Shown in pieces: positions 1 to 64,000 of a DNA stretch of 64,000 nt. Position numbers and translations under genes: made by a program. Source of the stretch: Cupriavidus oxalaticus (GTDB taxonomy: Bacteria > Pseudomonadota > Gammaproteobacteria > Burkholderiales > Burkholderiaceae); the NCBI RefSeq assembly GCF_004768545.1, contig NZ_CP038634.1, positions 1,674,001 to 1,738,000 on the forward strand, in the 5' to 3' direction. Positions within the stretch are counted from its first letter, which is position 1, and every line of letters starts with the position of its first letter. Below the pieces are notes generated by a model. The model worked only from the letters and a program-made list of their open reading frames with translations. It did no database searches and was not told the origin of the DNA.

Positions 1-1
1 G

Positions 2-424
2 CTTTGCGCCGCGCCCGCCGCCGTGAGCGAGTATTTCCCCATCGGGCAGGACGCCATCGATACCTTCGCCGAGCTGACGCATGACCGGCAGTGGATCTAC
101 GTGGACCCCGAGCGCGCCGCGGCGGATTCGCCATACGGCTGCACGGTCGCGCACGCCTTCCTGATCGTGTCGATGGTGTCGGCGGCGTTCGGGCAGTGCT
201 TTACCTTTCCGGGCCGCAAGCTGGCGCTGAACTATGGCTTCGACCGGCTGCGCTTCACCGGCCCGGTGCCGGCCGGCGCGCGCGTGCGCGGCGCGTTCAC
301 GCTGCAGCAGCTCGACGAAGTCCGCCCCGGTGAAGTGCGCTGCCACTGGAAAGTAGAGATGCAGGTCGAAGGCAGCGAGCGGCCGGCCATGGTGGCGACC
401 TGGCTGGTGCAGATGCGCTTCTGA
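2..424 (+). CDS. MaoC/NodN-like hot-dog-fold hydratase, 5' end cut by the window edge
   Basis: MaoC/NodN-type proteins are hot-dog-fold hydratases or dehydratases acting on acyl-CoA-type substrates. A GTG at position 23 would give 133 residues, but the frame stays open to the left edge and the visible part lacks the roughly 17 N-terminal residues usual for this family, so the true start is probably outside the window. The family motif is seen as D-R-Q-W-I-Y-V-D-P-E. The position that normally holds the catalytic His (as in G-D-H-Q-W-I-H) is Tyr, five residues after the conserved Asp. That substitution makes classical hydratase activity uncertain. It lies 38 bp before a thiolase-like gene on the same strand and probably belongs to that operon. 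Family assignment is firm, substrate unknown. Confidence 0.85.
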   Translation, partial: LCAAPAAVSEYFPIGQDAIDTFAELTHDRQWIYVDPERAAADSPYGCTVAHAFLIVSMVSAAFGQCFTFPGRKLALNYGFDRLRFTGPVPAGARVRGAFTLQQLDEVRPGEVRCHWKVEMQVEGSERPAMVATWLVQMRF

Positions 425-462
425 AGTTCCCCAATATCAATCCCAAGCAGGACGAGACTCCC

Positions 463-1629
463 ATGAGCATCAAAGGCAAGGCATATATCGTCGGGGCCTA
501 CGAGCACCCGACCCGCAAGGCGCCGGACAAGTCGGTGGCGCAGCTGCACGCGGAATCCGCGCGCGGCGCGCTGGCCGATGCCGGCCTGACCCTGGCGGAC
601 GTGGATGGCTACTTCTGCGCCGGCGATGCGCCGGGGCTGGGCGCCACCAACATGGTCGACTACCTCGGCCTGAAGGTGCGCCACGTGGACTCCACCGACA
701 CCGGCGGCTCCGCCTACCTGGTGCATGTCTCGCACGCCGCGCAGGCCATTGCCGCCGGCAAGTGCAACGTGGCGCTGATCACGCTGGCGGGCCGGCCGCG
801 CTCCGAAGGCTCGACCGGCACGCAGGCGCGCAACTGGGGCGCCAACCTGCCGGACGCCCCGTTCGAGGCGCCGTTCAATCCCGTCACCGTCAACCTGTAC
901 GCGATGGTGGCGATGCGCCATATGTACGAGTACGGCACCACGCCCGAGCAGCTGGCATGGGTCAAGGTGGCGGCGTCGCACCACGCGCAGCACAACCCGC
1001 ACGCGATGCTGCGCAACGTGGTCACGGTGGAAGAGGTGCTGAACTCGCCGTTGATCGCCGACCCGCTGCACAAGCTCGACTGCTGCGTGGTGTCCGACGG
1101 CGGCGGCGCGCTGATCGTGGCGCGGCCCGAGATCGCGGCCACGCTCAGGCGCCCGAAGGTGAAGATCATCGGCGCCGGTGAATACGTCAAGGGCCAGCTC
1201 GGCGGCGAGGTCGACCTGAGCTGGTCGGGCGCGAAGTTTTCCGGCGCGGCCGCGTTCGCTGAAGCCGGCGTGACCCCGGCCGACATCAAGTACGCCTCGA
1301 TCTACGACAGCTTCACCATCACCGTGCTGATGCAGCTGGAAGACCTGGGCTTCTGCAAGAAGGGCGAAGGCGGCAAGTTCGTGGCCGACGGCAACCTGAT
1401 CTCGGGCGTCGGCAAGCTGCCGTTCAATACCGATGGCGGTGGCCTGTGCAACAACCACCCGGCCAACCGCGGCGGCATCACCAAGGTGATCGAGGCCGTG
1501 CGCCAGCTGCGCGGCGAGGCGCATCCGGCGGTGCAGGTGAAGAACTGCGACCTGGCGCTGGCGCAAGGCACCGGCGGCTACCTGGGCTCGCGCCACGGCA
1601 GCGCCACCCTGATCCTCGAGCGCGAATAA
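463..1629 (+). CDS. SCP-x-type thiolase-like protein (possible aldolase) lacking both catalytic cysteines
   Basis: This is a 388-residue protein of the thiolase fold, SCP-x/acetyl-CoA acetyltransferase branch. Two departures from classical thiolases are visible. The N-terminal nucleophile region reads T-D-T-G-G-S (around residues 78-83) instead of C-x-S, and the C-terminal C-x-G element reads Q-G-T-G-G near residue 369. The C-x2-H motif before N-R-G-G is kept (C329, H332). Loss of both cysteines is known in Ltp2-type retro-aldolases, which work with a DUF35 protein in steroid side-chain degradation, and a DUF35 gene follows 24 bp downstream. An aldolase or other C-C lyase acting on a 3-hydroxyacyl-CoA is therefore a reasonable inference. 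A purely cysteine-dependent thiolysis is unlikely. Confidence 0.88.
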   Translation: MSIKGKAYIVGAYEHPTRKAPDKSVAQLHAESARGALADAGLTLADVDGYFCAGDAPGLGATNMVDYLGLKVRHVDSTDTGGSAYLVHVSHAAQAIAAGKCNVALITLAGRPRSEGSTGTQARNWGANLPDAPFEAPFNPVTVNLYAMVAMRHMYEYGTTPEQLAWVKVAASHHAQHNPHAMLRNVVTVEEVLNSPLIADPLHKLDCCVVSDGGGALIVARPEIAATLRRPKVKIIGAGEYVKGQLGGEVDLSWSGAKFSGAAAFAEAGVTPADIKYASIYDSFTITVLMQLEDLGFCKKGEGGKFVADGNLISGVGKLPFNTDGGGLCNNHPANRGGITKVIEAVRQLRGEAHPAVQVKNCDLALAQGTGGYLGSRHGSATLILERE

Positions 1630-1653
1630 TGAACGATCGCCGGAGCAACTGAC

Positions 1654-2052
1654 ATGACGACCCCGCACACTCCCATGGCCTACAAGGCCCCGGACGAACA
1701 GCCCGACAACATCGAATTCTGGCAGGCCGCGCGCGAAGGCCGGCTGCTGGTCAAGCACTGCCAGTCATGCGGCAAGACGCACTGGTATCCGCGCACGCTG
1801 TGCCCGTTCTGCATGGGCGATACGGTCTGGAAGACCGCCAGCGGCCGCGGCACCATCTACTCGTACAGCGTCACGCGCAAGGCTGGCCCGCAGGCGTATT
1901 GCATTGCCTATGTGACGCTGGACGAGGGCGTGACCATGATGACCCATATCGTCGATTGCGATCTCGATGAGGTGCGCATCGGGCAGAAGGTGAAGGTCAG
2001 GTTCGCGCCCAGCGTGGATGGGGCGCCGGTGCCGGTGTTTGCGCCGGCCTGA
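1654..2052 (+). CDS. DUF35 Zn-ribbon / OB-fold acyl-CoA-associated protein
   Basis: The 132-residue product has the two-part DUF35 architecture: a rubredoxin-like zinc ribbon with C36, C39, C50 and C53 (C-x2-C and C-x2-C), followed by an OB-fold from about residue 62 to the end. DUF35 proteins are acyl-CoA-binding partners of thiolase-like enzymes or of MaoC-like hydratases. The gene follows the cysteine-less thiolase-like gene directly and the MaoC-like gene lies before that, so these three probably make one multi-subunit enzyme. The start ATG is preceded by CGGAGCAACTGAC, an acceptable ribosome site. No transmembrane or signal sequence is present, so it should be cytoplasmic. Confidence 0.88.
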   Translation: MTTPHTPMAYKAPDEQPDNIEFWQAAREGRLLVKHCQSCGKTHWYPRTLCPFCMGDTVWKTASGRGTIYSYSVTRKAGPQAYCIAYVTLDEGVTMMTHIVDCDLDEVRIGQKVKVRFAPSVDGAPVPVFAPA

Positions 2053-2096
2053 GCGGTTCACGGCGGGCGGTGGCGCTTCACTCCGTGGAGGCTCCC

Positions 2097-2149
2097 GCCC
2101 TCTCCCCCGTACCTCTCCCGCGAGCGGGAGAGGGGCTGGGGGAGAGGGC
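2097..2149. repeat. Nested palindromic repeat, CTCTCCCGC family, copy 1
   Basis: An inner dyad with arms CCTCTCCCGC/GCGGGAGAGG lies inside an outer dyad GCCCTCTCCCC/GGGGAGAGGGC. The same core recurs at about 10.9, 16.1, 30.5, 51.5 and 58.3 kb. Here it lies between the converging DUF35 and dadA-type genes and could act as a bidirectional terminator, although no T-run follows. Confidence 0.75.
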
Positions 2150-2185
2150 CAGCGCTGGCAATAGCGAGGCGCTCAACTGGCAATC

Positions 2186-3451
2186 TCAAGCCTTGGCAAG
2201 TCCCAGCGAGCCCACGCCCGAGACTTTCGGCTCAACCAGCGCCTGCGCCACCACCCCCGCCACCATATCCGCCGTCACCGCCGACAGCGTCCAGCCAAGG
2301 TGCCCATGCCCGGTGTTGTAGAACACGCACCGGGCCCGCCCCCGCCCAACACGCGGCAGCATATCCGGCAGCATCGGCCGCAGCCCCGCCCACGGCACCA
2401 CGCTGCGCGTGCTGACGCCGGGGAAGCACTGCTGCACCCATTCCACCAGCGGCCGGATGCGGTCGGCGCGGATGTCGCGGTTGAAGCCGTTGAACTCCGC
2501 GGTGCCGGCCACGCGGAAGCGGTCGTCGCCCAGGCGGCTGGTGACCAGCTTGGTTTCATCGTCGAGCAGGCTGACGGTCGGCGCCGCGGTGCGGCTGCCC
2601 GCGTCGTTCAGGTTGACGGTGATGGAATAGCCCTTGACCGGATAGATGTTGACGCGGTCGCCCAGCCCGGCGGCCAGCGCGCGGCTGGCGGTGCCGGCGC
2701 AGATCACCGCGCCGTCGAAGGTCGAGGTGGCGCTGTCCGCGCCTTCCTGCACGGTCACGCTGGCGCTGCGGCCATCGGTGGTGACCTTGCGCACGTCCTC
2801 GCCGTAGCGGCAGTGCACGCCCATGCGCTCGATGGCGGCGGCCAGGCCGCTGGTGAACTTGTGGATGTCGCCGGTCGAATCGCTTTCGGTGAAATAGCCG
2901 CCGTAGTAGGTGCCGGCCAGCGTCGGCTCGATCGCGCGCATTTCCGCCGGCGTCACCGCGCGGCGCTCCAGCCCGCCCTGCGCCAGCAGCGCCGAGACGC
3001 GGCCCGCGTGCTCGAAGCCCGCCTTGTCGCGATAGATATGCAGGATGCCTTCGCGCTTGTGGTCGAAGTCGATGCCTTCCTGCGCCGCCCACGCGAACAG
3101 GTGCTCGCGCGCCGCGATGGCCAGGCGCGCGGTCTCGATGGTGTTGCGGCGGTAATGCGGGATCGAGGCGATGAACTCGGCGAACCAGCTCAGCTTGTGC
3201 CAGCTCGGGCGCGGGTTGACCAGCAGCGGGGCGTCGCTGCGCAGCATCCACTTCAGGCCCTTGATGATGGTGGACCAGTGCGTCCACACCTCGGCATTGG
3301 AGGCGGATAGCTGCCCGCCGTTGGCGAACGAGGTTTCCATCGCGGCGTAGCGGTGGCGCTCGAACAGGGTGACGGAGAATCCGCGCCGGGCGAGCGCGTA
3401 GGCCGTGGTGACACCGGTGATGCCACCGCCGATGACGGCGATTGTCTTCAT
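2186..3451 (-). CDS. dadA: DadA-type FAD-dependent D-amino acid dehydrogenase / glycine oxidase-like
   Basis: A 421-residue member of the DAO/DadA flavoprotein family that deaminates amino acids to 2-oxo acids and passes electrons to the respiratory chain. The N-terminus carries the dinucleotide-binding motif V-I-G-G-G-I-T-G-V starting near residue 5. The C-terminal region has the family's G-L-R-P-M-L-P and G-H-G-H-L-G-W motifs. I chose the ATG at 3451 because the FAD motif begins just after it; a longer frame upstream adds 13 residues without homology. The leader carries a tandem glycine riboswitch on the same strand, so expression should respond to glycine. That suggests glycine itself, or an amino acid linked to glycine surplus, as the physiological substrate. 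Classical D-alanine specificity is not proven. Confidence 0.9.
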   Translation of the reverse strand: MKTIAVIGGGITGVTTAYALARRGFSVTLFERHRYAAMETSFANGGQLSASNAEVWTHWSTIIKGLKWMLRSDAPLLVNPRPSWHKLSWFAEFIASIPHYRRNTIETARLAIAAREHLFAWAAQEGIDFDHKREGILHIYRDKAGFEHAGRVSALLAQGGLERRAVTPAEMRAIEPTLAGTYYGGYFTESDSTGDIHKFTSGLAAAIERMGVHCRYGEDVRKVTTDGRSASVTVQEGADSATSTFDGAVICAGTASRALAAGLGDRVNIYPVKGYSITVNLNDAGSRTAAPTVSLLDDETKLVTSRLGDDRFRVAGTAEFNGFNRDIRADRIRPLVEWVQQCFPGVSTRSVVPWAGLRPMLPDMLPRVGRGRARCVFYNTGHGHLGWTLSAVTADMVAGVVAQALVEPKVSGVGSLGLAKA

Positions 3452-3508
3452 GATCTGGCAGTCCAGAAACGTCGGGGTGGGAGCCCGCACGCGACATGCG
3501 TGGCGGAC

Positions 3509-3730
3509 GCCCCCTCTGTTCCTGACCTGAGAGATTCACGACAGCCGCCGGTGGTGCCCGGGGGTACCGGTGGCGGGGGCCGCTTGCTCCTTCGGTATGC
3601 CGGCTGACGATGGCGGCATTCTTCAGAGTGCTGTGACGCGTGATACCGGTCCTTTTGCCTGAGAGTTTCCGGGGCGGTTGCTCCTTCGGCGCTGTCCGCG
3701 GCGGCTGCCGCCGGATCAGTCTCTCCCAGC
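3509..3730 (-). promoter_or_regulatory. Tandem glycine riboswitch (two aptamers)
   Basis: Read on the minus strand, the leader begins GCTGGGAGAG, then has GCGCCGAAGGAGCAA and ACTCTCAGGCAAAAGGACC, which are the conserved segments of a gcvT-type glycine aptamer (about 3640-3730). A second set follows: ATACCGAAGGAGCAA and ATCTCTCAGGTCAGGAACAG (about 3509-3605). Two aptamers joined by a short linker are typical of cooperative glycine riboswitches. The start codon of the DadA-type gene lies 58 bases downstream. No clear intrinsic terminator is visible between them, so control may act at translation. Confidence 0.93.
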
Positions 3731-3992
3731 ATCACGTTGGCGCGAACGCCAATCCGCGCAAATCTAGAGACAAAGGCCGCAAGTGGATATGCGGGTAAAC
3801 GCGAATAGAGCCAGTCGTGTTCGCATGGATGGGTCGAGTCGCTTCTTTACCGGCGCGGCGCTATGTCGCACTGCGTCAAGCCGACCCGCCCCCTAGAATG
3901 TCAGCACTCGCTACGCGGAGGAAGTGCGCCGTAGCACGAGCCGGATACGGCGCACCGGTCGGGCGAGCCAGAAGAACAGAAAAGGTATTCCA

Positions 3993-6278
3993 GTGAGAAG
4001 AAATCGGATTGCGCTGGCCGCCTCGGCCGCGCTGATGGGCCCCGGCATCGCCGGCGCGCAGCCGGATGAACCCGTCAGCGCGCCGCAGCCCTTGCAGGAA
4101 GTCGTGGTCTCGGCGAAGACCGGGCGCGGCGAAACGCCGGCCACGCCGCCCAATACGCCATCGCCCGCCTATGGCATCAGCGCCGCACGCATGGCGGACT
4201 TCAACGTGGTCAACACCGAAGACGCGCTCAAGTACGCGCCCAACCTCGCCGTGCGCAAGCGCTTCATCGGCGATATGAACTCGATCATCTCGGTGCGCAG
4301 CACTAGCTCGCGCCAGTCGGCGCGCGGGCTGGTCTATGCCGACGGCCTGCTGCTTTCCAACCTGCTGGGCTCCGATTTCACTTTCCCGCCGCGCTGGTCG
4401 CTGGTCAACGCCGCCGAGATCGAGCGCGTCGACGTGCTGTATGGCCCGTATTCGGCGCTGTACCCGGGCAATTCGCTGGGCGCGACCGTGCTGATCAGTA
4501 CGCGCACACCGGAGAAGTTCGAGGGCGATGCCAGCGTGCAGCTATTCACGCAGCGCTTCAACCTGTACGGCACGCACGACAGTTTCAACGGCGTGCACGC
4601 CAACGCCTACGTGGGCGACCGCGCCGGGCCGTTCTCGTGGCTGGTCAGCGTCGACCGGCAGGACAGCAAGAGCCAGCCGCTGAGCTTCTACACCGCGGCG
4701 CGCTCCAGCGTGCGGGCGACTTCGGCCGACAAGCCCGTGACCGGCGCCTACTTCGACCAGGACCAGACCGGCGCCGACCGCACCGTGATGGGCGTCAACA
4801 GCGAGGGCGTCACGCACACCGTGCAGGACCAGCTCAAGCTCAAGCTCGGCTACGACATCACCAATACCCTGCAGGCGCAGTTCACCGCCGCCTACTGGCA
4901 GCAGGACCGCTCCAGCGCCACCGGCAGCTACCTGCGCGATGCCGACGGCAACGTGGTGTCGAGCGGCCCGGTCAATATCGGCGGCCTCCGCTACGTGATC
5001 CCCGCCAACGCGTTTGCGCCGGGCAATGGCGAGGACGCGCGCTGGCTCTACGGCCTGTCGCTGCGCACGCGCAACGAGACCGGGTGGAATTTCTCCGGCG
5101 TGGCATCGCTGTTCGATGTCACCAAGGACATCAGCCGCACCGCCAGCACCGCGGGCAATGGCCCGGGCACGGTGACCTATGGCGACGGCACCGGCTGGCG
5201 CACGCTCGACCTGAAGGCCGACTACCGCCCGCAGCAGCTCAAGGGCGGCCACTGGGTCACCCTCGGCTACCACTACGACAACTACAGGCTCAGCAACACC
5301 ACCTACAACACCTCGGACTGGCAGGCCGCCACCATCTCCGCGTTCAACAACGCCTTTGCCGGCAAGACCGAGACGCAGGCGCTGTACGCGCAGGACGCGT
5401 GGTACTTCGCCGAGGACTGGAAGCTGATCCCGGGCGTGCGCTGGGAGCACTGGCGCGCCTATGACGGCAGCCGCAGCCAGCCAGGCGTAGATGTCGCCTA
5501 CCCGGTGCGCAGCGAGTCCAACTGGTCGCCCAAGCTGGCGCTGGAAAAGGCCATCGGTCAGGACTGGCTGGGCCGGCTGTCGCTCGGCCAGGCCTGGCGC
5601 TACCCGACCGTCGCCGAGCTGTTCCAGGGCCGCATCACCGGCACCTCGCTGATCAACAACGATCCCAACCTGAAACCGGAGCGCTCCTTCTCGAAGGACC
5701 TGACCTTCGAACGCACGGTCGACCGTTCGTACTTCCGCGTGTCGGTGTATGAAGACGACATCCGCGATGCGCTGGTCAGCCAGACCAATACCACGGTGTT
5801 CCCCACCGTCACCAGTTTCCAGAACGTGGACCGCGTGCGTACGCGTGGCATCGAGCTTGCCTACGACGGGCGCGACGTGCTGACCAGCGGCTTCGACCTG
5901 TCGGCCAGCGGCGCGTACAACCATTCCAAGACGCTGGAGAATGCCAATAACCCGGCATCGGTGGGCAAGTATTTCTATCGCATCCCGCAGTGGCGCGCGA
6001 ACCTGGTCGGCACCTACCGCTTTACGCCGGCATGGGCCGGCACGCTGGCGATGACCTATTCGGGGCGGCAGTACAATACGCTCGATAACAGCGACGTCAA
6101 TCCCGACACCTTCGGCGGCACCAGCAGTTTCCTGACCTTCGACGTCAAGGTGACCTACAAGCCCGCCAGGAACGTGCGGCTCGGGCTTGGCATCGACAAC
6201 CTGACCGACCAGCGTTACTTCGTCTACCACCCGTACCCGGGCCGGACGTTCTACGCCGAGGCCAAGCTTTCCTTCTGA
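3993..6278 (+). CDS. TonB-dependent outer-membrane receptor
   Basis: A TonB-dependent receptor of about 761 residues. I chose the GTG at 3993 because AAAAGG sits seven bases upstream and the protein then starts with a clean signal peptide (V-R-R-N-R-I-A-L-A-A-S, cleavage after G-I-A-G-A). A GTG at 3924 would add 23 basic residues ahead of it. A TonB-box-like Q-E-V-V-V-S-A follows the signal. The plug domain spans roughly residues 50-170, with E-R-V-D-V-L-Y-G-P-Y-S-A-L-Y. The rest is beta-barrel and ends in the terminal Phe needed for BAM assembly. The ligand is unknown. It is followed by a BNR protein gene 5 bp downstream and then a thioredoxin-like gene, implying one operon. The 262 bases upstream (3731-3992) show no operator that I recognise. 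Confidence 0.93.
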   Translation: MRRNRIALAASAALMGPGIAGAQPDEPVSAPQPLQEVVVSAKTGRGETPATPPNTPSPAYGISAARMADFNVVNTEDALKYAPNLAVRKRFIGDMNSIISVRSTSSRQSARGLVYADGLLLSNLLGSDFTFPPRWSLVNAAEIERVDVLYGPYSALYPGNSLGATVLISTRTPEKFEGDASVQLFTQRFNLYGTHDSFNGVHANAYVGDRAGPFSWLVSVDRQDSKSQPLSFYTAARSSVRATSADKPVTGAYFDQDQTGADRTVMGVNSEGVTHTVQDQLKLKLGYDITNTLQAQFTAAYWQQDRSSATGSYLRDADGNVVSSGPVNIGGLRYVIPANAFAPGNGEDARWLYGLSLRTRNETGWNFSGVASLFDVTKDISRTASTAGNGPGTVTYGDGTGWRTLDLKADYRPQQLKGGHWVTLGYHYDNYRLSNTTYNTSDWQAATISAFNNAFAGKTETQALYAQDAWYFAEDWKLIPGVRWEHWRAYDGSRSQPGVDVAYPVRSESNWSPKLALEKAIGQDWLGRLSLGQAWRYPTVAELFQGRITGTSLINNDPNLKPERSFSKDLTFERTVDRSYFRVSVYEDDIRDALVSQTNTTVFPTVTSFQNVDRVRTRGIELAYDGRDVLTSGFDLSASGAYNHSKTLENANNPASVGKYFYRIPQWRANLVGTYRFTPAWAGTLAMTYSGRQYNTLDNSDVNPDTFGGTSSFLTFDVKVTYKPARNVRLGLGIDNLTDQRYFVYHPYPGRTFYAEAKLSF

Positions 6279-6283
6279 GTGCA

Positions 6284-7534
6284 GTGACCAGTCCGATCCT
6301 GACCATTCCCCTGCAGCGCTTGCCCCGCAGCTTCCGCTTCCTTGCCGCCGGCGTGATCGCCTGCACGGCGTTCGCCGCGATGGCGCAGTCCCATGGCAAC
6401 CATGCCGGCCACGGTGCGCAAAGCGCGGCGCCGAAGGCGATGAGCGAACTCGGCACCGGCGCCGCCTTCGATCGCGACGGCCGCTTGTGGATCGCCTACA
6501 AGGACGGCCAGCACGTGGCCGTGCGCGCGTCGGCCGACCAGGGTCGCAGCTTCGGGCCGGTGCAGCACGTCAACCGCGTGCCCGAAGCCGTGGCTGCTGA
6601 CCACGACAGCCGGCCCAAGGTTGCCACCGGCCGCGACGGCGAGATCTACGTCACCTGGACCCAGCCGCTGCCCAAGCCCTATACCGGCTTTATCCGCTTC
6701 GCGCGCTCCGCCGACGGCGGCAAGACCTTTGCCGCGCCGGTGACCGTGCATGCCAACCGCGACCAGATCGCGCACCGCTTCGACGCGATCGCGGTGGACC
6801 CGGCCGGCCGCGTCTTCGTCAGCTGGATCGACAAGCGCGACGTGGTCGCCGCCGAAGCGCGCAGGCAGCCCTATGCCGGCGCTGCGATCTACTACGCGGT
6901 ATCGGCCGACCACGGCAAGAGCTTCCAGGGCGATTACAAGATCGCCGACCAGTCCTGCGAATGCTGCCGCATCGCGCTCGCGCCGACGCCGGACGGCAAG
7001 ATGCTGGCGCTGTGGCGCCACGTGTTCCCGCCCAACGCGCGCGACCACGCGGTGGCACTGCTCGGCGCCGACGGCACGCCCGCGCCGATGCAGCGCGCGA
7101 CCTTCGACGACTGGCGCATCGACGCCTGCCCGCACCACGGCCCGGGCGCCGCGGTGGCGCCGGACGGCATGCTGCACATGGTCTGGTTCAACGTGAAGGC
7201 AGGCAAGCCGACGGTATCGGTCGGCCGCTTCCGGGACGGCAAGCTGCAGGCGCAGCGTCCGCTGGACGACCCGCGCGCGCAGCATGCCGATATCGTCGCG
7301 CTCGACGACCATCGCATCGTGGTGGCGTGGAAATCGTTCGACGGCCAGCAGACCCGGCTCTCGGCGATGCTGTCGCAGGACGGCGGCAAGACCTGGCAGA
7401 CGCGCCAGGTTGCCGGCACCGCGCGCGATTCGGACCAGCCGCACCTGCTGCAGCACGGCGGCCGCGCCTACGTGCTGTGGCGCACCGAGGCCGAAGGCTT
7501 CCAGGTCTTCCCGCTGGCGCAGGAGGGCGCATGA
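6284..7534 (+). CDS. Periplasmic Asp-box (BNR/sialidase-like) propeller protein with a CxCC motif
   Basis: The 416-residue product has an N-terminal signal sequence (cleavage probably after A-A-M-A), then a His-rich mature start with the pattern S-H-G-N-H-A-G-H-G. At least four Asp-box repeats of the S-x-D-x-G-x-[ST]-[FW] type are visible (near residues 83, 142, 207 and in the C-terminal third), so it folds as a beta-propeller. It has an unusual cysteine cluster S-C-E-C-C-R (C225, C227, C228) and a later C-P-H-H-G (C282, H284, H285), which look like metal- or haem-handling or disulfide sites. The sialidase catalytic set is not evident, so I do not call it a sialidase. The start is GTG. It is translationally coupled to the thioredoxin-like gene by an ATGA overlap. 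Confidence 0.82.
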   Translation: MTSPILTIPLQRLPRSFRFLAAGVIACTAFAAMAQSHGNHAGHGAQSAAPKAMSELGTGAAFDRDGRLWIAYKDGQHVAVRASADQGRSFGPVQHVNRVPEAVAADHDSRPKVATGRDGEIYVTWTQPLPKPYTGFIRFARSADGGKTFAAPVTVHANRDQIAHRFDAIAVDPAGRVFVSWIDKRDVVAAEARRQPYAGAAIYYAVSADHGKSFQGDYKIADQSCECCRIALAPTPDGKMLALWRHVFPPNARDHAVALLGADGTPAPMQRATFDDWRIDACPHHGPGAAVAPDGMLHMVWFNVKAGKPTVSVGRFRDGKLQAQRPLDDPRAQHADIVALDDHRIVVAWKSFDGQQTRLSAMLSQDGGKTWQTRQVAGTARDSDQPHLLQHGGRAYVLWRTEAEGFQVFPLAQEGA

Positions 7535-8031
7535 CATTGCGTCGCAAACTCATCGCCGCGCTGGCGGGCGCCACGATCGCGCTCGGCGTCGCCGGCATGG
7601 CGCACGCGGCCGAACGCGTATCGGTGTTCGAATCCGCCAGTGCCGCGCAGCTCAGTGCCAGCCAGCAGGGCAAGCCCTTCGTGCTGGTGGTGTGGTCGCT
7701 CGACTGCGTCTACTGCAAGCGTAATTTCGAAGCCATCGGCAAGCTGCAGGCGAAGCATCGCAGCCTGCGCGTGGTCACGCTGGCCATGGACCGGCCCGAC
7801 GCGCTGCCGCAGGTGCAGCAGCTGCTCAAGCGCGTCAACCTGACGCGCGACGCGTGGATGTTCGGCAACGAGCCGCAGGAGAGGCTGCGCTATTCGGTCG
7901 ATCCCGACTGGATGGGGGAGATGCCGCGCACGTACTTCTATCGGGCCGACGGCCAGCGGCAGGGCGTATCCGGCGTGATCGGCGACGCCGACTGGGACAA
8001 GCACCTGCGCTGGGCGGGCATCGGCGGCTGA
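7531..8031 (+). CDS. Periplasmic thioredoxin-fold protein with CVYC active site
   Basis: A 166-residue protein with a signal peptide (cleavage after G-M-A-H-A) and a thioredoxin-like fold. The redox motif is W-S-L-D-C-V-Y-C, giving C59 and C62. The cis-Pro region is probably E-M-P-R-T-Y-F-Y. It resembles TlpA/SCO-type periplasmic reductases or assembly factors. The ATG overlaps the stop codon of the BNR gene and AGGAGG lies five bases upstream, so co-expression is very likely. An inferred role is keeping the cysteine cluster of the BNR protein reduced, or loading a metal. Confidence 0.85.
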   Translation: MTLRRKLIAALAGATIALGVAGMAHAAERVSVFESASAAQLSASQQGKPFVLVVWSLDCVYCKRNFEAIGKLQAKHRSLRVVTLAMDRPDALPQVQQLLKRVNLTRDAWMFGNEPQERLRYSVDPDWMGEMPRTYFYRADGQRQGVSGVIGDADWDKHLRWAGIGG

Positions 8032-8082
8032 GGCGGCCGCCGGCCCTTTCCTGAGGCAGCCGCCAACGCTTCCCGGATTTCC

Positions 8083-8559
8083 TTACGACAAGTCCGCCGG
8101 CAGCTTGCCGCCGTTGGCCGCAAGCTCCTGCATCAGGCGCTTGTGCAGCCAGACATTCATCCCGGCGGAATCGTTCATGTCGCCGCTGTAGTGCAGCTCG
8201 CGCGCCAGTTCCTTGCGGTGCTCGAGGCTGCTGTCGATGCCCAGCGCCTTCATCGTGTCAACGATGGACGTGCGCCAGTTCAGCGTCTGGCCGCTCTCCC
8301 TGACCAGGTTGTCCATGATGGATTCGACGTCGACGCCCGACAGCGGCGTGGGTTTGGCCGCGGCCTGGCCAGCGCTGCCTGCGGGCGTGGTGGCGCCTGC
8401 CGACGCGGGCGACGGGCTCGACGGCGCGGGTGCCGCGCCTGCCGAGGTCGGCGTGCCAGCCGCTGTGCCGGCGGATGTGCCGGCGGGGGTGCCCGAAGTC
8501 GTGGCAGCCGGCTTGGCCCGGCCCAGCAGCTTGTTGAGGATGTCCTTGAAGATGCTCAT
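8083..8559 (-). CDS. DUF3597 family protein
   Basis: A 158-residue protein with a short N-terminal helix (M-S-I-F-K-D-I-L-N-K-L-L-G), a low-complexity Ala/Thr/Gly/Pro/Ser linker from about residue 18 to 75, and a conserved C-terminal domain (about 78-158) containing L-N-W-R-T-S-I-V-D and E-L-H-Y-S-G-D-M. That layout is typical of DUF3597, whose function is unknown. The ATG at 8559 has AGGAGG nine bases upstream. A longer frame adds 31 Cys-rich residues and was rejected. It stands alone between the thioredoxin-like gene (convergent) and a LysR gene. Confidence 0.85.
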   Translation of the reverse strand: MSIFKDILNKLLGRAKPAATTSGTPAGTSAGTAAGTPTSAGAAPAPSSPSPASAGATTPAGSAGQAAAKPTPLSGVDVESIMDNLVRESGQTLNWRTSIVDTMKALGIDSSLEHRKELARELHYSGDMNDSAGMNVWLHKRLMQELAANGGKLPADLS

Positions 8560-8691
8560 GGCGGTGGCCTCCTGTCCGTTTGGATCGCAGCACGTGGAGT
8601 ACAGCGCCATGCAGGAAACGCACCATCCACGCAGGCCTTGCTTTCGGCGCACCAGGCAGCGCCGGGTTGTAAATGCTGCATGCAGCGACAG

Positions 8692-9633
8692 TCATGCCGG
8701 CACTTTTGCCGGCTCGCCGAACTCGCTGAACTTCGCCGCCATGAACTCGACGAACAGCCGGAGCCGCGACGACAGCTGATGCCGCTGGTGATAGACCGCG
8801 TAGATGTCGGCCTCCGGCGTGGCGTACTGCGGCAACACCTGCACCAACCGTCCGCTGCGCAGGAATCGCTCGATATCCCATTCGGCCCGCATCAGGATGC
8901 CGTGGCCTTCCAGCGCCCAGTTGACCGCGATCTCGCCGTCGTTGGTGGTCAGGTTGCCGCGCACGCGCACGGTTTCGGTACGCGCCTTAGCCCCCTTGCC
9001 GGTGGTCAGGCGCCACACGCCGTAGGCGTCGCTGCCCTGCCGGATGCCGATGCAGTTGTGGCGGCGCAGGTCGGCCGGCGTGTTGGGGATGCCGTGATCG
9101 CGCAGGTACTTGGGCGACGCGCATAGCAGGCGCCGGTTGGGCGCCAGCTTGCGCGCCACGATACGCGCATCGGGCGGCTGGCCGAAGCGGATGCAGACGT
9201 CGAACGCATCTTCGTTCAGCGGTGGCGGGTCGGCCGACAGCTGCAGCTGCACGTCGACTTCGGGATAGGCCGCGACGTACTCGGAAATCACCGGCGCCAC
9301 GTGCATGCGGCCGAACCCGAGCGTGGCATTGACGCGCAGCAGGCCGCTCGGCTTGCCCTTGGAACGCGTCAGCAGCTGGTCCAGGTCCTCGATCTCGCTC
9401 AGGATGCGCCGCGCGTGCTCCAGGTAGACCTCGCCCTCGGGCGTCAGGCTCATGCGCCGGGTGGTGCGCGTGACCAGCGGCATGCCGATGCGCGCCTCCA
9501 TCTGTGCCAGCCGCTTGCTGACCGCCGCGGTTGTGATGCCAAGGTCGCGCGCGGCCGCGCTCAGGCTGCCGGCGGTGGCCACCGACGTGAAAAAGCCCAG
9601 TTCCGACGGCTGGATTCCTGCGGACGATGCCAT
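8692..9633 (-). CDS. LysR-family regulator of the tartrate operon (DmlR/TtuA-like)
   Basis: A 313-residue LysR-type regulator. An N-terminal winged helix-turn-helix (about residues 10-70, with G-S-L-S-A-A-A-R-D-L-G and A-V-S-K-R-L-A-Q-M-E) is followed by a substrate-binding co-inducer domain. The sequence belongs to the DmlR-like branch that controls tartrate and malate dehydrogenase genes. It diverges from ttuC across 132 bp that hold a GTTAA-N7-TTAAC dyad, the usual arrangement for LysR autoregulation and activation of the divergent operon. Tartrate or a related hydroxy-acid as inducer is inference from context. Confidence 0.9.
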   Translation of the reverse strand: MASSAGIQPSELGFFTSVATAGSLSAAARDLGITTAAVSKRLAQMEARIGMPLVTRTTRRMSLTPEGEVYLEHARRILSEIEDLDQLLTRSKGKPSGLLRVNATLGFGRMHVAPVISEYVAAYPEVDVQLQLSADPPPLNEDAFDVCIRFGQPPDARIVARKLAPNRRLLCASPKYLRDHGIPNTPADLRRHNCIGIRQGSDAYGVWRLTTGKGAKARTETVRVRGNLTTNDGEIAVNWALEGHGILMRAEWDIERFLRSGRLVQVLPQYATPEADIYAVYHQRHQLSSRLRLFVEFMAAKFSEFGEPAKVPA

Positions 9634-9650
9634 GCCAGCTTTAATCTCAG

Positions 9651-9667
9651 GTTAAGAATGGTTTAAC
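9651..9667. promoter_or_regulatory. Candidate LysR operator, GTTAA-N7-TTAAC
   Basis: A 17-base dyad in the divergent region between the LysR gene and ttuC, close to the LysR start. Spacing and AT-rich arms fit a LysR recognition site. It has not been tested against paralogous sites. Confidence 0.45.
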
Positions 9668-9728
9668 TTTACAAGCGATCCAAAACCTTGTCCACGGCCC
9701 AGAATCCATTCCACGCAATCGTGCAAAC

Positions 9729-9748
9729 ACACGGATTCACACGGATTC
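9729..9748. repeat. Tandem direct repeat ACACGGATTC x2 in the ttuC leader
   Basis: Two perfect, adjacent copies of the decamer ACACGGATTC end 17 bases before the ttuC start codon, and the ribosome site AGGAGAC follows at once. It could be a regulator half-site pair or a slippage duplication. Confidence 0.6.
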
Positions 9749-9765
9749 TGACCAGGAGACAAGAG

Positions 9766-10851
9766 ATGAAGACCTACCGCATCGCGACCATCCCCGGCGA
9801 TGGCATCGGCAAGGAAGTGATACCCGCGGGCCGCCAGGTGATGGAAGCGCTGGCCGCCGCCGGCGCCGATTTCCGCTTCGAGTTCGAAGACTTCGACTGG
9901 GGCGGCGACTACTACCGCCAGCACGGCGTGATGATGCCCGCCGATGGCCTGGACGCGCTGCGCGACAAGGATGCGATCCTGTTCGGCTCGGCCGGCGACC
10001 CGCATATCCCCGACCACATCACGCTGTGGGGCCTGCGCCTGAAGATCTGCCAGGGCTTCGACCAGTACGCCAACGTGCGCCCGACCCGCATCCTGCCGGG
10101 CATCGACGCGCCGCTCAAGCGCTGCGCGCCGGAAGACCTGAACTGGGTGATCGTGCGCGAGAACTCGGAAGGCGAATACTCGGGCGTCGGCGGCCGCGTG
10201 CACCAGGGCCATCCGATCGAGGCCGCCACCGATGTCAGCATGATGACCCGCGTCGGCGTCGAACGCATCCTGCGCTTCGCCTTCAAGCTGGCGCAATCGC
10301 GTCCGCGCAAGCAGCTGACGGTGATCACCAAGTCCAACGCGCAGCGCCACGCCATGGTGATGTGGGACGAGGTCGCGGTGCAGGTGGCGGAGGATTTCCC
10401 GGACGTCACCTGGGACAAGGAACTGGTCGATGCCGCCACCGCGCGCATGGTCAACCGCCCGAAGTCGCTCGACACCATCGTTGCCACCAACCTGCACGCC
10501 GACATCCTGAGCGACCTGGCCGCGGCGCTGGCCGGCAGCCTGGGCATCGCCCCAACCGGCAATATCGACCCGGAACGCCGCTATCCGTCGATGTTCGAGC
10601 CGATCCACGGTTCGGCCTTCGACATCATGGGCAAGGGCCTGGCCAATCCGGTCGGCACGTTCTGGTCGGTGGTGATGCTGCTGGAACACCTGGGCGAGCA
10701 CGCCGCGGCCCAGCGTGTGATGGAGGCGGTCGAGGCGGTGACCGCCAACGCGGCGCTGCATACCGGCGACCTGGGTGGCAAGGCCACCACCGCGCAGGTG
10801 ACGCAAGCCGTGTGCGAACTGCTGTCCGGCAAGCAGGCCAGGGCAGCCTGA
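9766..10851 (+). CDS. ttuC: Tartrate dehydrogenase / D-malate dehydrogenase (decarboxylating)
   Basis: A 361-residue NAD-dependent member of the isocitrate/isopropylmalate dehydrogenase superfamily. Tartrate dehydrogenases oxidise tartrate and D-malate, and with meso-tartrate can yield D-glycerate by oxidation and decarboxylation. Visible signatures are I-P-G-D-G-I-G-K-E at the start, the R-E-N-S-E-G-E-Y-S active-site loop, T-K-S-N-A and N-L-H-A-D-I-L-S-D-L (metal-binding Asp residues), and F-E-P-I-H-G-S-A near the nucleotide site. The ATG at 9766 was chosen because AGGAGAC lies upstream and homology begins there. Glycerate kinase, pyruvate kinase and enolase genes follow, so glycerate formation is the likely in vivo outcome. 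Confidence 0.94.
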   Translation: MKTYRIATIPGDGIGKEVIPAGRQVMEALAAAGADFRFEFEDFDWGGDYYRQHGVMMPADGLDALRDKDAILFGSAGDPHIPDHITLWGLRLKICQGFDQYANVRPTRILPGIDAPLKRCAPEDLNWVIVRENSEGEYSGVGGRVHQGHPIEAATDVSMMTRVGVERILRFAFKLAQSRPRKQLTVITKSNAQRHAMVMWDEVAVQVAEDFPDVTWDKELVDAATARMVNRPKSLDTIVATNLHADILSDLAAALAGSLGIAPTGNIDPERRYPSMFEPIHGSAFDIMGKGLANPVGTFWSVVMLLEHLGEHAAAQRVMEAVEAVTANAALHTGDLGGKATTAQVTQAVCELLSGKQARAA

Positions 10852-10892
10852 GCGTTCGCGCGCCAACCGCTAGCCGCTAGCCGTCGTGAACG

Positions 10893-10922
10893 CTCCCCTC
10901 TCCCGCGCGCGGGAGAGGGGAG
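10893..10922. repeat. Perfect 30-bp palindrome, CTCTCCCGC family, copy 2
   Basis: Two 15-base arms (CTCCCCTCTCCCGCG and its complement) meet without a loop. It lies in the gap between ttuC and the glycerate kinase gene, so it may form an mRNA hairpin within the operon that dampens or stabilises the transcript. Confidence 0.8.
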
Positions 10923-11028
10923 CAAACCAGCGGCATAGCCGCACCGCCTTCCGCCACAAGCAGCACGCCCAGAGCTGTGCCGGGGGGAGCGTTTGCCTTA
11001 CGAAACACCGAATCAGCAGGAAACAGCC

Positions 11029-12335
11029 ATGATCCATGAGCGCGCCGTGACCATGCCAACGATCGATCCCGACGTGCTGCTGCGGCGCATGTTCGACGCG
11101 GCCATCGCCGCCGCGCAGCCGGCACGCACGCTGGCGCGCCACCTGCCCGCAGCGCCGCGCGGCCGCACCATCGTCATCGGTGCCGGCAAGGCCTCTGCGG
11201 CCATGGCCGCAGCGCTGGAAGCAGCGTGGCCAGGCCCGCTGCAGGGGCTGGTGGTGACGCGCTACGGCTACGCGGTGCCTTGCGCGCGCATCGAGATCGT
11301 CGAAGCCGCGCACCCGGTGCCGGACGATGCCGGGCTGGCCGCCTCGCGCCGCATGCTGGAACTGGTGTCCGGCCTCAGCGAGGACGACCTCGTGATCTGC
11401 CTGGTCTCCGGCGGCGGCTCGTCGCTGCTGCCGCTGCCGCTGGCCGGCATCACGCTGGACGACAAGCAGCAGGTGAACCGCGCGCTGCTCAAGTCGGGGG
11501 CGACAATCTCCGAGATGAACTGCGTGCGCCGCCACCTGTCCGCGATCAAGGGCGGCAGGCTGGCCGCCGCGTGCTACCCCGCGCAGGTGCTGAACCTGCT
11601 GATTTCCGACGTGCCGGGCGACGACGCCATCGACGTCGCCTCCGGCCCGACCGTGCCCGACCCGACCACGTGCGCCGATGCGCTGGCCATCGTCAGGCGC
11701 TACGCCATCGACCTGCCTGCCCACGTGCTGGCCGCGCTGCAGTCCGACGCGGCCGAGACGCCCAAGCCCGGCGACCCGCGCCTGCCGCGCATCCGCACCG
11801 AGTGGATCGCCACGCCGCGGCTGGCGCTGCAGGCCGCTGCGCAAGCGGGCCGCGACGCCGGGTATGCCGTGCATGTGCTCGGCGACGCCATCGAGGGCGA
11901 GGCCCGCGAGGTTGGCAAGGTGCTGGGCGGCATCGCGCTGGCGGCGGCCAGGCACGGCCAGCCCTTTGCCGCGCCGTGCGTGCTGCTGTCCGGCGGCGAG
12001 ACCACGGTCACCGTGCGCGGCAACGGCCAGGGCGGCCGCAATGTCGAGTTCCTGCTGTCGCTGGCGCTGGCCCTGCGCGGCGAGGCCGGCATCCATGCCA
12101 TCGCCGGCGACACCGACGGCGTCGACGGGCAGGAAGAGATCGCCGGTGCGGTGATCGGCCCTGACACGCTCGAGCGCGCATGGCGCGCCGGCCTGAACCC
12201 GCAGGACGCGCTGGCCGCCAACGACGGCCATGGATTCTTCGAGGCGCTGGGGGACGCGGTCGTGACCGGCCCCACGCTGACCAATGTCAATGATTTCCGC
12301 GCGATCGTGCTGACGCGCGCTTCCGGAGCCAACAC

Positions 12336-12339
<4 letters not shown>
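11029..12339 (+). CDS. ttuD: Glycerate 2-kinase (GckA/TtuD type, MOFRL family)
   Basis: A 436-residue protein of the glycerate 2-kinase family, which was historically annotated as hydroxypyruvate reductase. It phosphorylates D-glycerate with ATP to 2-phosphoglycerate. Visible motifs are G-A-G-K-A-S-A-A-M near residue 50, L-V-S-G-G-G-S-S-L-L, the S-D-V-P-G-D region, L-S-G-G-E-T-T-V-T-V-R-G, and the C-terminal T-D-G-V-D-G segment of the MOFRL domain. The ATG at 11029 follows AGGAAACAGCC. It overlaps the pyruvate kinase start by four bases (ATGA), indicating translational coupling. 2-Phosphoglycerate is the substrate of the enolase encoded two genes on. Confidence 0.92.
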
Positions 12340-15051
<2,712 letters not shown>

Positions 15052-15120
15052 TGCCCGAAGCAGCAACCGACAGACAAGCCATGAAGGCTTGCTGAAAATC
15101 CATCAGACAGGAGACAAGAC

Positions 15121-16107
15121 ATGCATGCAACCGACTTTCTGCGCCGCGTATCGGCATTGACCCTGGCCGCCGCCGGCCTCGCCCTCAGCGGTGGCGCCAT
15201 GGCGCAAGCCTGGCCGGCCAAGCCAATTACGCTGGTCGTGCCGTTCCCTTCGGGCGGCACCACCGACGTGCTGGCGCGCGCGCTGGGCGACCAGCTTTCC
15301 AAAAGCCTCGGCCAGCCGGTGATCGTCGAGAACCGGCCTGGCGCAGGCGCCACGGTCGGCGCCGACTATGTCGCCAAGAACAAGCCGGACGGCTACACGC
15401 TGCTGATGGGCGCGGTGCACCACACCATCGCCACCAGCGTGTACAAGAAGCTTCCCTATAGCTTCGAGAAAGACCTCGCGCCGGTGGCCCCGGTGGCGAT
15501 GGTGCCCAATGTGCTGGTGATCAACGCCGCGAAGACGCCGGCGAAGACTGTCAGCGAACTGGTGGCGCTGGCCAAGCGCGCCTCGCCCGAGTTTGCCTAC
15601 GGTTCCAACGGCAACGGCACCGCGCAGCACCTGATCGGCACGCAGTTCCAGGCCGCCACCGGCGCGCCGCTGCTGCACGTGCCTTACAAGGGCAGTGGTC
15701 CGCTGACCACCGACCTGCTTGGCGGGCAGGTGACCATGTCGTTCGACACGCTGACGCCGGTGCTGCAGCACATCAAGTCGGGCAAGCTGCGTGCGCTGGC
15801 GGTGACCACGGCGAAGCGTTCGACCGTGCTGCCCGACGTGCCGACGCTGGAAGAGGCCGGCCTGAAGGGATTCGACATCGGCACGTGGTTCGGCGTGATG
15901 GCGCCGGTCGCCACGCCGGAGCCGGTCGTGACGCGCCTCAACGCCGAGATCGTCAGGATCGTGAAATCGCCGGATTTCCAGCAGCGCATGCAGGCCATCG
16001 GCGCCGAGCCGATGACCAGCACGCCGAAGGAATTCGCGCGCCGCATCCAGGATGAGACGGTGAAGTTCGCAAAGCTGGTGAAGGACGGGAAGGTGACGAT
16101 CGAATAG
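15121..16107 (+). CDS. Bug/TctC-family periplasmic solute receptor, tartrate operon
   Basis: A 328-residue periplasmic binding protein of the tripartite tricarboxylate (Bug) family. The signal peptide ends at G-A-M-A. Family marks are V-P-F-P-S-G-G-T-T-D, V-E-N-R-P-G-A-G-A and N-K-P-D-G-Y-T-L-L-M. It lies 69 bp after eno on the same strand and is probably the last gene of the tartrate operon, so a tartrate-like hydroxy-dicarboxylate is the likely ligand. No TctA or TctB membrane genes are nearby, so the partner transporter must be elsewhere. A 38-bp palindrome just past the stop probably ends the transcript. Confidence 0.92.
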   Translation: MHATDFLRRVSALTLAAAGLALSGGAMAQAWPAKPITLVVPFPSGGTTDVLARALGDQLSKSLGQPVIVENRPGAGATVGADYVAKNKPDGYTLLMGAVHHTIATSVYKKLPYSFEKDLAPVAPVAMVPNVLVINAAKTPAKTVSELVALAKRASPEFAYGSNGNGTAQHLIGTQFQAATGAPLLHVPYKGSGPLTTDLLGGQVTMSFDTLTPVLQHIKSGKLRALAVTTAKRSTVLPDVPTLEEAGLKGFDIGTWFGVMAPVATPEPVVTRLNAEIVRIVKSPDFQQRMQAIGAEPMTSTPKEFARRIQDETVKFAKLVKDGKVTIE

Positions 16108-16120
16108 ATGCTGCCCCGCG

Positions 16121-16158
16121 GTTTGCTCCCTCTCCCGCAAGCGGGAGAGGGAGCAAAC
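16121..16158. terminator. 38-bp palindrome between convergent genes, CTCTCCCGC family, copy 3
   Basis: Perfect 18-base arms starting GTTTGCTCCC and a two-base loop (AA). It lies between two convergent Bug genes, 14 bases past one stop and 21 bases from the other. It probably serves as a bidirectional terminator, though no long T-run flanks it. Confidence 0.7.
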
Positions 16159-16179
16159 ATAGCATCCTCCGGAAGCCAC

Positions 16180-17169
16180 TCAATCCGGCTTGATCTGCGC
16201 CCGCGCAATGATCGGCTTCCAGCGCTGCTGCTCCTGCGCGATAAACCGTGCAAACTCCGCCGGCGTATTGCCCACCACGATGGCCGCGTCCGCGCTCAGC
16301 CGCTCGACCGAGCTCTGGCTCTTGACGGCCTTGATGGTCGCATCCGCCAGCTTGTCCGCGGCCGCCTGCGGCAGCGTTGCGGGCGCGAGCAGCCCATACC
16401 ACTGCGTCATCTCGAACCCGGGATACCCTTGCTCGGCCACGGTCGGTACATCCGGCAGCTGCGGAATGCGCTGCGTGGTGCCGGTGGCGATGCAGCGCAC
16501 CTTGCCGGTCTTGATGAACTGCAGGATTGCCGGCGCGCCCACGGCGGCCGCTTCCAGCCGACCGGAGAGCAGGTCGGTGATCTGCGGGCCGCTGCCGCGG
16601 TACGGCACGTGCGTGATGAAGGTGCCGGTCGCCGCCTTCAGGTACTCGAAAGCCAGGTGCCCGGCGCTGCCATTGCCGGCCGAGCCGTAGTTGAGCTTGC
16701 CCGGCTTGCTCTTGGCCAGCGCCACGAATTCCTTCAGGTTCTTCGCCGGCACGTCGGGATGCACCACGTACAGGCTTGGCACCTTGGACAGCAGCGAGAT
16801 CGGGCGGAAGTCCTTGATCGGGTCGTAGGGCAGCTTGGGGAAGATGAACGGGTTCACCGCCAGCGTGCCGATATGGCCGAGGATCAGCGTATGGTTGTCT
16901 TCGGCGCGCGCCACTTCGCCCATGGCGATATTGCCGGCGGCGCCCGGCTTGTTTTCCACGAACACCGACACGCCCAGCAGCTTGGTCAGTTCCGCCGCGG
17001 TGGAGCGCGCGACGATTTCCGAGCTGCCGCCCGGCGCGAACGGCACTACCAGCCGGACCGGCTTGGCCGGCCACGCCTGGGCGCGGGCGAGCGTGGGGAA
17101 GAGGGCGCTGGCGCCCAGTGCCGCGGTCGCTTGCAGCAACTGGCGGCGGGTGTGGTTGACGCGGGTCAT
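16180..17169 (-). CDS. Bug/TctC-family periplasmic solute receptor
   Basis: A 329-residue receptor with a twin-arginine-like N-terminus (H-T-R-R-Q-L-L-Q-A, cleavage after L-A-R-A), then the family motifs V-P-F-A-P-G-G-S-S-E and V-E-N-K-P-G-A-A-G-N. The usual Asp of the P-G-G-x-x-D ligand loop is Glu here, and the Y-T-L loop is shortened to D-N-H-T-L-I-L, so its ligand may differ from those of its neighbours. It lies downstream of another Bug gene and a GntR regulator on the same strand and is likely co-transcribed with them. Confidence 0.92.
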   Translation of the reverse strand: MTRVNHTRRQLLQATAALGASALFPTLARAQAWPAKPVRLVVPFAPGGSSEIVARSTAAELTKLLGVSVFVENKPGAAGNIAMGEVARAEDNHTLILGHIGTLAVNPFIFPKLPYDPIKDFRPISLLSKVPSLYVVHPDVPAKNLKEFVALAKSKPGKLNYGSAGNGSAGHLAFEYLKAATGTFITHVPYRGSGPQITDLLSGRLEAAAVGAPAILQFIKTGKVRCIATGTTQRIPQLPDVPTVAEQGYPGFEMTQWYGLLAPATLPQAAADKLADATIKAVKSQSSVERLSADAAIVVGNTPAEFARFIAQEQQRWKPIIARAQIKPD

Positions 17170-17236
17170 GCGGGTCTCCGTGGGTATCCGGTCGTAGTGA
17201 TTGCGGCGATTGCGCCGCGGCTGGCGATGCCGGCGA

Positions 17237-18223
17237 TCATTCAGGCTTGACGTTGCCGTCTTTGATCACCTTGGCCCACAGCCGGGCCTGGCCGTCGATG
17301 AATTGCTGCGCCTGTGCCGGCGGCGCGGCCACCACCTCGCCGCCAAGTTCGGTCACGCGCTGCCGCGTCTCGGGGCTGTGCATCACCTTGTGCAACGCCT
17401 CGGCAAATTTGGCGACGATCGGTTCGGGCGTGGCAGCCGGCAGGAAGGCTGCGTTCCACTCATAGACTTCATAGCCGGGCACGCCGGCCTCCTGCATCGT
17501 CGGCACGCCCGGCAGCGCGTTGGTGCGCTGGTGGCTGGTGACCGCCAGCGGCTTGAGCTTGCCGGCCTTGATGTGCTGCAGGCTCGATGCAACATTGGCG
17601 AAGAACAGCGGCACCTGCCCGGCGATGACATCGGTCATGGCCGGGCCGCCGCCCTTGTAAGGCACGTGCAGCAGGTCCACCCCCGCGCGCTGTTCGAACA
17701 GCACGCCCGCCAGGTGCTGCGCCGAGCCATTGCCGGATGAGGCAAACGCTACCGAACCGGGGTTCTGCTTCGCCATCGCCAGCACGTCGCCGACCTTGGT
17801 GGCCGGGAAGCTGGCAGTGGAAACCAGCACGTTGGGATAGCGCGCCAGCACGCCGACGGGCTTGAACGCCTTGGCCGGGTCGTAGGGCAGCCTGGCGTAG
17901 AGGCTGGGATTCACGGCGTAGGAAGAGGCATCGACCATCACCGTATAGCCGTCGGGCGCCGCCTTGGCGACATAGGCCGCGCCGATCTGGCCGCCGGCGC
18001 CGGGGCGGTTTTCCACCACCACCGACTGGCCGAGTTCGCGGCCGAGGCCCGGCGCGATCAGCCGTGCCATCAGGTCGGCGCCGCCGCCCGGCGGATACGT
18101 GACCACGATCGTGATGGGCCGCGACGGCCACGTGGCGGCGCTCTCGGCGGCCTGCGCCGGCGCAAGTTGCAGCAGGATGCCGGCGGCGCCGATGGCCGCG
18201 CCCAGCGCCTTGATGGAATGCAT
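17237..18223 (-). CDS. Bug/TctC-family periplasmic solute receptor
   Basis: A 328-residue receptor with a signal peptide (cleavage near A-P-A-Q-A) and the family motifs V-T-Y-P-P-G-G-G-A-D, V-E-N-R-P-G-A-G-G-Q and A-P-D-G-Y-T-V-M. The ATG at 18223 has GAGGAGACC upstream; a longer frame adds 29 residues before the signal peptide and was rejected. It sits 49 bp after the GntR gene, so the regulator probably responds to the ligand or to a product made by the divergent amidohydrolase. Ligand unknown. Confidence 0.92.
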   Translation of the reverse strand: MHSIKALGAAIGAAGILLQLAPAQAAESAATWPSRPITIVVTYPPGGGADLMARLIAPGLGRELGQSVVVENRPGAGGQIGAAYVAKAAPDGYTVMVDASSYAVNPSLYARLPYDPAKAFKPVGVLARYPNVLVSTASFPATKVGDVLAMAKQNPGSVAFASSGNGSAQHLAGVLFEQRAGVDLLHVPYKGGGPAMTDVIAGQVPLFFANVASSLQHIKAGKLKPLAVTSHQRTNALPGVPTMQEAGVPGYEVYEWNAAFLPAATPEPIVAKFAEALHKVMHSPETRQRVTELGGEVVAAPPAQAQQFIDGQARLWAKVIKDGNVKPE

Positions 18224-18272
18224 GAAACGGTCTCCTCGGATGCGGATCAGGTATCGGATGGCTAGCAGACAA

Positions 18273-19064
18273 TCAGCGGATGTCAGCGGTATAGCGAAAA
18301 GCGAAGGCATCGCCCCGGGTCAGCCGGTATTCGATGCAGGTGCCGCGCAGGTCGAAGGCGTGCCGGGTCACCACCGCGCAGGGGTGCGCATCGGGCAGTT
18401 CCAGCAACTCGGCCTCGTCATGCGCCAGCGTGCGGAAGGTGACCTCGTCGACCGCGCGGTGCACGGTGATGCCGCACTGGCTGCCGAGCAGCGGATACAG
18501 CAGGTCGCCCCATTCCCATACCGGCAACTGCTGCAGCGCTTCGCAACGCGGCAGCGGCAGCCAGATCGATTCCAGCAGGCGCGGCTTGTCGTCCAGCCAG
18601 CGGCGGCGCGTGATCGCCAGGCCGCGCGCTCCGGATGGCAGTTCGAAGCGCTCCGCCATGGCCTTGTCCAGGCGCACGGCGCGGCACGACAGGATTTCCG
18701 AGCGCGGCACCTTGGCGTCGCCGTCGGCACCGCCGAAGCGGAAGAAACGCATCGGGCTGGCGCCGGTCAGGCCCTTGCGCACAAAGGTGCCCCGGCCCTG
18801 CACGCGTTCCAGCAGCCCTTCCTGCACCAGCACGGCGATCGCCTGTCGGATCGTTCCCAGCGCGATGCCGAATTCTTTCGCCAGGGCGCCCTCGGCGGGT
18901 ATCGCCTCGCCCGGCGGCCAGTCGCCAGAAACAATGCGCGCCTGGAGCTGTGCGGCGATCTGGCCATACCGGCTCAGGCCGGCCGCGCTGGTGATTTTCT
19001 GAAGCAGGTCAATGTCCGCCATCGGTTGTCCGTCGGTCTGGAGCCGTGCTAAATTGTTGTCCAT
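18273..19064 (-). CDS. GntR/HutC-family transcriptional regulator
   Basis: A regulator of up to 263 residues: an N-terminal winged helix-turn-helix (Y-G-Q-I-A-A-Q-L-Q, then G-T-I-R-Q-A-I-A-V-L and R-V-Q-G-R-G-T-F-V) and a C-terminal UTRA effector domain (about residues 110-260). Two starts are possible: the ATG at 19064, directly against a palindromic operator, or the ATG at 19022, where homology begins. Neither has a strong ribosome site. It diverges from an amidohydrolase gene and precedes two Bug receptor genes, so it probably represses both sides until a small acid effector binds. Confidence 0.88.
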   Translation of the reverse strand: MDNNLARLQTDGQPMADIDLLQKITSAAGLSRYGQIAAQLQARIVSGDWPPGEAIPAEGALAKEFGIALGTIRQAIAVLVQEGLLERVQGRGTFVRKGLTGASPMRFFRFGGADGDAKVPRSEILSCRAVRLDKAMAERFELPSGARGLAITRRRWLDDKPRLLESIWLPLPRCEALQQLPVWEWGDLLYPLLGSQCGITVHRAVDEVTFRTLAHDEAELLELPDAHPCAVVTRHAFDLRGTCIEYRLTRGDAFAFRYTADIR

Positions 19065-19078
19065 GTCCTCTAGAGGAC
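19065..19078. promoter_or_regulatory. Perfect 14-bp palindrome GTCCTCTAGAGGAC, likely GntR operator
   Basis: The palindrome abuts the upstream ATG of the GntR gene and lies in the divergent region with the amidohydrolase gene. A dimeric GntR regulator would bind such a site. A TAGAAT hexamer directly after it on the plus strand could be a -10 element, so bound protein would block transcription. Confidence 0.6.
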
Positions 19079-19143
19079 TAGAATACTGACGCGGGCTTGC
19101 TTCCCCTATCCGGAATTACCCGCGGACACAGCAGGGCAGACAG

Positions 19144-19992
19144 ATGAATCAACCCGAAACGCCGGTGGTGGACTGCCACTTCCATACCTTCGATGCCGGC
19201 CCGGCAGCGCCCTCCGCTCGCTACCGGCCCCCGTATGCCGCCACGCTGCCGGACTGGCGGCTGCTGGCCGGGGCGCTTGGCGATCCGTTCGGGGTGGTGG
19301 TGCAGACCAGCTTCCTCGGCACCGACAACTCCGCGCTGCTGGCGGCGCTGCGCGCCATGCCGGCGCGGCTGCGCGGCGTCGCGGTGGTCGATCCCGACGT
19401 ATCCGATGCGGCATTGCGCGAACTGGACGACGCCGGCGTGCGCGGCATCCGGTTGAACCTCTATCGCGATCCCGGCTGGCAGCGCATCGGCACAGCGCCG
19501 TGGCGCGCATTGTTCGCACGTATCGCCGCGCTGGGCTGGCATGTCGAGCTCCATACCGACAACGGCGACGGCAGCGCGGTGCTGGCCGCGCTGGATGGCG
19601 TACTGGGCGAGTCAGGCGTACCGGTGGTGCTCGACCATTTTGGCAGGCCGGGCGCGGCGGGCGTGGCGGACCCGGTGTTCAGCGTGGCCGCGGCGGTGCG
19701 AGCGCGTCGGCAGGTGTGGGTCAAGTTCAGCGCGCCATACCGGTTGGTGGCGCCGGGGGCGTGGCGCGAACTGGCGCAGCGCTGGCTGGAAGTGGTCGGT
19801 GCCGACCGGCTGCTTTGGGGCAGCGATTGGCCGTGGACCAATCATGAAGCCGGGGAGCGGGCGGGGGAGTGCGGGGAAACCAGCCGCTGGCCCGGAACCG
19901 CGCCGGCGGAGGCTTCGCTGAATGAAGCGCTGCGCTGGCGCAATGCCGCGGCGCTCTACGGGTTTGCGATCGCGCCAGGGACGGCGGACTAG
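19144..19992 (+). CDS. Amidohydrolase-2 family TIM-barrel hydrolase
   Basis: The 282-residue product is of the metal-dependent amidohydrolase-2 type, which includes 2-pyrone-4,6-dicarboxylate lactonase and related lactonases. Metal-site motifs seen are D-C-H-F-H at residues 10-14, V-V-L-D-H-F-G-R-P mid-protein and the terminal L-L-W-G-S-D-W-P-W. Substrate is not determined; a lactone or a carboxylic acid imported through one of the adjacent Bug receptors is possible. The gene is divergent from the GntR regulator, and its 3' end overlaps the converging DUF2894 gene by four bases. Confidence 0.88.
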   Translation: MNQPETPVVDCHFHTFDAGPAAPSARYRPPYAATLPDWRLLAGALGDPFGVVVQTSFLGTDNSALLAALRAMPARLRGVAVVDPDVSDAALRELDDAGVRGIRLNLYRDPGWQRIGTAPWRALFARIAALGWHVELHTDNGDGSAVLAALDGVLGESGVPVVLDHFGRPGAAGVADPVFSVAAAVRARRQVWVKFSAPYRLVAPGAWRELAQRWLEVVGADRLLWGSDWPWTNHEAGERAGECGETSRWPGTAPAEASLNEALRWRNAAALYGFAIAPGTAD

Positions 19993-20681
19993 CCCGCCGC
20001 CTTGCGCGGCCTGGCGCGGGTGGTCTTCTTCGCGCTGGTGGCCCGCACCGCTTCGTTCTCGGCCGGTGCGCCGCCGCGATGCAGTTGCTCCAGCCACGCC
20101 ATCGCCTCGACATACGAGAAGAACTGCTCCAGGTAGCCTGGCGACACCTCATGCATCAGCGTCAGCGCACGATGCACGAGGTGGTCGGAATTGAGCGGTC
20201 CGGCATTGCCCGGCAACTGCGCCTGCGACTGCCGCAACTGCCGGCTCACGCTGACGCGCGACCACGTGTCGCGGAAATAGTCGACCAGTTCCGGCTCGGG
20301 TTCGGGACGCACGGCGCGCGCCGGTGCAGCGGCGCGCGGCGCAGGGGCGCTCGGTGCGGACGCGATCCCTGCAGCGCGCGTATTAGCCTTGATGTAGCCG
20401 ACCAGTCCGGCAAGCGTGCCGATCGGATTTGCGGTGGCTTCCTGTTCGGTTGCTGCGGCCGTTTCGCGCCGCGCAGCGTCTTGCGCCACGGCTTCGCGGT
20501 AGCTGTCGACCAGCGCCGCCAGCCGCGCATCCAGCATCTGCCGCACCGCGCCGTCATGGCCGGCCGAGCGCCGCGCCAGCGCATCGATCAGCCGGAAGCG
20601 CACCGGGTCGACGCCGGCGGCATCGCTGTCGCGCCAGGCGTCGAGCTGCGCGCGTGCGCTTGCGGCGACGTCTTCAGTCAC
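19989..20681 (-). CDS. DUF2894 protein, fourth gene of the MotAB/Zor-like operon
   Basis: A 230-residue protein matching DUF2894 in layout: a charged, helical N-terminal third beginning M-T-E-D-V-A-A-S-A-R-A-Q-L-D-A-W, an Ala/Pro-rich linker (about 112-132), a conserved domain with V-D-Y-F-R-D-T-W-S-R-V-S-V and L-N-S-D-H-L-V-H-R-A-L, and a basic Lys/Arg/Ala tail. No membrane segment or enzyme motif is visible. It overlaps the OmpA/MotB-like gene by eight bases, so it is translated from the same mRNA. Function unknown. It could be a cytoplasmic adaptor of the membrane complex. Confidence 0.85.
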   Translation of the reverse strand: MTEDVAASARAQLDAWRDSDAAGVDPVRFRLIDALARRSAGHDGAVRQMLDARLAALVDSYREAVAQDAARRETAAATEQEATANPIGTLAGLVGYIKANTRAAGIASAPSAPAPRAAAPARAVRPEPEPELVDYFRDTWSRVSVSRQLRQSQAQLPGNAGPLNSDHLVHRALTLMHEVSPGYLEQFFSYVEAMAWLEQLHRGGAPAENEAVRATSAKKTTRARPRKAAG

Positions 20682-21324
20682 GCGGCTTCCCCGTCCCCAT
20701 GGTCACGCGCGGCACCGGCGCGATTTCCACGCGCCGGTTCTTCGCGCGGCTCCCGGCATCGGTATTGGCCGTGACCGGCTGCTGCGAGCCGAAGCCCGCG
20801 GAGAACAGCGAAGCGGGCGGCACGCCGGCATCGATCAGCGCGCGCGTCACGGTCAGCGCGCGCTGCGCCGACAGCTCCCAGTTGTCGGCGAAGCGGCGGT
20901 TGCCCTCGCGTACCTGCTGGTCGTCGGTGAAGCCGCTGACCATCAGCATCTCGTCGCGCGTGCGCAGGTAGGCCGACAGCGGTGCGGCCAGGCTGCGCAA
21001 CAGCTCGCGGCCCTCGGGCTGCAGCTGGTCGGAGTTCAAGGCAAAGAGCACGCTGCCGCTGATGCCGATGCGCCCGTTCACCAGCGTCACGCGCCCGGCG
21101 GCGAGCGGGCCGGCCAGCGCCTGCTCCAGCGTCTGGCGGCGCTGCGCTTCTTCCTGCCGCTGCCGCACCTCGTCCTCAAGCCGCGCCGACAGTTCGAGCT
21201 GCACGCCGATGACGCCCAGCAGCACCAGCACGAACGCGCCCAGCAGCACCGACATCAGGTCGCCGAAGACCGCCCAGGCCGGCACCGTCGGCTCGGCGCC
21301 GGCGTCGATGTAGTCGTCCTTCAT
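20674..21324 (-). CDS. MotB/ZorB-like OmpA-domain membrane protein
   Basis: A 216-residue protein with one N-terminal transmembrane helix (about residues 15-44) bearing a single acidic residue, Asp22, in the context W-A-V-F-G-D-L-M-S-V-L-L-G-A-F. This is the pattern of the proton-binding Asp in MotB, ExbD and ZorB. A short coiled coil follows (45-75), then an OmpA-type peptidoglycan-binding domain (about 85-205) with N-W-E-L-S-A-Q-R-A and the terminal N-R-R-V-E-I. Its start overlaps the stop of the large DUF802 gene by four bases (ATGA). It is therefore expected to form the B subunit of an ion-driven complex with the DUF802 protein. Confidence 0.9.
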   Translation of the reverse strand: MKDDYIDAGAEPTVPAWAVFGDLMSVLLGAFVLVLLGVIGVQLELSARLEDEVRQRQEEAQRRQTLEQALAGPLAAGRVTLVNGRIGISGSVLFALNSDQLQPEGRELLRSLAAPLSAYLRTRDEMLMVSGFTDDQQVREGNRRFADNWELSAQRALTVTRALIDAGVPPASLFSAGFGSQQPVTANTDAGSRAKNRRVEIAPVPRVTMGTGKPRD

Positions 21325-24197
21325 GCCGCCTCTGCGCGCGGTGCCTGCCGGCCGCCCAGATGCTGCAGGTCTTCCAGGATCTGCTTCTGCGACAGCATGC
21401 TGAGGTCGACCACCTCGCGCGCCTGCGCCACGTAGTAGGCCAGCTGCTCATCGCTGCGCGCCATCGACTTGTCGAGCGCGGCCTCGATGCGCTGCAGCTG
21501 TTCGGAGAGCTTGTCGTTGGAGGCGCTGAACATCTGCACCGCCACGCCGAAGGCTTCGCCCAGGCTCGCCACCTCGACGGCGCTGCCGGTGACCTGCGCC
21601 GCGGCCTGCGCCAGGCGGCCGGTCTCGGACTCTACCTGCTCGGTGAAGCGGCCGCCGACGCGCTCCAGCAGCTCGGACGTGGTCGCGAGCAGCGTGTCGA
21701 CCGCGGCGCGCTGGCCGGTGGAGGCGTGGTTCACGGCGTCGAGCAGCGTGCCCAGCGTTTCCAGCATGCGGCTGCGCTCTTCCAGCATGGTGTTGTCGCG
21801 GGCCATGCCTTCGGTGAGCTTCTGGCGCAGTTCGGCGATGACTTCGGCCGCGGCCCTGGGCGCTTCGGCGGACGCCTGCATCAGGCGCGCGACTTCGGCG
21901 ATGGTGCTGCTGGCGTGCGCCTCGGCCTGCGCGGTGATGTCGCGCGCGGTCTGCGCCAGCGTGTCGCAGATCTCCTGCTGGCGGCTGGCGCTGTGGCTGC
22001 CGGCCTGTTCCCATTGCTGGCGCAGCGAGCCGGCCATGCTGTCGAGGTGGCCGGTCCAGGCGGCCAGGCGCTGTTCGTCGCGCGCGGCCAGCTCGGCCTG
22101 CAGGGCGGCGGCGGCCCTGGGCGCCTCGGCGGCGGCCTGCACCAGGCGCTCGATTTCGGCCAGCGTGCCGCTGGCGTGCGCCTGCGTTTCGGTGGAAATC
22201 GCTTGCGCGGTCTGCGCCAGTGCTGCGCAGATTTCCTGCTGGCGGGTGGCGGTCTGCGCGCCCGCCTGCTGCCATTCCTGGCGCAGCGTGGCGGCCATCG
22301 CGGCGAGGGCTTCGGTCCAGGCTGCGAGGCGTTGCTCGTCGCGCGCGCTCAGTTCGGTCTGCAGGGCCAGCGCGGCCTTCGGCGCGTCGGCGGCAGCCTG
22401 CACCAGACGCTCGATCTCTGCGATGGTGCCGCTGGCGTGGGCTTGCGCCTGCGCCGAGATGTCGCTGGCAGTCTGCGCCAGCGCGGCGCAGATTTCCTGC
22501 TGGCGGCTCGCGGCCAGTGCGCTCGCCTGTTCCCATTCCCCGCGCAGTCCGGCGGCCATGTTGCCAAGCGCGTCGGTCCAGGCTGCGAGGCGTTGTTCGT
22601 CGCGCGCGCTCAGCTCGGCCTGCATGCCCAGCGCGGCCTTGGGCGCGTCGGCGGCGGCCTGCACCAGCCGCTCGATCTCGGCGATGGTGCCGCTGGCATG
22701 CGCTTGCGCCTGCGCGGCGATCTCGCGCGCGGTCTGCGCCAGCGTCTCGCTGATTTCCTGCTGGCGGCTCGCGGCCTGCGCGCTGGCCTGGTCCCACTGC
22801 TGGCGCAGCGCCTCGGTCATGCTGCCGAGCGTGCCGGCCCACGCAGCCAGGCGCTGCTCGTCATGCGATGCCAGGCCCGCCTGCAGGTCGGCGTGCGACT
22901 GGCCCACCGTGCACACCAGCGACGCCGCCTGCTGTTCGAATGCCGCCGTGGCGGCGGCCAGCGCCTGCTGGTTGTCGGCGGCGAGCTTCTCGCCGGTGCG
23001 GGCCTGCTGCGACAGGGCCTCGGTCCACGCCCGCGCGGTGCTGGCGGAGGTTGTTTCCAGCCGTGCCGCGACCTGCTCGACCAGGCCGGCCGAACGTTGC
23101 TCGAATGCCTGTGCAAAGCCGTCGAGCGCGCCGCGCAGTTCGCCCGTCAGGACTTCATTGCTGCGCTGCTGGCTGGCCAGCGCTTCGTTCCAGATCCCGG
23201 CGACGCCGGCGGTCGAGGTCTCGAAGCGTGCCGAGATGCCTTCGAGCTGCTGCTGCACGGACTGCGTGACGGCGTCGCGCATGGCGGCGGTCTCGCGCGC
23301 CAGGCCGGCCATGGTCGCTTCCACGGCCGGCTGGATCGCCGTGCCGGCGGCGCGCGCGCTGTCGGCAACGCTGTCTTTCAGCGATTGCCCGACCGCGGCG
23401 GCCAGCTGCGTGTACACCGTTTCGGTCTTGCCGTGGAAGGCTTCCTGGCTGGCCGCCAGGCGCTCCGCCATGGCCTGGTTCTGCTGCTCCATGGTCGCCA
23501 TCATGGCCTGCAGCCGGTCGACCAGCGCCGGCATGGCATCGGCCTGGCGCTGCAGCAGCCGGAACGACTCGTCGCGCTGGTGGCTGCGGGAATAGGGGCG
23601 CAGCGTGGTGGCGATGCGCGCATCGAGCGCCTGCGCGGCCTGCACGCGTTCGCGCCGGCACAGGGCCGACAGCAGCCCCAGCATGGCCGACGTGGCCACG
23701 CCGGCCACCGAGGTGCCGAAGGCGAAGCCCAGCCCCTTCACCGGCGCCGCCAGCGACGCGCGGATCGCCTGCAGGTCGGTCGCGGTTTCCAGCGCCATGC
23801 CGGTGCCGCGCAGCGTCGACACCATGCCGAGGAACGTGCCGAGCATGCCCAGCAGCACCAGCAGGCCGACCAGGTACGGCGTCAGCGCCGGCCCCGGCAG
23901 CGCTACGCGCTCGCCCTCGACGCGCAGGCGCACCGCGTTGCGCAGTCCCGCGGGCAGGCGCTCCAGCCAGCCATCCAGGCTTGCCGGCGCTTCGGACAGC
24001 CCCTGCACCGCCTGCGCCAGCCCCAGCGTGCCCTGCCGGTAGCGCAGCAGCTCATGCGCGCCGGCCACGTAGCAGGCGCCGATCAGCAGCGTGACCGACA
24101 ACGCCAGCGCATTCGAGCCGGCATAGCCTGCGGCGATCCAGCACATGGCCGCCAGGCCCGCCAGGAAAACAACAAGATGGAAGAAGTATCGGTTCAT
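21321..24197 (-). CDS. DUF802 protein: MotA/ExbB/ZorA-like channel with long repeat coiled-coil tail
   Basis: A 958-residue protein. Four transmembrane helices are predicted by eye (about 5-23, 29-47, 107-126, 156-177). The third and fourth carry the MotA/ExbB/ZorA hallmark: G-M-L-G-T-F-L-G-M, then G-L-G-F-A-F-G-T-S-V-A-G-V-A-T-S. From residue 180 on the protein is an alanine/glutamine-rich helical tail of nearly 780 residues, predicted cytoplasmic, with four tandem 87-residue repeats near residues 439-786. A channel domain plus long intracellular tail is the plan of ZorA in Zorya defence. The gene starts ten bases after the DUF3348 stop. Function is not established. The fold relationship is by motif and needs structural comparison. 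Confidence 0.9.
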   Translation of the reverse strand: MNRYFFHLVVFLAGLAAMCWIAAGYAGSNALALSVTLLIGACYVAGAHELLRYRQGTLGLAQAVQGLSEAPASLDGWLERLPAGLRNAVRLRVEGERVALPGPALTPYLVGLLVLLGMLGTFLGMVSTLRGTGMALETATDLQAIRASLAAPVKGLGFAFGTSVAGVATSAMLGLLSALCRRERVQAAQALDARIATTLRPYSRSHQRDESFRLLQRQADAMPALVDRLQAMMATMEQQNQAMAERLAASQEAFHGKTETVYTQLAAAVGQSLKDSVADSARAAGTAIQPAVEATMAGLARETAAMRDAVTQSVQQQLEGISARFETSTAGVAGIWNEALASQQRSNEVLTGELRGALDGFAQAFEQRSAGLVEQVAARLETTSASTARAWTEALSQQARTGEKLAADNQQALAAATAAFEQQAASLVCTVGQSHADLQAGLASHDEQRLAAWAGTLGSMTEALRQQWDQASAQAASRQQEISETLAQTAREIAAQAQAHASGTIAEIERLVQAAADAPKAALGMQAELSARDEQRLAAWTDALGNMAAGLRGEWEQASALAASRQQEICAALAQTASDISAQAQAHASGTIAEIERLVQAAADAPKAALALQTELSARDEQRLAAWTEALAAMAATLRQEWQQAGAQTATRQQEICAALAQTAQAISTETQAHASGTLAEIERLVQAAAEAPRAAAALQAELAARDEQRLAAWTGHLDSMAGSLRQQWEQAGSHSASRQQEICDTLAQTARDITAQAEAHASSTIAEVARLMQASAEAPRAAAEVIAELRQKLTEGMARDNTMLEERSRMLETLGTLLDAVNHASTGQRAAVDTLLATTSELLERVGGRFTEQVESETGRLAQAAAQVTGSAVEVASLGEAFGVAVQMFSASNDKLSEQLQRIEAALDKSMARSDEQLAYYVAQAREVVDLSMLSQKQILEDLQHLGGRQAPRAEAA
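21840..22883 (-). repeat. Four tandem 261-bp coding repeats in the DUF802 gene
   Basis: The units start (minus strand) at 22883, 22622, 22361 and 22100, exactly 261 bp apart, each encoding 87 residues. Each contains D-E-Q-R-L-A-A-W, then R-Q-Q-E-I, L-A-Q-T-A and Q-A-H-A-S, with 60-85 percent identity judged by eye. Copies 1-2 end P-K-A-A-L, copies 3-4 end P-R-A-A-A. The array sets the length of the cytoplasmic tail and could expand or shrink by unequal exchange. Confidence 0.9.
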
Positions 24198-24207
24198 GGG
24201 GTCCTGG

Positions 24208-24951
24208 TCAGCTGCCGCGCAGCGCGGCGAGCAATCCTTCGACGGGTTGGAAGCGTATTTCCAGCTCGGCCAGCAATACGCTTTGCATATCCTTGCGAAA
24301 CACGGCCAGCCACGCGCCGGGCGCGACCGGGGCTGCGGCGGCCGGCTTTGTGGCGGCCTGGGCCTCGGCCAGCGCCGCGGCTTCCGCCTGGCGCAAACGC
24401 TGGAAATGCCCTTCCAGCAGGGTCGGCACGCTGCCGAGCACGCTTTGCTCGCGCGCGCCCAGCACGCGCTCCATTACTGCATCGACCATGGCCAGCCGGG
24501 CCATGTCCGGCGCACGCGTCGACAACGCCGCCCGCAACCGCCCGCGCAAGGCGCCGATCGCGGTTTCCATGGACTGCTGCTGCGACACGTAGCGGTGGCG
24601 GTAGATGGCGAAGTCCACCTGCGCATCCACGGCCTCGGACGGTCGCCCCGGCCCGCGCCGGCGTGCGGCGAGGGCGTTGTCCCCCGCGATGGCGTCGCTC
24701 AGCGCCGCGCGCACGCGTGCGCACTCCTGCTCTTCGGCGGTGGCGCCGGAGGCACGTGCAACGGCCGGCCCCGCGCCCGGCGCGGCTTTCAGCGCCGCCG
24801 ACAACGCGATCGCATCCGGCCAGCCCAGCCATTGGCTCAGCTGGCCCGAAAGTGACGTTGCAGGAGGTGGGGCGTCGGCGTCGGTCAGGCGCGCCAGCAG
24901 CCGGACTAGCGTCGGACCGCTGAAACCTGTGCGCCGGGGCTCTTGGGACAT
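24208..24951 (-). CDS. DUF3348 protein, first gene of the MotAB/Zor-like operon
   Basis: The 247-residue product fits DUF3348: a conserved N-terminus (R-T-G-F-S-G-P-T-L-V-R-L-L-A-R-L), an acidic/Ala-rich middle, the motif V-D-F-A-I-Y-R-H-R-Y near residue 112, and a helical C-terminus with P-T-L-L-E-G-H-F-Q-R-L and W-L-A-V-F-R-K-D-M-Q. No membrane helix or signal peptide is seen. It is the promoter-proximal gene of the four-gene set and lies ten bases before the DUF802 gene. Function unknown. The constant association with DUF802 and DUF2894 in betaproteobacteria is from memory of the families. Confidence 0.85.
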   Translation of the reverse strand: MSQEPRRTGFSGPTLVRLLARLTDADAPPPATSLSGQLSQWLGWPDAIALSAALKAAPGAGPAVARASGATAEEQECARVRAALSDAIAGDNALAARRRGPGRPSEAVDAQVDFAIYRHRYVSQQQSMETAIGALRGRLRAALSTRAPDMARLAMVDAVMERVLGAREQSVLGSVPTLLEGHFQRLRQAEAAALAEAQAATKPAAAAPVAPGAWLAVFRKDMQSVLLAELEIRFQPVEGLLAALRGS

Positions 24952-25133
24952 ACCGCCGGATTCAAAAAGCCAGCAGTTTACACGCCTCGGGGAGGCGGAA
25001 GGCAGTATCCGGGGGAGGGGAGCGGCGGCAACGGATGCCGCCGCGGGCGAGCCGTGCCGTTTAGCAAGTCCCGCGGTTCATGATTCCTGAACATGCCGCG
25101 GACATGAACCGCGCGGCACAGCCCTTCAACGCA

Positions 25134-25643
25134 TCAGGCCGCCAGCTTCTGCAGCGACGCCACCGTGCGGACGCAGGCCTGCGCCGCCTCGCGGCCCTTG
25201 ACCACGAAATGCTCGGCAAAGAAGCGATGGTGCTCGTCGTGCTCATGGAAGCTCTTCGGCGTCAGCACGGCCGAGAACACAGGGATCTCGGTGTCGAGCT
25301 GGACGCGCATCAGGCCGCTGATGACGGCATCGGCGACGAATTCATGCCGGTAGATGCCACCGTCGACGACAAAGCCGCTGGCGACGATGGCGGCGTACTT
25401 GCCGGACCTGGCAAGCCGTTGCGCATGCAGCGGGATTTCGAAGGCCCCGGGGACATCGTAGATATCGATGGCATCCGCGGCGACGCCGAGCTTTGCCATT
25501 TCGACCACGAACGCGTCGCGCGCACGATGGACGATATCGGCATGCCATTGGGCATGGATGTAGGCAATGCGCTTGCCTTCGGGGAGGGAAAAGCCGGCCG
25601 CGGGTGCGGTGGCGCGCTGGAATGCAGAGACAGGCTGATTCAT
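25134..25643 (-). CDS. ribH: 6,7-dimethyl-8-ribityllumazine synthase (RibH2-like)
   Basis: A 169-residue lumazine synthase, which condenses 5-amino-6-ribitylamino-uracil with 3,4-dihydroxy-2-butanone 4-phosphate in riboflavin synthesis. Visible motifs are I-A-Y-I-H-A-Q-W-H at the ribityl-binding strand, V-P-G-A-F-E-I-P (substrate loop) and H-D-E-H-H-R-F-F-A-E-H near the catalytic His. The length and the Trp in A-Q-W-H fit the decameric type II (RibH2) branch rather than the icosahedral housekeeping enzyme. The ATG at 25643 was chosen because homology starts there. It stands alone without ribD, ribE or ribBA but has an FMN riboswitch in its leader. Confidence 0.92.
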   Translation of the reverse strand: MNQPVSAFQRATAPAAGFSLPEGKRIAYIHAQWHADIVHRARDAFVVEMAKLGVAADAIDIYDVPGAFEIPLHAQRLARSGKYAAIVASGFVVDGGIYRHEFVADAVISGLMRVQLDTEIPVFSAVLTPKSFHEHDEHHRFFAEHFVVKGREAAQACVRTVASLQKLAA

Positions 25644-25691
25644 GGTGTTCCTGTACGGATGGAGTTGGCCAGAATCAGGGCGCACGAGACT

Positions 25692-25713
25692 TGCCCCCGT
25701 GAAGACGGGGGCA
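25692..25713. terminator. Strong GC hairpin between FMN riboswitch and ribH
   Basis: Nine-base arms (TGCCCCCGT/ACGGGGGCA) with a GAAG loop. On the plus strand it is followed by TTTTT, a textbook intrinsic terminator. On the minus strand, the direction of ribH, it is preceded by AAAAA and not followed by a T-run, so as part of the riboswitch it might act differently from simple termination. Confidence 0.65.
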
Positions 25714-25720
25714 TTTTTGC

Positions 25721-25867
25721 TCGCTCTCTTTCATCCGGACTATCACCGTCGGCTTCGGATTTGAACCGAATCTGCTGACCCCGGCATGTGGGCATGCCGG
25801 GCGCTCGCGGGCTTATGCGTCAGACGCCTTCACCGCCGGTAGGGACTTTCACCCTGCCCTGAGAACG
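25721..25867 (-). promoter_or_regulatory. FMN riboswitch (RFN element) ahead of ribH
   Basis: On the minus strand the leader reads CAGGGCAGGGTGAAAGTCCC, then ACCGGCGGT, then AGCCCGCGAGCG, the loop GGTCAGCAGAT, and closes with GCCGACGGTGATAGTCCGGA. These are the conserved six-helix RFN segments in correct order. The element lies about 80 bases before the ribH start and should lower expression when FMN is abundant. Confidence 0.95.
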
Positions 25868-25951
25868 TTGCCGCGCTGTGCTTCGTTGTGCTTTCAACGC
25901 GGCGGGGGAATCATACCGCAGAGTAGCGTTCGGCGTGGGCGGACGCTTCCG

Positions 25952-26500
25952 TCAGCGGCGCGCAGCGGTCAGCGCCTGCACCGGCGCCACCGCCAGCGCC
26001 GCCAGCAGCCTGAGCGCCGCAACCTCCGCCGCCGACCAGATGGCGCGATCGGCCAGGTAGTTGAAGGTGCCGATCACCGGGCCCTGATAGCCCAGCGGCA
26101 CATTGACCACCGCCGTGCACCCGAGCTTGCGGATCACCTGCACGTCATCGAACACCGCCGCCAGCGCTTCATCGCCCTCGCCGACAAAGACCTCACCGCG
26201 CTCCAGCAATTGCCGGCGCCACGGGCTGTCGCCCTTGGTCTTGTGCCCGCCGACCGGATAGGCGGCGGTGTCGGATGACCACAGACGTTCGATCCGCGCC
26301 GTCTCCGCATGCCAGGCATTGATCGTCAGCAGGCCGGGGCCGAGCGTGCGCAGCGTGGCTGCGCCGATCGCGTCGAGCGCCGCGGCGGGGCCGCGCGCCT
26401 GCCGCAGCGCGTCGCACAGCAGGTTGACCTGCGCGATCAGCGAGCCGGCGTCTTCCAGCGGTGCGCCGGCTTGCGGGGCCGGGTGCGTTGCCTGGCTCAC
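25952..26500 (-). CDS. GAF-domain protein
   Basis: A 182-residue protein, nearly all of it one GAF-like sensory domain. Recognisable are the strand pair L-L-T-I-N-A-W-H-A, the loop around Y-P-V-G-G-H-K-T-K-G-D-S-P-W and the core G-C-T-A-V-V-N-V-P-L-G-Y-Q-G-P-V-I-G-T-F. No output domain is attached. The start is GTG with a GGGGG stretch upstream. It follows the Bug gene with a one-base gap, so it is likely the third gene of a GGT-Bug-GAF operon. The ligand is unknown. Confidence 0.82.
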   Translation of the reverse strand: MSQATHPAPQAGAPLEDAGSLIAQVNLLCDALRQARGPAAALDAIGAATLRTLGPGLLTINAWHAETARIERLWSSDTAAYPVGGHKTKGDSPWRRQLLERGEVFVGEGDEALAAVFDDVQVIRKLGCTAVVNVPLGYQGPVIGTFNYLADRAIWSAAEVAALRLLAALAVAPVQALTAARR

Positions 26501-26501
26501 T

Positions 26502-27479
26502 TCATTCCCCCTGGATGCCCAGCTCGCGGATCAGCTTGCCGTAGCGGTCGGCATCGCGGCGCAGGATGGTGGCGAACTGCTGCGGCGTGGAGGTCGCGGT
26601 TTCAACGCCGATGGCGTTCATCTTGGCTTTCACTTCAGGCAGCGCCATCACGGCGTTGATCTCGCGATTGAGCCGTGCCGTCAGCTCGGCGGGCATGTCC
26701 TTCGGCCCGAAGGCGCCATACCAGACTGCCAGCTCATAGCCGGGCAGGGTCTCGGCCACGGTCGGCACGTTGGGCAGCAGCGGCGAGCGCTTGCTCTCGG
26801 TCACGGCCAGCAGGCGCAGCTTGCCTGCCTTGACGTGCGGCAGCGTCTGCGTGCCCGCCGAGAACAGCAGCTGGGTCTGCCCGGCCACGGTATCGACCAC
26901 CGCCGGCGCGCCGCCCTTGTACGGCACGTGCAGCATCCGGATGCCGGCCATCTTCTCGAACAGCACCGCGCTGAGGTGGTTGGTGGAGCCCGGACCCGCG
27001 CTGGCGTAGGCGAGCTTGCCCGGATTGGCCTTGGCGTAGGCCGCCAGCTCCTTCACGTTCTGCGCCGGCACCGAGGGGTGGACCACCATGGTGTTGGTCA
27101 CGTAAGCCAGCAGGCCCAGCGGCGTGAAGTCATCCACGCCGCGGAACGGCATGTTGGACATCAGCGCCGGGTTCATGGCGTGGGTGCTCATCGAGCCCAC
27201 CAGCAGCGTGTAGCCGTCCGGCCTGGCGCGCGCCACCATGGCCGAGCCGATGTTGCCGGACGCGCCCGGCTTGTTGTCGACGATCACCGGCTGGCCGAGC
27301 GAGCGCGTCAGGTGCTCGGACAGCACGCGCGCCAGGATATCGGTCGAGCCGCCGGCGGCCCAGGGCACGATCAGCGTGATCGGCTTCTGCGGCCAGGCTT
27401 CGCTGGCGCCGGCCGGGGCCGCCAGGCACATCGCCAGCGCGGCCACGCCGCCCAGCAGGGTTTTCAGTACTGCGCGCAT
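26502..27479 (-). CDS. Bug/TctC-family periplasmic solute receptor, GGT operon
   Basis: A 325-residue receptor with a signal peptide (cleavage near P-A-G-A) and the family motifs V-P-W-A-A-G-G-S-T-D, V-D-N-K-P-G-A-S-G-N and R-P-D-G-Y-T-L-L-V. It lies 60 bp downstream of the gamma-glutamyltransferase-like gene and directly before the GAF gene. The ligand may be a gamma-glutamyl compound or an amino-dicarboxylate such as pyroglutamate, by context only. Some Bug proteins of Bordetella bind amino acids. Confidence 0.92.
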   Translation of the reverse strand: MRAVLKTLLGGVAALAMCLAAPAGASEAWPQKPITLIVPWAAGGSTDILARVLSEHLTRSLGQPVIVDNKPGASGNIGSAMVARARPDGYTLLVGSMSTHAMNPALMSNMPFRGVDDFTPLGLLAYVTNTMVVHPSVPAQNVKELAAYAKANPGKLAYASAGPGSTNHLSAVLFEKMAGIRMLHVPYKGGAPAVVDTVAGQTQLLFSAGTQTLPHVKAGKLRLLAVTESKRSPLLPNVPTVAETLPGYELAVWYGAFGPKDMPAELTARLNREINAVMALPEVKAKMNAIGVETATSTPQQFATILRRDADRYGKLIRELGIQGE

Positions 27480-27539
27480 TTTCCTTCCTCCTTGGGACTG
27501 GCGCGGACCTGGTGCGGTCCGCTGTCATGATTTGAATCG

Positions 27540-29369
27540 TCAGCGACCCACTGCGTAGCCCTGCATGCCGCGCGGATTGGCGCCGGCGCGCAGCACCAGC
27601 CGCCCGCGCCCGTCGCGTTCGCGCGAGCATGCCGACATGCGGCCTTCTGACCAGGGTTCGCCCACGCGGACTTCGTGCCCGCGTCCGCGCAGCGCCGCCA
27701 GCGTTGCCGCCGGGAAGCGCGATTCCACGCTGATGCGGTTGAGCACGGTCTGGCGCGGCCAGAACGAGCCCGGGAAATGGTCGATATGCCACGCGGGTGC
27801 ATCGATTGCTTCCTGCAGGTTCATGCCATGCACCGCATGGCGCAGGAAGAATGCCAGCGACCACTGGTCCTGCTGGTCGCCGCCCGGGGTGCCGAACACC
27901 ATATACGGCTCGCCGTCGCGCAGCGCCAGCGACGGCGACAGCGTGGTGCAGGGGCGCTTGCCGGGGGCCAGCGTGTTGGGCAGGCCGGGCTCCAGCCAGG
28001 TCATCTGCAGGCGGGTATTGAGCGCGAAGCCGAGCGCCGGGATGGTCGGGCTCGACGAGAGCCAGCCGCCCGACGGCGTGGCGGCGACCATGTTGCCGTG
28101 GCGGTCGATCACGTCGATATGGCAGGTGTCGCCGACAAAGAGTTCGCGTTCGGCCCATTCGGCTACCGGCGGCAGCTCGGCGAAGGTCGGCTCGCCCACG
28201 CCGAAGCGCACGTCGGCTTGCCGCAGCGTGCGCTCGGCGACACCCAGGTCGGGCAGGCGCGGCGCCATGCGATCGAGCGTGCCGGGATCGATCGCCAGCG
28301 CCGCGCGCTCGCCGATGCGCTGCGCGCGCGCGGCCAGGTAGCCGTCGTCGAGCAATGTGGCAAGCGGGCTCTGCGTGAAGCGGGGATCGCCGTACCAGGC
28401 CAGGCGATCGGCCATCGCCAGCTTGGTGGCTTCGGCAATGCGGTGCACGAATTCGGGCGAATCGGGCGCATGCTGCGCCAGCCCGGCGTGGCGCAGCATG
28501 CCGAGCTGCTGCAGGAACACCGGACCCTGGCTCCAGATGCCGCACTTGGCCACCGTGTAGCGGCCGAAGTCGAGCGTGACCGGATCCTCTTCCCCGGGTC
28601 TCCAGCCGGCCATGTCGTCGTAGCGCAGCAGGCCGGTGTGCTTGTCGCCGGTGGTGTCGCGCACCGGCGTGTTGCGGCAGTAGGCGTCGATTTCCTCGGC
28701 GACGAAGCCGCGGTACCAGCAATCCAGCGCGGCGTCGATCTGGCCGGTGCGGCTGTCGCTGCGGCGCTGGGCATCCTCGACGATGCGGGTGTAGGTATCG
28801 GCCAGCGCCGGCAACGTGTGCAGGCTGCCCGGGCGCGGCACCTTGCCGTCCGGCAGCCAGGTGGCCGCCGAGCTGTGCCATTCGTCGCGGAACAGCGCCT
28901 GCACCGCCAGGATCGCGCGCGAGATGCGCGGCACCAGCGGGAAGCCGTCGCGCGCGTAGCCGATGGCGGGCGCCAGCACATCGGCCAGCGACCACGTGCC
29001 GTGATCGCGCAGCATCGTCAGCCACGCGCCGAAGGCGCCGGGAACGGCGGCGGGCACCAGCCCGATGCCCGGCATCAGCTCCAGGCCCTGCGCGCGCAAC
29101 GCGGCGGGATCGGCAAGCGCCGGTGCCGGGCCCTGTCCGCACAGGGTGCGCATGCGGCGCTCGCGCTCGCTCCAGAACAGGATCGGTACTTCGCCCCCGG
29201 GGCCGTTCAGGTGCGGCTCGACCACCTGCAGCACGAAGCCGGCCGCCGCCGCGGCATCGAAGGCATTGCCGCCGCGTTCGAGCACGCCCATGGCGGTTTG
29301 CGTGGCCAGCCAGTGGGTGGAGGCGGCAACGCCAAAGGTACCGACGATTTCGGGGCGGGTAGTGAACAT
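27540..29369 (-). CDS. Gamma-glutamyltransferase-family Ntn hydrolase, no signal peptide
   Basis: A 609-residue member of the gamma-glutamyltransferase family (self-cleaving Ntn hydrolases). The expected autoprocessing site is G-D-T-C-H-I-D-V, placing the nucleophilic Thr near residue 415. The second Thr of the usual T-T-H motif is Cys (C416). The oxyanion and gamma-glutamyl pocket regions G-G-W-L-S-S-S and M-V-F-G-T-P-G-G-D are present. No signal peptide is seen, unlike periplasmic GGT, so a cytoplasmic role is likely. I chose the ATG at 29369; a TTG at 29378 is possible. A LysR gene diverges upstream and a Bug gene follows. Substrate unknown. Confidence 0.9.
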   Translation of the reverse strand: MFTTRPEIVGTFGVAASTHWLATQTAMGVLERGGNAFDAAAAAGFVLQVVEPHLNGPGGEVPILFWSERERRMRTLCGQGPAPALADPAALRAQGLELMPGIGLVPAAVPGAFGAWLTMLRDHGTWSLADVLAPAIGYARDGFPLVPRISRAILAVQALFRDEWHSSAATWLPDGKVPRPGSLHTLPALADTYTRIVEDAQRRSDSRTGQIDAALDCWYRGFVAEEIDAYCRNTPVRDTTGDKHTGLLRYDDMAGWRPGEEDPVTLDFGRYTVAKCGIWSQGPVFLQQLGMLRHAGLAQHAPDSPEFVHRIAEATKLAMADRLAWYGDPRFTQSPLATLLDDGYLAARAQRIGERAALAIDPGTLDRMAPRLPDLGVAERTLRQADVRFGVGEPTFAELPPVAEWAERELFVGDTCHIDVIDRHGNMVAATPSGGWLSSSPTIPALGFALNTRLQMTWLEPGLPNTLAPGKRPCTTLSPSLALRDGEPYMVFGTPGGDQQDQWSLAFFLRHAVHGMNLQEAIDAPAWHIDHFPGSFWPRQTVLNRISVESRFPAATLAALRGRGHEVRVGEPWSEGRMSACSRERDGRGRLVLRAGANPRGMQGYAVGR

Positions 29370-29443
29370 GGGTTGCAACTCCGGTGATGCGAGCCAGTAT
29401 AGGATTGTGGAATAACCGCGAGAGTCTGATTGGTTATCGTTGC

Positions 29444-29459
29444 ATTACCATTTGGTAAT
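29444..29459. promoter_or_regulatory. Dyad ATTACCA-TT-TGGTAAT, likely LysR operator
   Basis: A perfect 7-2-7 inverted repeat in the 121-bp divergent region between the GGT gene and the LysR gene, 31 bases before the LysR start. Size and position fit a LysR recognition-binding site that controls both directions. Confidence 0.6.
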
Positions 29460-29490
29460 ACGACATTAGCGCCCCCGTTGCAGGATTCCT

Positions 29491-30444
29491 GTGCCCATAG
29501 CCGCCTCCGACAAGCTGGTCCACAACCTCGTCTCCCGCCTGCGCCTCAGGCACCTGCCGCTGCTGCTGGCGCTGGAGCGCCAGCGCTCGGTGTCGCGCGT
29601 GGCGGCCGAGCTGAACCTGTCGCAGCCCGCCGTCACCAAGACCCTGCGCGAGATCGAGGACATCTTCACGGTGCCGCTGTTCACCCGCACCCGGCGCGGC
29701 CTGGAGCCCACGCCCACGGGCCGCGCGGTGCTGGCGCATGCGCGGCTGACGCTGGCGGATACCGATGCGCTGGGGCGCGAGCTGGCGGCGATCGGCGCCG
29801 GCATGTCGGGGCGGCTGCGCATCGGCGTGATCCCGTTCATCAGCCGCACCGTGCTCGATGCGGCCTGCAGCTTCGGCCTGACCCAGTCGCCGCGGGTTTC
29901 GGTGCTGGTGCGCGAGGGCACCACCGACGAGCTGGTGGCGGCGCTGCGCGAACATGAGCTGGATTGCGTGGTGGCGCGGACCTTCTACGCGCCCGGCGCG
30001 GACATCGCCCAGCAGCCGCTCTACCGCGAAGAGCCCGCGCTGGTGGTGCCCGCCGCGGCCGCCGGCCGGCTCGGACGCGGGCCGCTCGACTGGCGCCGGC
30101 TGGCCGAGCGCGACTGGATCCTGCCGCCGCCGAACACGCCGATCCGGCGCACCATCAACACCATCTTCGCGGTGGCCGGCGTGGCGCAGCCGGTGCCGAT
30201 CGTCGAGACCTACTCGATCAAGACCATGGCCACGCTGCTGCGCAACCACGCGGCGGCTATCACCATCGTGCCGCGCGCGGTGGCTGCCGAGCTGGTCGAA
30301 GGCGGGGGCGCGGCGGCCTTGCCGCATGCGCTGAGCTGGGACTTGCCGCCGGTGGGGGTGATGTGGCGGCGGCAGGCGCTGGAGGACGATGTGGTGGTAT
30401 CGCTGGTGGCGGCGTTGGGGAAATTGCGGTGGGAGGAGGGATAG
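29491..30444 (+). CDS. LysR-family transcriptional regulator
   Basis: A 317-residue LysR regulator. The helix-turn-helix (about residues 22-80) contains R-V-A-A-E-L-N-L-S-Q-P-A-V-T-K-T-L-R-E-I-E and is followed by the co-inducer domain. It resembles the GbpR/PcaQ-like branch, whose N-terminal arm is slightly extended. The start is GTG. It diverges from the GGT-Bug-GAF operon and is the likely regulator of that operon. The effector is unknown. Confidence 0.9.
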   Translation: MPIAASDKLVHNLVSRLRLRHLPLLLALERQRSVSRVAAELNLSQPAVTKTLREIEDIFTVPLFTRTRRGLEPTPTGRAVLAHARLTLADTDALGRELAAIGAGMSGRLRIGVIPFISRTVLDAACSFGLTQSPRVSVLVREGTTDELVAALREHELDCVVARTFYAPGADIAQQPLYREEPALVVPAAAAGRLGRGPLDWRRLAERDWILPPPNTPIRRTINTIFAVAGVAQPVPIVETYSIKTMATLLRNHAAAITIVPRAVAAELVEGGGAAALPHALSWDLPPVGVMWRRQALEDDVVVSLVAALGKLRWEEG

Positions 30445-30493
30445 GGCGCCGGGACTGTGCAGTCATCAGAGCTTGCTTCCGCCCCTCGCATAC

Positions 30494-30525
30494 GCTCTCC
30501 TCTCCCTCGCGCGGGATAGGGGAGC
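30494..30525. repeat. Imperfect palindrome, CTCTCCCGC family, copy 4
   Basis: Arms GCTCTCCTCTCCC and GGGATAGGGGAGC with mismatches, followed by AAAC as in copies 2 and 3. It lies between the LysR gene and a GST gene on the same strand. Confidence 0.6.
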
Positions 30526-30603
30526 AAACGGCTGGCGGTCATGGCGCGTGCGCGCTCATAATCAGCCTCGCATCCCCAACCAACCCAACCCGGAGCCATA
30601 CCC

Positions 30604-31212
30604 ATGCGACTCATCGGCATGCTCGATTCCCCCTACGTGCGCCGTGCCGCCATCACGCTGCGCCTGCTGGATTTGCCGTTCACCCACGAATCCATCTCCG
30701 TGTTCCGCACCTTCGACCAGTTCCGCGCCATCAACCCGGTGGTCAAGGCGCCGTCGCTGGTGTGCGACAACGGCGTAGTGCTGATGGACTCGACGCTGAT
30801 CATCGACTACGCGGAAGCGCTGGCGGGCCGCAGCCTGATGCCGGCGTCGCTGGAAGAGCGCCAGCGCGCGCTGCGCACCATCGGCCTGGCGCTGGCGGCC
30901 AGCGAGAAGGCCGTGCAGCACGTGTACGAGCACAACCTGCGGCCGGCGGAGAAGGTGCACCAGCCGTGGGTGGAGCGCGTCGACGGCCAGCGCGCCAGTG
31001 CCTTTGCCCTGCTGGAAGACGAGATCGCGCGCATGCCCGTGCCGGCCGATGAGGCGGCCGTGAGCCAGGCCACGCTGACCGCCGGCGTGGTGTGGACCTT
31101 CACCCAGGCGCTGCTCCCCGGTCACGTCGACCGCGCGGCGCACCCGGCGCTGGCGGCGCTCGCGGCGCAGCTCGAAAGCTTTCCTGCGTTCAGCGCGCTG
31201 CCCCACGCATGA
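30604..31212 (+). CDS. Glutathione S-transferase-like protein
   Basis: A 202-residue GST-fold protein. The thioredoxin-like N-terminal domain starts M-R-L-I-G-M-L-D-S-P-Y-V-R-R and contains the cis-Pro element V-V-K-A-P-S-L-V and the glutathione-binding D-S-T-L-I-I-D-Y. A helical C-terminal domain follows from about residue 85. The likely catalytic residue is Ser9 (D-S-P-Y). The substrate is unknown. It is monocistronic, with an upstream palindrome and a regulator remnant downstream. Confidence 0.9.
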   Translation: MRLIGMLDSPYVRRAAITLRLLDLPFTHESISVFRTFDQFRAINPVVKAPSLVCDNGVVLMDSTLIIDYAEALAGRSLMPASLEERQRALRTIGLALAASEKAVQHVYEHNLRPAEKVHQPWVERVDGQRASAFALLEDEIARMPVPADEAAVSQATLTAGVVWTFTQALLPGHVDRAAHPALAALAAQLESFPAFSALPHA

Positions 31213-31239
31213 CAGCCCGGGGGATCGCGGTCGCGATGG

Positions 31240-31416
31240 GTGGCAATGGATCGGTCGTGGTTCATGGTGGTCCAGCACGTGCAGGTGCTGCCTCGCGTGT
31301 TCGGGGTAGACCTGCTCGCGCGCGGGCGCAACGAAGAAGCCTCGCAGGCGATGCGCGAGCACCTGCAGCACACGCTCAACGCGCTGGCGCAGATCAGCCG
31401 GCTGCTGGAGCCGTAG
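31240..31416 (+). pseudogene. C-terminal remnant of a GntR (FCD)-type regulator
   Basis: A reading frame of about 58 codons ends in a helix resembling the last helices of FadR/VanR-type FCD domains: A-R-G-R-N-E-E-A-S-Q-A-M-R-E-H-L, then N-A-L-A-Q-I. No HTH or upstream FCD part exists between it and the GST gene, and no ribosome site is seen. The 3' end overlaps the mhpE stop by 23 bases from the opposite strand. I read it as the tail of a lost regulator. It could also be a chance frame. Confidence 0.4.
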
Positions 31417-32443
31417 CCGATTGGTTCAGAGGCTGGTTCAGCAGGTCCAGCGCCACGTCCACGATCATGTCTTCCTGCCCGCCCACCATGCGGCGGCGGC
31501 CCAGCTCGACCAGTACGTCGACGGTCTTCAGGCCATAGCGTGCCGCGGCAGCTTCGCTGTGGCGCAGGAAGCTGGAATACACCCCCGCATACCCCAGCGC
31601 CAGCGTCTCGCGATCGACCCGCACCGGGCGGTCCTGCAGCGGGCGCACCAGGTCATCGGCGGCATCCATCAGCCGGTACAGGTCGGTGCCGTGATGCCAG
31701 CCCATGCGCTCGGCGGCGGCGACAAACACTTCCAGCGGTGCATTGCCCGCGCCCGCGCCCATGCCGGCCAGGCTGGCGTCGATGCGGTCGCAGCCTTCCT
31801 CCACCGCGACGATGCTATTGGCCACGCCCAGGCTCAGGTTGTGGTGCGCATGCATGCCGGTCAGCGTTTCGGGCTTGAGCACGTCCTTGAACGCGCGGAA
31901 GCGGTCGCGCACGCCGTCCATGGTCAGCGCGCCGCCGGAGTCGACCACGTAGCAGCAGGTCGCGCCGTAGCTCTCCATCAGCTTGGCCTGCTGCGCCAGC
32001 TGCTGCGGCGTGGTCATGTGGCTCATCATCAGGAAGCCGACCGCTTCCATGCCCAGCTCGCGCGCCGCCTCGATATGCTGGCGCGAGATATCGGCCTCGG
32101 TGCAGTGCGTGGCCACGCGCACGATGCGCGCGCCGGCCTGGTAGGCGTCCTTGAGGTCGTGCACGGTGCCGATGCCGGGCAGCAGCAGCGTCGCGATCCT
32201 GGCGTGGCTGACCACGTCGGCAACGGCCTCGATCCACTCCAGGTCGGTATGCGCGCCGAAGCCGTAGTTGAAGCTGGAGCCCTGCAGCCCGTCGCCGTGC
32301 GCGACTTCGATCGAATCGACGCCGGCCTGATCGAGCGCGGCGGCGATCTGGCGGACCTGCGCCACGCTGTACTGGTGGCGGATGGCGTGGCTGCCGTCGC
32401 GCAGCGTCACGTCGGAAATATAGAGTGTCTTGTCGATGCTCAT
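31394..32443 (-). CDS. mhpE: 4-hydroxy-2-oxovalerate aldolase
   Basis: A 349-residue metal-dependent class II pyruvate aldolase (HMGL-like TIM barrel plus C-terminal communication domain) splitting 4-hydroxy-2-oxovalerate into pyruvate and acetaldehyde. The active-site motif [11 protein letters not shown] is at residues 14-24 and the metal-binding H-A-H-H-N-L-S-L-G is mid-protein. It lies 14 bp after mhpF on the same strand and should form a channelling complex with it. The DmpG paralogue at 62.7 kb is closely similar. It is the last gene of the mhp operon. Confidence 0.96.
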
Positions 32444-32457
32444 GGCGTGGTTCCGGT

Positions 32458-33408
32458 TCAGGCGGCAGCGGACTCGGCCAGCATGGCTTCGGCCATGCTT
32501 TCGGCGGTGTTCAGCGCGGCGCTGGTCATGATGTCCAGGTTGCCCGCGTAGGCAGGCAGGTAGTGCGCGGCGCCCTCGACTTCGAGGAAAACCGTGGTCT
32601 TCAGGCCGGCGAGTCGGCCCAGCCCCGGGATATTGAGCGGCGCCTCCGCGGGGATTTCCTCGAACTGCACCGCCTGCTTGAGTCGGTAGCCCGGCACGTA
32701 GCGCTGCACGTCGGCGGCCATGCGCGCCACCGATTCGGCAATGGCATCCTGGTCGGCCGGCTCGCTCAGGCAGTACACGGTGTCGCGCATGATCAGCGGC
32801 GGCTCGGCCGGGTTCAGCACGATGATGGCCTTGCCGCGGCGCGCGCCGCCCACCTGCTCGATGGCGCGCGAGGTGGTTTCGGTAAATTCGTCGATATTGG
32901 CGCGCGTGCCGGGGCCGGCGCTCTTGCTGGAGATGCTGGCGACGATCTCCGCGTAGTGGACCGGCGCCACGCGCGATACCGCCGCCACCATCGGGATGGT
33001 GGCCTGGCCGCCGCAGGTGACCATGTTGACGTTGGGCGCGTCGAGGTGCGCGGCGCCGTTGACCACCGGGATGCAGTACGGGCCGATCGCCGCCGGGGTC
33101 AGGTCGACCATGCGCAGCGCCGGGCGCAGCGCGCGCAGGAACGCATCGTTCTTCACGTGCGCGCCGGCGCTGGTGGCATCGAACACGATGTCGATGTCGC
33201 CGAACACCGGCAGCCGGGCCAGCCCTTCCACGCCTTCATGCGTGGTGGCAACGCCCATGCGGGCCGCGCGGGCCAGGCCGTCGGAGGCGGGGTCGATGCC
33301 GACCATCGCGCCCATCTCGACATGCCGGCCATGCCGCAGGATCTTGATCATCAGGTCGGTGCCGATATTGCCCGAGCCGATGATGGCGGCTTTGAGCTTG
33401 CGCGTCAT
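32458..33408 (-). CDS. mhpF: Acetaldehyde dehydrogenase (acylating)
   Basis: A 316-residue CoA-acylating enzyme turning acetaldehyde, NAD and CoA into acetyl-CoA. The N-terminal G-S-G-N-I-G-T-D-L motif binds NAD and the catalytic Cys is in [10 protein letters not shown]. It works as a complex with the aldolase encoded next, protecting the cell from free acetaldehyde. It is closely related to the dmpF product at 61.7 kb. A Bug receptor gene lies 20 bp upstream, which is unusual for mhp operons. Confidence 0.96.
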
Positions 33409-33428
33409 AGGGATTCTCCTTGGATGGG

Positions 33429-34436
33429 TTACTCGACGCTGGCGCCGCTGGCCTTGACCAGCGGGGTCCAGCGCGTGCTTTCGCTGGCGAGGAAGGTGCC
33501 GAACTGCTGCGGGCTCATCGGCATGGGATCGAGGCCCTGGTCGGCGAAGCGCCTGGCCACTTCCGGGGCCTTGAGCGCCTTCAGCGCGGATTCATTGAGC
33601 CGCGCGACCACCGCGTCGGGCGTGCCGCTGCGCACCACCATGCCGAACCACACGCCGGCATCCAGGCCGGGCACGCCCAGCTCGGCCAGCGTGCGCACGT
33701 CGGGCAGGCTGGGGGAGCGCTTGCTTGAAGCGATCGCCAGGGCCTTGACCTTGCCGCCCTTGATCAGCGGCGAGGTGGTGATGACCGGGTCGAACATCAT
33801 GTCGACCTGGCCCGCCATCACGTCCTGCAGCGCGGGGGCCGAGCCCTTGTAGGCGACATGGGTGAACTTGCCGCCGGTCTTGTCGCCGAACAGGCCGCCG
33901 AGCAGGTGCCCGATCGAGCCGATGCCCTGCGAAGCGTAGTTGACCCCGTCCGCGCGCGACTTCGCCAGCGCGACCAGGTCCTTCACGGAGCCGGCCGGGC
34001 TGTTCTGCGGCACCACCAGCACCAGCGGCGAGGCGGCCAGCGCCGTCACCGGCTTGAAGTCCTTGAGCGGGTCGTATGAGAAGTTGCGGTACAGGCCCGG
34101 GTTGATCGCGAACATCTCGGTGGCCGCGACGAACACCATGTGGCCATCCGGCTCGGCGCGCTTGACCGCCAGCGCGGCGATCTGCCCGCCGCCGCCGGGG
34201 CGGTTCTCGACGATCACCGGCTTGCCGAGGTCGCTCTGCATCTGCTGCGCGACCTGGCGCGCGATCATGTCGGTGATGCCGCCCGCCGGGAACGGGACCA
34301 CGATGGTGACGGGGCGGTTGGGGAAGGCGGGCGCCTGCGCCGTGGCCGCGCCGGCGCTGCCGACCAGGGCGGCGCCGATGGCGATGGGGGCGAGCAGCCT
34401 GGCAATCAGGCGATGCATGCGATGGGGGCGTTGCAT
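33429..34436 (-). CDS. Bug/TctC-family periplasmic solute receptor within the mhp operon
   Basis: A 335-residue receptor with a signal peptide (cleavage near A-A-T-A) and the motifs [20 protein letters not shown] and E-P-D-G-H-M-V-F-V. The ATG has GGAGACAACC upstream. It is embedded between mhpD and mhpF with short gaps, so it is co-expressed with the pathway. The usual mhp transporter is an MFS protein (MhpT), which is absent here. The ligand may thus be an aryl-propionate, but that is inference. Confidence 0.93.
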
Positions 34437-34486
34437 GGTTGTCTCCGTTTCTCTGTCGTTATGGGTTCAAAGCTTCGGCAGTCATG

Positions 34487-35278
34487 TCAGCTGTCGGCGA
34501 ACTTCGCGCGTACGGTGCCGACGCCGGTGATATGCGCTGCATAGGTCTTGCCGGCCTGCACCGGCACCATCGGCCCCAGCGCCCCGGTCAGCACCAGGTC
34601 GCCGGCGCGCAGCGGGTCGCGCAGGCTGGCCAGCTTGCGCGCCAGCCACACCGCGGCGTTGAGCGGATGGCCCAGGCAGGCGGCGCCGCTGCCGTGCGAG
34701 ACGCGTTCGTCGCCGCACCGCATTTCCATCTCCACCGCTTTCAGGTCGAGGCCAGCCAGGGGCACCGGAACTGCGCCGATTACCACCAGCCCGCTGGAGG
34801 CGTTGTCGGCCACCGTGTCGACATACGAGATGTCCCAGTTGGCGATGCGGCTGCCGACCACCTCGATCGCCGGCAGCACGTAGTCCACCGCGCCCAGCAC
34901 GTCGAGCACGGTGGCATCGGCTACGTCGAGGTCGCGGCGCAGCACCAGCGCCACCTCGGCCTCGGCCTTGGGCTGCAGCGTGCGCGCCATCGGGATCGGC
35001 TCGTCGTCGCCGTAGACCATGTCGGCGAACAACGTGCCGAAGTCGGGCTGGTCAACGCCCAACTGGCGCTGCACCGCGGGCGAAGTCAGGCCGATCTTGC
35101 GGCCGATCACGCGGCGGCCGCCGGCTTGCCAGACGGCGACGTTGGCGCGTTGCACGGCGTAGGCGGTGGCCGCGTCGTCCGTGGCGATCTCGCCGCGCAG
35201 CGGCGCTACCGGTGTGCGCGTTCGCTCGGCTTCGCGCAGGCGTGCGGCGAGGGCGAGGATGGTTTCCTGGTCTGGCAT
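34487..35278 (-). CDS. mhpD: 2-hydroxypenta-2,4-dienoate hydratase
   Basis: A 263-residue hydratase of the fumarylacetoacetase-like superfamily adding water to 2-hydroxypentadienoate to give 4-hydroxy-2-oxovalerate. Motifs include [18 protein letters not shown] and P-K-A-E-A-E-V-A (metal-binding acidic residues), then [10 protein letters not shown]. The ATG at 35278 is where homology begins; a much longer frame upstream is a shadow of mhpB. It lies between mhpB and the Bug gene. Confidence 0.95.
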
Positions 35279-35298
35279 GGCTGTGTCCTTGAGAAGTG

Positions 35299-36243
35299 TC
35301 AGTGATGCGCGGGCGCGGCGTGCATCAGCGCGAAGCCGGCAATCCATTCCGGGATCGGGCGGTAGTAGTCCAGTTCGGCGCGGTAGGCGCCGCTCGCAGC
35401 GAGTGCGGCAAAGGCGGCGATCCACGTGCGCACCTCATGGGCCGACTTGCCGGCGTCACGCGTGATGCCGTCGTTGGTCATGCCGTCGACGCGGGTCAGT
35501 TCGCCGCTTGCGAGCAGCGCCAGCAACGCGCGGTCCCAGTCGGGGTTGAGCGCATGCAGGTGGCTGTCGCCGCCGGCAAAGGCGCGCGCGGCGGCCACGG
35601 TGCGCTCCTGCCGCGCCTGGCGCGAAGCCGGCGGCGGGTTGCGCCCCGCGATCAGGCGTTCCGCCACTTCCGCGCTGGCGCCGGCAATCTCCGGCACCGG
35701 CGGCTCGTGCGAGATGCCGCCGGAGCCGACCACCAGCACGCGCTTGCCCAGCCCCGACAGGTAGCGGCCGATGGCATCGCCCAGCAGCCGCGCGCGGCGG
35801 CAGCTTGCCATCGGCGGCGCGACCGAGTTGATGAACACCGGGATCACAGGGTAGCGGTCGAGCGCGCCGGTCAGCACTTCCAGCGCCTGCGCGCAGCCGT
35901 GGTCGACCTGCATGCGGTACGACACCGCCACGTCGAGGTCCTGCGCCATCACCGCTTCGGCCAGGCCCAGCGCCACGTCCTGCGGCACGTCGAGCGGACC
36001 GGCGAGGCTGTTGAAGTCGCCGATGGCGCTGGCCGCCACGCCGACGCAAAACGGCGGCATTACGTCATAGAAGAAGCCGTTGTAGTGGTCGGGCGCGAAC
36101 ACCACCACCAGCTCGGGATCGAAGGCTTCCACGCGGGCGCGCGCGGCGGCCTGCAGGCGCTCGACCTCGGCCACGATTGCCGGCGCCGGGTCGTAGTAAC
36201 CGTGCAGCGGCGTATGCGACAGGCATTCGAGATGAATCGGCAT
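35299..36243 (-). CDS. mhpB: 2,3-dihydroxyphenylpropionate 1,2-dioxygenase
   Basis: A 314-residue type II (LigB-like) extradiol dioxygenase cleaving 2,3-dihydroxyphenylpropionate or 2,3-dihydroxycinnamate with Fe(II). The length equals E. coli MhpB. The iron/acid-base His residues are in the expected contexts: V-D-H-G-C-A-Q (His115 equivalent) and [12 protein letters not shown] (His179 equivalent). The ATG at 36243 lies one base past the mhpA stop, so the two are translationally coupled. The product is hydrolysed by MhpC. Confidence 0.96.
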
Positions 36244-36244
36244 G

Positions 36245-38128
36245 TCAGGCTCCCGCGGCAAGCTGCCGGACGGCGGCGGCCTGCGCCTCGTACGAAGGCG
36301 CGGCGGCACGGGCGGCGGCGCGCGTATCGGTTTCCCCGGCCTCCTCGGCCGCCGGCGTGCGCAAGGCCAGCTTGCGCGCCAGCGCCACCACCGAATCCGA
36401 GACCTGCTGCGGCGAGCACATGCCCGCGACAAAGCGGTCGGGCCGCAGCAGTACCACCGAGCCGGGCTGGTTGCCGAACCAGTCCTTGAGGCGGTTATGC
36501 ACGTCGCCCACGGCGATCACGCCAGCGGGCACGTCGTCGCGGTAGTCGAGCTGCGGATCCGGCTTGGCCAGCACGAACACCCCGCCGAGCTGGCGCCACA
36601 CCGCGCGCGCCTGCGCCGTCAGGCCGAAGGTGGGATCGGTGCCCCAGCCGAGGATGGCGAAGCGGTTGCCAATCACATCGTCGAGGCGCTCGACGTTATT
36701 GGCTTCGGTGCGCACCAGCGGCTGGATGAACATGCGGCCCACCGGCGAGTTGCCCGCGGGGTCGCGGCCATGCACCAGCCGGCCGACCAGCGATTCGCGC
36801 TTCTCGCTCATCAGGCCCAGCAGTCGGCCCAGCGCGGAGTTGCCGGAGCGCGCCAGGCAGCGGGCCAGCAGGCCGGGATGCGCGCGGCGCTGGCCTTCGG
36901 GCAGGAGCACGACGCCTTGCTCGTAGCGCGGCATCGGCTTGAAGCGCATCTCGACGAAGTACTGCTTGACCGCGGGGAAGCGGTTCAGCACCCTGGTCAG
37001 CCCGTCGCGCAGCGCCGAGCCCGCGCGGCTGGCAGGCGCGAAGATATCGCCGGCCACCTCCGACAGGTGGATCATCGAACGCGCATGGGCGCGGCGCTCG
37101 GCCGTATAGGTGTCGAGCAGCGCATCGCCGGCCTGGCCCTTGACCACCATCGCCAGCTTCCAGCCCAGGTTGCTGGCGTCGCGGATGCCGCTGTTGTAGC
37201 CCTGGCCCTGCCACACCGGCATGATGTGCGCGGCATCGCCCGCCAGCAGCACGCGGCCGGCACGGAAGTCGCGCGCCAGGCGTGCATTGTGGGTATAGAC
37301 GCGCTTGCGGATGTAGTCGACCTTGTCCGGGTCGGCCACCACCTTGCGAATCAGCGCGGCCATGTTCTCGGGGCGCGACAGTTCTTCCTCGGTCTCGCCG
37401 GGCATGACCATGAACTCGAAGCGGCGGATGCCGTGCGGCAGCGCGGCCGACACATAGGGCCGCTCGGGGTCGCAGTGCATGTAGATGTGCGGCGTGCCGA
37501 TCGGGTCGTTGCGCACGTCCACCACGATCCACTGGTTGGGCTTGGTGCGGCCTTCGAACGGCATGTCGAGCGCGCGGCGCACCAGGCTGTTGCCGCCGTC
37601 GGCACCGACCATATAGGCGGCACGGATGCGCACCGGCCGGCCGGCTTCGTCGGCGGCTTCGATCTGCACGCCGTGGTCGTCATGCGTGAACGACGCCACG
37701 CCGTGGCCCAGCAGCGTGCGCACATGCGGGAAGCGCCGCAGGCCTTCGAACAGGATGCGGTCGGCCAGCGGCTGGATGAAGGCATTACGGCGCGGCCAGC
37801 CGAACTCGTCGGTGCGCGGCTCGATCGACGCAAAGCAGCGCCCGCCCGCGGTGACGAAGCGCATCCAGTGGTGGGGCGTGGTGTGCGGCAGCAGCGTCTG
37901 CGCCAGGCCGACCGACTGGAATACGCGCAGCGCTTCGTCGTCGAGGCCGATGGCACGCGGGTAGTCGATGATCTGCGCGAGCTTTTCCACCAGCACCACG
38001 CTGACGCCCTGCAGGCCGAGGATATTGGCGATCATCAGGCCGACCGGCCCGGCACCGACGATGGCGACATCGCAATCGACAGTGTCAGGACGAGCGTCGC
38101 CGCCCGCCATGGCGATGGCGTGGGTCAT
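36245..38128 (-). CDS. mhpA: 3-(3-hydroxyphenyl)propionate hydroxylase
   Basis: A 627-residue FAD/NADH aromatic monooxygenase of the PHBH family. Visible are the FAD motif [11 protein letters not shown] near residue 22, the D-G-G-N-S-L-V-R-R segment and the second FAD motif [11 protein letters not shown]. It hydroxylates 3-(3-hydroxyphenyl)propionate to the 2,3-dihydroxy compound. It is about 70 residues longer than E. coli MhpA, the excess being an Ala-rich C-terminal tail and some loops. It sits between mhpC and mhpB in the operon. Confidence 0.95.
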
Positions 38129-38174
38129 GTCTGTCTCCGTTATGTGTTGTGGGTGTCCGGGCGCGGCCCGGACC

Positions 38175-38214
38175 GTCAGGGATGTGCGCAGCCCAGTCGT
38201 CAGGGATGCGCGCA
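38175..38214. repeat. 17-bp direct repeat between mhpC and mhpA
   Basis: GTCAGGGATGTGCGCAG and GTCAGGGATGCGCGCAG (one mismatch) lie 23 bases apart in the 91-bp gap. They probably reflect a local duplication. Confidence 0.6.
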
Positions 38215-38219
38215 GCGCA

Positions 38220-39158
38220 TCAGACCGCGGTGGCCTCGGGCACCGGCTTGCCGAGCAGGAAGTTCAGCTGGATGCGGTTGAAGGTGTCGGCATCCTCGAA
38301 CTGCGGCCAGTGGCCGCAGCCATCCATCACCGTGAACAGCGCGCCGGGAATCATGGTGGCGATGCGCCGTCCTTCCGAGACATCTGCGGTGGGATCGTCG
38401 GAGGTCCACAGCACCAGCGTCGGCGCCTGGATGCGGCCATAGTCGCCGGCGCGCAGGATGTTGCGCTGGCGCGTCTCCATGTCCTGCAGCACCATGTTGC
38501 CGCGCTGCGCCTCGACCATGCCGGGCTGCGCATAGATCGCCTGGCGCGTGGCGACGAGGTCGTCGAAGACCTTGGACTTGTCGGCCATCAGCCATTCCAC
38601 GCGCGCCTTGATGAAGTCCCAGCTCGGGTCTTCGACCGCGCGCATCGACAACGTCTTCAGGCGTTCCATCACCACGGGGTCGGCCTGCGAGCCGCCGGCG
38701 GTGTTCAGTACCAGGCGCTCGACACGACCGGGATGGTCGATCGCCAACTGCGAGGCGACCCAGCCGCCCAGCGATTCGCCGCTGAACGAGGCGCGTTCGA
38801 TGTCGAGCGCATCGAGCACGCGGATCACGTGGTCGACATAGGCAGACACCTCGCGCGGGCCATCGGGCTTGTCGGTCCAGCCGTGGCCGATCATGTCGAT
38901 GGCCCAGACGTCGAAGTGTTCGGCATGCGCCTTCAGGTTGCGCACATAGGCTTCGGCGTGGCCGCCGACGCCGTGCAGCAGGATCAGCGCGGGCTTGCTG
39001 CGGTCGCCGGCGTGCAGGTAGCGTGTCTGGATGCCGCCGGCATCGAGCCAGCCCTGGGTGAAGCTGACGCCGCGCAGGTCGGCCCAGATGCTCTGGAACG
39101 GCTTGGCGGCAGTGGTGGACGTATTGAGGGCGGTGGCCGGGACGGCTTGCGTCGACAT
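38220..39158 (-). CDS. mhpC: 2-hydroxy-6-oxonona-2,4-dienedioate hydrolase
   Basis: A 312-residue alpha/beta hydrolase that hydrolyses the carbon-carbon bond of the ring-cleavage product to succinate (or fumarate) and 2-hydroxypentadienoate. The nucleophile elbow is G-E-S-L-G-G-W, the oxyanion region L-L-H-G-V-G-G-H, and the catalytic His is in G-C-G-H-W-P-Q-F-E. The ATG at 39158 is preceded by GGAGACAACCGA; a longer frame adds 55 non-homologous residues. It is the first gene of the mhp operon, next to the control region shared with mhpR. No comparable hydrolase exists in the dmp operon of this window. Confidence 0.95.
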
Positions 39159-39252
39159 TCGGTTGTCTCCAGGTTCTGTGCAGGGTGCCTGCATTCGGGG
39201 GGCTTGCTTTGAACGGAAGTCTAGAGACCGCATTGCTCGCGGCAAAAAAAAT

Positions 39253-39275
39253 GTGCAAACTGTGCAAGGAGTGCA
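39253..39275. promoter_or_regulatory. Triple GTGCA repeat with 9-bp period in the mhpR-mhpC region
   Basis: GTGCA occurs at 39253, 39262 and 39271, the first two in the longer context TGTGCAA. The last copy is part of GTGCAC. The array sits 26 bases before the mhpR start in the divergent control region and could be the recognition site for the IclR-type regulator. Confidence 0.5.
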
Positions 39276-39300
39276 CAACGTTGATTTAAAAGGATTTTTT

Positions 39301-40101
39301 ATGGCGCTGGAACGGGATGCCATTTACGCCAATGTCAGGGGGCTGACGCGTGGCCTGGATGTGCTGCGGGCGCTGAACCGCATGGAAAGCGGGCGCGCGA
39401 CGGCCCAGCAACTCGCGCAGGAGACGGGGCTGCATCGCACCACCGTACGGCGCCTGCTGGAGACGCTGGTGGCGCAGGGCTTCGTTCGTCGCAGCGAGTC
39501 GGACGACACCTTCCGCCTGACGCTGCAGGTGCGCGCGCTCAGCGAAGGCTTCACCGACGACGAATGGATCTCCACCACCGCCGCGCCGCTGATGGGCGAA
39601 CTGCTGCAGCAAGTGGTATGGCCCTCCGACCTGACCACCCCCGACGGCGACGCGATGATCATCCGCGAGACCACGCACCGCTTCAGCCCGCTGTCGTTCC
39701 ACCGCGCCATGGTGGGGCGGCGGCTGCCGATGCTGCTGACGGCGTCGGGGCGCGCCTACTTTGCCAACTGCACCGAGGCCGAGCAGGAGAGCATCGTCGC
39801 GATGCTGCGCTCAGGTGCCGGGGGCGAGCACCAGGCCGCGCTCGCCAGCGATGCGCAGTTCGTGCAGAACCTGGTGAAGCGTGTGCGGCAGGATGGCTTC
39901 AGCACCAATCATGGCGACTGGAGCGAGCAGCGCAACATCAGCGCCATTGCCGTGCCGCTGCGCGCGGGGGAACGCGTGCTCGGAAGCCTGAACGTGGTCT
40001 ACCTGTCGCGCGCGCTCAAGCCGGCTGAGGCGGAGGCGAAGTTTGTGGCGCCGCTGGCTGGCATTGCGGGCAAGATCGCGGCGGGTATGGCTGGCGCCTG
40101 A
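39301..40101 (+). CDS. mhpR: IclR-family regulator of the mhp operon
   Basis: A 266-residue IclR regulator: winged helix at residues 12-75 (with T-A-Q-Q-L-A-Q-E-T-G-L-H-R-T-T-V-R-R-L-L), then the effector-binding GAF-like domain. It resembles MhpR, the activator of 3-hydroxyphenylpropionate genes. The ATG at 39301 follows AAAAGGATTTTTT. A frame running in from 39031 adds 90 codons without homology. It diverges from mhpC, as expected for an activator working on the shared control region. Confidence 0.93.
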   Translation: MALERDAIYANVRGLTRGLDVLRALNRMESGRATAQQLAQETGLHRTTVRRLLETLVAQGFVRRSESDDTFRLTLQVRALSEGFTDDEWISTTAAPLMGELLQQVVWPSDLTTPDGDAMIIRETTHRFSPLSFHRAMVGRRLPMLLTASGRAYFANCTEAEQESIVAMLRSGAGGEHQAALASDAQFVQNLVKRVRQDGFSTNHGDWSEQRNISAIAVPLRAGERVLGSLNVVYLSRALKPAEAEAKFVAPLAGIAGKIAAGMAGA

Positions 40102-40155
40102 GCGGACTGGCGCAGCAGCCGAATACACCCACCGTACCGCACCGCACCCATCCTG

Positions 40156-42168
40156 CTACAGCACATTCACATCCGCCGTGCCTGCCGCCACTTCAAGCAC
40201 CCGCGTGCTTGCGGTCGCCGGCAGCGCCGGTGCGACGCCGCCGCTGATGGACTTCAGCGTATGGTACGTGCAGCTGAGCTTGTCCGGCGTCAGCGTCACC
40301 AGCGCGTATCCTTCCGCGTTGGTGTCGGCGTGGCGGATCCAGGAATTGAAGGCGCGCAGCGTGTTGTCGAACGCGTTGAACAGCACACCGCCCACGTCGC
40401 TGTAAACCAGTTCGCGCAACGCGGCGAATTCCTGGTCGTTGTCGACGATAGCGCGGAACGAACTCAGCAGCGAATTGCTGGACAACCCCGCGGTGACCAG
40501 GTCGACCATCACCGGCATGGGCGAGGCCGCATCGTAGTCGTCCATGACCTGGCCGCCGAAGAACCCATGGATGTCGCCGCTCAGCGCCACCACGTTGCGC
40601 ACGCTGTTGGCCTTCAGGAACGCCATCAGGTTCTTGCGCTCGGCATTGAAGCCGTCCCACTGGTCGGTATTGAGGATAAACCGGTCGAGCAGCGAGATCG
40701 CCGGCAGCCGGCTTTCGATCAGCGGGCGGATGTTGGCGTCAAAGGCCGCCGCATCGATGCCGGCCTGCGACAGCAGGTTGCGCAATTCGGTGTACGCCAG
40801 GTTGGCATAGGTGCCAGCCGCCTTGGCCGTGGCCAGGTCGCTTTCCAGCGCGCTGGCGATGGCGGATTGCAGCGATGACAGCGCACTGTGGGCCTGCACC
40901 AGCGCCCGCGCGATCAGGTCGGCGATGGCCTTGGTGACGTCGACCTGCATGCGCAGCAGCGACAGCTGGTTGCCCCACAGCTTCCACGTGGTATTCGCCC
41001 CGCCCACGCGGTCCTGCCACCATGCGCGCTGCGTGTCGCCGAGCATCGATACCGGCGTCAGCGCATTGCCGGCGGCGCTGATCTTCTGCGCCTCGGTGGC
41101 GGCCAGCGTGTCGGCGGGAACGAGGTACAGGCTGCCCACGGTGCGGCCGATGGTTTCCTCCGGCATGACGTGGTTGGCGCGGTACAGGCGCTCGTCGGTC
41201 ATCAGCAGCGTCGCCAGGTTGCCGAAGGTGAAAGAACGGTAGATCTGGATGTTCTGGAACGACGGGTTGCTGGTGTCGAGGCTGACGTCTGCGGGCAGGT
41301 ATTCGAACCAGGCCTGGCTGGCCGCGCGCCGGCGCGCGGTGCGTGGCGTCTGGTCGTCGTCCGAGTCATAGGTCTGGCGGTCCTGCCAGCAGTTGTCCGA
41401 GAACTCATGGTCGTCCCAGATCGCGATCATCGGGAAGGCCGCGTGCAGCGCCTGCAAGCGGGTATCGCTGCGGTAGCTGCGGTACAGGTAACGGTAGTCG
41501 TCGAGCGTGGTGGCGTAGACGCTGGCATCCGGCAGCACCGTGCCGTTGGGCAGCTGCAGCGCGGTGTGGCGGTCTTCCACCAGGCCGGCGCGCGAGCCGC
41601 CGGGCACCGCTTCGTAGATGTAGTCGCCCACGTGGACGATGAAGTCCAGGTCCTGCTGCACCAGTTCTTCCATGCCGGCCCAATGGTTGGCGTTCCAGTC
41701 CTGGCAGCTGACAAAGGCAAAGCGCAGCTGCGACAGCGGCGTGCCGGCCGCAGCGGCGGTGCGCGTGCGGCCCACGGTGCTGGCGCGGTTGCCGAGCAGG
41801 AAGCGGTAAAAATAGCGCGTGCCGGCGGTGAGTCCCGTGACCTTGTTGCGAATGGTGTAGTCCCATTCCGGACGGGCCATCAGCGGCTCGTTGACCAGCA
41901 GCGATTGCGGCGCGAAATCCTGCTGCGTCGAGACTTGCAGGCGTACCACCACGGGCCGCTTGCCGTTGTTGCCTTCGACGCGGGTCCACACCACCACGCT
42001 GTCAGGCTTGGGATCTCCCGAGGCGACGCCATGTACGAAATTGAAGTTTTCCGGATTGCCGGTATCGGGCTCATCGCCGTCGTCACCGCCGCCGCAGGCG
42101 GTCAGGCCGCCGGTGGCGATCGTGACGGTCATGAAACTTCCCCACTTCAGGAACTGGCGTCGATCCAT
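40156..42168 (-). CDS. phoD: PhoD-like alkaline phosphatase, Tat-exported lipoprotein
   Basis: A 670-residue metallophosphoesterase of the PhoD family. The N-terminus has a twin-arginine motif (M-D-R-R-Q-F-L-K) and a lipobox (G-G-L-T-A-C, Cys25), so it should be Tat-exported and anchored as a lipoprotein. The N-terminal Ig-like domain spans about residues 40-135 (V-A-S-G-D-P-K-P-D-S-V-V-V-W-T-R). Metal-site motifs are V-S-C-Q-D-W-N, D-F-I-V-H-V-G-D-Y-I-Y-E and A-I-W-D-D-H-E-F-S-D-N. A region of about 120 residues (about 405-520) before the L-S-G-D-I-H-G-F motif looks inserted relative to short PhoD. Monocistronic. Confidence 0.92.
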   Translation of the reverse strand: MDRRQFLKWGSFMTVTIATGGLTACGGGDDGDEPDTGNPENFNFVHGVASGDPKPDSVVVWTRVEGNNGKRPVVVRLQVSTQQDFAPQSLLVNEPLMARPEWDYTIRNKVTGLTAGTRYFYRFLLGNRASTVGRTRTAAAAGTPLSQLRFAFVSCQDWNANHWAGMEELVQQDLDFIVHVGDYIYEAVPGGSRAGLVEDRHTALQLPNGTVLPDASVYATTLDDYRYLYRSYRSDTRLQALHAAFPMIAIWDDHEFSDNCWQDRQTYDSDDDQTPRTARRRAASQAWFEYLPADVSLDTSNPSFQNIQIYRSFTFGNLATLLMTDERLYRANHVMPEETIGRTVGSLYLVPADTLAATEAQKISAAGNALTPVSMLGDTQRAWWQDRVGGANTTWKLWGNQLSLLRMQVDVTKAIADLIARALVQAHSALSSLQSAIASALESDLATAKAAGTYANLAYTELRNLLSQAGIDAAAFDANIRPLIESRLPAISLLDRFILNTDQWDGFNAERKNLMAFLKANSVRNVVALSGDIHGFFGGQVMDDYDAASPMPVMVDLVTAGLSSNSLLSSFRAIVDNDQEFAALRELVYSDVGGVLFNAFDNTLRAFNSWIRHADTNAEGYALVTLTPDKLSCTYHTLKSISGGVAPALPATASTRVLEVAAGTADVNVL

Positions 42169-42432
42169 GATCGTTCTCCTACTCTCGGGTTGCGGAACGC
42201 AGCCGCGGCCCGGACGCCGGAGAGGGCATCAGCTTTTTGTGGGGAGCGTGACTGCTTGTTGCATGGATACTAGTGGCCGCCTTCTGTCTTCGCTGTCGGT
42301 GAGGCGCCGACATCGATATAGGAAAAGGATGACTGGTGCCGCGATGCGTTGTGCATGGGCTTGCCAGTCTTGCATGGCGGCGAGGCGCAGGCGTGCCGCC
42401 GCCACGCAATGATTCATCAACGACTAACTAAA

Positions 42433-43299
42433 CTAAGGCACGTCGCGCTGCGGCGCGCCGTCATAGGTCCACAGGAACTGGCGCGGGATGGGTCCCTTGT
42501 TGCGCCCGCCCTGGCAGGTCTGCTCCCACGCGTGCGCAAGGATGCCGACCGAGCGCGACAGGCAGAACAGGCCGCGGGCCAGCGGGGCGGGGAAGCCCAG
42601 CTCGGCATAGATGACCGCGGTGGCGCCATCGATATTCATCGGAATGGCTTTGCTGCGTCCGGCGGACAGTGCCTGTTCGATCGCGCGCGCGATCGACGCA
42701 CAGCGCCCGGTGACGACGCCATCGGCAGCGGCTTGTTCGACCAGCGCAAGCAGCCGCGGTGCGCGTGGGTCGACAGGATGGAAGCGGTGGCCAAAGCCAG
42801 AAACGAACTTGCCGTGCAGGTCGCGGTAGCCATGCAGTGCCGCGGCGACGGCATCGTCCATGCTGCTGCCGTTGTCGATGCGCGCGGCGACGTCCTGATA
42901 CAGCGCCACCGCCTGCTCGCCGGCGCCGCCATGCACATCGCCCAGCACGTTGACCGCCGACGCCATCGCATTGTTCAGCCCCACGCCACAGGTGGCTGCC
43001 ATGCGCGCGATGGCGATGCTAGGTGCCTGCGGGCCATGGTCGACCGCGGCCATCAGTGCGGCGTCGAGCAGTTCGCCCTGGCCCGGGCCCGGCAGTTCGC
43101 CGCGCAGCATCAGCCAGATCATCTGCGCGAACGAAACGCGGCCGATCAACTGCTCGATGGGATAGCCGCGGTAGCGGATCTCGCCGGGCTTCATGTCGAT
43201 GATGCCGGTGTGCCACCAGTCCTGCGACAGGCGCTGGCCCGGGTCCATGTCGTCCTTGCCGTCCTTGCCGGCGTTGCTGGGTTGGCCGATGCCGCTCAT
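42433..43299 (-). CDS. Citrate-synthase-fold lyase (citryl-CoA lyase-like)
   Basis: A 288-residue short member of the citrate synthase superfamily. The catalytic triad is in place: the first His in L-G-D-V-H-G-G-A-G-E, the second in G-F-G-H-R-F-H-P, and the Asp in M-N-I-D-G-A-T. Such short proteins are annotated as citryl-CoA lyases, cleaving citryl-CoA or an analogue into acetyl-CoA and an oxo-acid. The ATG overlaps the CoA-transferase stop by four bases. Together the pair could activate and cleave an imported hydroxy-tricarboxylate. Direct citrate synthesis is also possible. Confidence 0.87.
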   Translation of the reverse strand: MSGIGQPSNAGKDGKDDMDPGQRLSQDWWHTGIIDMKPGEIRYRGYPIEQLIGRVSFAQMIWLMLRGELPGPGQGELLDAALMAAVDHGPQAPSIAIARMAATCGVGLNNAMASAVNVLGDVHGGAGEQAVALYQDVAARIDNGSSMDDAVAAALHGYRDLHGKFVSGFGHRFHPVDPRAPRLLALVEQAAADGVVTGRCASIARAIEQALSAGRSKAIPMNIDGATAVIYAELGFPAPLARGLFCLSRSVGILAHAWEQTCQGGRNKGPIPRQFLWTYDGAPQRDVP

Positions 43300-44495
43300 A
43301 TTGCGCGCTCCTGGCTGAGTTGGTCGATGTCCGTGCTGCTGTAGCCCAGGCTTTCCAGCACCTGGCGCGTGTGCTGGCCCAGCTCTGGCGGCGGCGCATC
43401 CACTGCCGGGGCCTCGCGGTTGAGCTTGAAGCCGGTGCGCACCACGCGGATGTCGCGGCCCACGCCGGGCACTTCGGCAAATTCGCCGATCATGCCGCGG
43501 TCGCGCACCTGCGGATGCGCCAGCGTGCCGGGCACATCGAGCACCGGGCCGGCGGGGACGCCGGCGGCATTCAGCAGCGGCCACCAATCGGTGGCCGGCT
43601 TCTTCGCCAGCTCCGCTTCCAGTGCTTCGGTCAACGCAGCGCGGTTGGCGAGCCGCGCCTGCCGCTGCGCGAAGCGCGTATCGCCCGCCAGGTCGGGACG
43701 GCCGACCACGCGGCACACCGCCTCGAACTGCTCCTGCTTGTTGGCGGCGATATTGAGCAGCCCGTCGCCGGTGCGGAAGGTGCCCGACGGGCTCGCGGTC
43801 ATGTTCTCGTTGCCCATCGGCACCGGCGCCTTGCCGGCGATCAGGTGGTTGGAGACCACCCAGCCCATCGTGGCCAGCGTGGCCTCAAGCATCGATACGT
43901 CGATGAAATAGCCCTCGGTGCGCTGGTGGTCCGCCAGCGATGCCGCCACTGCAAACGCGGCGGTCAGGCCGCCAATGGTGTCGGACACCGGATAGCCGAC
44001 GCGGTAGGGCGCCGTCTGCGGATCGCCGGTGATGCTCATCACGCCCGACATGCCCTGGATGATCTGGTCATAGGCCGGCAGTTCCGCCAGCGGCCCGTCC
44101 TGGCCGAAGCCGGAGATCGCGCAATAGACCAGCCGCGGGTTCTCCTGCCTGAGCGTCTCGTAGCCGAGCCCAAGCCGGTCCATCACGCCGGGGCGGAAGT
44201 TCTCGACCACCACGTCGGCGCTGCGCACCAGCTTGCGGAACACTTCCTTGCCGCGAGCGTGCTTGAGATTGATGGTCACCGACTGCTTGCCGGGGTTCTG
44301 TGCCAGGAAGGAGACGCCCATCAGGCGCTGGTTCAGCTCGGCATCCGCGCCCAGCTGGCGCGCGAGGTCGCCGGTGCCCGGCGTTTCCACCTTGATGACC
44401 TCGGCGCCCAGGTGGGCGAGCTGGTGGCAGCAGAACGGGCCGGCCAGCACGTTGGTGAGGTCGAGCACGCGGATGTTGCGCAAGGGCTTTTGCAT
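43296..44495 (-). CDS. Class III (CaiB/BaiF) CoA-transferase
   Basis: A 399-residue family III CoA-transferase. Signature segments are R-V-L-D-L-T-N-V-L-A-G-P-F, G-A-E-V-I-K-V-E, S-V-T-I-N-L-K and V-V-E-N-F-R-P-G. The catalytic Asp is expected in Y-P-V-S-D-T-I-G-G. It moves CoA between acids, typically from succinyl- or acetyl-CoA to a dicarboxylate. The ATG at 44495 is where homology begins. It lies between a Bug receptor (34 bp) and the citryl-CoA-lyase-like gene, so the acid captured by the receptor is the likely acceptor. Confidence 0.92.
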   Translation of the reverse strand: MQKPLRNIRVLDLTNVLAGPFCCHQLAHLGAEVIKVETPGTGDLARQLGADAELNQRLMGVSFLAQNPGKQSVTINLKHARGKEVFRKLVRSADVVVENFRPGVMDRLGLGYETLRQENPRLVYCAISGFGQDGPLAELPAYDQIIQGMSGVMSITGDPQTAPYRVGYPVSDTIGGLTAAFAVAASLADHQRTEGYFIDVSMLEATLATMGWVVSNHLIAGKAPVPMGNENMTASPSGTFRTGDGLLNIAANKQEQFEAVCRVVGRPDLAGDTRFAQRQARLANRAALTEALEAELAKKPATDWWPLLNAAGVPAGPVLDVPGTLAHPQVRDRGMIGEFAEVPGVGRDIRVVRTGFKLNREAPAVDAPPPELGQHTRQVLESLGYSSTDIDQLSQERAI

Positions 44496-44529
44496 GGTGT
44501 TGGTGTCTGATCCGTTGATGTCTGAACCG

Positions 44530-45549
44530 CTATTCGACGCGCGCGCCGGACTGGCGCACGATCTCGCCCCAGCGCATGTTCTCGCTCTGGATAAAGGCGC
44601 CGAGCTCCCTGGCGGTGCCGCCGCGCGGCTCGCTGCCTTCCTCGCGCAGCTTGCTGACGGTGTCGGCCTGCGCCAGCGCCTTGTTGACTTCGGCATTCAG
44701 CCGCGCCACCACCTCGGGCGGCGTGCCGGCCGGCGCCACCAGCGCCTTCCAGTCTTCCGCCTGGAAGCCGGCGTAGCCCGACTCGGCAACGGTAGGCACG
44801 GCGGACAGCAGCGGCATGCGCTTGGCCGAGGTCACCGCCAGCGCGCGGACCTTTCCAGCCTTGATCATGGGCATTGCGATCGGCGGCGTGGCGAAATAGA
44901 AGTCGGTCTGCCCGCCCATCAGGTCGGTCAGCGCCGGCGAGGCGCCCTTGTAGGGAACATGCAGCATCCTGATGCCGGCGCGCCGCGCGAACATCTCGCC
45001 GGTCAGGTGGCCGACCGTGCCGGTGCCTGCAGACGCCATCGACAGCTGCTTCGCCTTGGCCGCGGCCACCAGGTCGGCGACCGTCTTGTAGGGGGCGTCG
45101 TTGCGCACGATCAGCACCACCGGCTGTGCCGCTACCAGTACCACGGGCGTGAAATCCTTCTGCGCGTTGTAGGGCATCCTGGGGTACAGCGTGGGGTTGA
45201 TCGCCAGGTTGGCGGTCTGGCCCATGCCCAGGGTGTAGCCGTCGGGCTTTGCCTTGGCCACGCTGTCGAGCCCGATATTGCCACCGGCGCCAGCGCGGTT
45301 TTCCACCACCACGTTCCACTTGGTCGCCATGCCGATCTTGTTGAAGACCAGCCGCGACAGCACGTCGGTGCCGCCGGCCGGCGGGAAGGGCACGATGAGG
45401 CGGACCGGTTGCGCGGGATAGGCGTCGGCGGCATGGGCGACGCCGGCGCCGGCGGCAAGCAGCGCCGGCAGCGCGCAGCAGGCAACGGCGCGAACCAGCG
45501 CGCGCGTCGGCTTTGCAAGCATCGGGGAAGGAAGGGATCGGCGGGTCAT
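44530..45549 (-). CDS. Bug/TctC-family periplasmic solute receptor, CoA-transferase operon
   Basis: A 339-residue receptor with a signal peptide (cleavage near V-A-H-A) and the motifs V-P-F-P-P-A-G-G-T-D, V-E-N-R-A-G-A-G-G-N and K-P-D-G-Y-T-L-G-M. The ATG follows AGGAGACCCA. It is the first gene of the operon and faces the IclR regulator across a region with three matching operators. Citrate, methylcitrate or citramalate are possible ligands given the enzymes encoded next. Confidence 0.93.
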   Translation of the reverse strand: MTRRSLPSPMLAKPTRALVRAVACCALPALLAAGAGVAHAADAYPAQPVRLIVPFPPAGGTDVLSRLVFNKIGMATKWNVVVENRAGAGGNIGLDSVAKAKPDGYTLGMGQTANLAINPTLYPRMPYNAQKDFTPVVLVAAQPVVLIVRNDAPYKTVADLVAAAKAKQLSMASAGTGTVGHLTGEMFARRAGIRMLHVPYKGASPALTDLMGGQTDFYFATPPIAMPMIKAGKVRALAVTSAKRMPLLSAVPTVAESGYAGFQAEDWKALVAPAGTPPEVVARLNAEVNKALAQADTVSKLREEGSEPRGGTARELGAFIQSENMRWGEIVRQSGARVE

Positions 45550-45586
45550 TGGGTCTCCTGACTGGCGGCGAGTGGGGCGTCGTTTT

Positions 45587-45603
45587 GTTCTTTCAGATAG
45601 AAC
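45587..45603. promoter_or_regulatory. IclR operator O1, GTTCT-N7-AGAAC
   Basis: A 17-base dyad 38 bases upstream of the Bug gene start. It is the first of three sites with identical arms and spacer length in this 174-bp divergent region. Confidence 0.8.
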
Positions 45604-45606
45604 ATG

Positions 45607-45623
45607 GTTCTACAGAAAAGAAC
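45607..45623. promoter_or_regulatory. IclR operator O2, GTTCT-N7-AGAAC
   Basis: The second dyad starts exactly 20 bases after O1, about two helical turns, so dimers on O1 and O2 would lie on the same face of the DNA. Confidence 0.8.
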
Positions 45624-45690
45624 TTTAATGCCGTCCTGCAGCGAAACTAATCCGGGTATACCCGCGAATTTCGAGAATCTTAGGATTTGT

Positions 45691-45707
45691 GTTCTACTAG
45701 ACAGAAC
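45691..45707. promoter_or_regulatory. IclR operator O3, GTTCT-N7-AGAAC
   Basis: The third dyad lies 84 bases (about eight turns) from O2 and 17 bases before the IclR start codon, suited to autoregulation and possible looping to O1/O2. Confidence 0.8.
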
Positions 45708-45723
45708 TTCGACCGCTTTGCCC

Positions 45724-46533
45724 ATGGAAGACAACCAACCCGCCCAACCTGCCGGCGCCCCCGATACCTCCAGCGGCGTCGCTGTACTGGACCGCGCCTT
45801 CGCCATCCTCGGCGCCTTCGGGCCGACCGACGAGCGCCTGTCGCTGACCGAACTGTCGCGCCGCACCGACCTGTACAAGAGCACCGTGCTGCGCCTGCTG
45901 GCGGCGCTGGAGCATGGCGGCTATATCCGCAAGCTCGACGACGGCCAGTATGCGATCGGGCCGCAGCCGCTGCGGCTGGCGGCGATCTACCAGCGCTCGT
46001 TCCGCGTCGGTCCGGTGATCGAGCCGCTGCTCGAGCAGGTCAGCCGCGAACTGGGCGAAACCTCATCGTTCTACGTGCGCCAGGGCGAGCAGCGCCTCGT
46101 GCTCTACCGCGTCGAGCCGGCGCGCGCCGTGCGCGTCTCGATCGGCGTCGGCGATGCCTTCCCGATCGACCGCGGCGCCTCGGGCAAGGTGCTGCGCGCT
46201 TTCACCGAACCCGGCGACGAGCGATGGGGCGAAGTGCGGGCGCGGCTATGGGCGGTGTCGTATGGCGAGCGCGATGCCGAGACCGCCTCGGCCTCGGTGC
46301 CGGTGTTCGGCGCCACCGGCGAGCTGGTGGGCGCGCTGACCTTGTCGGGCCCGAAGCAGCGGCTTGCCGCGGCGCCGACGATGTACGCGGCAGTGGCAAC
46401 GTTGCTCAAGGTCGCGCGGCAGGCCACCGGGGTGCTAGGCGGCAATGGCGCCCGCTACGACCAGGGCATCGCGCAGCTGAGCATGGAGCAGGTCATGGCC
46501 AGCGGCGCGATCGGTGCCGGGGATGCAGACTAG
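45724..46533 (+). CDS. IclR-family transcriptional regulator
   Basis: A 269-residue IclR regulator with a helix-turn-helix (L-S-L-T-E-L-S-R-R-T-D-L-Y-K-S-T-V-L-R) and an effector domain containing G-E-T-S-S-F-Y-V-R-Q-G and D-R-G-A-S-G-K-V-L. I chose the ATG at 45724 because homology starts just beyond it and because an upstream start at 45604 would put two operators in the coding region. It diverges from the Bug/CoA-transferase/lyase operon and is its likely regulator. Confidence 0.9.
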   Translation: MEDNQPAQPAGAPDTSSGVAVLDRAFAILGAFGPTDERLSLTELSRRTDLYKSTVLRLLAALEHGGYIRKLDDGQYAIGPQPLRLAAIYQRSFRVGPVIEPLLEQVSRELGETSSFYVRQGEQRLVLYRVEPARAVRVSIGVGDAFPIDRGASGKVLRAFTEPGDERWGEVRARLWAVSYGERDAETASASVPVFGATGELVGALTLSGPKQRLAAAPTMYAAVATLLKVARQATGVLGGNGARYDQGIAQLSMEQVMASGAIGAGDAD

Positions 46534-46555
46534 CGGGCGTAGCGAAGGCTCGCGC

Positions 46556-46789
46556 CTATTCCGGCTGCTCGCAGAAGCGCAACCGGTTGCCGAACGGATC
46601 CGCTACCTGCAATTGCCTTCCCCAGCCGAGCGTCTCGATACCGGGGCGCGCATACGCATAGTCCTTCGCCGCCAGTTCGCGCTGCAGCGCATCGATGTCC
46701 TGCATCGGCACGAACACCGTCGATCCCGGCGTGGCGTCGCCGTAGTGCTCGCTCAAATGCAGCGCCAGGCCGGAGCGCCTGACCTGCAT
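46556..46789 (-). pseudogene. C-terminal fragment of a glyoxalase/bleomycin-resistance (VOC) protein
   Basis: The frame encodes about 77 residues matching the second half of a VOC-superfamily protein: L-A-L-H-L-S-E-H-Y-G-D, V-F-V-P-M-Q-D-I-D-A-L and D-P-F-G-N-R-L-R-F-C-E. The first 40-45 residues (with the first metal ligand) are missing. Upstream codons are unrelated and basic, with no plausible start. Such proteins are normally about 120 residues, so this is a truncated remnant. Confidence 0.65.
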
Positions 46790-47058
46790 TAGGCCCTTCC
46801 ACACGCCGGCACGCAGGCATCGCTGCCTGCGAGCCGGTTTTTTTTGCCAGTCAGAAGCCTGACGCGAAGCACATTTGGTCTCCTTGGTCTTGCAACCGGA
46901 CGTTCTGTATCGCCAGGCGCGGCAATTGCTGGCGGTTGGATGGTCTTGTGATCGGCGTAAAGCACTCAATAGATATCGGCTATCCAGCCGATACGAGCAC
47001 CGATCGCGAAGGTTCCCATTCCTCCCGTCCTCCAACTACCCAGCGCAAGGAGATCGAT

Positions 47059-49182
47059 ATGGCCGACAAACAGGCAAGGCCCAGGGCAAACAACGCTGCA
47101 GGCCAGGCGGCAGCAGGCACGCCGGCGGGCTACGGCGACGCCCGGCGCGGCACCGGCGGCGAACTGCACCAGACTGCCGGCAGCAGCCATCCGCCGCTGA
47201 CCACCGCGCAGGGCATTCCCATTCCGGACAACCAGAACTCGCTCAGGGCAAATCCGCGCGGCCCGACTTTGCTCGAAGATTTCATCCTGCGCGAAAAAAT
47301 TACACACTTCGACCATGAGCGCATCCCGGAGCGGATCGTCCACGCACGCGGCTCGGCCGCGCATGGCTACTTCGAGCTGACCGAGTCGCTCGCGGCTTTC
47401 ACCACCGCCAGGATGCTGACCGAAGTCGGCGAGAAAACGCCGGTCTTTACCCGCTTTTCCACCGTGGCCGGCGGTGCGGGTTCGGTCGACACGCCGCGCG
47501 ACGTGCGCGGCTTCGCGGTCAAGTTCTATACCAAGGAAGGCAACTGGGACCTGGTCGGCAACAACATCCCGGTGTTCTTTATCCAGGACGCGATGAAATT
47601 CCCGGACGTGGTCCACTCCGTCAAGATGGAGCCGGACCGGGGCTTCCCGCAATCGGCCAGCGCGCACGACACCTTCTGGGATTTCATCTCGCTTACGCCC
47701 GAGTCGATGCACATGGTGATGTGGATCATGTCGGACCGCACCATCCCGCGCTCGCTGCGCATGATCGAAGGCTTTGGCGTGCATAGCTTCCGGCTGCTCG
47801 ACGGGCAGGGCAACTCCACCTTCGTCAAGTTTCACTGGCGGCCCAGGCTGGGCTTGCAGTCGACCGTGTGGGACGAGGCGGTCAAGATCGCCGGCGCCGA
47901 TCCCGACTTCCATCGCCGCGACCTGTTCAACGCGATCCAGTCGGGCAACTTCCCTGAATGGGAACTGGGCGTGCAGCTCTTTACCGAGGACGACGCGGCG
48001 AAATTTCCGTTCGACCACCTCGATCCCACCAAGATCATCCCGGAAGAGACGGTACCGCTGAAGATCGTCGGCCGCATGGTGCTCGACCGCTGGCCCGACA
48101 ACTTCTTTGCCGAGACCGAGCAGGTGGCCTTCTGCCCGGCCAATATCGTGCCGGGCGTGGATTTCTCCAACGACCCGCTGCTGCAGGGGCGGCTGTTCTC
48201 CTATCTTGACACGCAGCTGCTGCGGCTGGGCTCGCCGAACTTCCACCAGATCCCGGTCAACGCGCCCAAGTGCCCGTTCGCCCACCACCAGCGCGACGGC
48301 AAGATGCAGATGGAGGTGCCGCGCGGACGCGTGGCCTATGATCCCAGCTCGCTCGACGACGCATCGCCGCGCGAGGCGCCGGACCTCGGCTTCCCGAACG
48401 CGCGCGTGCCCGAGCAGGGCGACAAGGGCCGCATCCGCGCCGAGAGCTTTGCCGACCACTACAGCCAGGCGCGCATGTTCTTTCGCAGCCAGAACCGCGC
48501 AGAACAGGCGCATATCGCCTCGGCGCTGGTGTTCGAGCTGTCCAAGGTCGAGCATGTGCACGTGCGCGAGCGCATGGTGGCGCACCTGCGCAATATCGAC
48601 GAAGGCCTGGGCCGGCGCGTCGCCGACGGCCTGGCGCTGGACCGGGTGCCCGATCCGCTGCCCACCGCCGCACCGGTGCAGGACCTGCCGCCGTCACCGG
48701 CGCTGCAGATCATCGACCGCATGAAAGACACGCTGCAGGGGCGCGAGGTTGGCATCCTGGTTGCCGATGGCTCCGATGGCGCGACCGTCGAGGCGATCCG
48801 GCAGGCTGCGGCCACCGCCGGCGCCACGGTCAGGATCGTCGCGCCCAAGGTGGGCGGCGCGGTAATGGCCGACGGCTCCAGGCTGGCCGCCGACGGGCAG
48901 CTTGCCGGCACCCCATCCGTGATGTTCGACGCGGTGGCGGTGGTGCTGTCCGCCGACGGCGCGGCGCAGCTGGCGCAGGAAAGCGCGGCGCTGGACTTCG
49001 TCTGCTTTGCCTACGCGCACCTGAAAGCCATCGCGGCCGATGCCGGCGGCGATGCGCTGCTGGCGCAGGCCAACCTCAAGCCCGATAACGGGGTGGTGCC
49101 GGCCGGCGATACCGCGCGCTTTATCGCGGCCGCCAAGACGCGGCAGTGGGACCGCGAGCCGCAGGTGCGGATGCTGGCGTAA
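47059..49182 (+). CDS. katE: Catalase HPII, large-subunit clade 2
   Basis: A 707-residue monofunctional haem catalase with the extra C-terminal flavodoxin-like (class I glutamine amidotransferase-like) domain, as in E. coli KatE. The catalytic His is in [10 protein letters not shown], the Asn in G-N-N-I-P-V-F-F-I, and the proximal haem Tyr in R-L-F-S-Y-L-D-T-Q. The C-terminal domain begins near residue 555 ([11 protein letters not shown]). The ATG at 47059 follows AAGGAGATCGAT. The 269-bp stretch upstream holds no gene and no recognisable regulator site. Stationary-phase control is usual but not visible. Confidence 0.96.
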
Positions 49183-49316
49183 TGCCGGGACCGGCCCGCA
49201 ATATAGCGCCGGCCGTGGCGGGCCGGCGTCCCACCGTAAGCGCCCGCGGTGCTTTGCCGGGCCTGAGCACGGCCGTTTCTCCAAGGGAAATCCACTAGAA
49301 ACCCCCTCTGCCTTTG

Positions 49317-49329
49317 GCACATAATGTGC
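49317..49329. promoter_or_regulatory. Palindrome GCACATAATGTGC upstream of dmpR
   Basis: A perfect 13-base palindrome 60 bases before the dmpR start. It contains CATAAT, a possible -10 element, and begins inside TGGCAC, which looks like a sigma-54 -24 box but lacks a good -12 partner (GTGC). It is a candidate control point for dmpR. Confidence 0.4.
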
Positions 49330-49389
49330 AAGCGATGCCGGTGAAACGGCACACGCGAGCGGGTTACCCGCCGCCACAGAGGGGAGACA

Positions 49390-51093
49390 ATGAGCAGTTC
49401 AACCGACAAGTTCTCGGCGACCATGCGCGCCGGGCTGGCCGACCTTGCGCGCCGGCTGCGCTTTGCCATGGAGGAAGGCGCGATCTGGCTCGACGAGCAG
49501 CGCATGATCCTGATCCACACCGCGGCGCTTGGCGCGCTGCGCAAGGAGCTGGTCGACACCATGGGCATGGAGCGCGCGCGCGGCCTGTTTATGCGCATGG
49601 GCTTCCATTCCGGCATGCGCGATGCCGAGGTCGCGAAGAAGCTGCGCGCCGGCCAGAGCGATTTCGGCCAGCTCGAGATCGGGCCGTGCCTGCATACCAT
49701 CGAGGGCGTGGTCCGCGTCACGCCGGTCAAGGTCGATATCGATATCGCCGCCGGCATCTACGACGGCGAATTCCTGTGGGAAGACTCGTTCGAGGGCGAC
49801 GTGCACCGGCAACTGTTCGGTATTGTCGACGAGCCCGCCTGCTGGATGCAGATCGGCTATGCCACCGGCTACACTTCGGCGCTGATGGGCCGCACCATCC
49901 TCTATCGCGAGGTGGAGTGCATTGCCTGCGGCCATGCGCACTGCCGCATCGTCGGCAAGCCGGTCGAGGCCTGGGAAGACGGGCAGCAGGTGCTGGCGCT
50001 GTACCAGCCGGATCCCGTGATCGAAACCATCATGGCGCTGCAGAGCGAGGTCGAGAACCTGCGCGCGCTGCAAGAAACGCGCGCGACGCCGGCCGACCTG
50101 GTCGGCAGCTCGCCTGGCTTCCGTGCCGCATGGAACCTGCTGCAGCGCGCCGCGGCCAGCAACGTGACGGTGCTGCTGCTGGGCGAGACCGGCGTGGGCA
50201 AGGAGCGCTTTGCGCAGGCGCTGCACAGCGTCAGTGGCCGCGCTGACAAGCCTTTTGTCGCGGTCAACTGCGCGGCGATCCCGGACGAGCTGATCGAGTC
50301 GGAGCTGTTCGGCGTGGAGAAGGGCGCCTTCACCGGCGCGCACCAGTCGCGGCCCGGCCGTTTCGAGCGCGCGCACGGCGGCACGCTGTTCCTGGACGAG
50401 CTGGGGGAGTTGTCGGCATCGGCGCAGTCCAAGCTGCTGCGCGTGCTGCAGGAGGGAGAGGTCGAGCGCGTGGGCGGCTCGGGATCGCGCAAGGTCGATG
50501 TGCGGCTGGTGGCCGCGACTAATGTCGACCTGGCGCAGGCGGTCAGGGAAGGCACCTTCCGCAAGGATCTGTATTACCGGCTCAATGTGTATCCGGTGAC
50601 GATTCCGCCGTTGCGGGAGCGGCTGGATGATATTCGTTTGCTGGCGGAACGCTTTCTGGCGCGCTATGGCGCGCGCCATGGGAAGCGCATCCTTGGCATT
50701 ACCGATCGGGCGCTGGCGGAGCTGCGGCGCTATGACTGGCCGGGGAATGTGCGGGAACTGGAGAATGTGATTGAGCGGGGAGTGATTCTTGCAAGCAATG
50801 GGGGGCAGATTGGTGCGGATCATTTGTTCCTGCCGGCAAGCGCTGCGCCGCCGGTGGATACCGCACCACGCCTTGGTGCTGGCGGGACGCTGCCCGAACT
50901 GCGTGAGGCGGCTGTGCATGCGTTGCTTGACCAGTTGTCGGAGCAGCAGCTGGCGCTGGGGGATGTGGAGACGGTGTTGATGGAGGCTGCGATGCAGCGG
51001 ACGGATGGGAATATGAGTCAGGCGGCGCGGTTGTTGGGGATTACGCGGCCGCAGTTGGCTTATCGGTGGAAGATTAGGAGAGGGGGGAATTGA
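49390..51093 (+). CDS. dmpR: Sigma-54-dependent phenol-sensing activator (DmpR/PoxR/MopR type)
   Basis: A 567-residue NtrC-family activator. The N-terminal XylR_N/V4R sensor (about 1-210) keeps the four zinc ligands of MopR at the equivalent places: H102, C151, C177 and C185. The B linker is near 215-235. The AAA+ domain has Walker A G-E-T-G-V-G-K-E (265-272), the sigma-54 contact loop G-A-F-T-G-A (312-317) and Walker B L-F-L-D-E-L. A FIS-type HTH closes the protein (S-Q-A-A-R-L-L-G-I). It should bind phenol directly and activate the dmpK promoter 1.2 kb downstream. Codon choice in the last 170 codons is visibly less G/C-rich than in the rest. Confidence 0.95.
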
Positions 51094-51142
51094 AATTGCT
51101 TTAATCCCTTCGGCTCGGCATCTGGTAGCTATTTGATATGCC

Positions 51143-51410
51143 CTGGTTTCGCCCCTAAAGGGGCGAGTCACTTTTGCCCGAGCGGCAAAAGTAACCAAAA
51201 GCGCGTTAACTGCCCTGCGGGCGGCCACTCTTATCGTAGTGGGCAACGGCTTTCGTACGGGGCTTGGCTTCGTTGCAGGGCAGGACTGCCTGACGCCTTG
51301 GCGCGCCACCGTGGCTCGGGATTGACGCCATTGTTGAACGAGCCCAGAGCTGTTGGGTGGCCGCCTGCTGCTGGCGTCAACGCGGGGACGCCTACGGCTG
51401 CGCTGCGCGC
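51143..51410 (+). repeat. Left arm of a 270-bp imperfect inverted repeat
   Basis: This arm pairs with 51655-51923 in inverted orientation over almost its full length, identity about 80 percent by eye. It holds hairpins CGCCCC-TAAA-GGGGCG (51152-51167) and CTTTTGCC-CGAGC-GGCAAAAG (51173-51193), and the conserved block CACTCTTATCGTAGTGGGC. No gene is visible inside. The 1,257-bp gene-free stretch 51094-52350 is built around this structure. Confidence 0.85.
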
Positions 51411-51510
51411 CGGCAGCATCTCAGGTCAGGAGCTCCGGCACGAACGCGTCGCTGCGCTCGCTTGGCGCTATCGCCGATGAGCCCACAGGCGCATCCCTAC
51501 CCATTGCTCG

Positions 51511-51552
51511 CTCCCCTCGTCCGCTTGCGGGAGAGGGGCCGGGGGAGAGGGC
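51511..51552. repeat. Partial palindrome, CTCTCCCGC family, copy 5
   Basis: It lies in the 244-bp loop of the inverted repeat. The sequence after the palindrome core, GGGGCCGGGGGAGAGGGC, closely matches the outer part of copy 1 at 2.1 kb. The left arm is degraded (CCCTCGTCCGC). Nothing else is recognised in the loop 51411-51654. Confidence 0.6.
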
Positions 51553-51654
51553 CGGAGCCTCCACGAAGTGCATCCAGCCAATTCCCTCAGACCGGGCCCC
51601 GGATTCTCATTAGCGATAGCCATATCGCCAAGCCCAGCAAACCAACTAGGACCC

Positions 51655-51923
51655 GCGCGCAGCGCAGCCGCAGGCGTTCCTACCACGCCGCCAGCAGCAG
51701 GGGCCACCCAACAGCTCTGGGCTCGTTCAAAAATCGAATCAATCCCAGCCACCGTGGCGCACCAGGGCGTCAGGCAGTCCTGCCCTGCAACGAAGCCAAG
51801 CCCCGTACGAAAGCCCCAGCCCACTACGATAAGAGTGGCCGTCCGCCCAGGACAGTAATGCGCTTTCTGGTGACTCTTTGTCGCTCGGACAAAGAGTTAC
51901 CCGCCCTTTAGGGCGGAACCGGG
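51655..51923 (-). repeat. Right arm of the 270-bp imperfect inverted repeat
   Basis: Complement of the left arm. Its hairpins are CTCTTTGTC-GCTCG-GACAAAGAG (51874-51896) and CCGCCC-TTTA-GGGCGG (51901-51916). Stem bases that differ from the left arm differ in pairs, so pairing is kept. From 51924 to 52160 I see no gene or site. Confidence 0.85.
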
Positions 51924-52160
51924 CGCATCAAGTATCCGCCAGATGCCGAGCCGTCAGGCACAGCAAAACCTGGCTTCACCATTTAATCCATCCCCAGTCC
52001 ATCCTGTCAGTTCCCGCGGTAGCGCAATGCTGCACTGCCTCACTGCATTTCCCCTGTCACATCAGCAACTTAAAGGCACAACCGTGTAACTAGCTGCTGC
52101 GCCGCAAGGCAAACACGCCCAATACCCCCGCTACCCGCAATCGCCCACCCCAAGCGGCTT

Positions 52161-52176
52161 TTGATCATTTGATCAA
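52161..52176. promoter_or_regulatory. DmpR upstream activating sequence UAS1
   Basis: Perfect dyad TTGATCA-TT-TGATCAA, the known form of DmpR/XylR-family binding sites. It lies about 150 bases before the predicted transcription start of dmpK. Confidence 0.85.
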
Positions 52177-52190
52177 ACACTCCCCCCAGC

Positions 52191-52209
52191 TTGATCAATC
52201 GAATGATCG
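52191..52209. promoter_or_regulatory. DmpR upstream activating sequence UAS2
   Basis: TTGATCA-ATCGA-ATGATCG, a diverged copy of the UAS centred about 31 bases (three turns) after UAS1, the usual tandem arrangement. Confidence 0.8.
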
Positions 52210-52295
52210 CCACAACGCCAGCGCCTGCGGGTTAACGCCGACGCAAGCCACGCCCATCCCCCGCAATCCCTTATCCCACCAGCCTTCCAAGCCCT

Positions 52296-52311
52296 TGGCA
52301 CAGTCTTCGCA
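52296..52311 (+). promoter_or_regulatory. Sigma-54 promoter of the phenol operon
   Basis: TGGCAC-AGTCT-TCGCA fits the -24/-12 consensus TGGCAC-N5-TTGC with one mismatch (C for T in the -12 box). It lies 40 bases before the dmpK start and about 100 bases after UAS2. Confidence 0.8.
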
Positions 52312-52350
52312 ATAACCCCCGCACCCCAAGCCATTGCGAAGGAGCCTGCC

Positions 52351-52572
52351 ATGACCACCCCATCGGTCCCCTTGTTCGAAGCCACGCCGCGCTACGTCCG
52401 CGTCGAAGGCCGTACTCCGGAAGGCTTCGTGCAATTCGCCTTCAGCGTGGCCGACCCCGACCTCAACGTCGAACTGATCATGCCAGAGCCGATGTTCGAA
52501 GCCTTCTGCTGCGTCAACCGCGTGCGCTTCCTGCCGCCGCTGGCAGAAGCCCCGCAGCAAGACGAAGCCTGA
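52351..52572 (+). CDS. dmpK: Phenol hydroxylase assembly protein
   Basis: A 73-residue protein matching DmpK/PoxA in size and sequence (R-Y-V-R-V-E-G, F-V-Q-F-A-F-S-V-A-D-P-D, M-F-E-A-F-C-C-V). DmpK-type proteins help assemble the oxygenase with iron but are not part of the active enzyme. It is the first gene of the phenol operon, just after a sigma-54 promoter. The ribosome site is AAGGAG. Confidence 0.93.
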   Translation: MTTPSVPLFEATPRYVRVEGRTPEGFVQFAFSVADPDLNVELIMPEPMFEAFCCVNRVRFLPPLAEAPQQDEA

Positions 52573-52625
52573 CAGAACCAACCCCACCCACCGCACCACA
52601 AGAGAGGGACACAGGAGACCAAGCG

Positions 52626-53621
52626 ATGCAAGTCGATATCAAGACCCAGCAGATCCAGCCGCTGCGCCAGACCTACGGCCACGTGGCGCGCCGCTTCGGC
52701 GACAAGCCCGCGTCGCGCTACCAGGAGGCGACCTACGACGTGCAGTCGGAGGTCAACTTCCACTACCGCCCCACCTGGGACCCCGGCTTCGAGCTGTACG
52801 ACAAGCGCCGCACCGCCATCGTGATGCAGGACTGGTACGCGCTAAAGGATCCGCGCCAGTACTACTACGGCGCCTACGTGACCACGCGCGGCCGCCAGCA
52901 GGATGCCGCCGAGAAGAACTTCGCCTTCGTCGAGAAGCGCGGCCTGCTGCAGGCGTTGCCGGCTGAATGGCAGGAGCGCCTGGCCACGGGCCTGCTGCCG
53001 CTGCGCCACGTGGAGTGGGGCGCGAACATGAACAACTTCTATTGCGCCGACTATGGCTGGGGCACGGCGATCACGCAGGCCTGCACCTACTGCGCGATGG
53101 ATCGCCTCGGCATCGCGCAGTACCTGTCGCGCATCGGCATGCTGCTCGACGGCAATACCGGCGTGGCGCTGGAGCGCGCGAGAGTGGCGTGGCTGGAAGG
53201 CGCGGCGTGGCAGCCGCTGCGCCGCTATGTCGAACACAGCTTCGTCACCGATGACTGGTTCGAGACCTTCGTCGCGCAGAACCTGGTGCTCGACGGGCTG
53301 CTCTACCCGCTGGTCTACCAGCACGCCGACGCGGTCATCGTGCGCGCCTGCGGCACCGGCCTCGCCGTGCTGACCGAGTTCATGAATGACTGGCGCGACG
53401 AGCATGCGCGCTGGGTCGATGCGGTGATCCAGGCCGCCGCCGCGGAGTCCGACGCGAACCGCGCGCTGCTGTCCGGCTGGGCGCACGCCGCCGCGGCGCA
53501 GGTAGCCGAAGCGCTGGTCCCAGTTGCCAACGCACTGACCGGAGCCGACGGTGCCCAGATGGTGGCGTTGTGCCGCGAACAGTTTGAAGTCCGCCTGAAC
53601 AAGCTCGGCCTTGCTGCCTGA
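52626..53621 (+). CDS. dmpL: Phenol 2-monooxygenase oxygenase beta subunit
   Basis: A 331-residue beta subunit of the multicomponent diiron phenol hydroxylase (DmpL/PoxB). It has the ferritin-like fold without a diiron site and starts with the typical Q-P-L-R-Q-T-Y-G-H-V-A-R-R-F. It pairs with DmpN and DmpO in the (LNO)2 oxygenase. The start follows AGGAGACCAAGCG. All operon genes from here to dmpP have short gaps with AGGAGAC-like sites. Confidence 0.96.
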   Translation: MQVDIKTQQIQPLRQTYGHVARRFGDKPASRYQEATYDVQSEVNFHYRPTWDPGFELYDKRRTAIVMQDWYALKDPRQYYYGAYVTTRGRQQDAAEKNFAFVEKRGLLQALPAEWQERLATGLLPLRHVEWGANMNNFYCADYGWGTAITQACTYCAMDRLGIAQYLSRIGMLLDGNTGVALERARVAWLEGAAWQPLRRYVEHSFVTDDWFETFVAQNLVLDGLLYPLVYQHADAVIVRACGTGLAVLTEFMNDWRDEHARWVDAVIQAAAAESDANRALLSGWAHAAAAQVAEALVPVANALTGADGAQMVALCREQFEVRLNKLGLAA

Positions 53622-53642
53622 CTGCAAAGAAGGAGACCCGCC

Positions 53643-53921
53643 ATGACGACCGCTGCCAACGTCTACATCGCCCTGCAGAACAACGACGACACCCGCCCCA
53701 TCATCGACGCCATCACCGAAGCCAACCCGCACGCCGTGGTCTCGCAGTTCCCGGCCATGGTCAAGATCGACGCCCCCGGCCACCTGACCATCGTGCGCGA
53801 GCTGGTCGCTGGCAAGCTCGGCCGCGACTGGGACCTGCAGGAGATCCACCTCAACCTGATCTCGCTGTGCGGAAACATCGACGAAGACGAAGACGCCTTC
53901 ACGCTGCGCTGGAACGCCTGA
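53643..53921 (+). CDS. dmpM: Phenol hydroxylase effector (coupling) protein
   Basis: A 92-residue cofactor-free effector protein of the MmoB/DmpM family that binds the oxygenase and couples substrate to O2 activation. Characteristic are N-V-Y-I-A-L-Q-N-N-D and the C-terminal L-N-L-I-S-L-C-G-N-I-D-E-D-E-D. It lies between the beta and alpha subunit genes. Confidence 0.95.
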   Translation: MTTAANVYIALQNNDDTRPIIDAITEANPHAVVSQFPAMVKIDAPGHLTIVRELVAGKLGRDWDLQEIHLNLISLCGNIDEDEDAFTLRWNA

Positions 53922-53952
53922 CCCCACGCATACAGGACAACACGGAGACATC

Positions 53953-55464
53953 ATGGACGCACGCAAGAAGCTCAACCTGCGCGAGAAGTACGCCTCGATG
54001 ACGCGCGACCTCGCCTGGGAAACGACCTACGAGCCGATGGACCAGGTCTTTCCTTTCGACAAGTACGAAGGGATCAAGATCCACGACTGGGACAAGTGGG
54101 AAGACCCGTTCCGCATGACCATGGACGCCTACTGGAAATACCAGTCGGAGAAGGAGCGCAAGCTGTACGCGATCATCGACTCGTTCGTGCAGAACAACGG
54201 CCACCTCAACGTATCCGACCCGCGCTACCTGAACGCGCTGCGGCTGTTCCTGACCGGCGTGACGCCGCTCGAATATGCCGCGCACCGCGGCTATGCCCAC
54301 CTGGGCCGGCACTTTCGCGGCGCCGGCGCGCGAGTGGCGGCGCAGATGCAGTCGATCGACGAACTGCGCCACGCGCAGACCCAGCTGCATACGCTGTCGG
54401 TCTACAACAAGTACTTCCACGGCTTCGGCGAATGGCGCCATATGCACGACCGGGTCTGGTACCTGTCGGTGCCCAAGTCCTACTTTGAAGACGCAATGAG
54501 CGCGGGGCCGTTCGAGTTCATCACCGCGATCTCGTTCTCGTTCGAATACGTGCTGACCAACCTGCTGTTCATGCCGTTCATGTCGGGCGCGGCGTACAAC
54601 GGCGACATGGCCACCGTGACCTTCGGCTTCTCGGCGCAGTCGGACGAGTCGCGCCACATGACGCTGGGGCTGGAGGTGGTCAAGTTCCTGTGCGAGCAGG
54701 ACCCCGGCAACATCCCGATCTTGCAGAAGTGGCTGGACAAATGGTTCTGGCGCGGCTTCCGCCTGCTGACGCTGGTCGGGATGATGATGGACTACATGCT
54801 GCCCAAGCGCGTGATGTCGTGGGCCGAGGCGTGGGAGATGTACTTCGAGCAGGCCGGCGGCGCGCTGTTCAAGGACCTGGAGCGCTACGGGCTGCGCATG
54901 CCCAAGTACCACGAGGTCGCCACCAGGACCAAGGACCGCATCACGCACGAGGCGTGGGGCACTTTCTACAACTACGCGGCCGCGGCGGGCTTCCACACCT
55001 GGATCCCGAAGGCCGACGAGATGGCGTGGCTGGCCGAGAAATACCCCCAGACCTTCGAGCGCTACTACAAGCCGCGCCTGGACCACTGGCAGGATCGGCA
55101 GCAGGCCGGCGGGCGCTTCTACAACGCCACGCTGCCGATGCTGTGCCAGACCTGCCAGATCCCGATGGTGTTCTCCGAAGCGGACGACCCCACCCAGACC
55201 TGCTACCGCGAAAGCAGCTACCACGGCATGAAGTTCCACTTCTGCTCCGACGGCTGCAAGGACATCTTCGACGACGAGCCGGGCAAGTACGCGCAGGCCT
55301 GGCTGCCGGTGCACCAGATCTACCAGGGCAATTGCGGCGGCGCCACGCTGCCTGAGGTGCTGCAGTGGTACCGCATCAATCAGGGCGCCGACAACCTCGA
55401 CTTCGAAGGCTCGCAGGACCAGCGCAACTGGAATGCCTGGAAGGGCATCGCGCCGGCCGCCTGA
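53953..55464 (+). CDS. dmpN: Phenol 2-monooxygenase oxygenase alpha subunit (diiron)
   Basis: The 503-residue catalytic subunit of phenol hydroxylase that converts phenol to catechol. The two E-x2-H iron-binding motifs are D-E-L-R-H (E137, H140) and D-E-S-R-H (E232, H235). A C-terminal YHS-type segment has C-Q-T-C and F-C-S-D-G-C-K-D-I-F. It hydroxylates at the carboxylate-bridged diiron centre using electrons from DmpP. Length and motif spacing match DmpN/PoxD. Confidence 0.97.
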   Translation: MDARKKLNLREKYASMTRDLAWETTYEPMDQVFPFDKYEGIKIHDWDKWEDPFRMTMDAYWKYQSEKERKLYAIIDSFVQNNGHLNVSDPRYLNALRLFLTGVTPLEYAAHRGYAHLGRHFRGAGARVAAQMQSIDELRHAQTQLHTLSVYNKYFHGFGEWRHMHDRVWYLSVPKSYFEDAMSAGPFEFITAISFSFEYVLTNLLFMPFMSGAAYNGDMATVTFGFSAQSDESRHMTLGLEVVKFLCEQDPGNIPILQKWLDKWFWRGFRLLTLVGMMMDYMLPKRVMSWAEAWEMYFEQAGGALFKDLERYGLRMPKYHEVATRTKDRITHEAWGTFYNYAAAAGFHTWIPKADEMAWLAEKYPQTFERYYKPRLDHWQDRQQAGGRFYNATLPMLCQTCQIPMVFSEADDPTQTCYRESSYHGMKFHFCSDGCKDIFDDEPGKYAQAWLPVHQIYQGNCGGATLPEVLQWYRINQGADNLDFEGSQDQRNWNAWKGIAPAA

Positions 55465-55492
55465 GCGACGCATCACAGACAAGGAGACAACC

Positions 55493-55852
55493 ATGCCCGT
55501 CGTATCCATCGGCGACTACACCTTCGCGCCGGCCGACCGCGAAGACGCGTTCCACGGCAACCGCCTGCTCTATATCGGCTGGGACGGCCACCTGCTGTTC
55601 TGCGCGCCGCACTGCTTCCCGTTTGCGCCGTCGATGCCGCTGCGCGCGGTGGTGCAGGACGTGCTTCCTGGCGTCTACGGCTATCACCCGGACTTCGCCC
55701 GCATCGACTGGAGCGCGGTGCAGTGGCTGCGCGGCGGCCAGCCGTGGCAGCCCGACCTGGACCGCACGCTGGCAGAGAACGGCCTGGGCCACAAGGACGT
55801 GATCCGCTTCCGCACACCAGGGCTGGATGGCATCGGCGGCAGCGGCAGCTGA
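55493..55852 (+). CDS. dmpO: Phenol hydroxylase oxygenase gamma subunit
   Basis: The 119-residue gamma subunit (DmpO/PoxE), with D-Y-T-F-A-P-A-D-R-E-D-A-F and G-Y-H-P-D-F-A-R-I-D-W. The ATG at 55493 follows AGGAGACAACC. A frame running in from 55433 was rejected because it overlaps the dmpN end without homology. Confidence 0.95.
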   Translation: MPVVSIGDYTFAPADREDAFHGNRLLYIGWDGHLLFCAPHCFPFAPSMPLRAVVQDVLPGVYGYHPDFARIDWSAVQWLRGGQPWQPDLDRTLAENGLGHKDVIRFRTPGLDGIGGSGS

Positions 55853-55880
55853 TGCGCGGTTGGCAAGCAAGGAGACCGAG

Positions 55881-56948
55881 ATGTATTCGCTGACCATTGA
55901 ACCGATCGGCCAGACCATTCCCATCGCGCCGGGGCAGACCGTGCTCGATGCCTGCCTGCGCAACGGCGTGTGGCTGCCGCATGCCTGCTGCCATGGCCTG
56001 TGCGCCACCTGCAAGGTGCAGGTGGTCGACGGCGAGGTCGACCAGGGCGATGCATCCGGCTTCGCGCTGATGGACTTCGAGCGCGACAACGGGCAGTGCC
56101 TGGCCTGCTGCGCCACCGCGCAGTCAGACCTCGTGATCGAAGCCGATATCGAGGAAGACGCCGACGCCGAAGGCCTGCCGCTGGCCGACTACCGCGCCGA
56201 GGTGGTGGCCACGCGCGCGCTGACGCCGACCATCCTCGGCATCTGGCTGAAGCCGAAGGACGGCCAGCGCACCGCGTTCCAGGCCGGCCAGTACCTGAAC
56301 CTGCAGGTGCCGGGCTGCGACCAGCCCCGTGCCTTCTCGCTTGCCAGCAAGCCCGGCGATGAACTGGTCGAGCTGCATGTGCGCCGCGTGCCCGGCGGGC
56401 CCGCCACCACATGGCTGCACGAGCAGCTGGCCGTAGGCAGCGAACTGCGTTTCTCGGCCCCGTACGGGCGCTTCTTCGTGCGCAAGTCGGCGCAGGTGCC
56501 GATGCTGTTCCTGGCCGGCGGCTCGGGCCTGTCCAGCCCGCGCTCGATGATCCTCGACCTGCTCGCCGCCGGCGAAACGCTGCCGATCACGCTGGTGCAG
56601 GGCGCGCGCAACCGTGATGAGCTGTACTACGACGACGAGTTCCACGCGCTGGCGCAGGCGCATGCAAACTTCCGCTACGTGCCGGCGCTGTCGGACGAGC
56701 CCGCCGGCAGCGGCTGGGACGGCGCGCGCGGCTACGTGCATGACGTGCTGCACCAGCTCTACGCAAAGGACGGCAGCGCCGACTTCCGCGGCCACAAGGC
56801 TTACCTGTGCGGGCCGCCGCCGATGATCGAGGCCTGCATCCGCACGTTGATGCAGGGACGCCTGTTCGAGGCGGATATCCACACAGAGAAGTTCCTGTCC
56901 GCGGGCGATGCGCAGAACAGCGCGCGCAGCCCGCTGTTCAAGATCTGA
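55881..56948 (+). CDS. dmpP: Phenol hydroxylase NADH-ferredoxin reductase component
   Basis: A 355-residue reductase: an N-terminal plant-type [2Fe-2S] domain (C36-x4-C41-x2-C44 and C76), an FAD domain with R-A-F-S-L-A-S near residue 151, and an NAD domain with F-L-A-G-G-S-G-L-S-S and C-G-P-P-P-M. It passes electrons from NADH to the diiron oxygenase. The ATG at 55881 follows AGGAGACCGAG. Confidence 0.96.
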   Translation: MYSLTIEPIGQTIPIAPGQTVLDACLRNGVWLPHACCHGLCATCKVQVVDGEVDQGDASGFALMDFERDNGQCLACCATAQSDLVIEADIEEDADAEGLPLADYRAEVVATRALTPTILGIWLKPKDGQRTAFQAGQYLNLQVPGCDQPRAFSLASKPGDELVELHVRRVPGGPATTWLHEQLAVGSELRFSAPYGRFFVRKSAQVPMLFLAGGSGLSSPRSMILDLLAAGETLPITLVQGARNRDELYYDDEFHALAQAHANFRYVPALSDEPAGSGWDGARGYVHDVLHQLYAKDGSADFRGHKAYLCGPPPMIEACIRTLMQGRLFEADIHTEKFLSAGDAQNSARSPLFKI

Positions 56949-56964
56949 TCGGGGAGGGCCATGC

Positions 56965-57288
56965 ATGCATACCGTCGAAATCGCCGGCAGCGGCCAGCGC
57001 TACGCATGCGCGCCGGAGCAGAACCTGTTGCGGGCCATGGAAGTGCTGGGCCAGCGTGGCATTCCCGCCGGCTGCCGCGGTGGCGGCTGCGGTGTGTGCA
57101 AGGTGCGTATTGAGGCCGGGCACTACCACGTGGGCAAGATGAGCCGCACCTGCCTGTCCGAGTCGGAGCAGCGCGACGGACTGGTGCTCGCCTGCAAGAC
57201 CTATCCCGACAGCGATATCCGGCTGCGCCCGGTGGCGCTGCTGCAGCGCTGCCTGGAGCGGCATGCCGGCAAAAGCAATCACGCATGA
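56965..57288 (+). CDS. dmpQ: [2Fe-2S] ferredoxin that reactivates catechol 2,3-dioxygenase
   Basis: A 107-residue chloroplast-type ferredoxin (DmpQ/XylT family) with C37-x4-C42-x2-C45 and C77. XylT-type ferredoxins reduce the inactivated Fe(III) of catechol 2,3-dioxygenase, whose gene follows. An ATG four bases earlier is in another frame. The ribosome site is GGGGAGGGCC. Confidence 0.93.
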   Translation: MHTVEIAGSGQRYACAPEQNLLRAMEVLGQRGIPAGCRGGGCGVCKVRIEAGHYHVGKMSRTCLSESEQRDGLVLACKTYPDSDIRLRPVALLQRCLERHAGKSNHA

Positions 57289-57321
57289 CCAAGCAGTGAA
57301 GACACACACAAGGAGACAGAC

Positions 57322-58257
57322 ATGGCATTGACTGGCGTATTGCGCCCGGGGCATGTGGCCCTGCGCGTGCTGGAGCTGGAACCGGCGGTAAAGCACTACA
57401 CCGAGGTCCTCGGCCTGATCGAAACCGCCCGCGACGAGCACGGCCGCGTGTTCCTGAAGGCGTGGGACGAGCACGACCACCACAGCGTGGTGCTGCGCGA
57501 GTCCGACAGCCCGGGCATGGACTACATGGGTTTTCGCGTCGACAGCGGCCGCACGCTGGAGCGGCTGGCGCAGGAGGTGGAGCAGTCGGGGCTGGCCACC
57601 GAATGCCAGTGGATCGCCGCGGGCGAGCATCCGCACACCGGCGTGCGCTTCCGCTTCACGATTCCCACCGGCCATGCGATGGAGCTGTTCGCGGACAAGG
57701 ACAAGCCCGGCTGCAAGACCGGAGACCTCAACCCGGATCCCTGGCCGGACGACCTGCGCGGCATGGCGCCCAGCCGCTTCGACCACTGCCTGCTGTATGG
57801 CGACGATGTCGACGGCACGGTGAAGCTGTTCCGCGATGTGCTGGGGTTCTCGCTGGCGGAGCAGGTGGTGGCCGGGCCGGACGGCGAGGTGCTGATCGGT
57901 GCCTTCCTGACATGCTCGAACAAGGCGCATGACGTGGCCTTCATCCGGCACCCGGAGAAGAACCGCTTCCACCATGCGTCGTTCCTGCTCGACAACTGGA
58001 GCGAGGTGCTGAAGGCGGCGGACATTATTTCCAAGAAGGACGTGTCGCTGGATATCGGGCCGACGCGGCATGGGATCACGCGCGGGGCGACGATCTACTT
58101 CTTCGATCCTTCGGGAAACCGGAACGAGGTGTTTTCCGGTGGCTATATCCACTATCCGGACAAGCCGACGATCACGTGGACGGACAACGAGCTGGGCAAG
58201 GCGATTTTCTATCACGACCGCAAGCTGAACGAGGCGTTTTTGAATGTGCTGACTTGA
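57322..58257 (+). CDS. dmpB: Catechol 2,3-dioxygenase
   Basis: A 311-residue type I extradiol dioxygenase (two-domain vicinal-oxygen-chelate fold) opening catechol to 2-hydroxymuconic semialdehyde with Fe(II). Metal ligands are the His of F-D-H-C-L-L-Y (H155), a His of R-F-H-H-A-S-F and the Glu of G-N-R-N-E-V-F (E269). Four residues longer than the usual 307. It is followed by a palindrome before dmpC, so transcription may partly end here. Confidence 0.96.
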
Positions 58258-58285
58258 GAACGCATTGCGCCAGCCCGCAGCTGGT

Positions 58286-58319
58286 TTGCTCCCTCTCCCG
58301 CTTGCGGGAGAGGGAGCAA
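58286..58319. repeat. 34-bp palindrome, CTCTCCCGC family, copy 6
   Basis: Perfect 16-base arms (TTGCTCCCTCTCCCGC and complement) with a TT loop. It differs from copy 3 almost only in the loop and ends. It lies between dmpB and dmpC within the operon, where it could reduce distal expression or stabilise the upstream mRNA. Confidence 0.75.
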
Positions 58320-58375
58320 CCAATCGGTGAGCGGGAAAGCCGTAGTGGATACGTCGCCCAACACAGAGAACCAAC

Positions 58376-59830
58376 ATGAAAGACTTCAAGAACTTCATCA
58401 ACGGCGAGTGGGTCGGCACTACCCGCACGTTCCCCAACCGCAACCCCGCCGACAACACCGTGATCGGCCATGTCCACGAAGCCGGCCAGGCCGAAGTCGA
58501 CGCCGCCGTGCAGGCCGCGCGCAATGCGCTGCATGGTCCCTGGGGCCGCATGACCGTAGCGCAGCGCGTCGAACTGCTGCACGCCGTCGCCGACGGCATC
58601 AACCGCCGCTTCGAGGAATTCGTGCAGGCCGAGATTGCCGATACCGGCAAGCCCTATGCGCTCGCGAGCCATATCGACATCCCCCGCGGCGCGGCCAACT
58701 TCAAGGTCTTCGCCGACCTGATCCGCAACGTGCCCACCGAAAGCTTCGCCATGGATACACCGGATGGCGGCAAGGCCATCAACTATGCGGTGCGCAGCCC
58801 GCGCGGCGTGATCGGCGTGGTCTGCCCATGGAACCTGCCGTTGCTGCTGATGACGTGGAAGGTCGGCCCCGCGCTGGCCTGCGGCAATACCGTGGTGGTC
58901 AAGCCGTCCGAGGAAACCCCCGCCACCGCCACGCTGCTGGGCGAGGTTATGAACGAGGCCGGCGTGCCGCCGGGCGTCTACAACGTGGTCCACGGCTTTG
59001 GCCCGGATTCCGCTGGCGCCTTCCTGACGGCGCATCCGCAAGTCAACGGCATCACCTTCACCGGCGAAACGCGCACCGGCGAAGCGATCATGAAGGCCGC
59101 CGCCAGCGGCGTGCGTCCGGTGTCGTTTGAACTGGGCGGCAAGAACGCGGGCATCGTCTTCGCCGATGCCGATTTCGACAAGGCGGTCGCCGGCATCACC
59201 CGCTCGGCATTCGAGAACAGCGGCCAGGTCTGCCTGGGCACCGAGCGCGTCTACGTGCAGCGCCCGATCTTCGAGCGCTTCGTCGCCGCGCTCAAGGCCA
59301 GGGCTGAAGGGCTGAAGCTCGGCGCACCGACGGAAACCGGCGTCAACATGGGGCCGCTGGTCTCGCATGAGCACCGCGACAAGGTGCTGTCCTACTACCG
59401 CAAGGCCGCCGAGGAAGGCGCCACGGTGATAACCGGCGGAGGCGTGCCGCAGATGCAGGGCAAGCTCGCCGAAGGCGCCTGGGTGCAGCCGACCATCTGG
59501 ACCGGCCTGCCGGAAAGCGCCGCGGTGATTCGCGAGGAGATCTTCGGACCGTGCTGCCATATCGCCCCGTTCGACACCGAAGAGGAAGTCATCGCGCTGG
59601 CCAACGCCACGCCGTATGGTCTCGCGGCCACCGTGTGGACCGGCGACCTCGGCACCGCGCACCGCATGGGCAGCGCGCTGGAAGTCGGCATTTGCTGGAT
59701 CAACGCGTGGTTCCTGCGCGACCTGCGCACCGCGTTCGGCGGCGCGAAGCAATCCGGCATCGGCCGCGAAGGCGGCGTCCATTCGCTCGAGTTCTACACC
59801 GAGCTGCGCAACGTCTGCGTCAAACTGTGA
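58376..59830 (+). CDS. dmpC: 2-hydroxymuconic semialdehyde dehydrogenase
   Basis: A 484-residue NAD-dependent aldehyde dehydrogenase oxidising 2-hydroxymuconic semialdehyde to 4-oxalocrotonate. The catalytic Cys is C286 in G-Q-V-C-L-G-T and the general base E252 in F-E-L-G-G-K-N. It opens the 4-oxalocrotonate branch. Because no dmpD hydrolase gene is present, this is the only route from catechol encoded in the operon. Confidence 0.96.
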   Translation: MKDFKNFINGEWVGTTRTFPNRNPADNTVIGHVHEAGQAEVDAAVQAARNALHGPWGRMTVAQRVELLHAVADGINRRFEEFVQAEIADTGKPYALASHIDIPRGAANFKVFADLIRNVPTESFAMDTPDGGKAINYAVRSPRGVIGVVCPWNLPLLLMTWKVGPALACGNTVVVKPSEETPATATLLGEVMNEAGVPPGVYNVVHGFGPDSAGAFLTAHPQVNGITFTGETRTGEAIMKAAASGVRPVSFELGGKNAGIVFADADFDKAVAGITRSAFENSGQVCLGTERVYVQRPIFERFVAALKARAEGLKLGAPTETGVNMGPLVSHEHRDKVLSYYRKAAEEGATVITGGGVPQMQGKLAEGAWVQPTIWTGLPESAAVIREEIFGPCCHIAPFDTEEEVIALANATPYGLAATVWTGDLGTAHRMGSALEVGICWINAWFLRDLRTAFGGAKQSGIGREGGVHSLEFYTELRNVCVKL

Positions 59831-59838
59831 GCCACCAC

Positions 59839-60621
59839 ATGCAAAGCGAAAAAATCCGCGAACTTGGCGCCAGCCTGCACCAGGCGCTGGCGAGCCGCCG
59901 CCCGCTGGCGCCGCTGACCGAAACCTGGCCCGAGCTCACCCTCGACGACGCCTACCGCATCCAGCTCGCCATGGTGCAGCACCGGCTAGATGCCGGCGAG
60001 CGCGTGGTCGGCAAGAAGATCGGCGTGACCAGCCGCGTGGTGATGGACATGCTGGACGTGCGCCAGCCCGACTTCGGCCACCTGCTGTCGGGCGTGGTGT
60101 ATGCCGACGGCGCCGCCATTGCCGCCGATTCCCTGATCGCGCCCAAGGCCGAAGGCGAGATCGCCTTCGTGTTGAAGGACGACCTTGAAGGACCCGGCGT
60201 GACCAATGCCGATGTGCTGCGCGCCACTGCCTACGTGCTGCCGTGCTTCGAGATCGTCGACTCGCGCATCCGCGACTGGAAGATCCGCATCCAGGACACC
60301 GTCGCCGACAACGCCTCCTCCGGCGTGTTCGTGCTGGGCGATGCGGCGGTCGATCCGCGCCGGCTCGACCTCGGCACGGTCGGCATGACGCTGGAGAAGA
60401 ACGGCGAGATCGTCGCCACCGGCGCCGGCGCGGCCGCGCTCGGGCACCCCGCCAATGCGGTGGCGTGGCTGGCCAACACGCTCGGCCGGCTGGGGCTTGG
60501 CCTGAAGCGCGGCGAGGTGATCCTGTCGGGCTCGCTGGCGGCGATGGTGCCGGTCGCCGCCGGCGACCAGCTGCGCATCAGCCTGGGTGGCATCGGCTCG
60601 GCCGGCGTGCGCTTCGTCTGA
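59839..60621 (+). CDS. dmpE: 2-hydroxypenta-2,4-dienoate hydratase
   Basis: A 260-residue hydratase of the FAH-like superfamily, close to dmpH and mhpD products. Motifs are V-V-G-K-K-I-G-V-T-S, P-D-F-G-H-L-L-S-G and P-K-A-E-G-E-I-A-F-V. It gives 4-hydroxy-2-oxovalerate. I use the ATG at 59839; a GTG at 59827 overlapping the dmpC stop is possible. It forms a complex with DmpH in known systems, which fits their adjacency. Confidence 0.95.
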   Translation: MQSEKIRELGASLHQALASRRPLAPLTETWPELTLDDAYRIQLAMVQHRLDAGERVVGKKIGVTSRVVMDMLDVRQPDFGHLLSGVVYADGAAIAADSLIAPKAEGEIAFVLKDDLEGPGVTNADVLRATAYVLPCFEIVDSRIRDWKIRIQDTVADNASSGVFVLGDAAVDPRRLDLGTVGMTLEKNGEIVATGAGAAALGHPANAVAWLANTLGRLGLGLKRGEVILSGSLAAMVPVAAGDQLRISLGGIGSAGVRFV

Positions 60622-60651
60622 CCCCTTCCATCCCTTCAGCAGGACAAAGCC

Positions 60652-61440
60652 ATGAACCTCACGCAAGACACCATCGCCCGGCTGGCCGAGCATCTGGAAA
60701 ACGCCGAGCTGCACCGGGAAGCGGTGCCGAAGATCACCGACGCGCATCCGGAGATGGACTGGGACGACGCCTACGCCATCCAGGACGCGATTCGCGCGCG
60801 CAAGTTGGCGCGGGGCACCCGCATCGCCGGCCTCAAGATGGGCCTGACCTCGTTCGCCAAGATGCGCCAGATGGGCGTGAGCGATCCGGTCTACGGCTTC
60901 CTCACCGACTACGGCGCCTGCATGGACGGCGCCGCCATCGATACGTCGTCGCTGATCCACCCCAAGGTCGAGGCCGAGATCGCCTTCGTGCTCAAGGCGC
61001 CGCTGAAAGGCCCCGGCTGCCATATCGGCGACGTGCTGGCGGCGACCGACTTCGTGGTGCCGGCGGTGGAGGTGATCGATTCGCGCTACGAGAACTTCCG
61101 CTTCGACCTCAAGAGCGTGATTGCCGACAACACCTCGTCCGCGCGCTTCGTGGTCGGCGGCAGCCACCGCGGCGCCGACGGGCTCGACCTGAAGACCCTC
61201 GGCGTGGTGCTGGAGAAGAACGGCGAGGTGGTCGCCACCGCCGCCGGCGCCGCGGTGCTGGGCCATCCCGCCAACAGCGTTGCCATGCTGGCCAACATGC
61301 TGGGCGCGCGCGGCCGCGAGCTGCCTGCAGGGACCTTCATCATGACCGGCGGCGTGACCGAGGCCATCGCGGTCGCCGCGGGCGACAGCATCACCGTGCG
61401 CTACCAGCATCTCGGCACGGTCTCGATGCGCTTCACCTGA
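60652..61440 (+). CDS. dmpH: 4-oxalocrotonate decarboxylase
   Basis: A 262-residue Mg-dependent decarboxylase of the same superfamily as DmpE, turning 2-oxo-3-hexenedioate into 2-hydroxypentadienoate and CO2. Recognised by I-A-G-L-K-M-G-L-T-S, P-K-V-E-A-E-I-A-F-V and I-A-D-N-T-S-S-A-R-F. It follows dmpE directly and precedes the tautomerase, so all branch enzymes are grouped. Confidence 0.95.
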   Translation: MNLTQDTIARLAEHLENAELHREAVPKITDAHPEMDWDDAYAIQDAIRARKLARGTRIAGLKMGLTSFAKMRQMGVSDPVYGFLTDYGACMDGAAIDTSSLIHPKVEAEIAFVLKAPLKGPGCHIGDVLAATDFVVPAVEVIDSRYENFRFDLKSVIADNTSSARFVVGGSHRGADGLDLKTLGVVLEKNGEVVATAAGAAVLGHPANSVAMLANMLGARGRELPAGTFIMTGGVTEAIAVAAGDSITVRYQHLGTVSMRFT

Positions 61441-61477
61441 ACCCGCGCCGCGAACGTTTGGAAAAAGGAGACACACC

Positions 61478-61669
61478 ATGCCGATCATGCAGGTCTTCCT
61501 GATCGAAGGCCGTACCGACGAACAGAAGGCGCGCCTGATCCGCGCGCTGACCGATGCCGCGGTGGAAGCGGTGGGCGCGCCGGTGGAAACCGTGCGCGTG
61601 ATGATCACCGAGGTGCCGAAGACGCAGTTCGGCATAGGCGGCACGACCGCCAAGGCGCTGGGGCGCTGA
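61478..61669 (+). CDS. dmpI: 4-oxalocrotonate tautomerase
   Basis: A 63-residue tautomerase isomerising 4-oxalocrotonate to 2-oxo-3-hexenedioate. Pro follows the initiator Met (P-I-M-Q-V-F), giving the catalytic Pro1 after Met removal. The conserved Arg11 and Arg39 equivalents appear as E-G-R and V-R. The ribosome site is AAGGAGACACACC. Confidence 0.95.
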
Positions 61670-61710
61670 GCACTGCGCAGAGACAGGGAAGACAACGGAG
61701 AGACAGCGAC

Positions 61711-62655
61711 ATGGACATGAAAGCAAACGCCCGGCACAAGGTGGCCATCATCGGTTCGGGCAATATCGGCACCGACCTGATGATCAAGGTGATGCGGCAA
61801 TCGCAGCACCTGGAGATGGGCGCCATGGTGGGCATCGACGCGGCGTCGGACGGGCTCGCCCGCGCCGCGCGGCTGGGCGTGCCGACCACCGCGGAAGGGA
61901 TCGACGGGCTGGTCGCCATGCCCGGCTTTGGCGAGATCCGCATCGCCTTCGATGCCACCTCGGCCGGCGCGCACGCGCACCACAACCGCGTGCTGCAGCA
62001 GCACGGCGTGCGCGTGATCGACCTGACGCCGGCGTCGATCGGGCCGCACGTGGTGCCGGTGGTCAACCTCGACCAGCACCTGGCGGCGCCCAATATCAAC
62101 ATGGTCACGTGCGGTGGCCAGGCCACCATCCCGATGGTGGCGGCGGTGTCGCGCGTGGCGAAGGTGCATTACGCCGAGATCGTCGCGTCGATCTCCAGCA
62201 AGTCGGCGGGGCCGGGCACGCGCGCCAATATCGACGAATTCACCGAGACCACCAGCCAGGCGCTGTGCTCGGTGGGCGGCGCGGCGCGCGGCAAGGCCAT
62301 CATCGTGCTGAACCCGGCCGAGCCGCCGCTGATGATGCGCGACACCGTCTTCACCTTGTCGGAGGATGCCGACACGGCGGCGATCGAGGCGAGCATCGAA
62401 GCGATGGCGCAGGCGGTGCAGGCCTACGTGCCGGGCTACCGGCTCAAGCAGCGCGTGCAGTTCGAGCGCATCGACCCCTCGGCGCCGCTGAACATCCCGG
62501 GGCTGGGACCGATGAGCGGCCTCAAGACCTCGATCTTCCTCGAGGTGGAGGGCGCCGCGCACTACCTGCCGGCCTATGCCGGCAATCTCGACATCATGAC
62601 CAGCGCCGCGCTGGCCTGCGCCGAGCGCCTGGCCGCGACCCGGCTGTCCGCCTGA
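61711..62655 (+). CDS. dmpF: Acetaldehyde dehydrogenase (acylating)
   Basis: A 314-residue paralogue of the mhpF product with G-S-G-N-I-G-T-D-L and the catalytic Cys in [10 protein letters not shown]. It makes acetyl-CoA from the acetaldehyde released by DmpG. A DmpFG complex with an internal tunnel is known for the family. The gene sits 41 bp after dmpI. Confidence 0.96.
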
Positions 62656-62685
62656 GCGCGGCCCCATCACCGCAGGGAGACGAAC

Positions 62686-63750
62686 ATGACCTTACCGTCC
62701 AACACGCCCAACAAGAAGCTCTACATCTCCGACGTGACGCTGCGCGACGGCAGCCACGCCATCCGCCACCAGTACAGCCTGGACCAGGTGCGCCGCATCG
62801 CCGCGGCGCTCGACGCGGCCCGGGTCGATTCGATCGAAGTGGCCCACGGCGATGGCCTGTCGGGCTCCAGCTTCAACTACGGCTTCGGCGCGCATACCGA
62901 CCTGGAATGGATCGCCGCTGTGGCGGAGACCGTGCGCCATGCGCGCGTGGCGACGCTCCTGCTGCCTGGCGTCGGCACCGTGCACGACCTGCGCGCCGCC
63001 TATGACGCCGGCGCGCGCGTGGTACGCGTGGCCACGCACTGCACCGAGGCCGATGTCTCGCGCCAGCATATCGAGTCGGCGCGCGAACTCGGCATGGACA
63101 CCGTGGGCTTCCTGATGATGAGCCACATGACCACGCCGGCGGCGCTGGCGCAGCAGGCAAAGCTGATGGAAAGCTACGGCGCGCAATGCGTGTATGTGGT
63201 CGATTCGGGCGGCGCGCTCGGCATGCAGGACGTGCGCGAGCGCTTCCGCGCGTTCAAGGACGTGCTGAAGCCCGAAACGCTGACCGGCATGCATGCGCAC
63301 CACAACCTGAGCCTGGGCGTGGCCAACTCCATCGTCGCCGTGGAAGAGGGATGCGACCGCATCGACGCCAGCCTGGCAGGCATGGGTGCCGGCGCGGGCA
63401 ACGCGCCGCTGGAAGTGTTCATCGCTGCCGCCGAGCGGCTGGGCTGGGACCACGGCTGCGACCTGTACACGCTGATGGATGCCGCCGACGATATCGTGCG
63501 GCCGCTGCAGGACCGCCCGGTGCGGGTCGACCGCGAGACGCTGGCGCTGGGCTATGCGGGCGTGTATTCCAGCTTCCTGCGCCATGCCGAAGCGGCGGCG
63601 GCACGCTATGGGCTGGGTACGGTCGACATCCTGGTCGAGCTGGGCCGCCGCCGCATGGTGGGCGGGCAGGAAGACATGATCGTCGACGTGGCGCTGGACC
63701 TGCTGGCGCGGCGACAGGGGCAGCGGCAGCCGGGGGAGGTGTCTGCCTGA
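62686..63750 (+). CDS. dmpG: 4-hydroxy-2-oxovalerate aldolase
   Basis: A 354-residue paralogue of the mhpE product, with [11 protein letters not shown] and H-A-H-H-N-L-S-L-G. It is the last intact gene of the phenol operon, releasing pyruvate and acetaldehyde. The frame directly after it is a chemotaxis-receptor fragment. Confidence 0.96.
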
Positions 63751-63752
63751 GG

Positions 63753-64000
63753 GACGGCGCGACCGCCACCGTCACGCAGGTGCGCGCGAGCAGCGCCAAT
63801 ATCGCGCTGTCGACCAGCGAGATCGCCGCCGGCAATGCCGCCGAGGTGGCATTGCGCGGCAGCACCACCGTGCAGCGCGTGGTCGGCACCATGCAGGACA
63901 TCAGCGCCAGCTCGGCCAAGATTGCCGAGATCACCGGCATCATCGAAGGCATTGCTTTCCAGACCAATATCCTGGCGCTCAACGCCGCGGTCGAGGCGGC
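63753..64000 (+). pseudogene. Degraded methyl-accepting chemotaxis protein fragment
   Basis: From 63753 an open frame encodes the cytoplasmic MCP signalling domain: T-V-T-Q-V-R-A-S-S, then E-I-A-A-G-N, then [12 protein letters not shown], and finally the hairpin tip [16 protein letters not shown]. There is no start codon, ligand domain, transmembrane segment or complete HAMP between it and dmpG. The stretch normally found after A-A-G-N (D-L-S-S-R-T-E-x-Q and the following methylation helix, about 45 residues) is missing in frame. The frame stays open to the window edge. Confidence 0.75.

What the first reader, a model, noticed from the sequence alone, without database searches (positions are those of the whole stretch)
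19989..24951. Four-gene MotAB/ZorAB-like operon: DUF3348, DUF802 channel with long tail, OmpA/MotB-like partner, DUF2894
Seen: coupled genes (10-bp gap, 4-bp ATGA overlap, 8-bp overlap). The 958-residue protein has four membrane helices with the MotA/ExbB/ZorA motif and a tail of about 780 residues. The 216-residue partner has one membrane helix with a single Asp (D22) and a peptidoglycan-binding OmpA domain. Known: MotAB, ExbBD and ZorAB are ion-driven 5:2 rotary complexes, and ZorA has a long intracellular tail. Inference: this is a further 5:2 motor whose tail, with the DUF3348 and DUF2894 proteins, carries out an unknown cytoplasmic job (defence, envelope tension sensing or transport).
Basis: partly seen in the sequence, partly recalled or inferred. 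Interest (0 to 1): 0.8.

Follow-up and report, generated by a model that had tools for sequence, protein, structure and literature searches.

The report
Known Zorya III motor, extendable tail
This four-gene operon is a known type of bacterial anti-phage machine (Zorya type III, a membrane motor with a long internal rod), and comparing its relatives shows that the rod changes length almost only by whole turns of its helix, as expected of one continuous shaft.

Summary
In detail: four tightly coupled genes, a 958-residue MotA-like protein with a very long tail, a MotB-like partner with a membrane Asp (D22) and an OmpA domain. It is not a new kind of motor. All four proteins match PADLOC models of Zorya type III, named in 2021; one relative protected E. 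coli from phages (PMC8565338, passages read). D22 aligns with the ion-carrying Asp of solved ZorB and is Asp in 125 of 125 aligned relatives. Two further points. (1) The ZorA tail carries an 87-residue tandem repeat; relatives carry arrays of other unit lengths, and ZorA runs from 555 to 1229 residues. Between conserved base and tip, 24 of 26 distinct length changes (up to 130 residues) lie within 0.2 turn of a multiple of 3.64 residues, 0 of 1.1 million randomisations as good; linkers in the partner proteins show no such rule. The tail is best read as one register-locked helical shaft. My searches found this nowhere in print. (2) The operon is near-core in large-genome Burkholderiaceae (98 of 109 sampled genomes of at least 3.3 Mb) and absent from 50,697 phage records. 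The effector is unknown.

The parts
24208..24951 (-). DUF3348 protein, first gene (called ZorF in the text of Payne 2021, ZorG3 in PADLOC-DB 2.0)
   Evidence: Pfam PF11828 E 3.5e-94; PADLOC ZorG3 E 1.3e-94; AlphaFold2 model all-helical, mean pLDDT 81.5
21321..24197 (-). ZorA type III (DUF802), 958 aa
   Evidence: PADLOC ZorA3 E 0; Pfam DUF802; base profile's only PDB hit at E 0.01 is ZorA type I, 8vvn_C, E 2.9e-6
23358..24197 (-). ZorA base, residues 1-280: four membrane segments and the MotA/ExbB-like core
   Evidence: hydropathy; T121, G161, T162, S163, S170 identical in 125 of 125
21849..22862 (-). tandem array in the ZorA shaft, unit 261 bp = 87 aa, 3.9 copies
   Evidence: Tandem Repeats Finder, 79% matches, score 1197; self-comparison peak at offset 87
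21324..21848 (-). conserved ZorA tip, residues 784-958
   Evidence: mean column identity 0.78 in 125 rows; Y921 in 121 and Y922 in 122 of 125
20674..21324 (-). ZorB type III: one membrane helix plus OmpA/MotB peptidoglycan-binding domain, 216 aa
   Evidence: PADLOC ZorB3 E 3.6e-114; Pfam OmpA; PDB hits MotB, PomB, ZorB
21259..21261 (-). codon of D22, the putative ion-carrying Asp
   Evidence: aligns with D24 of 8VVN ZorB and D26 of 8QYD ZorB; D in 125 of 125
19989..20681 (-). DUF2894 protein, last gene (ZorG in Payne 2021 text, ZorF3 in PADLOC-DB 2.0)
   Evidence: Pfam PF11445 E 4.5e-59; PADLOC ZorF3 E 2.5e-77

Best explanation
The operon is a Zorya type III system on the second large replicon of a Cupriavidus-related genome. 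Five ZorA and two ZorB would form an ion-driven stator-like motor in the inner membrane, anchored to peptidoglycan by the OmpA domains of ZorB (inferred from solved type I and II complexes). The ZorA tails bundle into one continuous alpha-helical shaft, about 114 nm long in the window protein if fully extended, ending in a conserved tip. Lineages lengthen the shaft by tandem duplication of segments, but almost only changes that keep the helical register (multiples of about 3.64 residues) persist, so base and tip keep their angular relation. On envelope disturbance by a phage, ion flow would turn ZorA, and shaft and tip would pass this to DUF3348 and DUF2894, which stand in place of the partner modules of types I and II. 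Shown here: family membership, conserved ion and peptidoglycan residues, strict co-occurrence, tail arrays and register rule. Reported by others for relatives: 5:2 assembly, need for tail and ion flow (types I, II), phage protection (one type III system). Inferred: rotation of the shaft, tip contact with DUF3348/DUF2894, what these do.
For: All four proteins hit the Zorya III models. D22 aligns with D24 of ZorB 8VVN, named critical in PMC11890865 section 6, and is D in 125 of 125. The ZorA base profile hits in the PDB copy, at E 0.01, only ZorA type I. DUF3348 and ZorB3 occur together: 9 of 220 genomes of the order have both strongly, none one alone; the same 98 of 150 genomes of the family have both. 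Tail: hydrophobicity of 26 repeat-free tails has a period of 3.65-3.68 in the shaft; the base-to-tip distance, measurable in 175 of 181 ZorA, differs from the commonest by 26 distinct non-zero amounts of at most 130 residues, 24 of 26 within 0.2 turn of a multiple of 3.644 (40% expected; 23 of 26 at 3.638), 0 of 1,100,000 randomisations as good; linkers of DUF2894 and DUF3348 take nearly every small length and show no such period, P 0.56-0.60.
Against: No complex was modelled; the 5:2 state, rotation and ion flow are not tested. DUF3348 and DUF2894 show no nuclease or helicase kinship, so the effector step is unknown. The near-core distribution is unusual for a defence system and allows another or a second role. 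One proline per repeat unit (519, 606, 693, 780) could break the helix, against one unbroken shaft. Length changes of 23, 99 and 121 and the 103-residue unit of L133 are out of register. In a B. cenocepacia infection transcriptome Zorya III was not among the systems called transcriptionally active (PMC12584637, one passage).
Confidence: 0.8

Rival explanations
1. The type III ZorAB motor of Burkholderiaceae is chiefly a core envelope or cell-biological device (peptidoglycan or envelope stress sensing, force transmission), and phage protection is a by-product or an effect of expression in E. coli.
For: Present, in one copy, in 98 of 109 sampled family genomes of at least 3.3 Mb and in 0 of 41 smaller ones; 0 of 50,697 phage records, no relative in the viral contig scan, only 27 of 72,556 plasmid records, all replicons of 366 kb or more; 0 of 10 window neighbours match PADLOC.
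Against: In two other families only 32 of 99 and 35 of 101 genomes have DUF3348, and 7 of 54 good genomes of the genus lack it, a patchiness that fits an optional system. 7 of the 27 plasmid records are typed as mobilizable. One type III system protected E. coli from phages (PMC8565338). Core defence systems exist: type III Zorya is printed as a highly conserved one in R. solanacearum (PMC13064858, passages seen).
Confidence: 0.2
2. It is a true proton or sodium motor for another purpose, a flagellar MotAB paralogue or a Tol/Exb-like energiser, misnamed Zorya.
For: The OmpA domain of ZorB matches MotB chains best in PDB.
Against: The membrane-helix profile of ZorB and the base profile of ZorA hit solved Zorya proteins first; the partners are the DUF3348 and DUF2894 proteins that define Zorya III; no flagellar Pfam family among 10 neighbouring ORFs.
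Confidence: 0.04
3. The tail register rule is only the ordinary constraint on any coiled coil, and array length is neutral drift with no functional meaning.
For: The period found (3.64) is what a nearly straight helix bundle needs; tail length is the same within each of three sets of strains (2, 3 and 3).
Against: The unit state changed at least 23 times on a tree of 89 rows built without the shaft, and type I and II sizes are stated to be well conserved within each family (PMC11890865), so drift alone would have to act in type III only.
Confidence: 0.45

Closest known systems
Zorya type III (PADLOC ZorA3, ZorB3, ZorF3, ZorG3; Payne et al. 2021, PMC8565338)
   Same: all four proteins and the gene set; Pfam families DUF3348, DUF802, OmpA, DUF2894
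   Different: nothing found that would exclude membership; this copy has a four-unit 87-residue array in the ZorA tail, activity untested
Zorya type I and II ZorAB (PDB 8VVN, 8VVI, 8QYD; PMC11890865)
   Same: ZorA core, ZorB membrane helix with the Asp, peptidoglycan-binding domain, long ZorA tail
   Different: no ZorC/ZorD or ZorE match among the neighbours scanned; type I/II component sizes are described as well conserved, type III ZorA here runs from 555 to 1229 residues
MotAB / PomAB flagellar stators
   Same: four-segment MotA-like and one-segment MotB-like proteins, OmpA domain
   Different: long tail, other partners, no flagellar family among the neighbours scanned; not a member
ExbBD / TolQR
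   Same: 5:2 ion-driven motor fold (from the literature)
   Different: ZorB carries an OmpA domain; no TonB, TolA or Pal family among the neighbours scanned

Membership tests
Zorya type III | ZorA: MotA/ExbB-like core with long C-terminal extension | tested here: met
   PADLOC ZorA3 E 0; PDB hit ZorA type I; tail of about 778 residues
Zorya type III | ZorB: one membrane helix with conserved Asp plus OmpA/MotB domain | tested here: met
   D22 in 125 of 125; D134, N148, L151, S152, R155 in 125 of 125 (their role in peptidoglycan binding is recalled)
Zorya type III | flanking DUF3348 and DUF2894 genes | tested here: met
   order kept in 103 of 103 loci with all four genes
Zorya type III | 5:2 ZorA:ZorB assembly | not testable with these tools
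   no complex prediction available
Zorya type III | anti-phage activity | not tested
   reported by others for the Stenotrophomonas system (PMC8565338, passages)
Zorya type I or II | ZorC/ZorD or ZorE beside ZorAB | tested here: not met
   0 of 10 neighbouring ORFs match PADLOC; of 10 in a mostly overlapping set, 7 have Pfam names (metabolic, transport, one GntR regulator) and 3 none
flagellar MotAB | MotA-type stator within flagellar context | tested here: not met
   ZorA base profile has no MotA hit in PDB at E 0.01; no flagellar Pfam family among 10 neighbouring ORFs

The most novel reading that the evidence does not exclude
Type III ZorA is a torsionally stiff drive shaft of evolvable length: selection repeatedly lengthens it by in-register tandem duplication, because the distance and angle at which the motor presents its tip to the DUF3348/DUF2894 partners matter, and in large-genome Burkholderiaceae this machine is a resident core device, not a mobile defence island.
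Probability: 0.25. Interest if true: 0.75.

Novelty: new member of a known kind. Interest (0 to 1): 0.45.

Why it matters
How the turning of a membrane stator becomes phage defence is, as far as I know, open for all Zorya types. The register rule says, from sequence alone, that the type III tail is one continuous shaft whose length varies severalfold while the base-tip angle is kept. That makes a clean test possible: change shaft length by in-register and out-of-register amounts and see whether defence needs length, angle or both. Type III also lacks any recognisable nuclease in the operon, so its effector is a separate open question.

Tried and rejected
Considered and dropped: a new motor family (four matches to Zorya III); flagellar or Exb/Tol paralogue; mobile defence island; phase-variable repeat array, because tail length is equal within three sets of strains (2 C. 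metallidurans with identical proteins, perhaps one strain; 3 P. caribensis; 3 P. largidicola and kin) and repeat units of the window are 63-76% alike while matching units of a sister species are 89-100% alike.

Weak or negative: DUF3348 and DUF2894 profiles hit nothing convincing in PDB (best E 0.02 and 0.15); DUF2894 members hit no other Pfam family convincingly. The AlphaFold2 model of DUF3348 could not be compared with a library. DUF2894 was not folded. Vertical descent by rpoB identity was only moderate (Spearman 0.49 over 95 of the 98 genomes; left out: the window's genome, one without an rpoB match, one with a split match): genus g133 has rpoB 93-94% but ZorB 75-77%, no higher than genera at rpoB 85-87%. 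The unit-length test alone is weaker than the distance test and uses the same proteins: 13 units P 0.00025, 10 units with at least 50% local identity P 0.005, 9 of these of at least 40 residues P 0.018. Two weak DUF3348 hits in the order (24-27 bits) were treated as no hit. Rows dropped: 6 of 181 ZorA lacked an anchor residue; ZorA cut by a contig edge or under 500 residues or 450 were left out, among them L082 with a 348-residue ZorA, not examined; 11 long-branch rows were barred and near-identical rows thinned, 125 to 89, for the careful tree, whose bootstrap had not quite settled. One of 38 four-gene loci was not in order and was not examined.
Full report
WHAT IS THERE. Four genes on the minus strand, 24951 to 19989, in the order DUF3348, ZorA (DUF802), ZorB (OmpA), DUF2894, with a 10-bp gap, a 4-bp and an 8-bp overlap. 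ZorA has 958 residues with four hydrophobic segments within residues 3-180; ZorB has 216 residues with one. The window lies in contig C1 (2.41 Mb) of a 7.97-Mb genome whose rpoB is on the 3.70-Mb contig C2, so the operon sits on a second large replicon or a second large piece. The nearest named relatives are Cupriavidus.

WHAT IT IS. All four proteins match the PADLOC models of Zorya type III: ZorA3 E 0, ZorB3 4e-114, ZorF3 3e-77, ZorG3 1e-94; ZorA and ZorB also match type I and II models weakly. Pfam agrees. Payne et al. 2021 (PMC8565338, passages read) defined type III by a Zor gene pair flanked by DUF3348 and DUF2894 genes, counted 6,401, and reported for each of three tested systems, the Stenotrophomonas nitritireducens Zorya III among them, reduced plaquing of at least one phage in E. 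coli. The membrane-helix profile of ZorB (10 sequences) has as best PDB matches ZorB 8VVN (E 1e-5) and ZorB 8QYD (E 0.02), with D22 on D24 and D26; PMC11890865 (section 6, part 1 of 2 read; passages) names D24 as the critical Asp. The ZorA base profile (12 sequences) has a single PDB match at E 0.01 or better, ZorA 8VVN chain C. D22 is D in 125 of 125 aligned ZorB.

CO-OCCURRENCE AND SPREAD. Genus: DUF3348 in 51 of 60 genomes and DUF2894 in the same 51. Order, drawn evenly: 9 of 220 genomes have full-length DUF3348, the same 9 have ZorB3 at 345 bits or more, next best 93 bits. Two other families: 32 of 99 and 35 of 101; class, drawn evenly: 8 of 369. Plasmid records: 27 of 72,556, all of 366 kb or more, 7 of the 27 typed as mobilizable. 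Phage records: 0 of 50,697. Viral contigs: 31 pattern matches, none a relative. 0 of 10 neighbouring ORFs match PADLOC. The downstream amidohydrolase and GntR genes recur beside 16 of 103 other loci, all of the window's genus, at least two genomes counted twice. Genus labels of 74 named rows need 13 changes on the ZorAB tree, 8 being the least for nine genera, so descent is mostly but not strictly vertical; rpoB against ZorB identity gives Spearman 0.49. This is a resident system of large-genome Burkholderiaceae. That type III Zorya is highly conserved within R. solanacearum is already in print (PMC13064858, passages seen).

THE TAIL. The window tail holds 3.9 copies of an 87-residue unit. Of 143 complete ZorA (some genomes twice), 105 have an array and 38 none; units are 87 (44), 62 (13), 51 (11), 131 (11), 80 (9), 69 (5), 149 (3), 22, 29 and 33 (2 each), 95, 103 and 113 (1 each). 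Of 99 with units of 40 or more, 68 have a length of 698 plus a whole number of units within 4 residues. Of the 38 without an array, 25 have 697-702 residues. Over all fetched complete ZorA the range is 555 to 1229, median 830, n = 180. On a tree of 89 ZorAB built without the shaft, the unit state needs at least 23 changes, gains and losses not told apart. Base (residues 1-280) and tip (last 175) stay conserved (mean column identity 0.77 and 0.78), while in 26 repeat-free tails the middle, 301-500, is least conserved, 0.66-0.68.

THE REGISTER RULE. I measured the distance from P223 (base) to Y922 (tip) in 175 of 181 ZorA. The commonest distance is 438 (33 of 175). The 26 distinct non-zero differences of up to 130 residues are -91, -66, -55, -33, -29, -22, -4, 4, 23, 44, 51, 58, 62, 69, 76, 77, 80, 87, 91, 99, 109, 113, 116, 120, 121, 124. 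The best period between 2.2 and 8 is 3.644 residues (mean cosine 0.78; next best 0.41). At this period 24 of 26 are within 0.2 turn of a whole number, 40% being expected (23 of 26 at 3.638); 0 of 1,100,000 sets with each difference moved at random by up to 9 residues did as well, and 0 of 60,000 sets of random differences. The same measure on variable linkers of DUF2894 (53 differences) and DUF3348 (33 and 44) gives no period (P 0.56 to 0.60). Six unit lengths listed after the period had been fixed at 3.638 (18, 40, 47, 55, 76, 91) also fit, P 0.0002, with two cautions: an offset of 55 had been seen before as a weak signal, and short or weakly alike units (18, 22, 55) may be picked for being in phase; 40 and 47 have local identities of 0.63 and 0.53. 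Hydrophobicity of 26 repeat-free tails has its own period of 3.65-3.68 in the shaft and 3.57-3.58 towards the tip; the strongest peak, 17.7, exceeds the maximum of 10.7 in 200 permutations. The reading: a helix bundle without slips from base to tip, nearly straight, whose length may change but whose register may not. That coiled coils accept insertions mainly in register is general knowledge (recalled); its reach over 303 to 962 residues and its repeated use to lengthen the tail are what is notable. PMC11890865 states that component sizes are well conserved within types I and II, so type III differs.

PARTNERS. DUF3348 is predicted all-helical with five long helices (mean pLDDT 81.5, pTM 0.77, 41 sequences). 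The profiles of DUF3348 and DUF2894 resemble no nuclease, helicase or other enzyme in PDB, nor do the window proteins in Pfam. So the effector module that PMC11890865 describes for type II (ZorE) has no visible counterpart in this operon.

LITERATURE. Searches for DUF802/DUF3348/DUF2894 (3 papers), Zorya III under five spellings (5 papers), Zorya with ZorA, ZorB and motor (6), 'ZorA tail' (0) and Zorya/ZorA with tandem repeat or coiled-coil (7 papers, listing seen only) showed no report of the tail arrays or the register rule; a Nature paper on the Zorya mechanism (recalled) is not held and was not read, nor were supplements. In a B. cenocepacia infection transcriptome only the first one or two genes of Zorya III changed, and it was not among the systems called transcriptionally active (PMC12584637, one passage).

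VERDICT. A sound observation of a known system. Its most interesting side is the tail.

Noticed in passing
window 19989-20681 and 24208-24951: Naming conflict: the text of Payne 2021 and PMC11890865 call DUF3348 ZorF and DUF2894 ZorG, while the PADLOC-DB 2.0 models call DUF2894 ZorF3 and DUF3348 ZorG3.
   Followed up: partly
window 21360-24923, plus strand: A 1187-codon open frame runs antisense to ZorA, probably a by-product of high G+C and the repeats; no evidence of a gene was sought.
   Followed up: no
L204 (Variovorax paradoxus), L203 (Azoarcus), L202 (Aquabacterium): Zorya III on replicons of 366 kb to 2.5 Mb among mostly metabolic and regulatory genes; the Variovorax ZorA has a 47-residue unit.
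   Followed up: partly
window 21858-22643 (ZorA residues 519, 606, 693, 780): Each 87-residue unit keeps one proline at the same place, an oddity for a helix that is otherwise read as unbroken.
   Followed up: no
window 13765-15051 and 25134-25685: An enolase gene and a lumazine synthase gene lie near the operon, possibly extra copies on the second replicon; not checked.
   Followed up: no
genomes G004, G005, G011, G021, G024, G027, G028: Near-complete genomes of the same genus that lack both DUF3348 and DUF2894; whether this is a clean loss was not examined.
   Followed up: no
L082 (Cupriavidus sp. UYMMa02A): ZorA frame of only 348 residues and a DUF3348 frame of 167: a broken or badly assembled copy, not examined.
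   Followed up: no
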